Position numbers and translations under genes: made by a program. Source: Manduca sexta (taxonomy: Eukaryota; Arthropoda; Insecta; Lepidoptera; Sphingidae). Taken from it: a DNA stretch of 64,000 nt. Numbering within the stretch: the first letter of the stretch is position 1; the number at the start of each line of letters is the position of its first letter. Where the stretch lies: positions 7,068,001 to 7,132,000 of the forward strand of contig NC_051120.1 in the NCBI RefSeq assembly GCF_014839805.1, read 5' to 3'. Under the pieces are notes generated by a model. It saw only the letters and a list, made by a program, of their open reading frames with translations, searched no databases and was not told where the DNA came from. This document shows, piece by piece, positions 1 to 64,000 of this stretch.

Positions 1-663
1 GGCATACTAGACAACCTAATCAATCATTAAAATATTTATTAATTCTGTTCAAACAAATTCGAAAATATTTTTTTTCATTTATTTATTTAAAAAATGACTA
101 CCTTTGCTTGTTATGGAATAGTCGATATTCTTATGAGAAGGTTACGTATACTGATCATGTGATGTTTAAATAAAATTTTATATAAAAATTTTCAAACGGT
201 TCATTAACGTGGACATTGTAGCAATGGTTATTCCTACCCTTTGTTAGAATCTTTTTGAAAACTTAAAAAAAGAAATTTAGAATGTGGGACTAATTTTGAA
301 TTACTCGTTTGTCATGTTACTGTCGAGTAAGGCGTAGAATTTTTATTTTTACACAAGTCTTGCTTCATTTTTCGTCCTATAAAACCTTTTTTTAAGGACA
401 CGGAAAATGACCCTACGGCACCTGTTGGTAAGTGGAGAGGGTTCCAATAGAATGTCAACTAAAGAGAGATGATTACCACTCAGCAGTCGACACAATTATG
501 CCGCCCTGTTGAAACTGGATATACACAGGCTGATCCCAGAACACGATAGACGTAAATGACACACTATGGCGGGTTTTAACACCTTAAAATATATCCTACC
601 ATCAGAAAACCTAACACCCTCCAACACCACAGTATTTCTGTTTTAAATTAAGGTCTAACTCAC
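1..663. other. Intron after exon 17, AT-rich, mostly without coding signal
   Basis: No exon with matching phase-1 acceptor found; the next coding exon should lie to the left of position 1. The right half (384-606) is a copy of dispersed repeat family B. Confidence 0.6.
384..606 (+). repeat. Dispersed repeat family B, copy 1
   Basis: Shares with copies at 21.2, 28.2, 33.2, 34.1, 36.7 and 42.2 kb the core GGTAAGTGGAG, GAGAGATGATTACC, CAGTCGACACAATTATGCCG and GGCGGGTTTTAACACC. Non-coding; probably a short non-autonomous element. Diverged. Confidence 0.8.
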
Positions 664-783
664 CCATCACAAAAGCAGCAACCACACATCCAACAATGCT
701 TCCTACACTGAGCGACTCGCCTCCAGTCGTTACAAAGGATGCCATCTCCACGCTTGGACTATACGCTGGCATGGCATAGAGTT
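664..783 (-). CDS. Sema5c: Coding exon 17: juxtamembrane linker and start of transmembrane helix
   Basis: Acceptor TTTTTTACAG, donor ATGG|GTGAGT. Encodes residues 936-975: LYAMPAYSPSVEMASFVTTG and then SVGSIVGCVVAAFVM, the first two-thirds of a single-pass membrane helix that must finish in the next exon outside the window. 120 bp, phase 1 on both sides. Confidence 0.9.
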
Positions 784-3700
784 CTGTAAAAAATAATTGT
801 TTATGAATAATAAAAATCGTTTGGTTACTATACATGGCTCATACTTATATTTTGTTACTGTCCCTCTCTTTTTAACCTACTTCAAAAAAAAAAGGAGAGG
901 TTATAAATTTGACGTGAACGTTTTTTTTTATAATAGCTAATTAATAAACTTATGTTCAGATTTTCAACATTTATATTTTTTCTAAAAAACTCTATCTTTT
1001 ATTAACATTATTCGAATTTAGGAAAATACTTCAATGACTATCACTACATCCGAGATATAGTCATGTGCTCGTATATTATGCGCATGTTTAGTTCGTCAAA
1101 CATTATGAATTAGCTTATGTTCGCCATTCAGCCCATTTAAAATGGCGTTACGTTTTTACAGTCACCGAAAGTGTTTTATATTTCTAGATTTTGAAGATGT
1201 TCTAATGTAATGAGCAAGATTTTAGGATCACTACATAGTATAAAACAAAGTCGTTTTCTCTGTCCCTATGTGTGCTTAAATGTTTAAAACTACGCAACGG
1301 ATTTTGATGCGGTTTTTTGAATAGATAGAGTGATTCAAGAGGAAGGTTTATATGTGTAATAACATCCATTAACCATTAAAGCATCGGAATGTTCGCCGGC
1401 AAACATGACAGGTACACGGGAATATAATCTTATATACTATATAATAAGGTTATTTTTCCGTGACACGAATAATGTCATGTAGCTGTCGTGTTTGCCGGCA
1501 AACATTCCGATGCTTTAATGGTTAAATAGTGTAGAAATATATAAGCCGGGTCGCTAAAGTAATCTAATCTAACATATGTAAAGCAATGACGTTTTACAAA
1601 TAGACGCGTCATACACTAACAAAATTAACAGCGCAGTATTTACTATAGTCACAGTCCTAGCAGCTCGCATTGATACGCACCGAGTGAGCCCGACTATGTC
1701 CGAATGGGCCCGAGCGTCGACCGCCCCGTCGCCATGACGGTCGAATAAAATGCATTTATTAGTTAAAAAATAATTTAAATAGTGTATACTTATTACAAAC
1801 GTATGAAATGAAACGTTTTTTTCATTCACAGTTGCAGTATAATTTGTACATCGTCTAAAAACACAGGAAGGCATTTTATTTATAAAAACACATAAGTCAG
1901 TAAGCCGACTAGCGGCGACAGTGGTTGGAGGTTGACTAAGTGAATGTCGGGCAGTTACCTTACTTTCGTCTTGCCAGTATTGAGCTCGGACAACGTATCT
2001 ATGTAATAAAAACATGTTAGATGTGTTGTGTTACCGTTGTCGAGCTGCGCGTGGCCGGCGCCGCAGCGCGCGACCTGCAGCTGCGCGCCCACGCACGCGC
2101 CCGCCGCGCACGCGCGCCGCCGCACGCGCTCGCCGCCCGCGCACGCGCCCCACGCGCCCCACGGGCCCCAGCCGCCCTCCGACTCTGCAACATAAATAAA
2201 TTATTATTGTCACTAAATATTAGTTTTTTAATCCTACAATATTATAATGTCGACTGCTAAGAGTTTATCTCTGGATAGTTGGCAGCATTATCCTGTCTCC
2301 TCCTTAGGGTTGCCAACCATACTTTATAATAACGTATCCTACTTTATTTTCGATAAATATACTTTATACTTTGTATAAAAATAAAGTATGCGAAAATACT
2401 TTGTTTCTAATCTTTACTGTGATATGTAAAACGAGTCATTTAAAGTGAATATGTTTTATATCTATACCCCATAATTAGATAAGTACTGAACTATTTATCG
2501 TTTCAAAGATCGTAGTAGATATTATGTTGACAACGATTAAATAAAATACAAGCTATTTATTTATTTAAATTTAATTTTAGATTGTAAAAGTAGCTTTGAA
2601 AGTTTTAAAGCGTAACAAAGAATTGTTAGCGTTTGCTAAAAGCGCACAAAAATATGTGTTTAGGAAAATAAAACCTAAATTTGAAAAATCCTTTTTTTTC
2701 TTTCAAATATATTTTTTTCCCATTTAAACAATTTCATGTTTTTTTTTTTGACAAAAAAGTTGGCAACCCTACTCCGCCCACAGTCCGTACCCACCTGCAC
2801 AAGTAGGCACGCAGACGGTCCGCTCGAGCGCGCCGGCCGCGTCGCTGCAGCCGCGGGACGACAGGCACGCGCGGGTGCGGGTTCGATGTCCCGTCGCGCC
2901 GCACGAACCGCTGCACGAACTCCACTCGCTCCAGCAGGACCACTCACCTGGACAAACATTACATATCATTTATAAGTCTATATAAAGTAATATTTTCTTA
3001 CTATTTTTAACATTAAAATGTCGACGTGTTGAAACTTACCGGTTAATCCGAATTCAAATGCTATTTTCACTAATAAATGAAACGTCGTTGAAAACAAAAC
3101 TTCTAAAATTTCTAATGACATTAATTCCAGCCATTGAGAAGCATTACTAACAAAACCACGTAACTTCAAAGAGAACAAAGGCAATATATAAAATCTTACC
3201 AGTACAAGGGTGCGTGTTACAACCACGGAGCATTTCGGAAGATCCATTGCACGGGGGCCGGCGGCAGCGCCTGGTGCGGGTCTGTTGCCCCCCACCGCAG
3301 GGCGCGGAGCACGGCTCCCACGCCTCCCAATCTTCCCAACCCCCTTCGTCCTCAGGCGGGGTACTACTACACTGTCCGTGTGCTGTACAGTATCTTTCTT
3401 CTTCGCGGGCTACCGACAACTGAAATAAATTTAAATGTTAGTTTAGTTTTAATTCAGTTTGGGAAATAGAATGCAATATTAAATAAGATGAATATGTAAT
3501 ATGAATAAAGATATTTACACTGACTTTTATTTGTTCCGGCGATGGCGCTTTGCACACGAATTTAAATCTCTTTTCAGTATAACTTCCGTCCGATGTGTTA
3601 CCTGTTACAATAAGGAATGTTAGAAAACATACGTGTCTTATAAAGAAAAAATCTGCAAAAACAAATATTTTTTTTTGCAAAACAGAAGCTTCCGCCGCCC

Positions 3701-6700
3701 ATGGACTAAAGCAAAACCAGAGGCATAGCCAAGCCGTTGCCAACATCTATATTATAGTAACAATACATGTATCAATTAGTTGTTACTAACCAGGTATCTG
3801 AACCCAAGGCGTCCAAGCCGTCGTCTTGCGAACTTCACAGGGGCGCATGTCACACGCCTGCTTCTCCACCTCGGGCCCGTCACAGTCCGCACCGCCGTGT
3901 AATGGCGCGGGGCTTCCGCACAGGCGCCGCCTCTCACGCATGCCCCCCGCCGGCCCGCAGCCCACCCCGCCTGAACTGGTACATGGGGACCACGGGCCCC
4001 ACGGAGACCAGCCACCGTCTACTGGCGCCAGCGCCGGATCTGGAGGATTTTTTTTGTTTGAATTTGAATAAGAAACGAGCTTATTATATTTTTGTGTAAA
4101 CAAATCCACCAAGCTGTAAAAACTATCATGCTATATGTTTCACAGCATAATAAGAAAAACTTCTTAGGGTTCATTCGTTACTTTTTCTTCCTTTAAATTG
4201 AAAATAAAACACGATTCTTCTGTCAACAATGATATGCTTACAGATACATTTGCTATTCTATAGAAGAAATCACTCAAGAGTTTTGTAATTGCGCACCACA
4301 AAAACCGGTAAAGATCTTTGCTAATACTGTGCTACAAAACCCAATCCCTAAAAAGATTTGCATGTTTATAGAGACCCACCTGGACACGGCGGCAGATTGT
4401 GGCAGTATATGTCGTCGACGTCGATGCCGACGCAGACGCGGCCGCCGTGGCGCGGCTCGGGCGAGCTGCACGTGCGCCGGCGCGACTTGCATATATATAG
4501 AGACCCACCTGGACACGGCGGCAGATTGTGGCAGTATATGTCGTCGACGTCGATGCCGACGCAGACGCGGCCGCCGTGGCGCGGCTCGGGCGAGCTGCAC
4601 GTGCGCCGGCGCGACTTGCATATATATAGAGACCCACCTGGACACGGCGGCAGATTGTGGCAGTATATGTCGTCGACGTCGATGCCGACGCAGACGCGGC
4701 CGCCGTGGCGCGGCTCGGGCGAGCTGCACGTGCGCCGGCGCGACTTGCATATATATAGAGACCCACCTGGACACGGCGGCAGATTGTGGCAGTATATGTC
4801 GTCGACGTCGATGCCGACGCAGACGCGGCCGCCGTGGCGCGGCTCGGGCGAGCTGCACGTGCGCCGGCGCGACTTGCATATATATAGAGACCCACCTGGA
4901 CACGGCGGCAGATTGTGGCAGTATATGTCGTCGACGTCGATGCCGACGCAGACGCGGCCGCCGTGGCGCGGCTCGGGCGAGCTGCACGTGCGCCGGCGCG
5001 ACTTGCATATATATAGAGACCCACCTGGACACGGCGGCAGATTGTGGCAGTATATGTCGTCGACGTCGATGCCGACGCAGACGCGGCCGCCGTGGCGCGG
5101 CTCGGGCGAGCTGCACGTGCGCCGGCGCGACTTGCATATATATAGAGACCCACCTGGACACGGCGGCAGATTGTGGCAGTATATGTCGTCGACGTCGATG
5201 CCGACGCAGACGCGGCCGCCGTGGCGCGGCTCGGGCGAGCTGCACGTGCGCCGGCGCGACTTGCATATATATAGAGACCCACCTGGACACGGCGGCAGAT
5301 TGTGGCAGTATATGTCGTCGACGTCGATGCCGACGCAGACGCGGCCGCCGTGGCGCGGCTCGGGCGAGCTGCACGTGCGCCGGCGCGACTTGCATATATA
5401 TAGAGACCCACCTGGACACGGCGGCAGATTGTGGCAGTATATGTCGTCGACGTCGATGCCGACGCAGACGCGGCCGCCGTGGCGCGGCTCGGGCGAGCTG
5501 CACGTGCGCCGGCGCGACTTGCATATATATAGAGACCCACCTGGACACGGCGGCAGATTGTGGCAGTATATGTCGTCGACGTCGATGCCGACGCAGACGC
5601 GGCCGCCGTGGCGCGGCTCGGGCGAGCTGCACGTGCGCCGGCGCGACTTGCATATATATAGAGACCCACCTGGACACGGCGGCAGATTGTGGCAGTATAT
5701 GTCGTCGACGTCGATGCCGACGCAGACGCGGCCGCCGTGGCGCGGTTCGGGCGAGCTGCACGTGCGCCGGCGCGACTTGCATATATATAGAGACCCACCT
5801 GGACACGGCGGCAGATTGTGGCAGTATATGTCGTCGACGTCGATGCCGACGCAGACGCGGCCGCCGTGGCGCGGCTCGGGCGAGCTGCACGTGCGCCGGC
5901 GCGACTTGCATATATATAGAGACCCACCTGGACACGGCGGCAGATTGTGGCAGTATATGTCGTCGACGTCGATGCCGACGCAGACGCGGCCGCCGTGGCG
6001 CGGCTCGGGCGAGCTGCACGTGCGCCGGCGCGACTTGCATATATATAGAGACCCACCTGGACACGGCGGCAGATTGTGGCAGTATATGTCGTCGACGTCG
6101 ATGCCGACGCAGACGCGGCCGCCGTGGCGCGGCTCGGGCGAGCTGCACGTGCGCCGGCGCGACTTGCATATATATAGAGACCCACCTGGACACGGCGGCA
6201 GATTGTGGCAGTATATGTCGTCGACGTCGATGCCGACGCAGACGCGGCCGCCGTGGCGCGGCTCGGGCGAGCTGCACGTGCGCCGGCGCGACTTGCATAT
6301 ATATAGAGACCCACCTGGACACGGCGGCAGATTGTGGCAGTATATGTCGTCGACGTCGATGCCGACGCAGACGCGGCCGCCGTGGCGCGGCTCGGGCGAG
6401 CTGCACGTGCGCCGGCGCGACTTGCATATATATAGAGACCCACCTGGACACGGCGGCAGATTGTGGCAGTATATGTCGTCGACGTCGATGCCGACGCAGA
6501 CGCGGCCGCCGTGGCGCGGTTTCGGGCGAGCTGCACGTGCGCCGGCGCGACTTGCATATATATAGAGACCCACCTGGACACGGCGGCAGATTGTGGCAGT
6601 ATATGTCGTCGACGTCGATGCCGACGCAGACGCGGCCGCCGTGGCGCGGCTCGGGCGAGCTGCACGTGCGCCGGCGCGACTTGCATATATATAGAGACCC

Positions 6701-9700
6701 ACCTGGACACGGCGGCAGATTGTGGCAGTATATGTCGTCGACGTCGATGCCGACGCAGACGCGGCCGCCGTGGCGCGGCTCGGGCGAGCTGCACGTGCGC
6801 CGGCGCGACTTGCATATATATAGAGACCCACCTGGACACGGCGGCAGATTGTGGCAGTATATGTCGTCGACGTCGATGCCGACGCAGACGCGGCCGCCGT
6901 GGCGCGGCTCGGGCGAGCTGCACGTGCGCCGGCGCGACTTCACCGCGATGCCGCACGGCGCCGAGCACTCCGACCACGCGGACCACGCCGACCACCCGCC
7001 GTGCACCGTGCAGTTCGTCACCGATATACTTGAACCTGGAATTAAGTGAAAATAGTTCTAGTAATATTATATTTGTTGGCTGGCAGCCTCGGGGATAAAC
7101 AAAACTGCAGATTTACGGAGCACAAGGACGTGCATTTAATAAGAAAAACAATTAGCTACCACTAAATGGTCGCGGGCACGATCGATGCGACGCCAGCGCA
7201 TCGTACTTACCTAGTTATACTTATGTGACACGGAACATTTAACGGCGCGGTATAATGAATATAGCTATAGCTAGGCACACTTTCGCAACTTCGTGTATTA
7301 ACAATATTGACAACCAATCACTAGTGAATTGCCGTAACTAGGGCGATGCCAACGGTGCCAAGGAATAGAGGCTTGTCCCTGGATGGCCGCGGAAGTATCC
7401 AGCTCAAGACCAAGTTTTGTGTTATTCACCGTAATTACAGCTCGAATTGGCCGCATAAAAAGCTAGTTACAGCTCTGACCCGATGCCAAAACAATGATCA
7501 AACTTGAACACCTTTTGCAAAGCCCATAAAGTTACCCTTAGTATTTCTCATCAAACTTTGATTAAACTTTAAACTTATCAATTTTGTCTTGAAAAATTTC
7601 TGTCTACTATATCTCTTCAGTCTCTAGAAACAATAATCACGCTCGCGCCTAATTCTTAACTCCGGATCATTGACAGGAATAATCCAATGAAACAATTTTT
7701 AGACATACAAACTTTATTCTGTTTGGCCCATTTTTGCTAACGATACTAAAGTAGAGATTAAAATCATTTATTGAAAAGCTATTGCGAGCTTCCAATATGT
7801 TGATCTGGAAATGTTAACGAGTGACCCATTCTTTTGTATTGCTTTGTATGACGAGACGAGCTTGCCGTTCGCCTGATGGTAAGCGATACGACCATAAACA
7901 GCAGAAACACCATCCAACACCTTGAATTACAAAGTATTGTATTCCACTGCGTTCGCCATCCTGAGACATGAGATGTAAGTCTTATTATGTCTAGTAGTCA
8001 CACTGGCTACAATAGCCCTGGCCATGTTTAACAATGGACATCCTGCGACTGACGATGATGATGATAATAATGATTGAAAAGCTATAAAATTTACCTTTGC
8101 AAGCCTGTCCGCCATTCGCCGGCTTAGGATTGTCACAACGTCGTGTCCGACATTTACACATATCGGGCTTGTCGTCTCCGTAGATGGAGTGAGATGTACC
8201 GTCCTGCATGCATGACTCCCAATCCGACCAGGCCGACCAGCCACCGTCAACTAAAACAACATACAAAGGAATAAGGAAAGAATAATATCAGCCCTGTTTT
8301 TCACAAAAAAGTAATATGAAGAAACTGAGTAGTACAGAAAACTTAAATAACATTTATTTTTATTTTATTTTATTTATTAGGGATTACCAACAAAATTTAC
8401 AATATTACATACAAATGACTAAAACAAAAAAAAAACATTTGGACTAGTTGCAATTCTAATAACAGGCAACCACAACATGCGCAAGGTTAGAAAAAAATAA
8501 TTCATATAAAAATAAAAAGAAAAATGGTTAACAATATAAATCTATGTATATAAATAAGACGACCATAAGAGATGAGACAACTATAAAAAGGTTTAGAAGT
8601 ATTTTAACTTAGTTCATAAAAGGCAGTTGAACTACAAAATTGATCTCATTACAAGCATGCGCAAGAGTCAAAATCATCGAAATAAAAAAGCAGTTCGACT
8701 TTGGCATTAGAGCAGGAAAAGAAAGATCAATATTGACTATTACTAAAATGGAAAATGACACAAATATAGTAATATAAATATAATTTGGCCTCGTTACACC
8801 TTCGCACATCCAAAAATCATTAGTAATCAATTGACATTGTTAATAATTATAGAAATGTAATGAAGTCGACTTTTTGAGATACGTAGGTGTGCAAACAACC
8901 AAAATTGTACATCGTGGGCGCCATTCATAAATCAATTGAATGAACTTTCGTATAAGGACGGAACAAACAAATTAAACATGCAAAGGTTGATTTAGAATTT
9001 AGAGTATTTTGTTGTCTCTGAATATCAGAATCAAGTAGACGGAAGTATGTAGGAGGTAGAGAAACTGATAATTTTGTTCTAGATATATTTATGTATAGGT
9101 ACGAATGGCATGGCTCAAGCCAAAAGTAATCATTTAACATCAGGTGATCAGTTGTGTCCTCCCAAAGTATACAGCAAGCGGCGATAGCCTAGTTGGTTGT
9201 GGAACGGACTGCCGAGACGACTGTCCGCAGGTTCAAATCCCAAGGGCTGTGTGCCCTCTGACTTCTAGAAAATTATGTATTCTTTGTGAATTATCGCTTG
9301 CTTTACCGGTGAAGGATAACCTCGTGAAGAAACCTGCATAGCTGAGAAATTCTTTATAGGAATTTTCGAGGGTCTGAAGTCTACCAATTCGCACTAGGCC
9401 AGCGTGGTGGACTAAGGCCTAATCTCTCTCAGTAGTAGAGGAGGCTCGTGCAACGTGGGACAGTATATAATACAGGGCTGATATTATTATATCAAAGCAT
9501 GTCAAAGCAGATGTTTTGACATGTAACTGGAGTGAGCTCACACATATTATGTTGCATGTAATTTGTTATGGCTTAGCTTTTTTTTTTTTTTTTTTTTTTG
9601 TTAGATAATTTATTTTTATAATTACTTAGTTGTAGAATATAGTTGTAAGTTATTATGTTATTATAGTTCCGCCAATCGAATTGGGTGTAACCTGTAATGG

Positions 9701-12700
9701 CTGTAAATAAATAAATATTAAAGTATTAAGTGGTGAGTCGTTACCAGCAGCATCAGCGGCGACGCAGAGCGCGGTGGCCTGCGCGAAGTTGGGGTCGGTG
9801 AGGTGCGGCCAGGCGCGCACGCAGCGCTCGCGCGCGTCGTCCCAGCCGCAGTGCGGGTCGGCCGCGCCCACGCACGCGCCGCGCGACGCGTGCCGCGCGC
9901 ACCGCGCCGCGCCCAGTCGCACCACGCCCGAGCTGCTGCCGATGTACACTGACATCTGCCGACCAATTATATTGTGGGTAGTTATATTTTTTATGTGATT
10001 TCTCACGGTTACAAAATTACCATCAATGTTTTAATCTAAAAGAACTTTCGTCCCTCAAATTATTTCTTATTCATTGTCTCTTTTTAGCACTTTTATTCCA
10101 TTTGTATGCGTTGTTTTTGATTTTATTTCCACCTAGCTAGCTAAAGTTTTTTTTTTTTATGTACATATACTTAAAATGTGTTTTTTTGCTTTTCAAACTT
10201 TACTATTGTAAAAACCATACAAATTGAGATTGAAGTAATATGTCTAGTGTAGTACACTGTAAAATCAACTGTGAAGAAAGCTGTCCATTCCAATATATGA
10301 CAATAGCATCCAATGTCTGGACGAACACAATCCGAATTTCGTTGTATTTTCTGAATACTTATCCTTTCAAAACAACGTTCCGTACAGTCTTGCTTCTCAA
10401 TATGGGCTAGTCTAATTATTTCAACAATAAAAAAATATATATATTTTAACCTTCATGAACTCACCGTATCTTTCACAAACTGCATAGCTTGCACATCAAA
10501 ACCTCCTTTCTCGTCCCTCAACTTCCATTTCTCTACCAAACAGGCCCCATCCAGCCGCGGCAGTACTGCCAACTTCAGCACATATCCACTGTCCGTAGCC
10601 ACGAACGCTACCAACTGTCGCTCAATGTTCTTGGCACTTGTGACGTCAACTGTGACGTGGGTAAACCTTTCTGACGTCACTTTGTATATCGGTGCTCCTG
10701 ATATGGGCAGTACTGCTTCGTACATGAGATGGTAGCCATGAAATTCTATTGCTTCGTGAGCTCTGAAATAAAACAGGTTAATTATTGTATTTTGGTTTAT
10801 CCAGAAAGGTAACAGCCAATCGCTGACTTTTGAGTTAGGATCTATTCAGCCTCGTGATATATCCTTGCCTGATTCAGTGGCTTCCATTCGTCCCCTAATT
10901 CGTGATTTATTTTCTAATAATATATTCAATTGTTTTATACACTTATGAAGCCACTTAATAAGACCTATTGCCAAAAATGGATAAATAAACATTTATGGGC
11001 GACTATGATTATGATAATAACAATGATGATATTGACACACACAAGTGAAATCGTGGTAACTTTAAGTTAGACTTTTTCATCAAATTTTTATTTACCTAGA
11101 GTCTGTTATACACTGGAAGTGTTCCCGGGCCTGTTTGGATGGCGAGCGTTGGTCCCAGGTGAAGGTGCGCGAGTCCTGCACCTTGTAGGGGCCTTCGAAC
11201 GCCGCGTGGATATCAGACATGTTGTACACGCATACAGCACTGCCGGTTATGCTGTTCCTGATCACAAAAACAGATAATATAGTAGGATTGTTCCTTAAAC
11301 AAAGCTGTATATTATGACAGTTTGGAATAAGAACAGTAGGTGAAAGATCCTAGTGCGTTATTTCAAAATAACAATGACATTTCTAAAAATATTTATATTG
11401 TTTTCGGACAGAATACTACCAATAGGTAAATAGATCGCTAAAAAAATCCTTATTTAAATAAATAATTAGAATATTATATATCAGGAACATAAAGGAACAT
11501 TCAATAGTCGTAGCAAAAAGGGGAATGGATTCAGCAATATATATATTTTTTAAACCTTTAAGTACTCACGTAGGCGTAGTGAATGTAGCTACAAGCATCT
11601 TCTCTTGAGGTAAGTATTCCACACTCTGTATCTCGTCGTAGTAGAACGGGATGTCTCCTGGAACCAGACATTTCAGCCGCGCCTTGAGGAACGTACTCCA
11701 CTTGTCCTTCATCAGGTAACCTCCTGAATCGTTCTTGCACACGCGTGCTATGCGCGAGTAGATTATCTGCAAAGAATGATCCATTTAATCTATGGACTTA
11801 TTAATCACCACAAATTTATAGCGGCAACAATACACCACAAACACAATACTAATCGCACGCACATAGCGTAAATACTAATGTCAATCTTAAACGTCATCGA
11901 TGTAATTACTCGTGCATGCCTATTATGGCTACCATCCCACCCTAGAATCACACTACCAGCCTGCACCAATAAATCAAACTTCAGCCCTACTGACTTACTA
12001 CTAAAACTATGGACTTTCTCCTGCTTTCTTGAAGGTTGCTGTTGCGTTTATGAGATTGTTAGAAGTCCAACCATTACCTCACCATCCCAATCTCTTTCCT
12101 TCTTAAAATTTGGCAAGAAACTCAATTCCCTTGGTAGTGTCATTGTCATCATGGACATAATATACGCTCAGGTAATTCTTCCACTACTCGTTTTGTGGTA
12201 ATAAAAAAGCTCTTAAACTCGATAAACCTAAGGCATATATTCCCACAGCATTTATTAACATTTACCCTAAACCTGTAGATACAATAAGTTGAAAAAGAAA
12301 GCATACATACCTTCCCACAGTTCATATACTCCACAGCGATCTCTCTGTATACGAAGTAGACAAAACGATCGTCTTCGAAGCTGCCAACGAACTGCGGCTC
12401 GTTCAGACGGTTGAAGTCGTACTGCGCAGTACATAAGTTACCAGAATCGTCTGACGATGCTCCTCGACTCCTGTACAAACGATAATGAACTTTAATAATA
12501 TGTGAACAAGAAAAACAGCAAAATTTATCCAAACATAAATAAGTACTTAAATTTTTGACTTTATTCATGGTATATTATTGTTGATGTCTTTAAAAAGACC
12601 TCCACTGCCGGTTGCATTAATTCAAAATTTGTATATTTTCTTTGTCGATGGATCTCATTAACATTTCCTCACACACATACCAAACACATCTACAGTTCCT

Positions 12701-15700
12701 CACCTTCATTCTTAATCATCAAACACACTAAATACGTGAGTAAATTACCTGCAAATAGCAGTATCAGAGCTGCTGAAATCGGTGGGTGTACCGGCATAGT
12801 AGTCGCCATTGGACGCCAAGACGGCGGTCACGTTAGAGTGAGGATTGTATGGGCTGAGAGCAACCCCGGTCACGGATTCAGATACCGTGTTAATGGACTC
12901 GATCTGAAAACCAACATGGTGTACTAATGTTTCATTAGGATTACGACCTATCGTGGTATATATGCGCATACGCATTAAAGTTTTTCGTGGACCTTACCAC
13001 TACTATTTCGCTGCAAAACATTTAATGGTCAAAACAAAAGAATACTTAAACAGAAAAAAATATGTAATTCAACAGTTAAATAGCAATATCAAGATCTACA
13101 GCAAACTATAAGTCGCAACATAGAGTTAAAATAAACAAATATAAATCCTGTCTAAATTTTTATACATTAAAATATACCAACCTCTCTCCAACTGCAAATA
13201 GGGCTGAACGCGTTAGTTCCACAAGCGAATATCTTATGCCCGTATGAGAGCAGCACCTTCACGTAATTATGACAGTCTTCTTCTGACTGGCCTTTGACTT
13301 GGCACATCTTTATGTCTGCCGCCGGTGCGGGCCACTCTGCGCGTTCCAGCTCCCGAAGACCACGCAAGGAAAGACGATACAGCACATCCCTAGAAAAAAT
13401 CAGGCTTGTTTGCGAAATACGTTCTTAACTGTAAATCATTAAGGTTAATTTTAAATTAGATTAAAGGCTACGGTAAAGTTAAATCAGTAATTAAAACAAT
13501 CGATGTTTTTCTTGTATTCTCAAAGTCCTTAATAAAAATGTAACGAGAAGTAAGTTAAAACACTGATCAATAAATGTGTTTTAAAATATTACTCAACACA
13601 ATTGCTCTGTCTAGACGTGTCCGTTAAAAGATTGCGTTGTTTAAATCAAGTTTAATTGATTGTTACTTAGTAATATAAGTATAGATAATTATGCAGTGAG
13701 TATTTTTAAAATAACAACATTTATGAACGGTTACTACTATAAGCAAATGAGACGCAAACATTCTACCTAGTTCTGGGTTATTTTAGTTTAATAAATCTAG
13801 ACGTAACGTAGAAGTATAATATAGCTATATAATTAATTAATATATAACTATACTATACATTATACTTCGAAATAAAATTAGCGTTCGGTTTTTATCATTT
13901 TTTTCTCCCGAAGTTTTTAATACTTCGCACCCTTAATGATCACGGGGCGGTCTCGGGTGTTAATCGTCTGAAAAGTCAGTTACAATATCTTAAACATTTT
14001 AAAATTATACCATATTTATTCTATACTTCTATTCAGTATTGTTAAGCCTCATTTCATTCACATCTCGGCTCATTACCATAAAATCATTACCCATCTGCAG
14101 TCCACACTCACCGTGGGACATGCCATAAATCTTTGCAAATCGCGCCCTCGAAATCCAGTCACGTGTGTGCAAATAGACAAGACTTAGAAACAGGCCTAAC
14201 TTTGCCTAGGCGCCTTGTTATACAGGTTGTTTCAATGTCTATGAATAAATTAAATTTAAATTTTAAGACAAAGCTAAGTAAGTTTAAAACGGAAGGTTTA
14301 ATATTTCGACATTGGATATTATTATTTATGTTTTAATCTCTAAAAATATATTAATATTAAAATTAGAAAAATAGTTTAATTTTAATGTCATTCGCGTAAA
14401 AATAAGAAATCATTATCAAAAAGATTTAAAAAAATACTTGTACATTTAAAAAGAGGCAAGGGAGCCGTTTGTAAGATTGTAAATATCACAAATGGTCCAA
14501 AACAATAAAAATAACCTACTTATTATATCAATTACAAAGCATAATGATACTGCACTGTATTTGACCCTTAAGGACATATAAATTCTCATAAACATCAACA
14601 ATTATTGGGTTAAACAGACATCACGCTCGCTATTAAACGAACAACTTACTCATAGCATAATCCTATGAAAAGATATAAATAAAAAATTCAAAAATACACA
14701 ATTATCTTAATCTCTCATAACAACATCATCCTGTATATGAAATAGTGTGACATACAAAACATGATACATTCGCATACAGTCGTGATCAGTGTGTCAAGTA
14801 TCAAATATCAAAGTCGTAACTGATATGCGTTGCACCAGATGGGAAACGGTATCGCAATAATTTATATGCACTGTGGTGCTTTACATATTCACTCGAATGT
14901 TTTTTTTAATTTATTGTATTAACTACTTATAATAAAAAGATTTCATACTCTAACAATCTTTACCGATAACTTGAAGTCAAAAGAATAACCATACAGATAA
15001 AAAATACTTCTTTTTGTGCTGGTTCATGACTTCATTTAATTTATTACTTCAATCTTAATACATTTTAGGTAGAGATCAGCTTGAACTATTAATATACTCG
15101 GAATTTTATACCACAATCAAGCGATAACCAAAAGCCGTTATTTTTCTTAAAGAAAAAAATGTTTCTAACATGTCTTTTTAATTGTAAATGACTATAATTT
15201 CATTAATAATCAAATCCAAGTTATAAAAATAAAATAAGTGGATATTATAATACATAATATTTTCCAAAGCAATGGTAACCTAGTTTACAATGCCAACTGT
15301 AATAATGCAAATGAACAACTAAAGAATAACCGTAAGGTCCGTAGACAAAGAATTTGAAGCATCGTGTTAGGAAAGTAAAGCTCCACCCACACACTACTGG
15401 ATAAAGAGTTTCTTCGCTGCGAGAATCACTTGTGCAAACACTGTTTTAATAGTTTGGCCAAATGTTGGCCGATAGGGAAGTGTCGGAGTGTGAACCATTA
15501 GCTTTAGATATGTGATGCTAAAAAACAACAAGAATAGGCAACACTTTCGAAAACTTTAAGTTCTTAAAAATTTTATTAATTGTAATTGAACCAAACTAAT
15601 GGTTGATGTAACATTGTAATCATGTAATAATAATAATATCAACCCTGTGTTATATACTGTCCCACTGCTGGACACGGGCCACCTCTACTACTGGGAGGTA

Positions 15701-18700
15701 TTAAGCCATAGTCCACCACACTGACCTAGTGCGGATTGATAGACTTCACACACCCTCAAAATTCTTATGGAAAACTTCTCATGTATGCAGATTTCCTCAA
15801 GATTTTTTCCTTCACCGTTATAGCAACCGATAATTCACAAAGAATACACACATAATTTTTAGAAAATCAAAGCTGGGTGCCCTTGGCATTTGCACCTGGG
15901 GACATTCGTCTCGGCAGTCCGTTCGTCACCAAGCTAGGCTATCACCGCATTCAACATTGTAAACCTTAGTCTAAACTTACAACCAGACGCGTTTTTAGTA
16001 GCGGGAAATTTAAAAAAATGGTTATCACAAAAGAAACTCATATGGGTGATGTCGGAGTTAAAATCTATTTTAAAGTAAATTTTGTTATGTGTCATGATAT
16101 AACAAGATAAACAGAATACTGTCGCTAAACTTGTAGATAACATCTTTTTTAAGAATAGTGGCTCTTATCTTGCAAAACTGATAACTTGCATTTACGTGAA
16201 TGCAGATCTGGTTAGTGATAATAAAATATAGTGTCACATGAGTTCTTATATAGCATGTTTCAAAAATATTATAATATTTGAAAAATATAATGTATAAGTA
16301 TAACATAAAGTCATTGTATATTTTGACCTCCTTTATAGTAACAAGACTTCATAGTTTAGTTAACCAAACCTAATCAAAGGGTTAAATGAAGTCAACAGAT
16401 TAAAGTTTAAAAAAAATATGATCTGATTTTTTTATTTGAATCTTTGATACAATTTAAGTTGGTTTTCTTTGCTATGTTTCACTTATAGCATCACTTTTAT
16501 AGTACGACATAACCTTAAAACTTTATTGACAAACGCATACTTCCCTCCTTTTGAAGAGAACCGCTTTACACTGAACCTAAACCCATATATAACATTCATA
16601 AATTCCAAATTGAGTAAGAATTTGTCTACATTATAAGTCATAGTTAATTACTTCTCAACAATTTGTTAAAACGGGTTAAGAGTGAACAAATGGCTTCACT
16701 GTTAATTTAAGATGTTTGTTCGAAGCGTATAAAATATTGAAATATTTGAAGCGACGTTTCATATGAATAATATTCAAGTATAAGGAACATTACTCATTAA
16801 TAAAATGGGCATTATAGCGACGGTTGAAAATCTAATTTACTTAAGCACAATTTTGCGACACCAAGTTTCATACATATTTAAAATCAGCACTTTTTTCTGT
16901 TTTTTTTTAAACTAATTAAATTTTTTGTCAATTGTCAATTAGCCTTTGAACCGTCGATACGTATTCTGATGAAATATTCTATTTAATAATATAATTATTA
17001 TGCTTAATTAAACATAAAACATAACCACGCAACACCATAAACCCAATTCAATATTATACTTTGATCTCATAACATTAAACTAGATTTTTGAATGCACGTG
17101 CATAATATAAAGGCATTATAGAGCAAACAGTCAATGGTAAAAATCCAGGGCAAAGTTCGTAAACATTTAGCACGTCAGTCAACAGAAATAGTTCTTAGTA
17201 CGCCAGTTATCATATCACGAACTACGGACACAACAAATTATTATTCCCTTTATCACTATTAAATAAGCGGTCAAACGCACCGTTCACGACATTGTTAGTA
17301 ATATAATGATATATTATGCTATAATGTTAATAGTAATTATTATTGTCGATAAAAAACTTATTGTCTGGGTTGAAGTTGCTTTATTTCTGACACCATCTCG
17401 CATCACACAAAATCTTTCCAAGTATTTGCTTAACTACCTATTTGAAACTACCATTCCCATGTGTATTTTTACGAGGTCAAATAAGCAAGCAACCTGACGG
17501 TAAATAAGTAAAGAACTATAGTATGTCCATGGATAAAAAAATGGGGTTACACTGACCTAACATTGAAGACTGAGACATATAAGAATGATTTATGTAAAAG
17601 AACTTAAGATTGGATAAATAGCCCTTAATTTCTGATGCGGTGGAACGAAATGATATCAACCGTTATACGCACAGAACTCTGAGAATCTTACATACGTCGG
17701 AGAAAGCTACTTAGCATACTATCGACTACTCAGCATCGTACCACAGTATGTTCCGAAGATTCTATAGTAAACAATGCGTAACACATACGCAATTTAGCTG
17801 GAAATAAGAAGAGAATACATAAAAGATCTCATGACGATCTATCGCAGATTCAGATGTTAAATACATTTGACGTTCAAACAAAACTCTTCTAGACATTATA
17901 CTACATAGTAATACAATTTTTATTCATTTTATTTAAACAGCATTAGCTAATACACAGTACAACTATCGTAAATGAAATAATAAGGTATAGATATTAGTGT
18001 GTGTACCTCTTAAAAGTATTTACAACTTAATCCAATAAATATATTAAGTACTTAATTGGATATGTATTAGTAATGTAATTATTTATTTTGTGTTACAAAT
18101 TTAAATCCATGTTCTGGTCATTTACAGTTATAGCATCATATTCACTATCGCAGCCCATTTCCAAGTTCAAGGCAATGTTGCTATTGTTTATGGGTGATCG
18201 TAGCGCTTACCGTCAAGCAAGCTTTTAGACTATCACATTAAAAAAACTAAACAGCGATGGCCAAAGAGGAAATTTTCTAAAAGAGAACCCGACACGACAT
18301 GTAGGTACTATGCATAAATGCGGTCTACAAATCGTTCCAATGATAGATCACTACATAGTATAAAACAAAGTCGCTTTCTCTGTCCCTATGTGTGCTTAAA
18401 TCTTTAAAACTACGCAACGGATTTTGATGCGGTTTTTTTAACAGATAGAGTGATTCAAGAGGAAGGTTTATATGTATAATAATAACATCCATTAAATAGT
18501 GGAGAAATACTGTTATTTTGTTATGTTATATCCGCGCGAAGCCAGAGCGAGCCGCTATGTTTTTATATACAACGTTCACAGTTTTTCTGTAGTGTATTTA
18601 GTATCAGCATTGAACCCGTGCGAAGCCGGGGCTGGTCGGTAGTTCTACATAAATCCTACTTAAAGGGAAGCCGGCAGTAATTGGGTTATACCTTCGCCAC

Positions 18701-21700
18701 TGCAAAATAGTACCCGCAGTATTATTGCTAAAGACAGAAAGAAAGAAAGAAGAGATTTCCAACTCCTCCCTATCTTTCTATTTGATTAATTTCGTTGCGG
18801 GATAGTGACATATTAGTTTTCCCTGAGACTCGCCGAGCTTCACTGCTCGGTGTCACAAAATGTGTGCCACTGCTGATCCTGGCTTACAGGAGTTGTAGTG
18901 GTGGGTGTGAGGGCGGGAAAGTCTCTATTGCTAAAGACACATCACCAACCGAAAAGTTTACAATGTTTTCCACTACACCGTAATGCTTTTAAATTTTTAT
19001 AACTATTTTATATAATTCATATTCATAGTTCAATTAGCACATTAACATCAGTATGTGCTAATATGTATCTGTTATGTGTAAAAAAACACTCAGTCATAAG
19101 TAAACATGTACATGGATTGCACTAAGCTCTAAGACAAGCGCGTGAGTTGAATTCCGAATGAAGTGTCATTTAAATTGGTTAAAATCTAGGAATCTTAAAC
19201 TTCGAGCACATTCTTTGACCAACCACGATCTTGTCTCAATACGCATTGATGAAAGCAAATGATTCTGTGAATGGTTCGAAATTGTTATTTTTAAACTTAT
19301 ATCATTAAAATAAAGACAAAATATTTAGCATAGCATTATTATCTCCGAATAAATTAACGTAATAATAATGCTTACTAAACTTAGTTTTTCCAGCACGCGA
19401 AAGTATCGCGTTCTATTTTTAAATCGGATAATAATTAAGTTTTTCTATTCACTATCACCATGGAATATGAAAATGTGTCCGATAAATCTTAATAAATTCG
19501 ACCCCTATTATATAGAATTTAACATAGCTGTCTAATCGTGGTAATGATGCTGATATAGCTATATTTAAAGAAGGTATAAACCCTAATATGTAACTTAAAA
19601 CTCCATCCAAAAATAAAAGCAAATTAAACATGAATTTCGCATCAAGCCCAAAGTACATTAAGACCGCATTTTTATTCAGTAAAATTTAATTAAATTGAGA
19701 TACTAAGCGGGACATTCCGTTAACAACCTGTTGGTTACATTGATAACAACTATCTTATATCATAAGTTGTCAGTGTAGGTGAATGACTCAGGTTGTTTGC
19801 TCAACTCATTAGAACGTGGATACACTGTTATCATTAAATGTTATGGTGTTTTTTTATGATTTATGTATCTGGCCGCTGACATGCCATGTGGCGTTTGAGT
19901 TACAACGCATGCGCTCTGACTGTTTGACAATTTCGAAACAGTTTAATGTATCGAGCTGCGAGCATTAAACGGACGGAACGGTTGTGTTTAAACATATAAT
20001 GCAACGGTAACTAGAACCGCGTGAGATCTGGATTATAAGAACTAAATCATTGTGTCAATAGCTTTTAAAACGGCTTCGATTTACACATAAATAAAATAAA
20101 AATCCATTCATTTAGCTTACAAGCATTATGATCACTGCCATTCATTATAGCTTAATGATTAAAACATAAACTTAACTTACTGCCACATATCCTTATAAGT
20201 CCTGACATAATACTTGAACTAGATGTCAATTGACAGAGATCGATCACATGTCAACAACTTGGATCATGTTCTAAATTTAAAATCCTCGCTATTCTTAAAG
20301 GCGTTTATTTTTAACACTACAATATTAAACCTATGTACAACAGGCTTAAGAGAATGTCATACTGGATCCAGCGTAAGTACGACAAGTCCATATTTTCTCT
20401 AGGATGTCGTAAAAGTCGACTATACAAAGTTGCATGATGAGCATAATTCCATTGAATATTGATGAGAAATAGCCCTTGTGGACTTCTATATCTTCTTAAG
20501 ATATTCAAAAAGGAATATAATTTTAAACTATCGACAAACTTTTCTAAATATACATTCTAAACCACTCCTAATACAATGTAGTCAAAATACAATGTCAACC
20601 GACGTATAATCGTCACCGGTATTAAACCTTCATTTACCATCCTTGGGTACTCACACTAAGAACCAAAACAGGCTCTTCTTTAGGCTTAATGTTATTTTCA
20701 TCTAATGTAATCACAGCTTTATTTACTATAAATGGTTTAGGCCACGTTTAGACACTCACCTTGCGCCCACGATCAGTTGGTCCCTTGCCACATCGAATAG
20801 CAGTTGCGAAAATGATTTAGAGCTCTTATCTTCAAATATATCGCTGTCCACCGCCAGCAGATCTGTAATTTTAAATCAATTATGAAAACGGAAATTACTT
20901 ATTATTAGATGAGATTTATTTACATAAATTATTATTTGCGGTTTAATAAGTTTTGCATGGGATTGGATTCCTAAATTATACCGGACTATGAGAGTAGAGT
21001 TGGTCGCCAGTTTAAAGCGCCATTTCTGCAGACAATTATAAATAATAGCAACAGCATCTATAAAAATTCTGCATAAGAATGCATTATGGTTGTCTCATTA
21101 AGCCCAGTTAATAGAGAACAAAATCGTGTTGCTGAGAGTTTCTAGTCACTTCTTCTTCACAGCGATAACACGATGGTAGATTGCTAGTGGTAGTATATAT
21201 TTTATATCCGACCGGATAGCGACCACCGTACACAAGGTGTTGAAACCCGCCATAGTGGCACATGTAAGTGTGTCACGTTTCGGGATCAGGCTGTCTATAT
21301 CCGTTGCCAACAGAAAAAAAAATGAATGAGAATAAAGGAAGTTTTGTGTTTGAGTTTAGACGAAGCCTGAATATTATGTTAAATTAATATCAACGTTGAG
21401 ACGCATGATAGTAAAAACTATAGCTATATTTATTCTAAAGTATGTATATTGTATATTGGCGGCGATAGCCTAGTTGGGTATGGAACGGACTGCCGAGACG
21501 AATGTCCGCAGGTTCAAATCCCAAGGGCACACACCTCTGACTTTTCTAAAAAATCATGTGTGTATTCTTTGTGAATTTATCGTTCGCTTTAACGGTGAAG
21601 GAAAACATCATGAGAAAACCTGCACATCTGAGAAGTTCTCTATAGGAATTTCGGCCTAATCCCTCTCAGTAGTAGACGAGGTCCGTGCTCAGCAGTGGGC

Positions 21701-21720
21701 AAGTATATAATACAGGGCTG

Positions 21721-21802
<82 letters not shown>

Positions 21803-24800
21803 ATACCTAAAAACACTGCACCGTTCACACGCTTAAGTCGAAGGTTGATACAAGCAGACGTTTCTAAAAAGAAACCTTGCCCAAGACAGCATTCAAATGT
21901 ATAAAGAAAGAACAACCCTGTTCCATGACATAGATGAAGATATTCAAAGTATAGATTTGAGATAGATGTCCCGGGTGTAATTACGATAAATAACTAGCCC
22001 CGTCCGATGGTAATGAGCCATCATCGCCATCAGCACTCGCACCGTACAAGGCATTCAAATCGAGTTCTATAAACATCTTGTATGCAAACTTCTGTGTAGG
22101 AAACTATGAGGATTATGTTCTGATAAGATTCTTAAGATAGTAGGTGTTGCTTGCGGCTTCGCCCATGTGAAAAGCCGCTTTCCAGGGTGCCTTAAACACT
22201 TTAGTGATTCATAAAGCCATACGCCAGTGTCATCTATTTAAAAATCGAATTAAAAAAATTCCCACGGTAGTAAATTACCTTCATAAAAAATAACCTAGGA
22301 CCTAGTCTATCTGTATGCCTTTTATCCAAATCTTGTTCCTGCGTTTACTTCTAATTCTAGTAAACAATTTCAGAAGCTTTCGCATTTATATTAGTTACAT
22401 GAGATGTGACATCTCGTAATGCCTAGACATTATGTAGATTAGGTACTGGTAGGTGTCTCATATGTGGGAGTCCGTCTGGGCATGTACCACTGCAATGTCT
22501 ATTTCTGCCGTCAATAAGCAGTGTGTAGTCAGTAGTCACTGTTGTGTTCCGGTTTGAAGAACATTATGGCCAGTGTAACTGGACATAATAAGACTTAACA
22601 TCTCATGTCTCAACATGGTGAGCACAGTGGAATACCAAACAATACTTTGTATATCAAGATGTTTCTACTGTTTATGGGCGGTCATATCGCTTACCATCAG
22701 GCGAACGGCTAGCTCGTGTCGTCAAAAGCAATTAAAAAAAGATTTTGATATATTGCCGATATTTATATAAATCTAATACAATATGTACATGAAGACATAC
22801 AAACTTGTCCCTTCGTCATGCTAATAACCTTAATCACCATACACGAAATAAATATCCATTTTAATAGCACTTACAAATATCATAATTAATCATATTTCTC
22901 CACGTTATGTGTATCAATTAAAATACTATCATTAATTTTATGATGTGAATTAGAAATCCATTAACTGCTTGATTAGAATATCAATTTCTAAGACAAGTGT
23001 AGTTGATAAGCTTTCGTTAGACAAGGTACCAGACTACGGCATTCCTGCGGTTATACAGATACCTGATAAAGGTAGGAATTCAGACAAAACAGGAATTTAG
23101 GGCATGAGAAAATTATTGAAATAAGATAATATACTCGAACCTGTAAAATGTTATACATTATTTAGATTCCGTCAGTATTACCAGTTCGGAAAGTAGATAT
23201 CACCAGAGAAGAACAGGCAAGAAACTGGTGTTGCTCTTTTCAAAATTACTTTAAGGTATCGGTGCATGATACAGAGAAAAATATTATTGGTTTTTGACTG
23301 TTGTTTCCAGTTCGGAAAGCAGTATTCACTAGAGAAGAACGGGCAAGAAACTGGTGTTGCTCTTTTCACAATCAGTTTAAGGTGTAAGCTACAGTGCATG
23401 ATACACAGAAATCAATAAAATCGTTTTTTTTTAATGTTGTTTAGAGCAGTTCATTCATATATATGTAAGAAATGTATTTAAAAAAAATTACATAAAATAT
23501 GCAATCCTATTTTTCTTTTGAAATGAACTAAAGGTGACAATCGTAGGTACATTTAATGTCCCATGTCCAGATCCAGAATTCATGATATACGTTATTTAAG
23601 AGTTAACCGTTTGTAAACCTTGGCAACCAGGATCGATGGATGTGCCAAATGTTGCGATTAGAAAGGCACTAAATATAGATGGTCCCCATTCTGGATCCGT
23701 ATGAACAAAATATCATCATTTACTATCATGATCTGATATAATAAAATTATAATTTATTTCCTACGATCAAATAAAGACTTTTTATCCAAAAATTAAACGG
23801 CTTTCAGAAACCACTAAATTATTATGGTTACCATAATAATTCTTTATATTTACCTGAATATTACACATTGAAATAAAACTATTTTACGGATTTTATCGCT
23901 GTTTTTTATATTCTAATTTTCTTCCGTCATTTCGAAAACTTTACAGCCTTTATAATCACGAGGGCCTGAGGTGTTCGAGGTCCGAAAAGTCAAAGTTACA
24001 ATATCTACCTACATTTTATAATACAAAATTTTCAATTTTTATTTTAAAATTGGTTACCAATATTAAAATGGATTAAAAATTAAAAAAGATAGACATCCTC
24101 AATCCCGTTAAAGAAGGAAAAATAAATATTTAATAATCGTATTAATCTTAATGTAGAACTTCAAATCGCAAACTAAATAAACTAAACGAACACTCAAACA
24201 TTACTTAGGTGTTCAAACAAGGTTAATGGGATTTCGCGGCAAATATTGTATTCAGGCAATGAAATGCAAGTCGCAAAATTTTAGTTAGTATTACCTTGAT
24301 AAATAACCCCGTTTTACTTTAACCAATAGTCAGCATATCCTATTAAATAAAAATATTTCTTTATGGAAACGAATTTAAATATATTAAAATACATTGGCCT
24401 AAATAACTTAGACTAGACGTTGTTCGCGGCTTCGCAAGTGTGAAACGCCTTTACTGCTACAAATGTGCCTAACCACCATAATACATAAAAAAAGTTTGCT
24501 CTATGTTTATAAAACAAAAACAAAATCATTATTTCCCATGGGAGTAAATTATCGGGATAAAAAGTAACATATGTGTTAATTCAGGATATGGTGTATCCAT
24601 GTAAAAAAATCATCGAATGCCATTCAGCTATTTCTGCGTTTACTTTTAACAAATTTTATCATTTGTGCAAGATTGTCTAATACTAATGAATAAGTTAAAT
24701 TTATCCATAAAAGTAATCAGTACGACACTAAACTATGAAAATAACTTTTACGATGACGGTACACAGAACATTTAGTAATTTATACATTCAAAAAAATATA

Positions 24801-27800
24801 TTACAATATTAAATTATATCAACAAGCACTTAAAACTTTAATTATAACCCTACAATCAAACACGCAAATGCGCAGTTAAAACAATTAACGAAAGGAAAGT
24901 AATGGTCAAACAAAATATACCGGTTATGGTAGATTTCACCCATTAGAACTAGATGCAAATATAAGTTGGAAATGTCGTGTAAATCTCCGGGTTTATCGAG
25001 CTTAATGCGTGAAACCGAGCTGGAACTCACTTTTTAGAAAGGCGCGTAATTACGTGGGCGCCAATGAGGTTGCATATTTACCTTATCAAATGTGATGAAA
25101 AGAAATTGATGTGTACTTGACGTTGAACAAAGAGTTCTGAGATCATGTAGAAGTTTGTCATACAAAAATTTTGCGCTTCTGTTATGGTTACTCAATCTAC
25201 CGTGAAATAGCAAAACGTCAATTTAAATTCATATTTTTTCCATATAGATTTGCATGTATTTAATGCGAATATAAGCATAATTTCTGTAAATATATTATTT
25301 TTGTATTAATACCTAAGGACGCTCTGACAACTAGTCACAAGGTGATTTCAAAGAAGACAGTGACTTATTTACCAATGGGTAATAACTTTTGAATCACAAA
25401 TTTGGCTATACCTAACTATACTGTTTAATGTCTTTGATATTAAACAAAATATTATGTTCTGTAGTGGCCTTTGTAAGGATTATATTAAATAGGCCGAGTT
25501 ATGGCAAAATGTACTAACTAGTTTTAAACAACATTCGTGGATTGTGTTATTCGTTACAGATGGTTTTTTTTATGTAAAACATTTGTGTGGCTTGATTCAC
25601 ACATACTTTTATATGTCGGATATAAAAAGATCTTGGCGTGTTTTGCTTACTAAACTATCACATTAGGATTAATTGCTTATTAAACAATAATTACTTATGT
25701 ATTTTTGGATAATTTTTGGTTGGTATATTTTTCATAACGGGGTCCAATTGTAAACGACCAATTCTTTTTACATTTAAGTAGCAGTATTTACGCTATAAAA
25801 GCTTTATACCTTTCAAAGTTGCATAACAGAAAGGGTCCCATAACTTATTAAATATTATACATCATAAAAGCACTAAACGTCTTACGCCATCCACGCAAAT
25901 CACCATTTCTACCAGATTCAATTAACTATTAAATAACAACAATAAAACGTTATAGCTGAATTATTAGTTTATGGTTAGATTTCTATCGAAGTCCAACGTT
26001 TCCTGTAAGCATAGGAGTTAACGCCGCGAATAACTTAACAATACGATGATTATTACGATAAATAACAACTGCATTGACGTCGTAAATTCACCTTCCATCA
26101 ATCTATTTTCATGGGGCAAAGGGGATTCCTGATCAGCGGTCGGCAATAGTGCTCATTTTAATAGTGTTTCAGTTGGCTCAGTTAGATTTATAATACTTAT
26201 TGCAAACATATTTCTAAAGTGAACCTTATAACCTTTTCACGGCCACTGGTTCTATTATCGTATCAAACTTAAAAATTATTTAAAAGGGCGATGTAGTGAA
26301 CAAGGAGAAGAGAGATCGATTTAATTGAAAAAAAAAACATATTGTTAAATATAATAAAAAAAAACTTCTAATTCAAGAGAAGTTGTCGAATCTAATTTTT
26401 AAATCCGTCTATCACGTTCAAAATCAAAAATCATTTTTTTTATAACCAAACCTATGATTCACTTTTCCAAGAACATAACGTGGTCCAACAAAGCTCACAC
26501 GATTATCAACAGTCAATAAATAACAAAACAAATGCGTTTTACTGCCGACTTATTCTGATTTACTGTTCTGGGAACACGCAATGCTATCGACTTTGCGATG
26601 TGTGGTGACAGTTTGGAACAAACCATTCTGTGTTGACTTGTATTCTATTATTTTATTGGTGCTTTCTTTTACTCCACAGGGTTCTGGGACAATTGAAAAT
26701 AGTTGTTACATTGGATTTCGTTCTGTTGATTGTTTTGTAGCTACGTTATATTTATTAATATTTATCATCATCAGCCACAGGATGTCCACTGCTTAAAATA
26801 TATGTTATATTAAATAAAACTATTTCTCTGCGTCTGATTTTTCTCTGTATCAATGAAGGTTGCAGTCTTCGAAACCAAGAGAAAATTACAATGAAAAAAA
26901 AATACGAAAAAGAATTTTATTTCGAAGTCTAACATTCGCGTTAACAATTATACGTTATATTGCTGTTATTCTAGAAGATGTTACAGATAAATAATGGCTT
27001 TATCTTAGTAATAGACAACATGTAATGATTACATCTAGTCTCATAAAGGGGTCATAATATTTATTTGTTGGGAAATTATAACCGATTCTTAAAATATTTT
27101 TCCCTATTTATTTAGCGAAAATACTTACGCATGCGACCTCGCCAAAAAGTGATGATATAAAAAAAATCACGCGGGATCTACTTAAACTTTAAACAAAACG
27201 TTAAGTTCTATGGTTCTATGGTGCTATGGTGCAATTAAACTGTTTCAGGTTGTAAATTCAACCACATTTGCCAAAGCGTCGACTTCTGCAGTCGGTTAGT
27301 AGTGACAGTCATTGACGCATTTCCACAATAATAATAATATCAGCCCTGTATTATATACTTGCCCACTACCGAGCACGGACCTCCTCTACTACTGAGAGGG
27401 ATTAGGCCTTAGTCCACCACGCTGGCCTAGTGCGGATTGGTAGACTTCACACACTTTCGAAATTCCCATAGAGAACTTCTCAGATGTGCAGGTTTCCTCA
27501 CGATGTTTTCCTTCACCGTTAAAGCGAACGATAATTCACAAAGAATACACACATGATTTTTAGAAAAGTCAGAGGTGTGTGCCCTTGGGATTTGAACCTG
27601 CGGACATTCGTCTCGGCAGTCCGTTCCACACCCAACTAGGCTATCGCATTTCCACAAGCTTGTCATTAATTAATAAAATACCAAATTCAGTATTCGCAAA
27701 TTCAAATTAATGGTACGTACGCGTTGCATCATTTCTGTTTATGAGAAAGAACTCTAAGCTAGCTTTGTTATCTTCATAGACTTCCTTATGTACTACGTGG

Positions 27801-30578
27801 ATGAATCAGTATACAACACACATGCAATATACATTACCTTTTAAATAAGACCCATGTATTCAAGTTTAAAGACTAATAACATTTGTCTATGAATTTCAAT
27901 ATAAGCAACATTGTTTAAGGTTATAGCTTAAGGTCCATTTTTCATACATTTTGTTTCACCTTTAATCTGGGTAACTAAACAAGTATTGACAAGTAAAGAA
28001 TTTAAATTCACGTCTAGTTAGTGATTAGTTCTCGCAGTTGAAAGAAAAACGTAAAAATAATTAATATGCATGGATATTTCGGCCTTTAAAATTTCGTCGT
28101 ATTAACCCAGATTAAAGGTTTAACAAAATGTATGAAAAATGGACCTTAAGCTATAACCTTAAATGTGGTTGACTATAAGCGCCGGTAATTCATTACAACA
28201 TTTATATGGTAATCTTTTTTTTTATTAAAACGTGCACGGCAAAGTGACCACACTGCAGCTGATGGTAAGTGGAGTGGGGTCCAATAGAATGTCAACTGAC
28301 GAGAGATGATTACCCCTCGACAGTCGACACAATTATGCCGGCTTGTTAGAACTGTATATTCATAGACTGATTCCGAAACACGACACACTTACATGGACCA
28401 CTTTGGCAGGTTTTAACACCTTGTGTACGGTGGTCGGTTTCCGGGCGGAAAATCATTCTAATAAATATATTTAAAAAAATCTTTTCAGTAATAACAGTAA
28501 TTGTCAGGATAAAAGCTTTTTAGTCTTCATTAAACAATGAATCAAATGTTCTTATTATAAATTTTACATTTATCGGTTTATTGTAAGTGGGTTTTAGTGT
28601 ACAAAACTGTGAATTATTTGGCTTGTAGGTGACGTGGCCTCATCGATACTATAGTAGGATCTACTGCAACGTTCGACTACAAACGAATATGTGCACAATC
28701 CACATCAATTTCTCCACAGACCTACATAAAAACTGTATGTCCTATTTACCTATCAATCAAGTAATAAATTCAATTAAAGTATGATAGCTTCACAATGCAG
28801 TGCGCAGAATTTGTACGACTTCGTAAAGGAAAGATTTATTGACAGCGCATTCGCGTCGTGTTTTCGATATTGATGAGATATTGAATCGGAATAACTAACA
28901 GCTCGGTTACACAGCGCGAGGGTGCGTGCGAGTTGGTTTGGTAAGTTACTGGAGAGCACGGTTTTTGGACTTTATATATTGCTGTTAATAATTTAAACTC
29001 GTCTTTCCTTCTGCAAAAATTATGCCCAATATCATCCATCAATAACGAATATTTTCAACAAATATATCAATTTATTTTTCAGATTTTTTTTTCACTCTAT
29101 AGTTTATTGTGAAATGAGAATATTGCATGTGCGCAAGTGTATTTCTGACGATAAGTATGATGTACCGCAGCGGCGAATTCTCTTAATACTATTGGCATTA
29201 GAGCATGTAAAAATAAAATTACTCATTGATATTTATTATAATCGAAACTAACACTTGCTTAATCTACATCCTCATCATCATCATATTGTAGTGTTATTTT
29301 CAAGAATATGTGTATGTGGTTTCATTCATTAACTGAATGTAAAAATGACCCTGTATATTTTTGTTTCCACTCATGTATTGATTTAAAAAAATAATTTCAC
29401 CTGACACAACACAGCTGTCTTCATAACTCAGTAGACGCAAAAGTAACACCCTACAACTCATATAACGCTACATAAATCATAGGTATTCAATATTACGTAG
29501 CTGTACATTTTGACGAGCATGCGAATTCCCGATAGGCTGCCACTATCGGACAGCTACTCGCATTGTGTAACCACACATTCCATAACAACCTTTGACTGTT
29601 TCATTGTTTCACACGATTCAATGTGCGTTTATAGAAATACTGAACTGAGTGCAATAATATTCGTGATCATTATGTATGCCAAATACGAAATGGTAGGTAA
29701 TACGTTCACGAGGTAGATTCAAAAACTAAGTTATTTAAAATTTATTTAAAAGTGTAAACAAAATGTAAATCCGTTATTGGCCTTAAGATAAGTGTATCAG
29801 ATTGTGTCACTCTAGAATTAAGGGCTGTGGATTTTTAAATAAATAAATAAATAAAGTATTAAATAACGCAAGTTTTTGACATTCGCATTCTCTACATGTC
29901 TTCAGCAAGCAAATATTTTGTATATAAAAGTATACAGTAAACAATTCCAACTGCATCGAATTAACTGCGCCAAATATATCGTTTACACCGCGTAATAAGC
30001 TCATGTCCAAACACATAAGTAGCTGAGCAAATTATAAATTTTAAATTGTAGTAACTTTTGTCACCGTATTGACTAAAGTTTACTGTTTACAAGAATAAAT
30101 TTCAGAGACTTTATTTTAAATTATATAGAGATGTGAATATTCCGATTGAACTTATGGTAAAGGACCGTTTTAAGTTTTGAATTAAGTTTAGACCTACTAG
30201 GGTTTACGTAAATGTCGAGTCGGACAAAACTCATCCAACATTTCCAGTACATAGGTAACTCAATAATATCACCTGATCATAAGTATTATAACTATGTCCA
30301 AAAATAAAACTATTTATGACATTTACGTAATCCGTTTACCAAATCATTAAAAAATATACGGTGTTATAAAAAATACTAATCAATTCATGGCTTGATATCT
30401 TCAATTATAATCAGTTAAAAAAATACTAGTTCGTTTATGAACAGAACTTGTTTGTAGATAATAAAGTCGCAATTAGCTCACCTTGTCGATTTATTATCCT
30501 GAAATCATCTTCAGGTAGCTCTCCTTTGCTGAGCGCTGCTAACAGTATTATGGCGGCTATTCCGTATATTGGTCCCAT
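664..30578 (-). CDS. Sema5c: Class-5 transmembrane semaphorin, 17 coding exons, 3' end outside window
   Basis: Spliced reading of 17 minus-strand exons (30482-30578, 20760-20862, 13182-13389, 12749-12903, 12311-12470, 11570-11766, 11096-11257, 10465-10762, 9745-9955, 8095-8250, 6832-7035, 3791-4039, 3519-3601, 3200-3419, 2795-2947, 2035-2184, 664-783) gives 975 codons with GT-AG borders and consistent phase. Order seen: signal peptide, sema domain, PSI, seven TSRs, start of a transmembrane helix. Sema followed by PSI and seven TSRs is diagnostic of class 5. Known role of the family: cell-surface guidance cue signalling with plexins; fly Sema5c works with Plexin A in collective epithelial migration. 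The remaining helix and cytoplasmic tail are missing only because the window ends. The Sema5c name is by domain architecture; orthology was not tested. Confidence 0.93.
1225..1560 (+). repeat. Dispersed repeat family E, interrupted by a MITE
   Basis: Matches 18,345-18,640 almost base for base (ACTACATAGTATAAAACAAA ... TGATTCAAGAGGAAGG ... CATCCATTAAATAGTG). The match breaks exactly at TTAA where the MITE at 1373-1521 is inserted, and resumes after it. Confidence 0.85.
1373..1521. mobile_element. Palindromic MITE with TTAA target duplication (piggyBac-like), copy 1
   Basis: Starts CCATTAAAGCATCGGAATG and ends with its reverse complement; the terminal 39 bp pair with two mismatches. Flanked by TTAA at 1369-1372 and 1522-1525. 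The uninterrupted family E copy near 18,490 has a single TTAA there, an empty site. TTAA duplication is the mark of piggyBac-type transposition. No transposase is present. 149 bp. Confidence 0.85.
2035..2184 (-). CDS. Sema5c: Coding exon 16: thrombospondin type-1 repeat 7
   Basis: Acceptor ATGTTGCAG, donor ACG|GTAACA. Encodes residues 886-935: SEGGWGPWGAWGAC, ERVRRRACAAGACVG and QVARCG. Extremely G+C-rich, in contrast to the AT-rich flanks, so the other frames are also open; only this frame keeps phase with exons 15 and 17 and gives the W-x-x-W motif and cysteines. 150 bp, phase 1 on both sides. Confidence 0.88.
2305..2771. mobile_element. Probable small DNA transposon with terminal inverted repeats in intron 15
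   Basis: Begins TAGGGTTGCCAAC and ends with the exact reverse complement GTTGGCAACCCTA. Outside lie CTCCTCC and CTCCGCC, a possible 7-8 bp target duplication with one mismatch, as in hAT elements. The interior is AT-rich and non-coding. It makes up most of intron 15 and stops 23 bp from the exon 15 donor. Confidence 0.6.
2795..2947 (-). CDS. Sema5c: Coding exon 15: thrombospondin type-1 repeat 6
   Basis: Acceptor TTGTCCAG, donor CAG|GTGGGT. Encodes residues 835-885: GEWSCWSEWSSCSGSCG, HRTRTRACLSSRGC and TVCVPTC, a compact TSR. 153 bp, phase 1 on both sides. A probable DNA transposon ends 23 bp from the donor. Confidence 0.92.
3200..3419 (-). CDS. Sema5c: Coding exon 14: end of TSR 4 and TSR 5
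   Basis: Acceptor TTATTTCAG, donor CTG|GTAAGA. Encodes residues 762-834: LSVAREEERYC closes TSR 4; EGGWEDWEAWEPCSAPCGGG and QTRTRRC with CNTHPC form a canonical TSR 5. Phase 0 to 1. Confidence 0.94.
3519..3601 (-). CDS. Sema5c: Coding exon 13: thrombospondin type-1 repeat 4, middle part
   Basis: Acceptor TTGTAACAG; donor AGT|GTAAAT. Encodes residues 734-761: NTSDGSYTEKRFKFVCKAPS followed by PEQIKVS; class-5 semaphorins have an RYRF-C-KA sequence here. An alternative donor (AAA|GTCAGT) lies 6 bp upstream and would drop V-S; I prefer GTAAAT because the spacing to the next cysteine then matches other class-5 proteins as I recall them. One NTS sequon. Phase 1 to 0. Confidence 0.82.
3791..4039 (-). 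CDS. Sema5c: Coding exon 12: thrombospondin type-1 repeat 3 and start of repeat 4
   Basis: Acceptor TCCTCCAG, donor CTG|GTTAGT. Encodes residues 651-733: VDGGWSPWGPWSPC, GGMRERRRLCGSPAPLHGG, CDMRPC, then TTAWTPW, which opens the degenerate fourth TSR. 249 bp, phase 1 on both sides. Confidence 0.92.
4354..6940 (-). repeat. 129-bp tandem array, about 20 copies, made of half a TSR exon plus splice donor
   Basis: The same 129-bp unit recurs with AGACCC (plus strand) at 4372, 4501, 4630 and so on to 6824. The only differences I see are a C-to-T at 5746 and a C-to-T plus one inserted T at 6520-6522. On the minus strand each unit is 106 bp of TSR-2 coding sequence (from SRRRTC to LPPCP), the donor CAG|GTGGGT, and 23 bp of intron start. 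In the copy farthest from exon 11 the intron part reads TATAAACATGCAAATC, which looks like the original intron; internal copies read TATATATATGCAAG joined back to exon sequence. The unit is in frame (43 codons, no stop). Five of six frames stay open, which explains several apparent ORFs of 700-900 codons here. Confidence 0.97.
6832..7035 (-). CDS. Sema5c: Coding exon 11: thrombospondin type-1 repeat 2, source of the 129-bp array
   Basis: Acceptor TAATTCCAG, donor CCAG|GTGGGT. Encodes residues 583-650: SSISVTNCTVHGGWSAWSAW, CSAPCGIAV, RRRTCSSPEPRHGGRVCVG and CHNLPPCP, a canonical TSR. I chose the first donor met in transcription direction. About 19 further copies of the exon's second half, each with the same donor, follow in the intron, so the true 3' border may vary. 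204 bp, phase 1 at both ends. Confidence 0.85.
7835..7990 (+). repeat. Dispersed repeat family C, copy 1
   Basis: Shares TTCGCCTGATGGTAAGCGAT, ACAAAGTATTGT and GACATGAGATG with the opposite-strand copy at 22,560-22,740. Non-coding. Confidence 0.7.
7991..8070 (-). repeat. LINE-type 3' tail ending in a trinucleotide run
   Basis: Read on the minus strand: ATCATCATCATCGTCAG, GCAGGATGTCCATTGTTAAA and CATGGCC. This is the common lepidopteran tail with ATGTCCACTGCTGAACATAGG; a related piece is at 26,765-26,800. Confidence 0.55.
8095..8250 (-). CDS. Sema5c: Coding exon 10: thrombospondin type-1 repeat 1
   Basis: Acceptor GTTGTTTTAG, donor AAG|GTAAAT. Encodes residues 531-582: VDGGWSAWSDWESC, with the C-mannosylation type W-x-x-W motif, followed by KCRTRRCDNPKPANGGQACK. 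This atypical first repeat has a longer insert between its first cysteines. 156 bp, phase 1 on both sides. A LINE tail in the intron stops about 25 bp from the donor. Confidence 0.93.
9178..9490 (+). mobile_element. tRNA-derived SINE, family A, copy 1
   Basis: Head GCGATAGCCTAGTTGG resembles a Pol III A box and GCAGGTTCAAATCCC a B box, about 40 bp apart as in tRNA genes. The body has CTTTGTGAATTATCGCTT, CAATTCGCACTAGGCCAGCG, GTAGTAGAGGAGG and a tail TACAGGGCTGATATTATTA. Five other copies in this window share the order. Confidence 0.85.
9578..9718. repeat. Poly-T run and AATA-rich repeat tail
   Basis: An uninterrupted run of about 22 T (9578-9599) followed by AT-rich sequence ending in AAATAAATAAATA next to exon 9. 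Probably a small retroelement remnant, type not recognised. Confidence 0.4.
9745..9955 (-). CDS. Sema5c: Coding exon 9: end of sema domain and PSI domain
   Basis: Acceptor GGTCGGCAG, donor CTG|GTAACG. Encodes residues 461-530. The YIGSSSGVVRLGAARC strand closes the propeller; the PSI domain follows with cysteines at about 479, 488, 496 and 505 and the hallmark DPHCGWD. Strongly G+C-rich compared with its introns, giving shadow ORFs on both strands. Ends in phase 1, the first of a run of phase-1 borders. Confidence 0.93.
10465..10762 (-). CDS. Sema5c: Coding exon 8: C-terminal sema domain
   Basis: Acceptor TTATTTCAG, donor ACG|GTGAGT. Encodes residues 361-460: a YHLMYEAVLPISGAPIYKV stretch, RFTHVTVDV, then VAFVATDSGYVLKLAVLPR, matching the last blades of the propeller (family pattern D-V-x-F-x-G-T-D-x-G). 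Longest coding exon. Ends in phase 0. Confidence 0.94.
11096..11257 (-). CDS. Sema5c: Coding exon 7: sema domain
   Basis: Acceptor TTTGTGATCAG, donor TAG|GTAAAT. Encodes residues 307-360 including GSAVCVYNMSDIHAAFEGPY, the conserved S-A-V-C-x-Y-x-M-x-D-I element, and a class-5 style KVQDSRTFTW. One NMS sequon. Ends in phase 2. Confidence 0.95.
11570..11766 (-). CDS. Sema5c: Coding exon 6: sema domain
   Basis: Acceptor CTTTGCAG, donor TAC|GTGAGT. Encodes residues 242-306: IIYSRIARVCKNDSGG, then WSTFLKARLKCLVPGDIPFY, the most recognisable semaphorin block (R-V-C-K-N-D-x-G-G; F-L-K-A-R-L-x-C). Ends in phase 2. Confidence 0.96.
12311..12470 (-). CDS. Sema5c: Coding exon 5: sema domain
   Basis: Acceptor TTTGTACAG, donor AAG|GTATGT. 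Encodes residues 188-241. Visible motifs are LNEPQFVGSFEDDRFVYFVY and REIAVEYMNCGK, typical semaphorin propeller strands (the family pattern is FVGS..., YFFFRE.A.E...CGK). Ends in phase 0. Confidence 0.95.
12749..12903 (-). CDS. Sema5c: Coding exon 4: sema domain
   Basis: Acceptor GTTTTCAG, donor CAG|GTAATT. Encodes residues 137-187: IESINTVSESVTGVALSPYN followed by NVTAVLASNGDYYAGTPTDF, matching the sema propeller motif for a blade ending in a TAICR-type strand. One N-glycosylation sequon (NVT). Ends in phase 2. Confidence 0.94.
13182..13389 (-). CDS. Sema5c: Coding exon 3: sema domain
   Basis: Acceptor TTTTTCTAG, donor GAG|GTTGGT. Encodes residues 67-136, starting DVLYRLSLRGLRELE and containing the semaphorin signature KIFACGTNAFSPICSW, with C-Q-x-K-G-Q preceding it. 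Ends in phase 0. Confidence 0.95.
13866..13990 (-). repeat. Dispersed repeat family H fragment
   Basis: Pattern TTTTATC-TTTTT-CTCCCGAAGTTT ... GATCACGGGG ... AAAAGTCAGTTACAATATCT, shared with 23,870-24,005, 35,048-35,230 and 45,600-45,740. Non-coding. Confidence 0.6.
15626..15950 (-). mobile_element. tRNA-derived SINE, family A, copy 2
   Basis: Reverse-oriented: tail at the left (ATCAACCCTGTGTTATATAC), body with AGTCCACCACACTGACCTAG, head at the right (CGTCACCAAGCTAGGCTATC). Diverged from copy 1. Confidence 0.8.
18345..18640 (+). repeat. Dispersed repeat family E, intact copy
   Basis: Uninterrupted version of the repeat at 1.2 kb; continues into CCGCGCGAAGCCAGAGCG and CGTGCGAAGCCGGGGC. Provides the empty site for the TTAA MITE. 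Probably a Helitron-type or other non-autonomous element; ends not defined. Confidence 0.75.
20760..20862 (-). CDS. Sema5c: Coding exon 2: N-terminal sema domain
   Basis: Acceptor AATTACAG and donor AAG|GTGAGT. With one base from exon 1 it encodes residues 33-66, including FSQLLFDVARDQLIVGAR, the conserved first blade of the sema propeller. It is an isolated 103-bp exon between introns of 9.6 and 7.4 kb; it lies too deep in non-coding DNA to be seen as a long ORF. Ends in phase 2. Confidence 0.92.
21186..21312 (-). repeat. Dispersed repeat family B, partial copy 2
   Basis: Opposite orientation: ATATCCGACCGGATAGCGAC, ACACAAGGTGTTGAAACCCG and GGGATCAGGCTG. Only the part distal to the GAGAGATGATTACC core remains. 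Confidence 0.75.
21457..21724 (+). mobile_element. tRNA-derived SINE, family A, copy 3, internally deleted
   Basis: Well-preserved head (GGCGATAGCCTAGTTGGG, GCAGGTTCAAATCCCAAGGG). A block of about 65 bp that carries GCACTAGGCCAGCG in other copies is missing between GGAATTTC and GGCCTAATCC. The tail runs directly into the TA microsatellite. Confidence 0.85.
21725..21799. repeat. (TA)n microsatellite
   Basis: About 75 bp of uninterrupted TA, apparently expanded from the ATATTATTA tail of the SINE immediately to the left. Likely length-polymorphic. Confidence 0.95.
22560..22740 (-). repeat. Dispersed repeat family C, copy 2
   Basis: Reverse complement relation to 7,835-7,990: CATCTCATGTCTCAACATGG, ACAATACTTTGTATATCAAG and CGCTTACCATCAGGCGAACG. 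A shorter fragment with the same end lies near 59,350. Confidence 0.7.
23145..23420 (+). repeat. Dispersed repeat family G, two tandem units
   Basis: CAGTTCGGAAAG...AGAGAAGAACAGGCAAGAAA appears twice about 120 bp apart, with GTGTTGCTCTTTTCA after each; a diverged single unit is at 38,280-38,470. Both loci start with TTATACATTATTTAGATTCC, so the element has a defined left end. Confidence 0.7.
23870..24005 (-). repeat. Dispersed repeat family H, copy
   Basis: Same order as at 13.9 kb: CGGATTTTATCGCTGTTTTT, CTTCCGTCATTTCGAAAACT, ATAATCACGAGGG, AAAAGTCAAAGTTACAATAT. Confidence 0.6.
27328..27648 (-). mobile_element. tRNA-derived SINE, family A, copy 4
   Basis: Reverse-oriented, near full length and the best preserved: tail ATCAGCCCTGTATTATATAC at left, head with GGGATTTGAACCTGCGGAC (B box) and CCAACTAGGCTATCGC (A box) at right. 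Confidence 0.88.
27915..28162. mobile_element. Inverted-repeat element flanked by TTAA
   Basis: Left GGTTATAGCTTAAGGTCC and onward through CATACATTTTGTTTCACCTT pairs with the reverse complement at right over about 55 bp (ATTAACCCAGATTAAAGG to AGCTATAACC). TTAA lies at both ends (27915-27918, 28159-28162). The internal spacer is AT-rich and non-coding. Confidence 0.75.
28210..28448 (+). repeat. Dispersed repeat family B, copy 3
   Basis: Near full length: GTGCACGGCAAAGTGACC, GGTAAGTGGAGTGGGGTCC, GAGAGATGATTACCCCTCG, CAGTCGACACAATTATGCCG, ACACCTTGTGTACGGTGG. It begins next to the TTAA element. Confidence 0.85.
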
Positions 30579-30603
30579 CCTTCAGCTTATTACTTGATTG
30601 GTT
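30482..30603 (-). CDS. Sema5c: Coding exon 1: short 5' UTR, start codon, signal peptide
   Basis: Acceptor TTGTTGCAG at the 30604 side, 25 nt of UTR, then ATG at 30576-30578. The 32 codons begin MGPIYGIAAIILLAALSKG, a classic signal peptide with a hydrophobic core and a likely cleavage site near residue 19, followed by acidic ELPEDDF leading into the sema domain. Donor AAG|GTGAGC; the exon ends in phase 1. The start is chosen because it is the first in-frame ATG, directly precedes the signal peptide, and the phase fits exon 2. Confidence 0.9.
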
Positions 30604-32639
30604 CTGCAACAAAAAGGATTAAATTCGTATAAAAAATGTATAATTGGTTTCTAATTTACATACATTTAAGTTCATTTTTGCATAGCATGAATTGCAATAT
30701 GTGCAATACTGTGGCGTACTTTATGTCTCAATGGTCATGTATCAGATTACCTTATAATGTGCATATTCATTTACTTATTCAATCTACGTTTATAGTATTA
30801 AGGTTGCATCGGCAAACAAGGATCTTTATGTAACGAGAGCTGGTAGCATATTATAATTTGAATTTTTGAAATTAGAATGATTAAAAACAACTGTTACTGT
30901 ATTCTATGTGATGTCTAATTCTAGTTGTGTTTTGTGTGCAATGGTTTACTAATAAATAAGTGGTTATTTTAATGAAAATCTAGTTTGACTTCACTCTCTA
31001 AACACCCTATAGGTAATACTGCTCTGCAGCACATAGTCTAAGAATGATTGCCTATAGCCCAAGTAATAAACCGTGGGATAACCGACTTTGTAACTAAATA
31101 AAAAAGTACTTTTAAAAATAACATTACCGAAAAGGGCCATAAGAAATTTATTACATAATTTATTCCGGATTTTGCAAATCAACACAAAAATGGTAGGAAT
31201 ACATTAACAACCATTTATGTGCGTGTGCATTTAAATACGCTCAACAAATTACCCACACGCTCTGGTCGATTTTTAATTAACAACTTTTACGTCTTATTTG
31301 CGATCAACTTTCTTTTAAAAACGACGGCCCAATAATTACTCGTTTACACGAAACTAGAATTGCATAGAAATCAATTTGCTTAATAGCCAGTCGAAAGATC
31401 ACAAGCCGGTTTTAACTTTTTAAACATTATCGCCGTCTGTGTCAATGCATGTCCATTTGTCTATCTGTCTGTCGTTCCGTTATCCGGTTTTAGTTGTGAA
31501 GCTTAATGTTCAAGGATTCTTCAAGTGGTCACTGATAGCTCTAGACTCTGTTCTTTTAATATTGAAACATCGTTTTGAATTTAGCAGAAAACCTTGTGAA
31601 CGCTTCATTGCCTGGATTGTAGAGAGTGCTGTCATATTTCAGATGCTGGTTTTAATGGGTTAAGTCTTTATTACTTCATAGCCGGGAATGAAAACAAACT
31701 GTGGAGCCGCAGGCAAAAGCTAGTCAATCATAGAGAACAAATATAAAAGAATAGATCAAAATATATAATAGACGTTGAATCGATTAAAGATCCTTATTTT
31801 AATGTATAACAGAAACCCAAATATAAAAAACAATCAAAATTACTCAAAAGCATTTTCATTTGGCAATTATTCCAGTTGTCTTTATTAAAATAAATAACAA
31901 AAAACTTATACCAATATATTGGTAATGTCACGCCTTGTGCTTACTGCGGTTTCTCTCGGTTTGTTTCCGCATAGGGACTGGTATCGCGGCGATTTATAAT
32001 CCTAAGATTTATTTGCACTGAGCCTATAATTTACGTATTAAACCTCTGCTCGAAGGTAAGGCTAATGTACTGTAGACTTTGTAAAGGATGGTTTAAACAA
32101 TTTTATGTTAATAATTTAGACAGATGTAATAATATAATTTTGTCATAATTTTAGCTTCATATGAACAAAATTTATATTTTCTTTACGATGGAAAAAAATA
32201 GCGTCTCCATGTTTTCTTCTGAAACTAAAAACGGACCTTAATGACAATCATAACAAAGCAGAACTAAATTGGTTTCCCTCTTCTTGTATCATCGAGTTCA
32301 ATAAATAATTCATTATCAAATCAGTGTACATAAAATACATGTGAATTAGAAGTCTATAACGCTAAAAAAGTTTAACTTAAAAGTTTACGTTTACTATAAA
32401 CAATCCTTAAAAGGCAAAATGATAAATAACACCGCAACGAGCGGCTACTTTAGATTCCGAATCGACGTGATGTTTTATTAGTTTTAATTTGACTTAATTG
32501 GTTTACAATCTCTGCTTTGGATATGAACTACTGACTCGTCTATTTTAACCGCGGTATAATTGACCGAGATTGCAGTTAAATATAAACATGTATACTGTTT
32601 TAAGACTGACGATTACAAATATATAATATGATGATGATA

Positions 32640-32823
32640 GGTTTTTAGCAGTAGCGTAGCTTGCAATAGAGAGGCCCTATATGTAAATTTGTTAGGGGCT
32701 CTTCAAGGCAATGCGAACTTTTGGACGTCTGCTTAGTTTCATGCAGGTATGGGCCAAAAGGGGCCCAAAAGCTCGGGACCCCGGTATCACTGATACGGGG
32801 GTACGCTATTAGCTACGCCCCTG
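32640..32823. repeat. GC-richer repeat-like block
   Basis: Starts AGCAGTAGCGTAGCTTGC and ends TAGCTACGCCCCTGGC, so GTAGCGTAGCT and its approximate complement AGCTACGCC bracket it; the interior has GGGGCCCAAAAGCTCGGGAC. Looks like a short non-autonomous element with imperfect inverted ends; single copy in this window. Confidence 0.4.
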
Positions 32824-33245
32824 GCTTTTAGACTCTTTACGTAGTCAGTAGACAAAATATTTTACATCGATTTATAATGTTGCTTCTATTTGAGGAACAG
32901 TTTCAAAGACTTCTTTTTTAATCTGTTTTATCCCACGCAGGGAAAACTTGCCTCTTGTTTTCAATTGAAATCTACCACATCGACTCCTGTGTGTTAATCG
33001 TCAAAGCCTTGTTCTTATGTTGCAAGATAACTGTTTAGCGCATGATATACCAGGTTTCTATAAGTATTGGAAATTTCATACTTTCCACGCAATTTATTCT
33101 AAATACGTCATTAGTATGCAGAATAGTACAAGACGAGACCGCAAAATCTAGAAAATTATAATATGTTAACTTAAGAGAAGTAGGTTTACATCTTGGTTAG
33201 TTAATTGTTGCCAATCTAACGCAACAAGTAAACCTATAGAAATTA

Positions 33246-33490
33246 CTGGTGGTAGGAAATATCTTATATCCGCCCGGATACACTATACACAAGGTGTTAA
33301 ACCCCTATAATAGCCCATGTAAGTATTTCGCGTTCCGGGATCAGCCTGTGTATATCCGGTTGCATTAGGCGGGCCTTATTGTGTCGACTGTCGAGAGGTC
33401 ATCATCTCTCGTCATTCGACTTTCTATTGAATCCCATTCTTCTTACCATCAGGTGCACTGTGGTCACAATACCGAGCCCACATAAAAAAC
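33246..33490 (-). repeat. Dispersed repeat family B, copy 4
   Basis: Reverse-oriented full-length copy: ATATCCGCCCGGATACAC, GTTCCGGGATCAGCCTGTG, TGTCGACTGTCGAGAGG, CTTACCATCAGGTGCACTG. Confidence 0.85.
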
Positions 33491-33529
33491 CAAAAGACAC
33501 TTGAATAATACAGATTTGACTGAATTTAA

Positions 33530-33698
33530 CCCATTTACCTGCGGAATGTTTGCCGGCAAACATGACAGCTACATGACATTACGTGTGTCACGGGAATATA
33601 ACCTTATTATATACTACATAATAAGGTTATTTTTCCGTGACACGCGTAATGTCATGTAACTGTCATGTTTGCCGGCAAACATTCCGATGCTAAATGGG
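33530..33698. mobile_element. Palindromic TTAA MITE, copy 2
   Basis: Same family as 1373-1521 but with nearly complete arms: about 80 bp from CCCATTTACCTGCGGAATG through AACATGACAGCTACATGAC pair with the opposite arm, leaving almost no loop. Left flank TTAA (33526-33529); right flank ATAA, a decayed duplication. Confidence 0.85.
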
Positions 33699-34100
33699 AT
33701 AATAAAGCAAAAAACGAAAATGAATATCGATATCGTGAGACAAACATAATTTTCTAAGAACCAAATACCCACGACAAAACAATAAAATTCAAAAGCCAAC
33801 CTTCAACCTACGAAAATAGCCACTCCTGGCCAAACAATCATGACAGTTCTATTTACAGTCGCAATTAAACTGATACACGAGTGGTGATCTAATTTGACCG
33901 ACGCCAAGCCTGTGTATCAACTAATTGGTTTGATGGCGACATCGCAACTAAATATTTTTGTTTCACGTACATTAGTCTCTGGTTTATTTTTACAGGGAGG
34001 TATTGAAGATAACATTATGGGAAGCGATTGATTGGGCTACTTTGACTGAATTATGACTGCAGTATGTATGGTGAAAATGTTCTGTAGTTAAATTAGCTTG

Positions 34101-34330
34101 CTGGTGGTAGGATATCCGCCCGGATAGCGACCGTACACAAGATGCTAAAATCCGTCATAGTGCCCACGTAAGTGTGTCGCGTTCCGGGATCAGCCTGTGT
34201 ACATCCGGCTCAAACAGGCCGGCATAATTATATCGACTGTCGAGAGGTAATCATCTCTCGACAGTCGACAAACTATTGGACCCCACTCCACTTACCATCA
34301 GGTACAGTAGGGTTACTGCCGTGCGAATAT
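34101..34330 (-). repeat. Dispersed repeat family B, copy 5
   Basis: Reverse-oriented: GGATATCCGCCCGGATAGCG, CGCGTTCCGGGATCAGCC, CCACTCCACTTACCATCAGG. Carries an unusual perfect palindrome at 34234-34267. Confidence 0.85.
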
Positions 34331-35047
34331 AAAAAGTAAATGTACGATAAAGAGAGTATTTCATTTGTGTACCAACGAGTAAAATTTATTACATATTTAA
34401 TTGATATACTCTATCGTATTGTATGAACACACGCTACATATTTATGTCCATTCGTTTACTTATTTAAATGCTGATTTATTAAAACCAGTTGTCCATACAA
34501 TATGTGCAAAGCCACGTAAATTTCTAGGAAATTTCACTTTGTGCGAACAGAGGGTCACGGACCAAGTTAACAAACGCGGAGTGAAACAGCGTGTCTAAAT
34601 TATTATCGAATAGCGAAAACGGCGCAGCAATCTCAAAGAATCCGGATGCAATCTTAAAAATAATTTCATGCTTCGATTCATACTTTTTTGTACGAATAGA
34701 AAAACACGCAAACGACATGCAAGCAGTTCTAACTTTAAAAATAAATCATTCTCTATTGGCGCCAAATGTTAATAAACAACCTTGTTTATTGGCCTTTAAA
34801 GTTATGAGCAGAACATTTGGATTCCAGGGCAGAATCATTAAAAACTCAATTTCACATATTATAAAATGCTTTATTGCATATCAACGTATTACGAGCAATC
34901 ACAATTTAGATTAATGTGATTATGATGGACTTATATACCTTTTATATTAGTACTTATACATAAATTTAGCCATTCCTAATAACAAATGGAAAACAATATA
35001 ATTTTTGAAACAAAATTGGTATTACAAATTCTTATGTTTACGCGAAT

Positions 35048-35230
35048 CTTAATTGAAATAAATCTATATTTCGGATTTTATCACGGTTTTTATATATGTC
35101 TTATAATTTTCTCTCGAAGTTTCGTGACACGGTCACCTTAGTCCCCCCGTGACCATGAAGGCTGCAAAGTCTTCAAAACGTCGAAAGAAAATTATATTAT
35201 GATATATTAAAAACCGCGATAAAACCCGAA
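35048..35230. repeat. Foldback arrangement of family H
   Basis: Left arm TTTCGGATTTTATCACGG to TTTTCTCTCGAAGTTT and right arm AAACGTCGAAAGAAAATTAT to CCGCGATAAAACCCGAAA are inverted copies of about 55 bp separated by about 50 bp. Confidence 0.75.
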
Positions 35231-36169
35231 AAATTGTTTTATTTGTAAATCGATATTGTTTTGGAAATAACAGCCGTATTCTCATTTAGTTACTTAACAA
35301 ATTTTGATAACGAAAATGGAGACTTGTTACGCAATCAAACAAATTATTAGTAACAAAAAGATAAAATAACATGTAAATTTATCAAAAAGTGTTAATCGAG
35401 ACGCCGCTTTCGCCTTTTTAAATAAGTCATCACCATTAAGTCTTTATTTGCCAATTAACGACACCCTTCCCACGAAAATTCTTTAAAAACACATAAACAA
35501 TGTTTACTGCAGCCATCAAAGTTTAATTTCTTAACTGACTCCACGCCTGATAACGTATAAATTCGTCTGTCTGTACATTTATATCAACTGATTGAATTGC
35601 TCCGGCCTACATTTTGAGAGCTCATTAGTTGTATATCAAACAGATAGCGTCAGCGATAGCTTCCGTATTTTTAGTTAAGCAAATATGTAAACGGGCAAAT
35701 AAAATGATAACATATCAATTTTTTACTACGTTACACATAATTTTCTTAAAATTTTTAGTGTCATTTGTTATCTACGTTAGATTAGTATTTAGGTTCATTT
35801 ATATATTAGGTCTTTATATTATTTACTTTACCTAATGCGTTGGCTTCTCACATCGACTGTAAACCGTTTCGTTACCTCTTAAGACTGTCAAATTATGACC
35901 CCAGTAATGACAACATACCTAAATTAATAAAATGCTTTATTCATCACATAGGCGAACATAGTAGCATTTATGATAAATCGAGGTACATGAGAATATTTAA
36001 TTATTATTTTAGAAAGTCGCTAATACAATTTAAGACATATTATATGGACATAAAAACCTAAAATTAATAAGATGTATACGGACTACTGTACACTGTATTC
36101 TATCATAGCGGTTGAAAGGTTAATTGATTTAAGCAACATTTTTTTGCGACAAGTTCAAACATATTTAAA

Positions 36170-36362
36170 ACTAGCGACCCGCCCCGGCTTCGCACCGGTA
36201 CAATGCTGACTATTTAATGGATGTTATTATTATACATATAAACCTTCTTCTTGAATCACTCTATCTATTAAAAAAACCGCATTAAAATCCGTTGCACATT
36301 TTTAAAGATTTAAGCACACATAGGGACAGAGAAAGCGACTTTGTTTTATACTATGTAGTGAT
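36170..36362 (-). repeat. Dispersed repeat family E, copy 3
   Basis: Reverse orientation: CGACCCGCCCCGGCTTCGCA, ATTTAATGGATGTTATTATT, CTTGAATCACTCTATCTATT, CATAGGGACAGAGAAAGCGA. Again an empty TTAA site. Confidence 0.8.
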
Positions 36363-36717
36363 TAGCAATTTTGTCTATGTTTTTAACACAGTTAAAATCT
36401 TTCTAAAAAAAATGACGCTTAAGTCAATTAGCTTTTCAACCGACGATGTCATTTCCCTTAGTAATGCGGTCAAAATATCTATCCTGGATACAGACCCGAC
36501 AGAACGTAATACGTTATGATCTTGCTTAGATTATGTATAAGAAAATTTATCTTAATCGCCACCTCTGCAACGATTAAGCAACAGACGTCATAGCGTTCGT
36601 AATAATCTCGTTGGAATGCACTTGAAGTACTTATGAATAATTATATACGTTCAGTATTGGACTTTGCATTTATTACTTACGGTGTGTACACATCAGGCGA
36701 ATGCACTGCAAAGGTAC

Positions 36718-36880
36718 CTTTTTTTGCACGTGCGCGGCAAAGTGATCCAACCTGGTAAGTGGAGTGGGATCCAATAGAAAGTGGACAGACGAGAGATGAT
36801 TACCCCTCGGCAGTCGATACAATTATGCCGACCTGTTGGAACCGGATATACACAGACTGTACCCAGAACGCGACACACTT
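36718..36880 (+). repeat. Dispersed repeat family B, partial copy 6
   Basis: CGTGCGCGGCAAAGTGATCC, GGTAAGTGGAGTGGGATCC, GAGAGATGATTACCCCTCGG, AATTATGCCGACCTGTTGG; ends early after GACACACTTACGTGGG. Confidence 0.8.
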
Positions 36881-37611
36881 ACGTGGGTACTTACTTATTT
36901 ACTAAGTAGACTGTCTGCACAACTCCTAAGCCATATGCGCGCTATTTGTATTATTAGCTTAAAACATTCAGGGCTGTGTTAATAGATGCAAACTCAGTTT
37001 CGCTCTGAAGTGCAATATCAGCTGAGACGCTATCAAATTAAAGTCAGCATCTTAAGATTGTCGCTATTTTATATACAGATATCAACATCTCAAATGATAT
37101 CTTAAGTCACAACAAATTACGGATTTTGAGAGCAATGTTGTTCATTAAAGAACGCCGACTCAGCTGAGAACAAGATCTTAAATGTCTACTTGAGATCCTG
37201 CTTAAAGTTGAAATTGATTTATTAATACGGGTCTAGGAAACAACTTTACGACAAGGGATACTAACAAAGGTGCCGAGATGCAAGCGGACAACACGCACAT
37301 AATACGAACATTACATAGGTTCTGAGTTCTGAGTAAAGGGTTCTGACTGTTCTTGTAACTGCTGCGAGCGGCATGCAGCGCATTCGCTAGTTGTGTAAAC
37401 GCCCTTAAACCAAAAAGCAAGTTTAAATCTTATTCATCAACCAATGCAGAAATATTCACACTGACTGTTGAGACCTATTTTCAGCATGTCTAGACGTCTT
37501 GAAGGCAATTGTAAAATGAAAATTAATAAGATATTTCACTATCTTTTGTATTAATACAAAACGAGGGTAACTGCAGCACTGATGTCTCCGGGTCTGACAA
37601 AGTGATATTAA

Positions 37612-37765
37612 GTTTTTCTACTCAGTATCAGCCCGGAGTATGCAATCCCTGTATACATATTATGTGAATAGGGTCACCCCCTATCACATCATGGGACGGA
37701 ATACACACGGCGAAAAGTGAGTGCATTAACGCCTCTGCCCACGCCTGGAAGCATAAAAGGTTGAG
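37612..37765 (+). repeat. Dispersed repeat family F, partial copy
   Basis: TTTTTCTACTCAGTATCAGC, CCGGAGTATG, CACATCATGGGACGGAATAC, CACGGCGAAAAGTGAGTGC, CTCTGCCCACGCC. The tRNA-like head is missing. Confidence 0.65.
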
Positions 37766-38279
37766 TGTGTTTGAAGCTAACTGCCTAGTTCACATGTTTA
37801 GTATAAAACTAATTTTGATAATTACTGTAGTTATGAACCGAAATTAAAACCAACTTTTAATAACAAGCGATCGCAAATATTGAAATACCTTCGAAACGAT
37901 TAACGGTTTTTACATTTTTCTCCTATAGTTGGGTAATAGTATCTAATTAAATATAAACTCAGGTGCAACTGTTGACCGAGTAAATAGTTTGAAAGTGTTT
38001 ATTTACTATGTGATAAACGACATCTAAGTACGTATTGGCGTGACCCGTTTTGATATTAGTGTGTACACTTTACGTAGTAGTAACACTTTACTGATAAAAA
38101 GATATCCTTATCTGTTCACTTCAATTACTACCGATATGGATACGAACAGGTACTTTTAAGGGCAAGTGTTCTTTAAAGTTAAATTACTAATCATTATGAT
38201 GTCGATAGTAGAGGCATTTATTTAGTGTTTAAACATAGTTTCAATATTAAAATGTAATGAATTAAATTCTGTGAACCTT

Positions 38280-38470
38280 AACGTTATACATTATTTAGAT
38301 TCCGTCAATATTAACTCTACCAGTTTGGAAAGCAATTGTCACCAAAGAAGAAAGGACAAGAAACTCTTTGTTGCTTTACAAAATCAGTTTAAGGTGCGTG
38401 ATGGAAATAAAAATACAATCGTTTTATTTTTATCATTGTTTAAAGCAGTTCATTCATATACTCGCAAAAG
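38280..38470 (+). repeat. Dispersed repeat family G, diverged single unit
   Basis: TTATACATTATTTAGATTCC, CAGTTTGGAAAGCAATTGTC, GAAAGGACAAGAAACTCTTT, CAGTTTAAGGTG, AATCGTTTTATTTTT. Same left end as the 23.1-kb locus. Confidence 0.65.
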
Positions 38471-39309
38471 AGGTAATAATTAAAATATTCATGATAATAA
38501 ATCAATTATAGCGAATATTATGAACTGACACGAATTGGATTTTAGTGTAGAAACCCAATATTAGTAACTAATTAAGGTAAAGAGCTGGCCGAGGGATCGA
38601 ACGTCGAACAGTCGAGTACTAATTAAAACTAAACCTAATATTGCTGCTCATTACACAGCAATAACATAATAATACCCAATCATTATACACATATACTATT
38701 ATATAAAGCTGAAGAGTTTGTTTACAAAAGTGGACGAATAGAAAGAGGTATGTCAGAATCAGGCAATATGACAATCTATAGTCTCTGCTACCCTTATGGG
38801 ATAGAGGTGTGATATATATGTGATTATCTACTACTGGAACTATCCAATCAAAGTGATTACGGATCAAAAACTCCGAGCAACGTACTCAATCGCAATTAAA
38901 CTGCAGCCTTTAATGCTTCGAGTCAAAAGTTAGACTTTATTTAAATTAACAACCATAACCGTAAATTAATGGTACTTTTATGTTAATCACAACATATATT
39001 TTTCAATAAATCAATATTAAAACTGGTTATAATTTACACAGTAAAGTTACAGTAACCGACATAGATCGATTTAAAGAAATTAAAACACATTTCAGATTTG
39101 ATAAACACAATTAAAATTAAAACTAGTCTCGGTGAATTATACAATTTGAGATCCTTCAAGGTATGTCGAGTAATTTTACTCGAGTATAATTCAGGCAGTC
39201 AGTGGTAAAAAAAAACTGGTTTGGACCGTCGCTACCGTACGCCACATATATTTGAATTAGCTTGGCATTTAACCACAAAAATAAATATCCATTGACATAG
39301 TCACAAGTC

Positions 39310-39600
39310 ACGATATTCTAGTGGGCTATAGAACGATCAACCGAGACGAATGTCCGCAGATTTAAATCATTAGGTGTGCCACCTTTGACTTTTCTAAAAT
39401 TGTGTGTATTCTTTGTAATTTATCGCTTGCTTTAACGGTGAAGGAAATTATCGTCAGGTACCTGCATACCTAAGAAGTTGGAATTTTGAGGATGTGTGAA
39501 GTATACCAATCTGAACTTATCCGGTGTGGTGGACTGAGGTCTAATCTCTCTCTGTAGTAGAGAAAGCCCATGCCCAGCAGTAGGGCTGATATTAGTATTA
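39310..39600 (+). mobile_element. tRNA-derived SINE, family A, copy 5, degraded
   Basis: Recognisable by GACGAATGTCCGCAG, GTATTCTTTGTAATTTATCG, TTAACGGTGAAGGAAAT, GGTGTGGTGGACTGAGG and GCCCAGCAGTAGGGCTGATA. The A-box region is eroded. Confidence 0.75.
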
Positions 39601-42204
39601 TAGTTACAAAGACAGTCAATCTTTATTTTAGTGTATTGTTTAATCGAAGTCATTTTAATTTAGCTGTCACTTTGTTAAGCAAAAGTTCCCGTCTCTTTAT
39701 GGAGGTTTGGGTGGTAACACGACTACAAAGGTCTGCTCGCTATAGTTTCACCTATTAACTAAGAGAATTGACTAATTATCTTGACCCTTATTTGTCAACA
39801 AAACTTCAAACCAAAATATAAGTGCATAGAGTCAATTATTGTTAACTCATGCTGTAATATTTCGTTTCCTTACACAAATATATCCGTTTCTACGTGTAAA
39901 ACGTGAAGAAGTAATTACGCGAACCAACATAATTATAGCGACTGTTAAGAGGCACTCACGATTCTCAAGTCTACTTCTCTGAAGCGTCATACTTTTATCA
40001 TTATGAGTGGTGTAGTCAGTATTAATAATTATGCATCATGTTATATGTTTAGAACTCGAATACAATGAAAACAAAGTTATCTACGATGTATTTAAAAATT
40101 AATGTGCGTTGAATAAATAAAATGTTTATTTAAGTACATATTATTACGTATTGAAATCACTAATTGTATGGATTATTCATATGGCGCTAAGTAAAATGAT
40201 TTATAATTTCTGCAACATCACTGAAATCGTTCTTTATACATTTAGGGTGCTTTGTGACATCTACACCAAGGAATTTAAAATACCTACTAAAAGAACAATG
40301 AAGCAGTAAAGAACAAAAAGTCCTTGAAGTTGCTGCAGGAAAAGGAAGCTTAACAAGGTTTGACTAACAACAACAAAACAATTTATTAAAACCAATATTG
40401 CATTTTATTATTTAATTTATTATAATATTATGCAGTTAATGACTTCGTGTATTTTTTTACTACTAACACGTCTAGACTGTAACGAAAACCGAACACAAAA
40501 CGAGTTTTAAAAGAACTATATTTGGATTTACTTAAGATATTTATTCCAAAATATAAGAAAAATTTGCATTAACGCGAAAGTTATTTTTGAATTTACTTAA
40601 AACTCCTTCGGTAGTGTTTTGGTCTGTATTTCATTTTAAAGGTTTTAAAATATCAGATTTTTTTTATATCGGCCCTGAACTTGAAATTGTACTCTATAAA
40701 TGGCAAGAGGTTGCCTACCCATATTAAGGGCTTGCATCCACGATATAGTAAGTACAGAAGCTTTCAACCTTGATATTGTAGAACAAAGAAATCGCCACTG
40801 TTAAAATCGATATCTCGCGTAATATAGATTAACTCGTTATTACACTTGAACATTGAGTTGATAAACAAAGCTACGTGCCCACAGCCATGTCTGCCTCGTT
40901 GTACTGAAAACTACTTACGAACAATGGGCTCTCAGAGATGTACAAGAAAGCCACTGTTCTGAGAACGTACTGTAACTTTGACCTTTGAGTTCAACAAAAA
41001 CTTATGGGATCGAAAGTGGTTTCTGTTTAAACTAAATTTAATTTAGTTATATTAAAGGTTTATACGATAACTAAACCTGTAGGTAAAAACCTTTTACACT
41101 AATATAAAGAAGTAGACTGTAAGTTTGTTTGTAGGGTGAAATCTCAGGAAATACTACACCGATTCTCAAATAGTTTTAGTCCATAATTGAATCGAAGAAT
41201 AAAATAGTATTTTGATTTGAATCTTTGTATTCCATGAAGACACGTAAAACCGCGTGACATTACTAGTTAATTTAGAAATAACAACATAAGTAAAGTATGT
41301 AACATAGTGAATAACTTTTCAATTCTTTTTGTGATCTAATTGTATTCCAACGGCTACATTAACTCAAATGTATTTTGCATTTTAAGGTTGATACTTTGAC
41401 ATGACCTAACTTTGATTGACGGGCGAACCTAATATAGTATACTATTCAAATCTAATTGTGATACGAAGTAACATGCCACCCACGATATCTAATGGCAAGA
41501 GATTTAATTCCAAGCGTCATGACGAGATTTCTCCTAAAAAAATTGAGGAAGATAATCCTCAGCATGATTCATGTAAGCTTAGATTCGATACGCTATAAAA
41601 GCACTTTAGAACACACTGTAACGTCAGTGGAGTAATAAATTAGTGTACGTGTCGTCTAGTCGTGGTAAAAAACTGGGACACTTTTAAAATGGTACAGAAC
41701 GATAGCAACCTTGGCAAACATTGAAATTAATTATTGGCCGTTAGTTTTATAGATTTATAGTGATATAAATGGAGATCGAAGACTAGTCTTATAGAGAAAC
41801 ATAAAAACAATGATATAAGGAAATTTATAAATATACTTGAAAGCAACGTATTGGTACAAAGAAATATGAATAATAATGTTTTAAATTTAAGATAATTTGA
41901 TTTATGTAATTTAATTATAGCTTTAGTTATCCTACCGAGTCGTTGTATTGTGGTATTCTAGCTCTTAATAGCATAGAAATTCAGTCGAATCTCTACGCCA
42001 TTAAGAGCTTGAATAGAATGAATATTGTTGAAGTCAATTTTAGATCGTAAAACTCTTTCTGAAGATCAAATGTCAATAACTGTATTCTTTTATCTCAGTA
42101 AAAAAAAGTATCATTTTCTCACAAGCAGTCACATCAATATAAAAGAGTAAAATAACTGGTTTTATCTATTTTTGCTTTTAAACTAATGCAAAAATCAGTT
42201 TTTT

Positions 42205-42452
42205 ATATAAGGTTACGACAAAGTGACCCCACAACACATGATGGTAAGTGGAGTGGGGTCCAATAAAATGTCAACTGACGAGAGATGATTACCCCTCGAC
42301 AGTCGACACAATTATGCCAGCCCGTTGAAACTCGATTTACACAGGTCAATCCCGGAACGCCACACATTTACGTGGGCCACTGTGGCGGGTTTTAACACCC
42401 TGTATACGGTGCTCGCTATCCAAGCGGATATAAAATATATCCAACCACCAGA
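42205..42452 (+). repeat. Dispersed repeat family B, copy 7
   Basis: GACAAAGTGACCCCACAAC, GGTAAGTGGAGTGGGGTCC, GAGAGATGATTACCCCTCG, GGCGGGTTTTAACACCCTG, ATATCCAACCACCAG. Full length. Confidence 0.85.
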
Positions 42453-42879
42453 AAATTGATTTAGATTAAGTACAATATTTAATAGCATTTCTATCCATCG
42501 TAATTCGTATCTCACATCAAATTGAGTGTATCTTTACAAAATCATTATAATCAGCGTGTCGTATCAATCAAGGCCTCATCTGAATTGCAACACGCTACGG
42601 TATTGTTTAAAACCAATTTGCATATAACAGCTATCGTCTCGAATTAAAATTTCAAAACTTTCAACCCACTAATTGACGCTGTGACTAAGAAAGTGATTTG
42701 CAACTTAATAGCCAATGCTCAGGATAGTCATAAACCAAAACCGTTTAAACGAGCTGTAGATCCCGTTGTGTCGTGATTTTAAGATCATTGACTATAATTG
42801 ACTATGTTACAGTCAAATAACTCATAGTAAAAATTGGATTGAGTGCTTTTGATTTAATCCTGTCCAATTTGTGAAATCT

Positions 42880-43420
42880 CAAAAATATTCAAGTGTGTTC
42901 GAGAAGTTTGCTGTATGGTTGGAACCAGAACCTGCAAATTATTTTCCTTTTCGAAGAACCCAATAATGGTCATAATATACTACTTGTTTCGAAAAAGACT
43001 TAAATTGCATCTGGTGAAAGTCACCCCTACTTAATTCATTGTCTTTTTTGGACTCCTGAACTTGCCATCAGCCTCAGTCGATTATCGAAACCAGAATAAA
43101 AAATTGCATTGAAGCCTGCAGCCCGTGCCATTTCTTAATAACATCATTTTTTAGATACGCGAAAACGACTTTTTATTAGAAGTGTTTCTGATAATGATCT
43201 TTTTAGGACACCAAATGATTCACCATAAATTAAGAGATTATCACTGGCTTTCTCATTTCTTTGACCGTCGATCTCCTTGGAAAGGATGTGAGCATAATAA
43301 ATGACTGTTATTTGCCAACTCCCAAACCTCATCTATATATCATCCGAAAGTCCGGATGTTTGAACATTTGTTACCCAATGGCATAATGTGAACTGGTTTT
43401 GAATGGTAATTCAATGACAG
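42880..43420 (-). pseudogene. Coding-like decayed tract, identity unknown
   Basis: On the minus strand 43144-43332 reads as 62 residues of balanced composition (GSWQITVIYYAHILSKEIDG, NLLIYGESFGVLKRSLSETL), and further pieces in shifted frames on each side (KHPDFRMIYR; FKSFSKQVVYYDHYWVLRKG) look protein-like but are broken by stops. I do not recognise the family. A decayed transposon ORF or a retrocopy are possible; chance is not excluded. Confidence 0.25.
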
Positions 43421-45599
43421 TTTGAATTATATTATGGTGTCTTTTATTCTGGAGCAAAGTTGTTACGAAAGTACCGTATATACTATGTCAGAATATTGGT
43501 TGGCAAATTTGGCCTTAAGTAATTCAAACTTCGCTATTAAAATATTGTTATTACGAAGATGGCATAAGTGTATTGATTTCTGAATGGTATTCCGCTAATA
43601 TAAGAGAAACTGCGGCATGAGATCTAAGCATGGTTATTTTTTTAATAAAGTACCAATCGAATCTACCCATGACAGCCTAAACTGACGTCAGTGAACACTC
43701 TGAACACAAAATAAATTACGAATTACAAAAAAGGAACATCCTACACTAACAATTTAAAATACATTAAAAAACAACGCAAATTCTAGAATACTAGTAATGT
43801 CTTCATTATATTCGTTGAATACATTTGGTGAATCAAGATATACTAAATATACGGAGACCAGCCGGAAGCCGTCGTCGGAGTTATCTGTGACCTTTACTTA
43901 TGGCCCCAGTCGGCTGGACACTATTTCGGAGCACCTACTCAGATGTTTGCTTGATATCAACAGAATTAGTGTCTCCACTAAAACTGCGTAGTGTACATAT
44001 TTGTAAGTCGTCACAGACTTTGTTTTTCACGAGATAAGCGTGCTGGTATTAAAATTCTTTTATCTTTGGAACTTAGTAGTTTTTTTACAGCCAGTTTAGA
44101 TTTTTTAAATTAGAATGTTATTAAATTTAAATTTAGAATGCTACCAACTTAGCTATCAAATGAAAAGATGGACTTAGTACAACTTATAAATTTCCAAAGG
44201 TAGTGAATATAAATTATCTAGAACTTAGGCCTTGCGGAGATGCTATCTAGTGTCGACTGAACAGAATCTGACAGATGCTGTCAGTTTCATAGTAATCTAG
44301 TGTCTCCAAGACAAGTTGACACCGTCTACTCTACGTGCTACACACGTTAATAGAGTTAGCAATGATACTGATGATATTAGTATAGATTTGATGCTCTTGC
44401 GACTTTACTTTATTAGCATGTTCATATTTGGGATAAATGTATAGTCATTGCTTGTTGGGCCATTGATTTGCTAGTTTGTTACCTTTTCCTAAAGCGGCCA
44501 TCGAGAGCAATCAATCTTCGCCATATTTGGCTACAAAACAATTTGTATCGCAGGTCGACTAAAGTTTTGTCTCGGAGAATCAATCAAAAAATATATTTTG
44601 TTTTTTTTTTAATTTGAAGAGCCTAATGTGACGTTTCGTTTTAAAGTTCTTTTATACACTTTTTTGTATATTTTGTGTTGCATTTGGATAGATGAGTAGG
44701 TGTATTAGTTTTTAAACCGACTTCATAAAACGGAGGAGATTCTCAGTCTGCTATATTTTTAATACCAAATTTTACTCCTTTAAATTTTTTTAAACATATT
44801 TTGTCATTGCATTTGCAACCTTAACTGGCAACATAATGCGTCTTTTTAGAAAAAAATACGTTTGCATCTGTCAGTTTAATCTCAAGAATTAAGAAACAAA
44901 GTATGATAAGCATCGCACACGCAGTAATAAAAGCTTTGTTAATTGCTTTGTAAGACAAATAACATGGATATCATATAACGTACACATCTATGTATAATGT
45001 ACATGCTTACGAAGGGCATTGTCTTACGTGTTAAAACAGCAAATTATATAAGCATTCTTGACGTATTGACATAAAAGTAACTATAGAATACTCTTCAATT
45101 CTCTTGCCTATGAATATTTGTAAATATTGATATCGCTGAATCTCATAAAATGTACATAATGTAATATTAAAAGATAGTTATTAATTAGCCCCATAACCTT
45201 TTAATAGTGAATAATGGTTTGCCTATTCTTTAACAGATCTATATGTAAACAACGCTAACGATTTTTGAGACATTTCACATGCTTACACTCCAAACCGTAT
45301 CTTCTATTTCTTTCGCTGAACTATAAATTTCTAACAAAGAAATGTTAAAATACCGTTGCAACGAACAAATCGACACTTCACAACTATCGCACTAACAACT
45401 GTTTGTTCAAATAATACACGGAAATAATACGAACATTTATCGCCTACCCACCAAACGCGGTTCGTAACCGTAACGGCATCTCTTTATTTGGTCGGCTTTT
45501 TCGAAATGCATTTAAAACCCAACATAACACCAACAGATAAAAAAAAATAAAAACGTTGTATAATTGTAAAATGTGAGTAGATATTGTAACTTTGACTTT

Positions 45600-45740
45600 G
45601 CGGATGCACAATACCTCAGTCCCCCCGTGACCATGAAGGCTGCAAAGTCTTCGAAACGTCGGGAGAAAAACTAAAATATGAAAAACCGCGATAGAATCCG
45701 AAAAGTAGTTTAATTTTAATGTCTAATATTCGCGTAAACA
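45600..45740 (+). repeat. Dispersed repeat family H, copy
   Basis: CCCCCCGTGACCATGAAGGC, TGCAAAGTCTTCGAAACGTC, AAAAACCGCGATAGAATCCG, TAATATTCGCGTAAACATAA; same as the right arm of the 35.1-kb foldback. Confidence 0.65.
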
Positions 45741-45841
45741 TAAGAAATCATTATGTATTTTTCTACAAATGAGAACATCTAGTCCCACATCTGATAACAC
45801 AACTGCTAATTGCTAGCTGCTAATACTTAGTTTAGACTAGT

Positions 45842-45912
45842 TATCATCATCATCATCAGCCCATTGCAGTCCACTGTTGGACATAGGCCTCTCCCAAGGT
45901 ACGCCAGAGTTG
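45842..45912 (+). repeat. LINE-type tail, CATCATCATCATCAGCCC family
   Basis: CATCATCATCATCAGCCCAT, TGCAGTCCACTGTTGGACAT, AGGCCTCTCCCAAGG: a widely repeated lepidopteran retroelement end. Only about 70 bp remain. Confidence 0.6.
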
Positions 45913-48657
45913 AGTTAGTTATATCAGCAATATATAGCGTAATTTTTTTTATTGTATAATTGTTAATAATTCTATATTATGTCAAATGTGGGTTATCTGT
46001 TTTTATATACATTTAGATTAGGATTAGTCTTTAATATTCACTTCAAACAATATTAAAAATTAAAGCTTCAATAGTTCTAGGTTTCTTGCCGCAAATCCTG
46101 CAAGCGTCATAATTTACAGAAGTCAGCTTTGTGATTTTTTACCCATAAATTGCCTACGGAAATCGACTTCTGCAAATTTTCTTTTTAATCTAAACATCGC
46201 ATTGATATTAGATACAACATCTAATATCTAAGAACGAGTCGTTATAGTCATTTTAAGATTTTTAATTCCAAAAGCTCACTAGCGACCAAGTCTTTTGTAT
46301 TGGAGCACAAGGGACTGCACCCCGTTGCTTGGCGACTAGAATAGACATTGTGTCGAATTATACAAAATCCATTTCTAACAAAGCGTTGCAATTCTATTCA
46401 GTTAATATCAAGAAACAACAAAGCTATAGTTAACCCTCATATTCCTCTCTTGTGTCTTAACTAGATAAAGGATAGCCATAAGATACCCATAGCTCTGTCC
46501 GTACATTGACTGGTAAAAATCGACTTTTATCTCTTATCTATATAACTTTATTGATGCTCCATTGCATTTGGTCATAACGTTATGTTTTAACCCATAGCCT
46601 TCATCGATAAATGGGCTATTGAACAGTCAAATAATTTTTCAATTCGAACCAGTAGTAACTGAGATTAGCGCGATCAGACAAACTCTTCGGCTTTATATAT
46701 AATAGTATAGATTCTAGAAAGGGTAAGCAGAGTTGCAACTACTGTACCAAGTCGGAAACTTTATTAAGTTATAATGTAATAAGGAAAGCCTCTGGGTGTA
46801 TCAGACACGTTTTTTGGAAACAAAAAAACCGACAATTTCAATTGCACATATTGTAGAGTTTATATTCGTCCCATGATATGAGATAAGACAAGCCTTTCGT
46901 CATAACGGACATCAATTCTGATGCCAAAGAAATTAGACGTGTTTTTAGAAACAAAGAACCGACACTTTAAATTACCTCACGTAAGAATTGAATCCAAACA
47001 TTACAGTTTACAATTCAAATGCATTACTACTACAACAATGAACCGATTTATTGTAATTTGAAAAATACCCTACTATATTTAATTATCGCCTCAGTTCAGC
47101 TAGACTAAATTGGAAGTCAGTTCAATTCCTTGATCGCACAACTTATTTAAATCTATGATTATAATTTGACCAATTATTTTAAAATGCATTTGTAGAATAA
47201 AATATGAAACAGTTGTTTCTTGCCGTATATTCCCGCTAAAATTATGAAGGTAGTTTAATAACTATACAATTACCTAATGGTAAGTAATACGTATTGGATT
47301 TATAAAATACATTTCATTGGTTTAAGACATTATTTCTAAGCTGGTCCCATTCTTTTTGTTACATGGTCGGTGAAACATTGTATTGACTTTAACAGTTATT
47401 ATTTGTCAGTTGCTATTGTTACATCCGAACACATGTTTCTTCACGGTTTGTTAAGAATTCGTTAAAGATCATGCGAACTGTCCCTAACTTTGCATCTTAG
47501 ACGCGATGTTGGAAAATACGCCTTAAGTACTTATTTTTATGGATATTGGAAATATAATATATAAATCTCACATAACACGAGAAAATGCGTATAAACTTTA
47601 TGCTTGTGTTTTTAAGAGGTAAACAGAGGTGGTAGTACTCGTTACTAAGCTTCGACGAGGCTATGTATCTTCACCCATAATTTCCATGAACATTATTTTT
47701 TTTTTTATAATGAACTGGGTCCGTCACATTCAATTATTTCTATAACTGCTGTGAGGATCTTTCGCCTCCCAATGAACAACATAATCAATTGTGACCTGGA
47801 ATCGAACCTACAAACCTACCAATCCCCAGTACTATTCCGCTGAGCGAACTTGAATCAATTTGAGACCAACTGCATAATGAAATAACTATGTAGGTACTTA
47901 CCTTATAGACGAAATAAATTTTAAATTAATTTAGCAATAGTTCTGAGAAATAGATCCTATGTAAAAAATTGAAATCCAAAACAGGATATTCTGTGATGAT
48001 TAAGTACCTACTAACAGTAATCCACTTTAGCAATAGGAAATAAATACTTATTGATAGTTATTCCTATTTGGATTTTATCCCTGCATACTTCCCATGGGCT
48101 CATTGTCCTAATACCAGAGTGCTTGTAAGTACTGCATGGGAACCGAGGTTATGGGTTCGAATTCAGAAGAGTCGACTTACAAACCAAAACCTCCTCGATA
48201 AACCCGAAAATTTGTTTCATTGCGATGTCTAACATTCACATAAACTTAAAAAATCACTATAAAAAAGGTTAGTAATTTTTTATTTCAATAAAATTTCCTA
48301 ATGATTTTTTTCTTAAACCAATTTTAAAACCCTGAAGTCATTCAGTATACGTATAAAATATTATAATTATAATTATTGTAGTTTATATGATCTTACTGTA
48401 ACTGTACACAATTTTATATGATCTCACCTACTGTAACTACAACTTTTACGAACACATACTTAGATCAAAGTAATTAAAATAGTGCGTGGGTCTCGTAAGC
48501 CCGCAGGTAGAACATCGTAAACTGGCACCAACGCCTCTGAACCATCGTAAAACTTACCCTCTCTCGATTTGGTACGATCGAAAATGGATGGACAAAAAGA
48601 AATCGCAAAAACAACATCGGCCGCGTTACGAAACAAAACATGAAACTTTTTACTTAC

Positions 48658-48895
48658 CATAAACGTTATGTGGGTGAGTTGATATTCACTTCGGAACGAT
48701 GAATAAAACCCATTCTCAAACACTTAAAACAGTTTATAACATTGTTTAATTCATCACTTTTGTCCTCTCGCTGTAACTTGTTCCGATCACTGTTTATTAT
48801 TATTTGTTGACACAAAACGAGGTTGTTGCCGTCTCTAACATCTGGACTTCACTTGACATAAATTTCACTCAATGTTTAACATCCGAACTCACTGA
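48658..48895 (-). other. Sema5c: Candidate 5' UTR exon of the semaphorin gene
   Basis: On the minus strand this stretch ends in a near-perfect splice donor (ATG|GTAAGT, donor at 48656-48657) and begins at an arthropod-type initiator TCAGT (48891-48895). It is non-coding in character, with several short upstream ORFs. Coding exon 1 at 30,603 has its own acceptor, so a separate upstream leader exon must exist; this is the best candidate I see. The join across about 18 kb is inference; RNA data would be needed to fix the start site. Other leader exons are possible. Confidence 0.4.
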
Positions 48896-49110
48896 AGCAC
48901 CAAACTTGACTGTCTTTAAAAACGCGTAAATAATTTAATAACAAAGTTTCAAACACTTGCAGGTAAACGGTGGCCAAAGAAACAAGTGGCCGTACGAAAA
49001 AAACAAAAGTTCTATGCAGCGCACACAACCTCCACAATCAATGCGACGCAACAGTGTGAGTGAATGGTTATGAGAACGAAGAAACCCGCACGCATGCGCT
49101 CTCTATCTAG
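48896..49110 (-). promoter_or_regulatory. Candidate promoter upstream of the 5' UTR exon
   Basis: Directly upstream of the putative initiator. It contains a palindromic GCATGCGC core (about 49091-49098, in CGCATGCGCT) like the NRF-1/Ewg site common in insect promoters, and is less AT-rich than the flanks. No TATA box is clear. Inference from motif and position only. Confidence 0.3.
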
Positions 49111-49860
49111 ATAAACGTTGCCACCCTCGATATGAAAGGTTACGTAAATAATAAATAAATACACGTAGGTTAGTTGCTTACTATATTTCCGTTGTGGCGG
49201 GCGCGAAAGCATTAGTTTATATTTTATGGACGTGAAATATTTATTTTTAACGTTTCTTACAGATCAGTCATCGGATATAATTAGGTACCTAAACATTAAA
49301 GTTTCCACATATACTTACTTATTGTTTTAAATAATCGTATAAAGTTGTAACAAAATAAAAAAAAAAACACTTTTTAATAACTTAATACTATTCTACCCAC
49401 ATGTTCCTACAAACTTTATGGTTTTCCTGGTGAGACGTTGGTTGTACAAAGTAATAAACATTAAGAGCAGTACCTACCTACTAAGTACGCCCATTTTATA
49501 TACTAGGTAGAGTCAATAGTAGAGGAAGTAGAACACAGGCTTAGATACTGACCAACATTCTTAATAAGGGGAAAACCGTGAACATAAAAAACAGTAAGTA
49601 AATAATCCCCGCGATACGAAATTCCAGAAAATTTAATTTGTTGTGCACTATTCAGCTTTTATATGTAATCCGCGAAAACCAATGTGAGTCTCATGAGGGC
49701 GCCCCTTTGTCAACCATAATTTTTATATATATTTAAACCATATTACTGGTCTTCCAATCAGGTAAGAATTAAAAATTTTCTGAACACATGTTAGCGACCC
49801 AAATAAGTATTTCCATAAAGTGGTTAAAATACCTGCTTGTTTCAAGAATTAATACAGGCT

Positions 49861-50040
49861 GACAACACCGGGCTCCAGTATCGTTCCCCGCCAAGACGCT
49901 AGCCTGCGTACGTACACGGAAACGCACACACGCACGGAGTCTCCGCACTGTGATTGGCCAAGAAGTTGTCGAACGTTTGCCTCCGCCCGCGCACCAACGT
50001 CCTTGCGGTCGCGGGCCACCGACCGCTGCGCTTGATGCTA
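49861..50040. other. GC- and CpG-rich patch
   Basis: Stands out sharply from AT-rich flanks; contains CpG-dense words (CTCCGCCCGCGCACC, GGTCGCGGGCCACCG) and a CCAAT-type TGATTGGCC. No clear splice donor or ORF on either strand. Could be an alternative promoter or leader exon, or an unrecognised element. Confidence 0.3.
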
Positions 50041-51659
50041 TGGTTCACTTAAGTACAAACTTACAGCCCAAGTTTAACTTACTCACTTACGACTTGCAAC
50101 TAAAATACGGAACCGAATGAAATTCAAATTTAGAATTTACTAATATTTTTTCTTTGTTACTCCTATTCAACCAGTATTATATTATGATAATAATATTGTC
50201 TAAACCGGAACTGGCAGTACAGGTACCTGCTAAAAAGGATTATTATTATCTTTTTATTGCTTTTTAACTTTTGTACAAGTGGCGATATAGTTATCTATGA
50301 ATGTATTAACCCTACTTAGAGTATTTTAAATGAATGTATCATCAAATTGATAAGAAAAAAAATATAAAAAATGTATTTACAGTAGATAGAGAAAAAAGTT
50401 AATATAATTAATTTCCATGTTTAAATCATTACTATTATTATTTTGTATTTAACATTTCGATCAACTAACGTAATGTCATATAATTAATTCAATACCTTTT
50501 AAAAAGCTGTATTTATTACATTAAAAGCAAATTACACTAATTTTTTTTTGCCTTTTTGATTGGCCGTCTTTCGCAATTCCCACGAACTATAAACCGACGT
50601 ATAAAATAAAAACTATACAATAAATCGTAGTCATAGCGTAACATTTTAATATTACAATATCATAAATATTTTCTATATTATTATGATAATTTTAATCAAA
50701 CTGTTGAACCGGAATTTTAATGCCGGCGCTACAGTTCAACACGAGACGTGGGTGGCGATGGCGGCCATGTCATTTGTAATGTAAAACAGTGCTGGGCATA
50801 ATCTTTCGCGCAATATTATCTACATGCAAAGAAACACGTGTGTACACCTCAGAGAGGGAATTTGGGGGGAGTGGGTCTCGGCCCCCCTTTTCAAAATCCA
50901 ATCATAAAACTACTAGCCACCAGTCTCACAGTAATATTAGCTGCAGTAAGAAATATTGACTTGTCAGGTTACCTCATAAAAAAATATGTTTGTTCTTTAA
51001 TAATTAACTACACTAAAGCATCAGAAAAATGAAAATCTAGTCCAAAAACTAACATATGATTGTTCATTACTAATAAACCATTATAATCCACCAGATAAAT
51101 AAAATTTCAGTCCAGAAAACCAACTTACAAGATTGAACAACTTAGTGGTTTCAACACAGAAAATTCCATGAGACTGAAGGCGCTATTACCATGTAATAAC
51201 ACCGTATTTTATTGATATTACCTCTTAACATCTGATTGCGGGCCTGACAGTAATAGTTTCGCTCAACGCTGAATAATTTCTCTTAACTTCCTTGTAAGCG
51301 AAGAGACCACATGCGAAGGACCTAAACGCTGGTCACGTCTGCAAAACATATGGCGAAATAAAATGTACATATATAAGTATGCAATATGAATTATAATAGT
51401 AAATACTAGTGTCGCAAATAACGATTTTCTATCATCATGTTATAACGTAATGGAAGTTTTAATAACTGCTTCTTAACAAAGTAAGTTTAGGTTACTTCTA
51501 TGAAAATATTGGTTGAATTTCTTTCGGGTCTGCAAGATTGTTGTCGAGTTACTAAGTGTGTTGTAAAGAAATTAAGCATGTGGTTATTTTAAGTCAAAGA
51601 ATGTCAAAACGACTCTGTATAATTCGTTTTCAACCTTAATTTCATACACCTACCATGAT

Positions 51660-51740
51660 TATCTCTGCACCACCTTAAGATTGACTGGTAGAGAATGCCT
51701 ATGGCATTAAGTATGAAGTGCTACATAAATAGAATAAATA
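51660..51740 (+). repeat. Retroelement tail with AATA run
   Basis: GATTGACTGGTAGAGAATGC, CTATGGCATTAAG, then AATAAATAAATAAA. A second copy at 58,085-58,172 has the same order, so this is a 3' tail family. Confidence 0.6.
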
Positions 51741-52159
51741 AATAAAATAATTCGATCATATCGCCAAAGTACGTTTTAAAATCCATCACAATTGAAATTA
51801 AGATGCCTTTATCTAACACTAACCTTAATAATTAGTCAGGCGCAAACACGCCCACACGACGAGTCGGCTAGTTCGAAGAAGTCGCTACTTGATCTCTGCA
51901 TTACATGTTTGGACCACTAAGAGCCTCTTTAACGATGTTTAAATAAACGCTAATTGTCGGATATAAACTGCGGCCAAATGCAAAAGTCAAGGTCCCAAAT
52001 AAATGGTCAACAAATATGTAAATTCAACGTCAGCTGTCTAATACCTTAATTATCGGATAACTTTTACTTGAACATTGTGGAATAGGCCCTTAACGAATTG
52101 TCAAACGCAGTCAAAAGTCCCTCTGTGTCCACTTTCGAGATAAAAGACACTCATCACAG

Positions 52160-52375
52160 AGATGCTACTAAGGCACCCACTTTTCACCGTGTATGTTACG
52201 TCCCATGATGAGACAACGGCTGAAGCTACCGCCACTTCGGGCACAAATTCCAGACTCCGGGCTAATACTGAGAAGAGCAACCGAATACCCCTCAGCCCGA
52301 CCCAAATTTGAACCCGAGACCTTATAGCGGAAACCGTACCGGGCGATACAACTTCGCCACCGAGGCAATCAACAA
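52160..52375 (-). mobile_element. tRNA-like SINE, family F, best copy
   Basis: Minus strand: CTCGGTGGCGAAGTTGTATC at the head, B-box-like GGTCTCGGGTTCAAATTTGG, body CCCGGAGTCTGGAATTTGTG, ACGTAACATACACGG, tail GAAAAGTGGGTGCC. Relatives at 37.6, 59.5, 60.0 and 62.0 kb. It yields a spurious 113-codon ORF. Confidence 0.65.
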
Positions 52376-55300
52376 TAAACAGTATCCTACACGTTATGAG
52401 ACGACTCGATCTATCCATATACAAAATTTCATCTAAATCCATTTAGCAGTTTTTGTCTTTTCTTTTTACAAATAAATCAAAAACTGTCGCATCTGTATTA
52501 TTAATAAGATATACTTTATACATCCAAAACACAACTAATATTTTCGTTTTTAACCTTGCCAGGAATAATAATTCCAAGTCGTCTTATTTTTCATCCAATT
52601 CCAAAACTGAATATGGATGTTTCTAAGAAATCGCCCGCTAACATCTTGGCGGCGCGGCTGCCGAAAAGCAAAACATTGTAAAAGGCGATAACAACCTTAT
52701 ATCATACGATCAAAGTTGCTATTATACTGCATAACTACAGTGGACGCTTGCACTTTCCTTGTTATAAAAAAAAACTAAAATTGTTTACCAGCGTTTAAGT
52801 ACGCAACTATATACTGAATTATTTTTTTAAAGACAAAAATAATGTTGCAGTAAGTATAAGCTTCCTAGAGTAACAATACATTGAGTATTTGTGTTCCCTA
52901 TGAAAAGGAAACACTTTTACAACCTTTTAATTCTTATTGTCTTTTTACTATAAAATGGCTGAATATGTTACGTCGCCTATTTGAATGTCTACGTTATTCC
53001 TCCTACATAAAATCCAATTTAGCATAAAATTAAATATTATTTTACCACAAATGTCAATATATTCAATACATTTTCAATTTAAGACCATATTTTATACTCC
53101 AAAAAGGTCAAATACAAAAAGCACCAACCTACATAGTAAACATCCTTTTTTACAGTGCCCACGCGTAAATAACTGCAGATATGTAAATGTTTATAAGTTT
53201 AGCCTCGTATTCCTTAGTCTAAATGTTAATTTATTACAACATATATTATAATTATACAATACACCTGCTTATGTCTGTCGCGACGTCTCTAGCTTACAAC
53301 ACAAAACAAGTTTAAAAGCAGAGACATACCCATTAACAACAAATAATATTGATTTGAGATAAGACTGAGGTTTTTTCATCCTATTGAATTGAGAGCTAAT
53401 TGCTCGCTTCCTGGAAAACAGCCCATAAACAGTAGCAACAATATAGAATTCATATTTTGCTTGTTTATTTTTAAGATCGATACTTTTGATTTATGTTGAA
53501 CCCCAGACCATAGCCTTAATAGATCGCCGTACGCATTAGAGTAAAAAAAAAAGTTTAATCACCTTTTCATGTATATAATTACATACTTACATTGACAGGA
53601 AGTTTGCCGGCCTATGCTATAAAAAACTTATTAAAATTCCATATTAAAAATGTTGATTATTTATTTAACATGCATCTAATTAGTCATAAATGTACTTCAA
53701 GATTGTCCACTCGAAGACATTCGACAAAATAACGGTGAACAATGACATCGTGAGAAAGCTCACTTGCCATACGTATAATATGGTCTAATATATTCATATC
53801 CAAAAACATTTCCCGGCCCAAATATGGGTAAATGTGTACATTACCTACTTCTGTTTAAATAACGGGTTTTGATAAATACAATGACTTTAATTTATATATT
53901 GTTTAAATAGTAAAAATAGTATTTTGAATTAAAATCTGACACCAGAAAAGTATAGTATTATCTCGGATGGGCTGCTTTCGACAACAATACAAGAATTAAT
54001 AGTTTTACCAAGCCACTTTGTACTTCAGTTTACAATCAGAACTACCCACTTTTTTAAGAATGTTTTAGAAAGGATTTAGCTTTTGTTTTACAACAGGCCG
54101 CCTCGCTATATAAATACTTTTCAAGATTCCATTTCAGCCAAATCGTGTAAGAAAATCCCACAAATTGCTGTCCTGTTTGAAAATCGAACATCCCAATTTG
54201 CAGCCCATACACACTACCACCAAGAAGGCAATATTTAAATAAATTAAAACGGTTATTCTAATTTGATAAGAAGTAGGTCTTCTCTTATCAATGTGAGATC
54301 AAGGCGAGGTCGTCAAAATAAGATTATTAAAATAATACGGAATTTATTATTTAATTAAATACACTGGTAATTATTCGCTAATCTATTGGACTTACGTCCA
54401 ACGCACACGTAAACAGAAAAATGAAAAACTAAAGCAATCTTTCGCCATTGGAACACTACATTGCATACATTTCTAATTGCCCCCCCAAATTGTTATTTAT
54501 CTTAGAAATTTCAATTAAAATTATATTTTATACTTACACATCATTTAGTTATACCTCACCATTTACCAAATTTAAAAATACTAAAAAGAAAAAGCAATAT
54601 CGAATCTTTACTATCGCTTCGGCTATCAAGTGCAAATCCCTTTAAAACCCCGGTGACAAATCAACGCCAGCAAGTCTGCCGGGCATTACGCAAAATAAAC
54701 GATAACTCTATCTTATCACTGATTAGATTAATGCAAGGCTTACTGGATAAATATACACCTAGTATCCATATCTCATACCTGCATTACTAAAAGTCGCTGA
54801 TTAATAATTATAAAAAAATATGGGTCAGTGTGTTTATAACGTGTAATCCTACATTAATTCTACGTTGACGAAATGGCTACAAATAAACAGCTATGTTTAT
54901 AATCAACGACTATTCTTGCGAAATTTTATCCCTTTAGTGACAGTCCATGCATACTTCCGAAATTCAACACAGCGTCTATATTTTAACACTACAATGTTTA
55001 CATACGGTCTAAAATGAACCTATTTTTCGATCGTAACCCTAGAATCGATATTATACGTTCAACCCTTAAAAATAAACGGAACGACAGTGTAACTTAATTT
55101 GGCAAAGGAAGCAACATGAAGCCAAAAAATGAAGCCATGTTTGTTTTTATTCGTGTTGTTTTTAACTCGCTTCCTGTCACTTTCCTAAATCTCTCAACGC
55201 CAGATCGATCATGCTGTGAAGGGCACGGTTCCACATCATCTCACAGATAAGATACGTGATACTGATTTGTGACGCTTGGCGTGCGACCTTGGTCATGATT

Positions 55301-57054
55301 TTTTTAAGTAATTGTCGGATTGTTTTTGTTATATTTTTTAGTTGAAACGGAAACTTTGGTATTAATCATTAATTTAGATTTGATCTATCGGCTTTATTTG
55401 AATTTGCTTTTCGTTTTTTATACGTTTGTTATGAAATTAACGTGTTGAAGTTTACGTTGGCTTGATGTTGATTTTAGATCAAGTATATTCTTGATTAGAA
55501 TCAAAGCTAATGTCAATTTTACTTATACTCTATCTCGGGACACAGCTAGAAAATTGTCATACGTGAATATATTGATTCTATTATTTTATAGGTATTAATT
55601 ACATTCACCTTTTCTGGGATATAACTTACAAAGTAGCGTTGAAGACTCAAATATTATTATGACAACAAACTGGACACAAAACATTCTCTTACGCGTATAA
55701 AACATGCCTGTGTTTTGTGGTCTCTCATGACAGGAAATCTCAAATTAGCAATTGAAGGTAACTAAACTAAATTATTTCTATTATCGAGTTCGAAAAATGT
55801 TTACCTACAAATCTGTTAAATGCTCTCATGCAGTCCGAGACTTGCAAATCCGGTTCCAGAATTAGAAAACCTTACGCATTAGTAAGATGTAAATATGCTG
55901 ATGGCTTAATTAATAAAGCACTTACATCGCTTAATGTTAAAAGATTTGCGAAACAGATTTTCATGTAAACGGAATGCGGCTTCGCTGGACAAAATTGTCT
56001 AATGAGTTGTGCAGCGCCACAAATTTAATTATAACGGGACCTGCTGACGTGGGTTGGTGCATAACCTGTAAAGGTAGGCGCACATCAAAACGATGAGCCG
56101 CGACGCGACGCGTGCATTGGATCAGTTCTGGATTTGTAAAAAAGGCCGTATATGCCACGGCCTATGGGCGCCAGCTTCTTAGGGGCGGCAGATTTCAGAG
56201 GACGCTCACTTGAAATAATTATTCATTGGTTTATTTAACTTTAATGCATTTCATGATACCAAGAAATGGAAAATTATGAAGTATTTTAGAAACCTACATC
56301 CATACCTGTACATATATACATACATAAACCTATCTACGTGGCGTGGCGGAAATAAAGTAGCCTACACTCTTAAAAATATAAATCCAGCACTGCATTGGAT
56401 AGTGCGATTTACGAATCTTGATACACCAAGACTTGAATCTCACGTACAATTTAACTAATACAGAATATTGCCAGGTCATACGATACGTCTGTGTGTGCTA
56501 AACCTAATCCACATATTTCACCTTACGAAATATGACAGTTCTTGTTAATTATTTCGTGACTTTATCGGAGTATGCCGAACGAAATACCATTTAATAACTT
56601 TGCTTTTTTAACTAAAGCCGTAATTTGGTGGAATCAACCCTGTTATCTTCTAAGCTGTAATCTATAAAATTCTACCGTTTAGTCAGAAAATATCCTAATG
56701 TAACCATTTTTTTTAACGCAAAACTTACAGCCCTAACAATATTTACTGAAATATGATAATAATTCTAATAACATGCAGTATAAATACTAATATGTATGTT
56801 AAATCTTTATACAGCTTTAACTGTAGTTAGACAAAGCATATCGCATCATAAGTCATGAATACAAATTACTGACGTGACATGAAAGAAATTCCTTCACGAT
56901 AACAATATGATACTTCTATTACTGAATAAATAATTACCTTTAGAACTAATACTTAAGAGGAGTGCATACACACAGTTAATCTGTTTACGATTCTATAATG
57001 TTTGTTATGAAGTGATGCATCGCTCATGACGCCTGAGAGATTTATTATATTACT

Positions 57055-57890
57055 AGCTTCCGCCTGCAGCATCGCCCGCGTGGATTTCGGACTTCAAAAA
57101 TGGAGGAGGTGCTCAATTTGTCGGGATGTTTTTTTAATGTATGGTGGTATGCAGATGGTCCGATTGTCCAGTCAGGGTCTGATGATGTGATCCTGGTGAA
57201 ATCGAAGGAAGCATATAGCATGATTCAGTATTTACGCGTGATGGCTTATTATTAGCGTATTTCATGTATAACTTTGGTGTTTCTATACCGATTTCTATGA
57301 TTCTTTTTTATGGAATATTTAATAATGTTAACTTTTTTAATTAGGGATGACTGAGAGTGTTATAAACGTAAGAGTAGACAAATATAATGAGAAACCTTCG
57401 AACTGCTAAGCTATCGGGAGTTACACGTGTTATTGTGAGTCAACCATAAAAGATAGACATATGCTGTCGTGGGATATTTTTTATATAATTTTAAGGAGAA
57501 CATTTCCGTCATACATATTTTCTGTGTAGCTTTAACCATTAAGGTTGCACACGCGACGGAAGCTTAAAAAATGGAGTAACTTCTCCCGTTTTCCCAACAT
57601 TTCCCTTCACTGCTCTGCTCCTATTAATTGTAGCGTGATGAAAAGTATACTATAACCAGCTCAGGAGTATGAAAAATAATTGTACCAAGTTTCGTTAAAA
57701 TCCGTCGAGTAGTTTTTGTTTCTATAACGGTTATACAGACAGACAGACAGACAAAAATTTTACTAATTGCATTTTTGGCATCAGTATCGATCCCTAATCA
57801 CCCCCTGATAGTTATTTTGGAAATATATTTCATGTACAGAATTGACCTCTCTACAGATTTATTATAAGTATAGATGAACCTAATTTTATT
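57055..57890 (+). repeat. Decayed retroelement or non-autonomous element
   Basis: Starts TAGCTTCCGCCTGCAGCATC and later has TTCCGTCATACATATTTTCT, CTCTGCTCCTATTAATTGTA, GTTAAAATCCGTCGAGTAGT and a CAGACAGACAGACAGACA run. The 61,070-61,440 block shares the start type and the TTCCGTCATACAT segment. No intact ORF. Confidence 0.5.
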
Positions 57891-58084
57891 TTTCTGAAAA
57901 GGATTTTATGTTACGCCTGAGAGATTTATTATATTATGAAATGAAACTACTATTTTATGCCTGAAACAGTTTTTATGTCATGCATTTATAAAGAAATTAT
58001 GTTTTTATTTTACCTAATGGTCATTTCTAAATATTAACTCAATAATCATTTTATCTATTCATATGACATGCTAAATGTCCGTCC

Positions 58085-58172
58085 TCTACATCACCCGAAG
58101 GTTGACTGTGAGAGAATTCCCATGGCATTAAGTCCGCCTGTATACCATGTATACAAAGTGTAAATAAATAAA
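58085..58172 (+). repeat. Retroelement tail with AATA run, copy 2
   Basis: CCGAAGGTTGACTGTGAGAG, CCCATGGCATTAAGTCCGCC, GTGTAAATAAATAAAT; same family as at 51.7 kb. Confidence 0.6.
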
Positions 58173-59339
58173 TCGATGTCAAATCTCTATCTTTCTTCTT
58201 TCGGATCTAAAATATATCAGACGTCATCTCAACAGCGCTAAACCTTTAAACAATCTAGCAATATATTAATCAAACTCAAAATACCACTCAAAAACAAAAT
58301 ATATTCATCTAGACAAACCTAAAGTCGCAAAACGAGTTTAAAAACAGGTCATTCATAATAAAAGTTTGCACGTGACAATACAGATAAACGTATGTAACAG
58401 TACCCCGCACTGATAATAATGCAGACTGCTTGGCGTTCAAAACGTTGTTACGCGAATTCCGTTGGTCATGTTTTGTTGACGGCATAAAACAATTTACAAA
58501 ATAAAGAGTTTTATAAATAAACTTAATTTATCATTGACAATAATTAACGGCAAGTATAGGAACGTATTTTAAATACGCATAGTTTTTGTTAATTGCGGTT
58601 TTGAGATTTGAGATCGCGTAACATTTGACGGAAATCAAAATTTGTTGTTCATGTCAATCATGTATAAGTAGAATATATTTAAAATAATTTTCCGTTGATA
58701 AGAATTTTAAAGGTACATCGTAATAAATTTTAATTCACAGAAAAATTGTTACGGGCAAAAGTTTTGCATTATTTTTGAGAATCAACGCTACAATAACATG
58801 GTCACTTTAGGCAGCGACCAACTTTCTACATAACCCAACCTCTTATAATCCATGCAGCAGGAAATATATTTCATACGCGCTTATTCGAAACTGACATACT
58901 TACAGCAAAAGATATTACGGATTTCAAATAATTTTATGTTCTTTTTTATTGTATTTCCGATATCACGTTTGACAATATCTTCATCATGACAACCAACATG
59001 TGCATGATATCATTTCTGAAGTTATATTCAATTTCCATGTCCTTATTTCCGTGGGATCACTTACCTTCGAAAATTGCTCACATTACTGTATCGTTTACGT
59101 ACTTTATTGGGCCCAATATTTTCTGAATTTTATGCAGCTCACCCACTAAACAAGGCCTTCCTTAAAAATAATTTTGGCAATATTCGAAGCAGTAGCCCAG
59201 CTACCTACTTGAGGCTAATAATGTTATCAGTCAAACGAGCAAAATATATTTTCGGGTGTGTGTTTAAAGTGTGTTGAAGTATTTTCAGAATAATAATTTT
59301 CGGTAGGTAATGCAATAATGGCTTGGCTATACTTCTGGT

Positions 59340-59420
59340 ATTGTAAAGTCCATGGGCGGATGCTGCTTACCATCAGGCGGACCGCTTGCTCGTTTGCCTA
59401 CTAAGGCAATAAAAAAAAAA
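59340..59420 (-). repeat. Short fragment of repeat family C
   Basis: CATGGGCGGATGCTGCTTAC, CATCAGGCGGACCGCTTGC and an A run; matches the right end of the 22.6-kb copy. Confidence 0.5.
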
Positions 59421-59479
59421 CAGTCTTTCTGATTGTTGATTATCAAATTAATTTAGATGTATTTTATGTTGTTATACCC

Positions 59480-59575
59480 ACACAATTACTCACGCCCTTT
59501 ATCTCGAAGGTAGGCAGAGGCTCAACTGGAGTACCCACATTTCACCGTGCGTATTTCATCCGATGATGTTATAGG
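59480..59575 (-). repeat. Fragment of repeat family F
   Basis: Reverse-oriented end: AGGTAGGCAGAGGC, GGAGTACCCACATTTCACCG, GTATTTCATCCGATGATG. Confidence 0.45.
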
Positions 59576-60034
59576 GGCCTGTTAAAAAAATAAATCAATC
59601 ATAAAAGCTGGTAATCCTTGTGATAGGAAGCGAGCGTATTTAAAAATTAAATCCATAATAAAAATTAAACATCCTATTTCTACTTGTATCAACTTAATTT
59701 CAAAACCATACGATAACTGAAATCATACATTTTGTTATAACACAAAAACAGTCGTACATAATTACGAAGCAATTAAAGGAGCCTACTTTACAAGTTCGCT
59801 ATTGCATCTGTACGTCAGCTCACAAAGCAAAGGCAGGTGAGGTCATTGTGTACACTCCTGCACCAAGTACTCTAGATATGCTTTTATTGGCCTGATAACA
59901 ATCTGGACTCGAAAATGAGCCAACACTAATTAAGGACGTAAAATTGTTTTTATTCGTGATCATGAATTCGTGTTTACACAATGGTTAATGCTTTTCTTAT
60001 TGTGTAACCTGGTTTAGACAATATCTAATATTGA

Positions 60035-60275
60035 GATACTGCTTCGGTGGCATAGTTGTGTCGTACGACTGCCATGCTGTGGTCTCGTGTTCGATATCGG
60101 TGTTTGGCCATGATATTGAGTTTTTCTACTCAGTATACCCAGAGTCTGGAATTTGTGGTCGATTTGGCGATAGGCTTACGCCCTATCACATTATGAGACG
60201 GAATACATACGACGGAAAATGAATGCGCCATTTGCGCCTCTGCCTACCCCTTCGAGGATAACTAAGGCGTGCGTG
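60035..60275 (+). mobile_element. tRNA-like SINE, family F, copy
   Basis: CTTCGGTGGCATAGTTGTGT head, GTCTCGTGTTCGATATCGG B-box-like, TTTTTCTACTCAGTATACCC, AGAGTCTGGAATTTGTGG, GCCCTATCACATTATGAGAC. Full order preserved, diverged. Confidence 0.6.
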
Positions 60276-61069
60276 TGATACCCCTTTGCCTTCTTTTACT
60301 GCCAAGTTTTGAACCCCTTTAAAAGACTGATCTGTCTTTATGCGACTCAATGCCTTTTAAACAATGTTTAAGTAAATTTTACCGGCCAGTTAATACATAA
60401 GGCAGTTATTGAATAATTGATAATGTAGTCATGCACTTTTTGTTTCTCATTTATTTAGGAAGCTCCTATGTATGTGGTCGCTGTATAATTCGACGGTTAG
60501 CGTATACTCGAACCTTTTGAAACAGCTTAATATCTACTGCGTGAAGATGACGAGCGCAGCATAATTCCTATCAATAGATATCTCAACAAAATTCTGTGTC
60601 GTGTTACTGTAATTTTAGATCAGCTGTTCAAGCATTATGTCCGGTTTCTCATCCAGCTTTATTAATAAAACTACTAAGCTATCTTTAAATAAATAATTAT
60701 TGCGTATTTACAAAAAATTAAAAAAATAAATCACACTGTCATATGACATTAAACGTACGATAAACAAAATTGTAATTATTGTGTTAAATTTATTACCGAG
60801 TATCCAATATAAATTTCCCCTTGCAGAATATAATAACTATAATTCACTAATGACATGAGTACATGACAAATCGGATTAACAATATTTTGCTGATTTCCTG
60901 TAAATTGAGTATAAATTGACTTGAATTGACAGATGGCGAGGAGCTCCTCTTTCGCACCGGTTGGGAAAAGCTAATTGTACTGTTGTAGTAGTTTAATCTG
61001 TCCCTAGCCTGGACTACAGGTATATACCTTGTACCTTCTGCTCCTATTTATAATGTTAACTCTACCTAG

Positions 61070-61440
61070 CTTATGCCCGCGGCTTCGCACGCGTAGAAGA
61101 ATACCACTATATATTTTTCCGGGATAGAAAAAGGCCAATGTCCTTCCCAGGGTCTCGGACTATCTTCATACCATATTTCATTGTAATCTGTTGGGAACTT
61201 TTTAAGTTAATCGCGTTCAAACATGCAGACAGATGCAGCGAGAACTTTGTTTCAATATATATTTAGAACTTTTTAAGAACAATTCCGTCATACATGATTG
61301 TTGCGTTACTTTAACCGTTTACGCCGAGCACACAACGGAATATCTCAAAAGGAATAAATTTTCCCCGTTTTTCCAAACATTTTTCATTAATGCTTCGCTC
61401 CAATTGGCCATAGCGCTATATTATATAGGCTTCCTTCATG
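61070..61440 (+). repeat. Decayed element with GCCCGCGGCTTCGCACGCG head
   Basis: TAGCTTATGCCCGCGGCTTC, GGGATAGAAAAAGGCCAATG, ATTTCATTGTAATCTGTTGG, TTCCGTCATACATGATTGTT. Widespread lepidopteran repeat type; no ORF. Confidence 0.55.
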
Positions 61441-61974
61441 TTATACTCCTGTATCTCTCAAAAGTATATAAAGCCGTTGGTCGTGCATCTTATCTCTTTC
61501 TGGTCATGTCGGATTGTCGTTTCACCGGACTATGGGAGTGAAATAATGGGAGTGAACAGAGAATTCACCTGTCTGTTGCGCACATACTTGTGCACTATAA
61601 TGTTTCCTGGGTACCTGGCTGATCTCTGTTGAGTTAGGCGGCCGTGGCCAAAGAGAGAAGGATTCATATTGACATATGAATCCCAATGAATATATAATTA
61701 ATATCAATATACTACTTACTACAGTTTCTGAAAGATGTAAATCAAGCTTTACCAAGATTAAAAGCTCCTATCAATCAATACTGCATGGCATTATATTTCC
61801 TATTCAATAATCTTCTAGATTTATTACAAGAAACTAGTATCATTTATTTTATGTCAAATGGCATTTGAATTGGTTTTGCAAATCATTTTATAGTTGTCCC
61901 CTTTTTAGAAATTTATAATAATTCTAAAAATAGCCTTTTGTATTAGTAGATTTTAAATTTGAATTATAGTTATT

Positions 61975-62075
61975 TTTGAGTCTGGAACTTGTGTACGATA
62001 TGGCAATAGGCTCACCATATCATATGGTGGTATGCGGAATACACTTGGCGAACAGTGGGTGACATAGTTGCAAAT
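61975..62075 (+). repeat. Fragment of repeat family F
   Basis: TGAGTCTGGAACTTGTGTAC, GGCAATAGGCTCACCATATC, GCGGAATACACTTGGCGAAC. Body only. Confidence 0.5.
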
Positions 62076-62374
62076 ACCTTTAAATACCCGCATGATTTAA
62101 TGATAAATGCTTCAACAAAATCAGCAATTGTCTTTCTTATTGGTGTAGTACTTCTTAACAATTTGACAGCGTCTGCGCCAAGCCTTAAAAGGTAGTTACT
62201 GCCTCGAAAATCTCTAGGCTGTCATTTATTTTACACAGATGTTTGTTCCGGGTCTTGTTATGTGTTGAGTTCTTCATGCCACCCACGACATAATTGGACG
62301 ATAGTGTGGGAGTAAACACATGGCATTGCCTATCAAAATATTACGTGATATTTTAACAGAAGCTATCAATAATA

Positions 62375-62700
62375 CAAGCTGTAATAGCCTAGTTGACTGA
62401 AGAATGGACTGTCGAGACAAATGTCCGCAGGTTCATAACCAAGGTCACACATCCCTGACTTTTCTAAAGTTATGTGTATATTCTTTGTGAATTATCGCTT
62501 ACTTTTATGATGAAGAAAAAAGATCTTGAGGAAACCTGCATACCAGAGAAATAATCTATAGTCATTTTGATGGTATATGAAGTCTACCAATCCGCACTAG
62601 CACCGCACCATCGTAGTGGACTAAGGCCTAATCCCTCTCAGTAGTAAAGGCCCGTGTCTAGCAGTGGGACAGTATATAATACAGGGCTGATATTATCATA
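62375..62700 (+). mobile_element. tRNA-derived SINE, family A, copy 6
   Basis: Head TGTAATAGCCTAGTTGACTG, GTCCGCAGGTTCATAACC, body GAATTATCGCTTACTTTTAT, CCAATCCGCACTAG, tail TACAGGGCTGATATTATCAT. Nearly full length, B box mutated. Confidence 0.82.
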
Positions 62701-63194
62701 AACATCTTACAAGACTAGCGGCCGATTTCAATGAACGATCCCAATTGATATTTACAGATTAATCGTTGAATTAGACCAATCATAATAAAGTGGAATACTT
62801 ACCATCGGCGGATGCCACTTAGATACAGGATTTATGCCAAGACGGGATAAAAATACTAGCACAAATCAAATTACTAACTTAACCAGATTTATTACTCGAC
62901 AGCGTTGAATACAGTGACTTATGCAAAATCCATCGCAGGATGAATCGTGACCACAGCCGTTCGCCTTGACACAAATATAATACAAATTCTGTACTTGTAA
63001 TTACAAACACGCACTGTTAACATCTCACCTACAAAATTACAAATTCGTGAGCTCCAAAATTGTTAACTTTGAAGGATATTGTTTGAACTTAACGATCTTC
63101 TTTACTTTGATTGCTTTTCTATTTATTTGTTTCATAGTTTGTTTTTACTGGAGTGGAACAAAGAACTGATGATGTAAACCGGGGCAGGCTTTGA

Positions 63195-63310
63195 TAAGGT
63201 AGACCGATGACCTGAGGGTCTACTTCAAAAACGTAGCGGGATTCGGGAAGAAGCTAGACGAGTACTGCCCTGGACAAAACAATATGGTATGCAATGCAAG
63301 ATGCCTACAC
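63195..63310 (+). pseudogene. Possible remnant of a LINE reverse-transcriptase C-terminus
   Basis: A broken frame gives GRPMT and, after several stops, ALDKTIWYAMQDAYTQQ, which resembles the ending of non-LTR retrotransposon polymerases (GRP-x-T-RW ... QDR-x-x-W-x-x-x-x-x-AY-x-QQ). Short and decayed, so only suggestive. Confidence 0.3.
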
Positions 63311-64000
63311 TCAACAATTAGGAGGACATATAAGCTAAAAGAGAAGTTTGTTTTTAAGTGATCCTTTTATTTCGTGGTTATCAAATGCTTGTTACTCCTC
63401 TTTATGGAATTTGGTTATTTTTCTTTAATGAATATGGTCATATTGTAGTCATCATTTAGCTAACCCTTTTGTAAATAGAGTCCGATACATTACCTTCGAA
63501 TCTCTTATGCTTTTATACTCTTACATCTCTATGTTTAAGGAAAGGGCCTTACAGTTTCACACATTCCTAATACAGTGTGCTATATTCAATACATAACATA
63601 GCATTGCACCTTTGTGATCATTAGTAAACTTATTAAAAATACTGACTGATAGAATCCACTATCAAAATCGATTCACTAGAAGCAACGCTAGGTTTCAATA
63701 TAAATAGGATAAAAGTGTTGGGCTTCGAGTCGCCCTTGCAGAGTAAGTGTTAAAAGTAAACCAGGTTTTCCGTTGAATAGGAACTTATATTTTCAATAGA
63801 GTGAACACATTAGACAACCGTATTAGACTAGCACACATTGCTTAGTAACAGTACATTGTTATTTCATTCCAAATACAATAATTCAAAAGATACATACTGT
63901 TACACGGCCAGTTTACATAACATTATTAAAAAGGCTTTGTATTTGGCTATGCAAACCTCAACAAAAAGTACATGCATAGGGTGTTAAAATTACTCTTCCT

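Follow-up and report, generated by a model that had tools for sequence, protein, structure and literature searches.

A 129-bp minisatellite across an exon-intron junction of Sema5c in Manduca sexta, with a splice donor in every unit

Where a gene carries the same 5' splice site many times in series, the question arises which of the copies ends the exon and what becomes of the sequence between them. We address this question for Sema5c, which lies on the minus strand of a 64-kb window (i.e. the whole stretch of Manduca sexta DNA that was analysed) and hosts a tandem array of half an exon together with its donor. Equal donors arranged in series constitute a natural test of 5' splice site choice by the cell: here a laboratory insect has 20 identical donors, nearly all in the same sequence context, in a developmental gene that is conserved and, if the array varies between animals, any effect of unit number could be read from RNA without engineering. 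The literature search recovered no paper on the Sema5c array by title or abstract.

The array and its units

The array spans positions 4358..6940 (minus strand; period 129, 20.0 copies, 99% matches by TRF), in agreement with the first-pass annotation, which had described about 20 near-identical 129-bp copies arranged head to tail. A 44-bp core of the unit occurs 20 times in the 64-kb window (0 in 100 shuffles), with spacings of exactly 129 bp in 18/19 cases and of 130 bp in 1/19, and a whole-genome search placed 20/20 matches to the unit query inside the Sema5c array (query of 121/129 unit bases; the repeat counts of the tool are lower bounds). The window holds zero N bases. The copies are near-identical in this assembly, which had earlier been read as a sign of great youth or of homogenization, among other options; they may, however, look more alike than they really are after the polishing of 129-bp units with 150-bp reads.

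Each unit runs from the final 107-109 nt of coding exon 11 (half a TSR, as had been claimed) through the donor CAG|GTGGGT into the intron, of which it takes in 20-22 bp; the earlier figure of 23 bp of intron per unit was thus off by one to three. Since two junction A's can be assigned to either side, the unit may be split as 109 exonic and 20 intronic nt, or as 107 and 22. The extended motif CCAG|GTGGGTCTCTAT is carried by 20/20 units (donor positions 6832 ... 4380), and 18 identical donors lie between the first, 5'-most one (6826..6834, minus strand) and the last, intron-proximal one (4374..4382, minus strand).

Three copies depart from the others. The fourth from the exon-11 acceptor (6435..6564, minus strand) is 130 bp long, having TT in place of C at 6520-6522 (one substitution and one extra base), and the insertion shifts the reading frame for donors 4-20. 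The same site carries a C->T only (at 5746) in the copy at 5661..5789 (minus strand), six units away. Both had been recognized previously; the leftmost (last) copy, left unlisted at that time, has an intron stub (4358..4370, minus strand) that differs in two bases, reading TATAAACATG on the minus strand versus TATATATATG in the other 19 copies, and that brings a TAA into the TSR register, which is absent from 19/20 copies. The window contains neither a tRNA nor an Rfam match at gathering score, and the RNA fold of two units was unremarkable (z = -1.67; 13/200 shuffles fold equally well).

The host gene and its gene models

The host gene is a semaphorin 5 (Sema5c), with Sema, PSI and several thrombospondin type 1 domains, which upholds its initial naming. 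Of 10 pieces scanned against Pfam, one matched Sema (E 5.6e-12) and one PSI (1.3e-8), TSP_1 passed the cut-off in coding exons 11, 12 and 14, coding exon 16 scored below it, and coding exon 10 and three short pieces of the Sema region gave no domain match. The array exon is the ninth of 15 joined exons, and calling it exon 11 is correct by a count of coding exons, since two N-terminal ones (at about 30474-30578 and 20744-20923, by tblastn) precede the joined set; the C-terminal exons lie at the left end of the window and in L010. Spliced at the first donor, coding exon 11 (6832..7035, minus strand, 204 nt) encodes the second TSR (TSP_1 E 3.4e-11). Upstream of it, coding exon 10 (8095..8250, minus strand) is taken to hold the first TSR on the strength of the motif WSAWSDW (unmatched in Pfam at E up to 0.1), and downstream, coding exon 12 (3791..4039, minus strand) holds the third, as placed by splice joining and Pfam. 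A 74-nt extension of exon 12 (4040..4113, minus strand), reached through the upstream acceptor tttttacag (first base 4113), restores the frame for donors 4-20. As regards the exon-12 acceptor at 4039 (TCCTCCAG), it is the poorest in pyrimidines among the 15 acceptors compared, a feature that counts against the explanation we favor below.

Joining at the first donor yields an uninterrupted frame of 906 aa that matches, at 100% identity along the full query, P0001 ('semaphorin-5A isoform X2 [Manduca sexta]', 1100 aa), whose use of this donor is an annotation, not an RNA read count. P0001 heads a cluster of two member sequences, and its designation as isoform X2 means that an X1 must exist, which may use another donor. 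Within the 37 best-ranked proteins (mostly lepidopteran by name), the last cysteine of TSR2 is separated from the tryptophan of TSR3 by 12 residues in 33, P0001 included, while three were not aligned and P0026 has a spacing of 67. The 12-residue spacing recurs in 83 of the 134 proteins examined (drawn from 204, with 70 short matches omitted); as the spacing is constant in most relatives, an insertion between TSR2 and TSR3 is not usual. Among the best 120 of 436 matches (841-2677 aa admitted; scoring was confined to the 7991 candidates with most words in common, and one member was displayed per cluster), P0001 was the only M. sexta protein and no longer isoform was seen, and none of 70 matches of 85-269 aa was named M. 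sexta or was a near-identical fragment with two or three units. Protein databases are blind to any array that is intronic in relatives.

P0026 is the sole gene model seen in which the array is included. It contains three consecutive units joined by GGSLYICK (the same unit junction as in the array), it splices from later donors, and it includes the translation of the 4040..4113 extension. Its contig measures 1,243,802 bp, as against 12,410,953 bp for that of the array, from which we infer that it belongs to another M. sexta assembly; the locus tag O3G_MSEX is presumably that of Msex_1.0. The model shows at least three consecutive units in a sequence in which repeats may be collapsed. As a gene model it is poor, and we rejected it as evidence of real splicing, since it omits coding exon 10 and makes joins inside exons. 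The case illustrates that gene annotation can completely hide such an array.

Fate of the extra copies

The array is a candidate junction VNTR, made of head-to-tail units across an exon-intron junction with a donor in every unit, the first of which is used by the annotated protein X2. We consider it probable that this minisatellite, which is likely variable in copy number, is spliced mostly at the first donor, and that the 19 extra copies are consequently removed within intron 11, being most likely intronic ballast. The first duplication would have arisen through the joining of a break in exon 11 to another that lay 20-22 bp into the intron, with two bases (AA) of overlap (the unit junction shows such an AA overlap), and unequal exchange or slippage would then have raised the copy number. 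During transcription, the 204-nt exon would be recognized as defined by its acceptor and the first donor, leaving the remaining donors inside an intron of 2.8 kb instead of 340 bp. Leakage at donors 2 or 3 would lengthen the protein in frame by 43 or 86 residues (each 43-residue block with an odd number of cysteines, i.e. five), while at donors 4-20 it would, with the usual acceptor, meet an exon-12 stop; most leaked mRNAs would therefore be useless. Two points speak against first-donor use. Where equal donors are duplicated, it is often the intron-proximal copy that prevails, and this would point to donor 20. In the 68-bp junction duplication of CBS the more distal of the two sites is strongly favored (PMC2630376). 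A precedent for first-donor use is offered by ABCA7, where the first donor is canonical and one-unit retention amounts to 2 +/- 1% by our reading of PMC5954066.

The description of the array as coding holds for its sequence, and probably not for the mRNA beyond the first copy. Regular use of the later donors, giving a Sema5c protein ladder with extra 43-residue half-TSR blocks, appears unlikely to us, even though 129 bp equal 43 codons, no stop interrupts the unit in the TSR frame or in any of the three sense frames, 19/20 copies are free of the TAA of the last stub, all 20 donors join some acceptor in an open frame (1-3 to 4039, 4-20 to 4113) and TSP_1 is matched in four stretches of a translation of exon 11, two extra units and exon 12 (Pfam, E up to 1). 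At that same threshold a lone unit has no Pfam match, P0026 with its three units has TSP_1 in two stretches only, the five cysteines per unit would leave one unpaired, and past copy 4 the frame shift gives another residue sequence altogether; the constant TSR2-TSR3 spacer in most relatives, together with the lack of a longer M. sexta protein and of near-identical fragments among the matches given above, points the same way. In 2000 dinucleotide shuffles of the unit, all three sense frames are open in 3.1% and the first one in 42%; the unit itself has five of six frames open, a number reached or exceeded in 1.0% of the shuffles. The values of 3.1% and 1.0% are low, but none of the shuffles keeps the coding constraint on the exonic part. 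Long frames do cross the array (857-927 aa on the minus strand; 938 and 737 aa on the plus strand), but we dismissed them as evidence of coding function, because 129 is divisible by 3 and any open frame of the unit runs through all copies. That the above pairings of donors and acceptors are all realized as full-length open proteins, 43 residues longer with each unit, so that unit number sets the amount of extra extracellular sequence in each moth, is highly improbable. We grant equally little credence to the array acting as a poison exon, with the intron-proximal donor dominating and Sema5c being lowered: the intron is shortest (340 bp) from donor 20, which with acceptor 4039 runs into a stop in exon 12, but this outcome would presumably disable a conserved gene in a laboratory animal, and the annotated protein uses donor 1.

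It had also been proposed that the array could be a product of assembly. In that case the genome would have one or a few copies, from which nanopore consensus and short-read polishing made 20. The assembly was built from nanopore reads with Canu and polished with nanopore and Illumina 150-bp reads (PMC8022704), the copies are almost identical, and the odd copy carries an inserted T in a T run, a possible consensus slip; the number 20 and the insertion in copy 4 may therefore be wrong. The tandem state itself is unlikely to be an artefact: the nanopore read N50 in the same source (9,156 bp, PMC8022704) is well above 2.6 kb, the last copy is unlike the rest, as expected at the end of a true array, and P0026, on a contig of another size, has three units with the same junction. 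We hence regard an origin of the array in assembly as very unlikely. The explanation to which we attach the least probability is a splice ratchet, in which AG set against GT in each unit would permit stepwise removal of units, an in-register step restoring the same exon end. Ratchet points are juxtaposed acceptors and donors (PMC8605326), AG|GT is juxtaposed in 20/20 units, and the upstream pyrimidine share (0.62) lies at the median for the 15 acceptors of the gene (which range from 0.31 to 0.75). On the other hand, the upstream T share of 0.25 is below that of 14/15 real acceptors (0.31-0.62; 4039 has 0.12), the region is GC-rich coding sequence, and the intron has 2.8 kb, while the abstracts consulted place the recursive mode in long introns. 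The AG internal to the unit (GTGCAG|CT) was considered as the acceptor of a mini-exon, which is unlikely: its upstream T share is 0.12, and its distance to the donor (86 nt) is indivisible by 3.

Comparison with known repeat arrays

The array had been called unusual, but arrays of this plan are known, namely the 31-bp VNTR of human CBS and the 25-bp VNTR of human ABCA7. The CBS array (c.1444_1467+7(16_21)) has 16-21 copies of a unit which, by its name, consists of 24 exon-end bases, the donor and 7 intron bases, and which resembles that of Sema5c in its constant length and in the single-base differences between units (PMC2630376). It differs in that 31 bp are indivisible by 3, while the Sema5c unit (107-109 plus 20-22 bp) amounts to 43 codons, covers half a protein domain and sits in a guidance gene of an insect, and in that the CBS array is polymorphic, while that of Sema5c is known from the sequence of one assembly. 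Judging by the title of Lievers et al. 2001, the CBS VNTR reportedly goes with reduced enzyme activity. In intron 18 of ABCA7 the 25-bp unit likewise starts with a donor (PMC5954066), but it is wholly intronic and present in about 12 to 427 units, while that of Sema5c is mostly exon. Longer ABCA7 arrays are accompanied by more exon 19 skipping and lower expression; unit retention is unaffected by array length (PMC5954066), which argues against a simple dose effect on donor choice.

A tandem duplication that copies splice signals is also at the base of intron gain by the Rogers model (potato RdRp; PMC4974935), to which the array is similar in this respect. It departs from AGGT intron gain in that what was copied is an existing donor, a new intron is not required and the AG within the unit (GTGCAG|CT) is T-poor; intron gain by tandem AGGT duplication was discarded, the duplicated GT being the pre-existing donor of intron 11. 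With recursive splicing ratchet points the array shares the AG directly against GT in every unit, and it is set apart from them by a short intron and a GC-rich and T-poor upstream tract. The extra copies of Sema5c would likely be discarded as intron, in much the way of a similar repeat in a human gene. The kind of array is thus already known from CBS and ABCA7, and what is new is its placement in an insect gene and a unit of 43 codons that covers half a domain.

The tandem array and its standing in the genome

At 4358-6940, on the minus strand, TRF resolved within the window a period of 129 bp (20.0 copies, matches 99%), with neighbouring copies spaced exactly 129 bp apart in 18 of 19 cases and 130 bp apart in one, which bears out the first-pass annotation of about 20 tandem copies inside Sema5c. 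The two odd copies that it had described among otherwise near-identical ones (one with a substitution, one with a substitution plus an insertion) are likewise present, as a single substitution occurs in one copy and, at that C, TT stands in a second; moreover, the leftmost copy has two intron-stub bases unlike those of the other 19. A 44-bp unit core occurs 20 times in the window (which contains 0 Ns) versus none in 100 shuffles, and a query holding 121 of the 129 unit bases found 20/20 of its genome matches inside the array (470,002,661 bases, 4056 contigs; genome-wide repeat counts being lower bounds, here at least 20 matches). In gene orientation the unit comprises 109 exonic and 20 intronic nt, or 107 and 22, since the junction AA fits both sides; the exon half and donor proposed earlier are thus retained, while the intron share becomes 20-22 bp instead of 23. 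Five cysteines are encoded per unit, four from the thrombospondin type 1 repeat (TSR) and one from the translated intron stub.

The assembly report gives the nanopore reads an N50 of 9,156 bp and names nanopolish and, with Illumina reads, Racon as polishing tools (PMC8022704); reads of this N50 are long enough for the 2.6-kb array. Furthermore, the hypothetical Manduca sexta protein O3G_MSEX005330 (P0026), encoded on a different contig (1,243,802 bp), holds three consecutive units with GGSLYICK, the translation of the unit-to-unit junction, at both joins, and therefore provides a second witness for the tandem state, though not for the number 20. We infer that P0026 derives from the older assembly Msex_1.0 (454 reads, scaffold N50 664 kb; PMC8022704).

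Gene context

Fifteen minus-strand exons join into 906 stop-free codons with 100% identity to M. sexta semaphorin-5A isoform X2 (P0001) across the whole query. As two further coding exons lie at ~30474-30578 and 20744-20923, the exon that carries the array counts as coding exon 11, so that its earlier numbering was correct in coding-exon count with both included; additional C-terminal coding sequence lies in L010, left of the window. Pfam detected Sema, PSI and TSP_1 in some of the gene pieces; coding exon 10 and three Sema-region pieces drew no hit with an E value of 0.1 or below. Judged by its sequence, coding exon 10 is taken as the first TSR; coding exon 11 encodes the second. The junction of the 5'-most donor (donor 1, CAG/GTGGGT, 6832) with exon 12 at 4039 is in phase 1, and coding exon 15 ends in the same CAG/GTGGGT at 2795.

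Short imperfect GC-rich repeats (TRF) occur at 2083-2177 (another TSR exon) and 6959-6995 (first half of exon 11), GC elsewhere in the window being mostly 30-40%. The intron directly upstream of the array exon carries an interspersed repeat (7835-7975), for which 40/40 scored candidates (of 3270 at first look), own locus included, had at least 90% identity genome-wide, and an (AT)40 microsatellite lies within a Sema5c intron (21721-21799). A Sema5c-like protein of Phthorimaea operculella (P0191, 1922 aa) has an additional PF06136 domain and is perhaps a fused gene model.

Donor choice and reading frames

The predicted splicing most likely removes the array, with donor 1 predominant; its use gives the annotated protein P0001. 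Among the 37 best-ranked proteins, 33 (P0001 being one of them) have a 12-residue spacer from the last TSR2 cysteine to the TSR3 tryptophan, three are unaligned and P0026 is the exception; the spacer is also 12 residues long in 83 of 134 surveyed out of 204 (70 short hits left out), 44 having another value of 9-18, five being unaligned, and P0204 (24) and P0026 (67) being outliers; this predominance of 12 residues favours an array that is spliced out. An isoform search at 841-2677 aa yielded no other M. sexta protein among the best 120 of 436 matches. Against donor 1, the intron-proximal of equal donors often wins, and the name X2 implies an isoform X1 of the same gene, which may use another donor; the P0001 cluster has two members. 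In the CBS 68-bp duplication, the choice between two sites favours the more distal one (PMC2630376), which also counts against donor 1. Its use is supported by the ABCA7 precedent, an array whose first donor is canonical and in which one-unit retention is rare (PMC5954066).

The 20 identical donors run in series (6832, 6703, 6574, 6444 ... 4380). With acceptor 4039, donors 1-3 stay open (joined part 906, 949 and 992 aa) whereas donors 4-20, owing to the frame shift in the 130-bp copy (copy 4), meet a stop within exon 12; the inserted base there may be a consensus error. Acceptor 4113, farther upstream, gives the opposite pattern, with open frames from donors 4-20 and none from donors 1-3. Two of 21 AGs scanned from the last donor to exon 12 (4122 and 4113) keep donor 20 open, and the frame rescue at 4113 therefore need not exceed chance. 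A T-rich AG (tttttacag; 4040-4113) stands 74 nt upstream of exon 12, and by its bases looks a more usual acceptor than the annotated, pyrimidine-poor 4039. TAA is absent from 19/20 copies, a hint toward coding use that can also be explained by a single pre-amplification change in either direction.

Comparison with known arrays

The human CBS VNTR has, by its name c.1444_1467+7(16_21), a unit that spans an exon end, the donor and a short piece of intron, repeated 16-21 times (PMC2630376) as compared to 20 times in Sema5c, and the ABCA7 unit opens with a donor; ABCA7 VNTR length tracks exon 19 skipping and reduced expression, not unit retention (PMC5954066). Since these plans match, we file the Sema5c array with this kind, as a candidate VNTR; what sets it apart is a 43-codon unit that holds half a domain, and its place in an insect gene.
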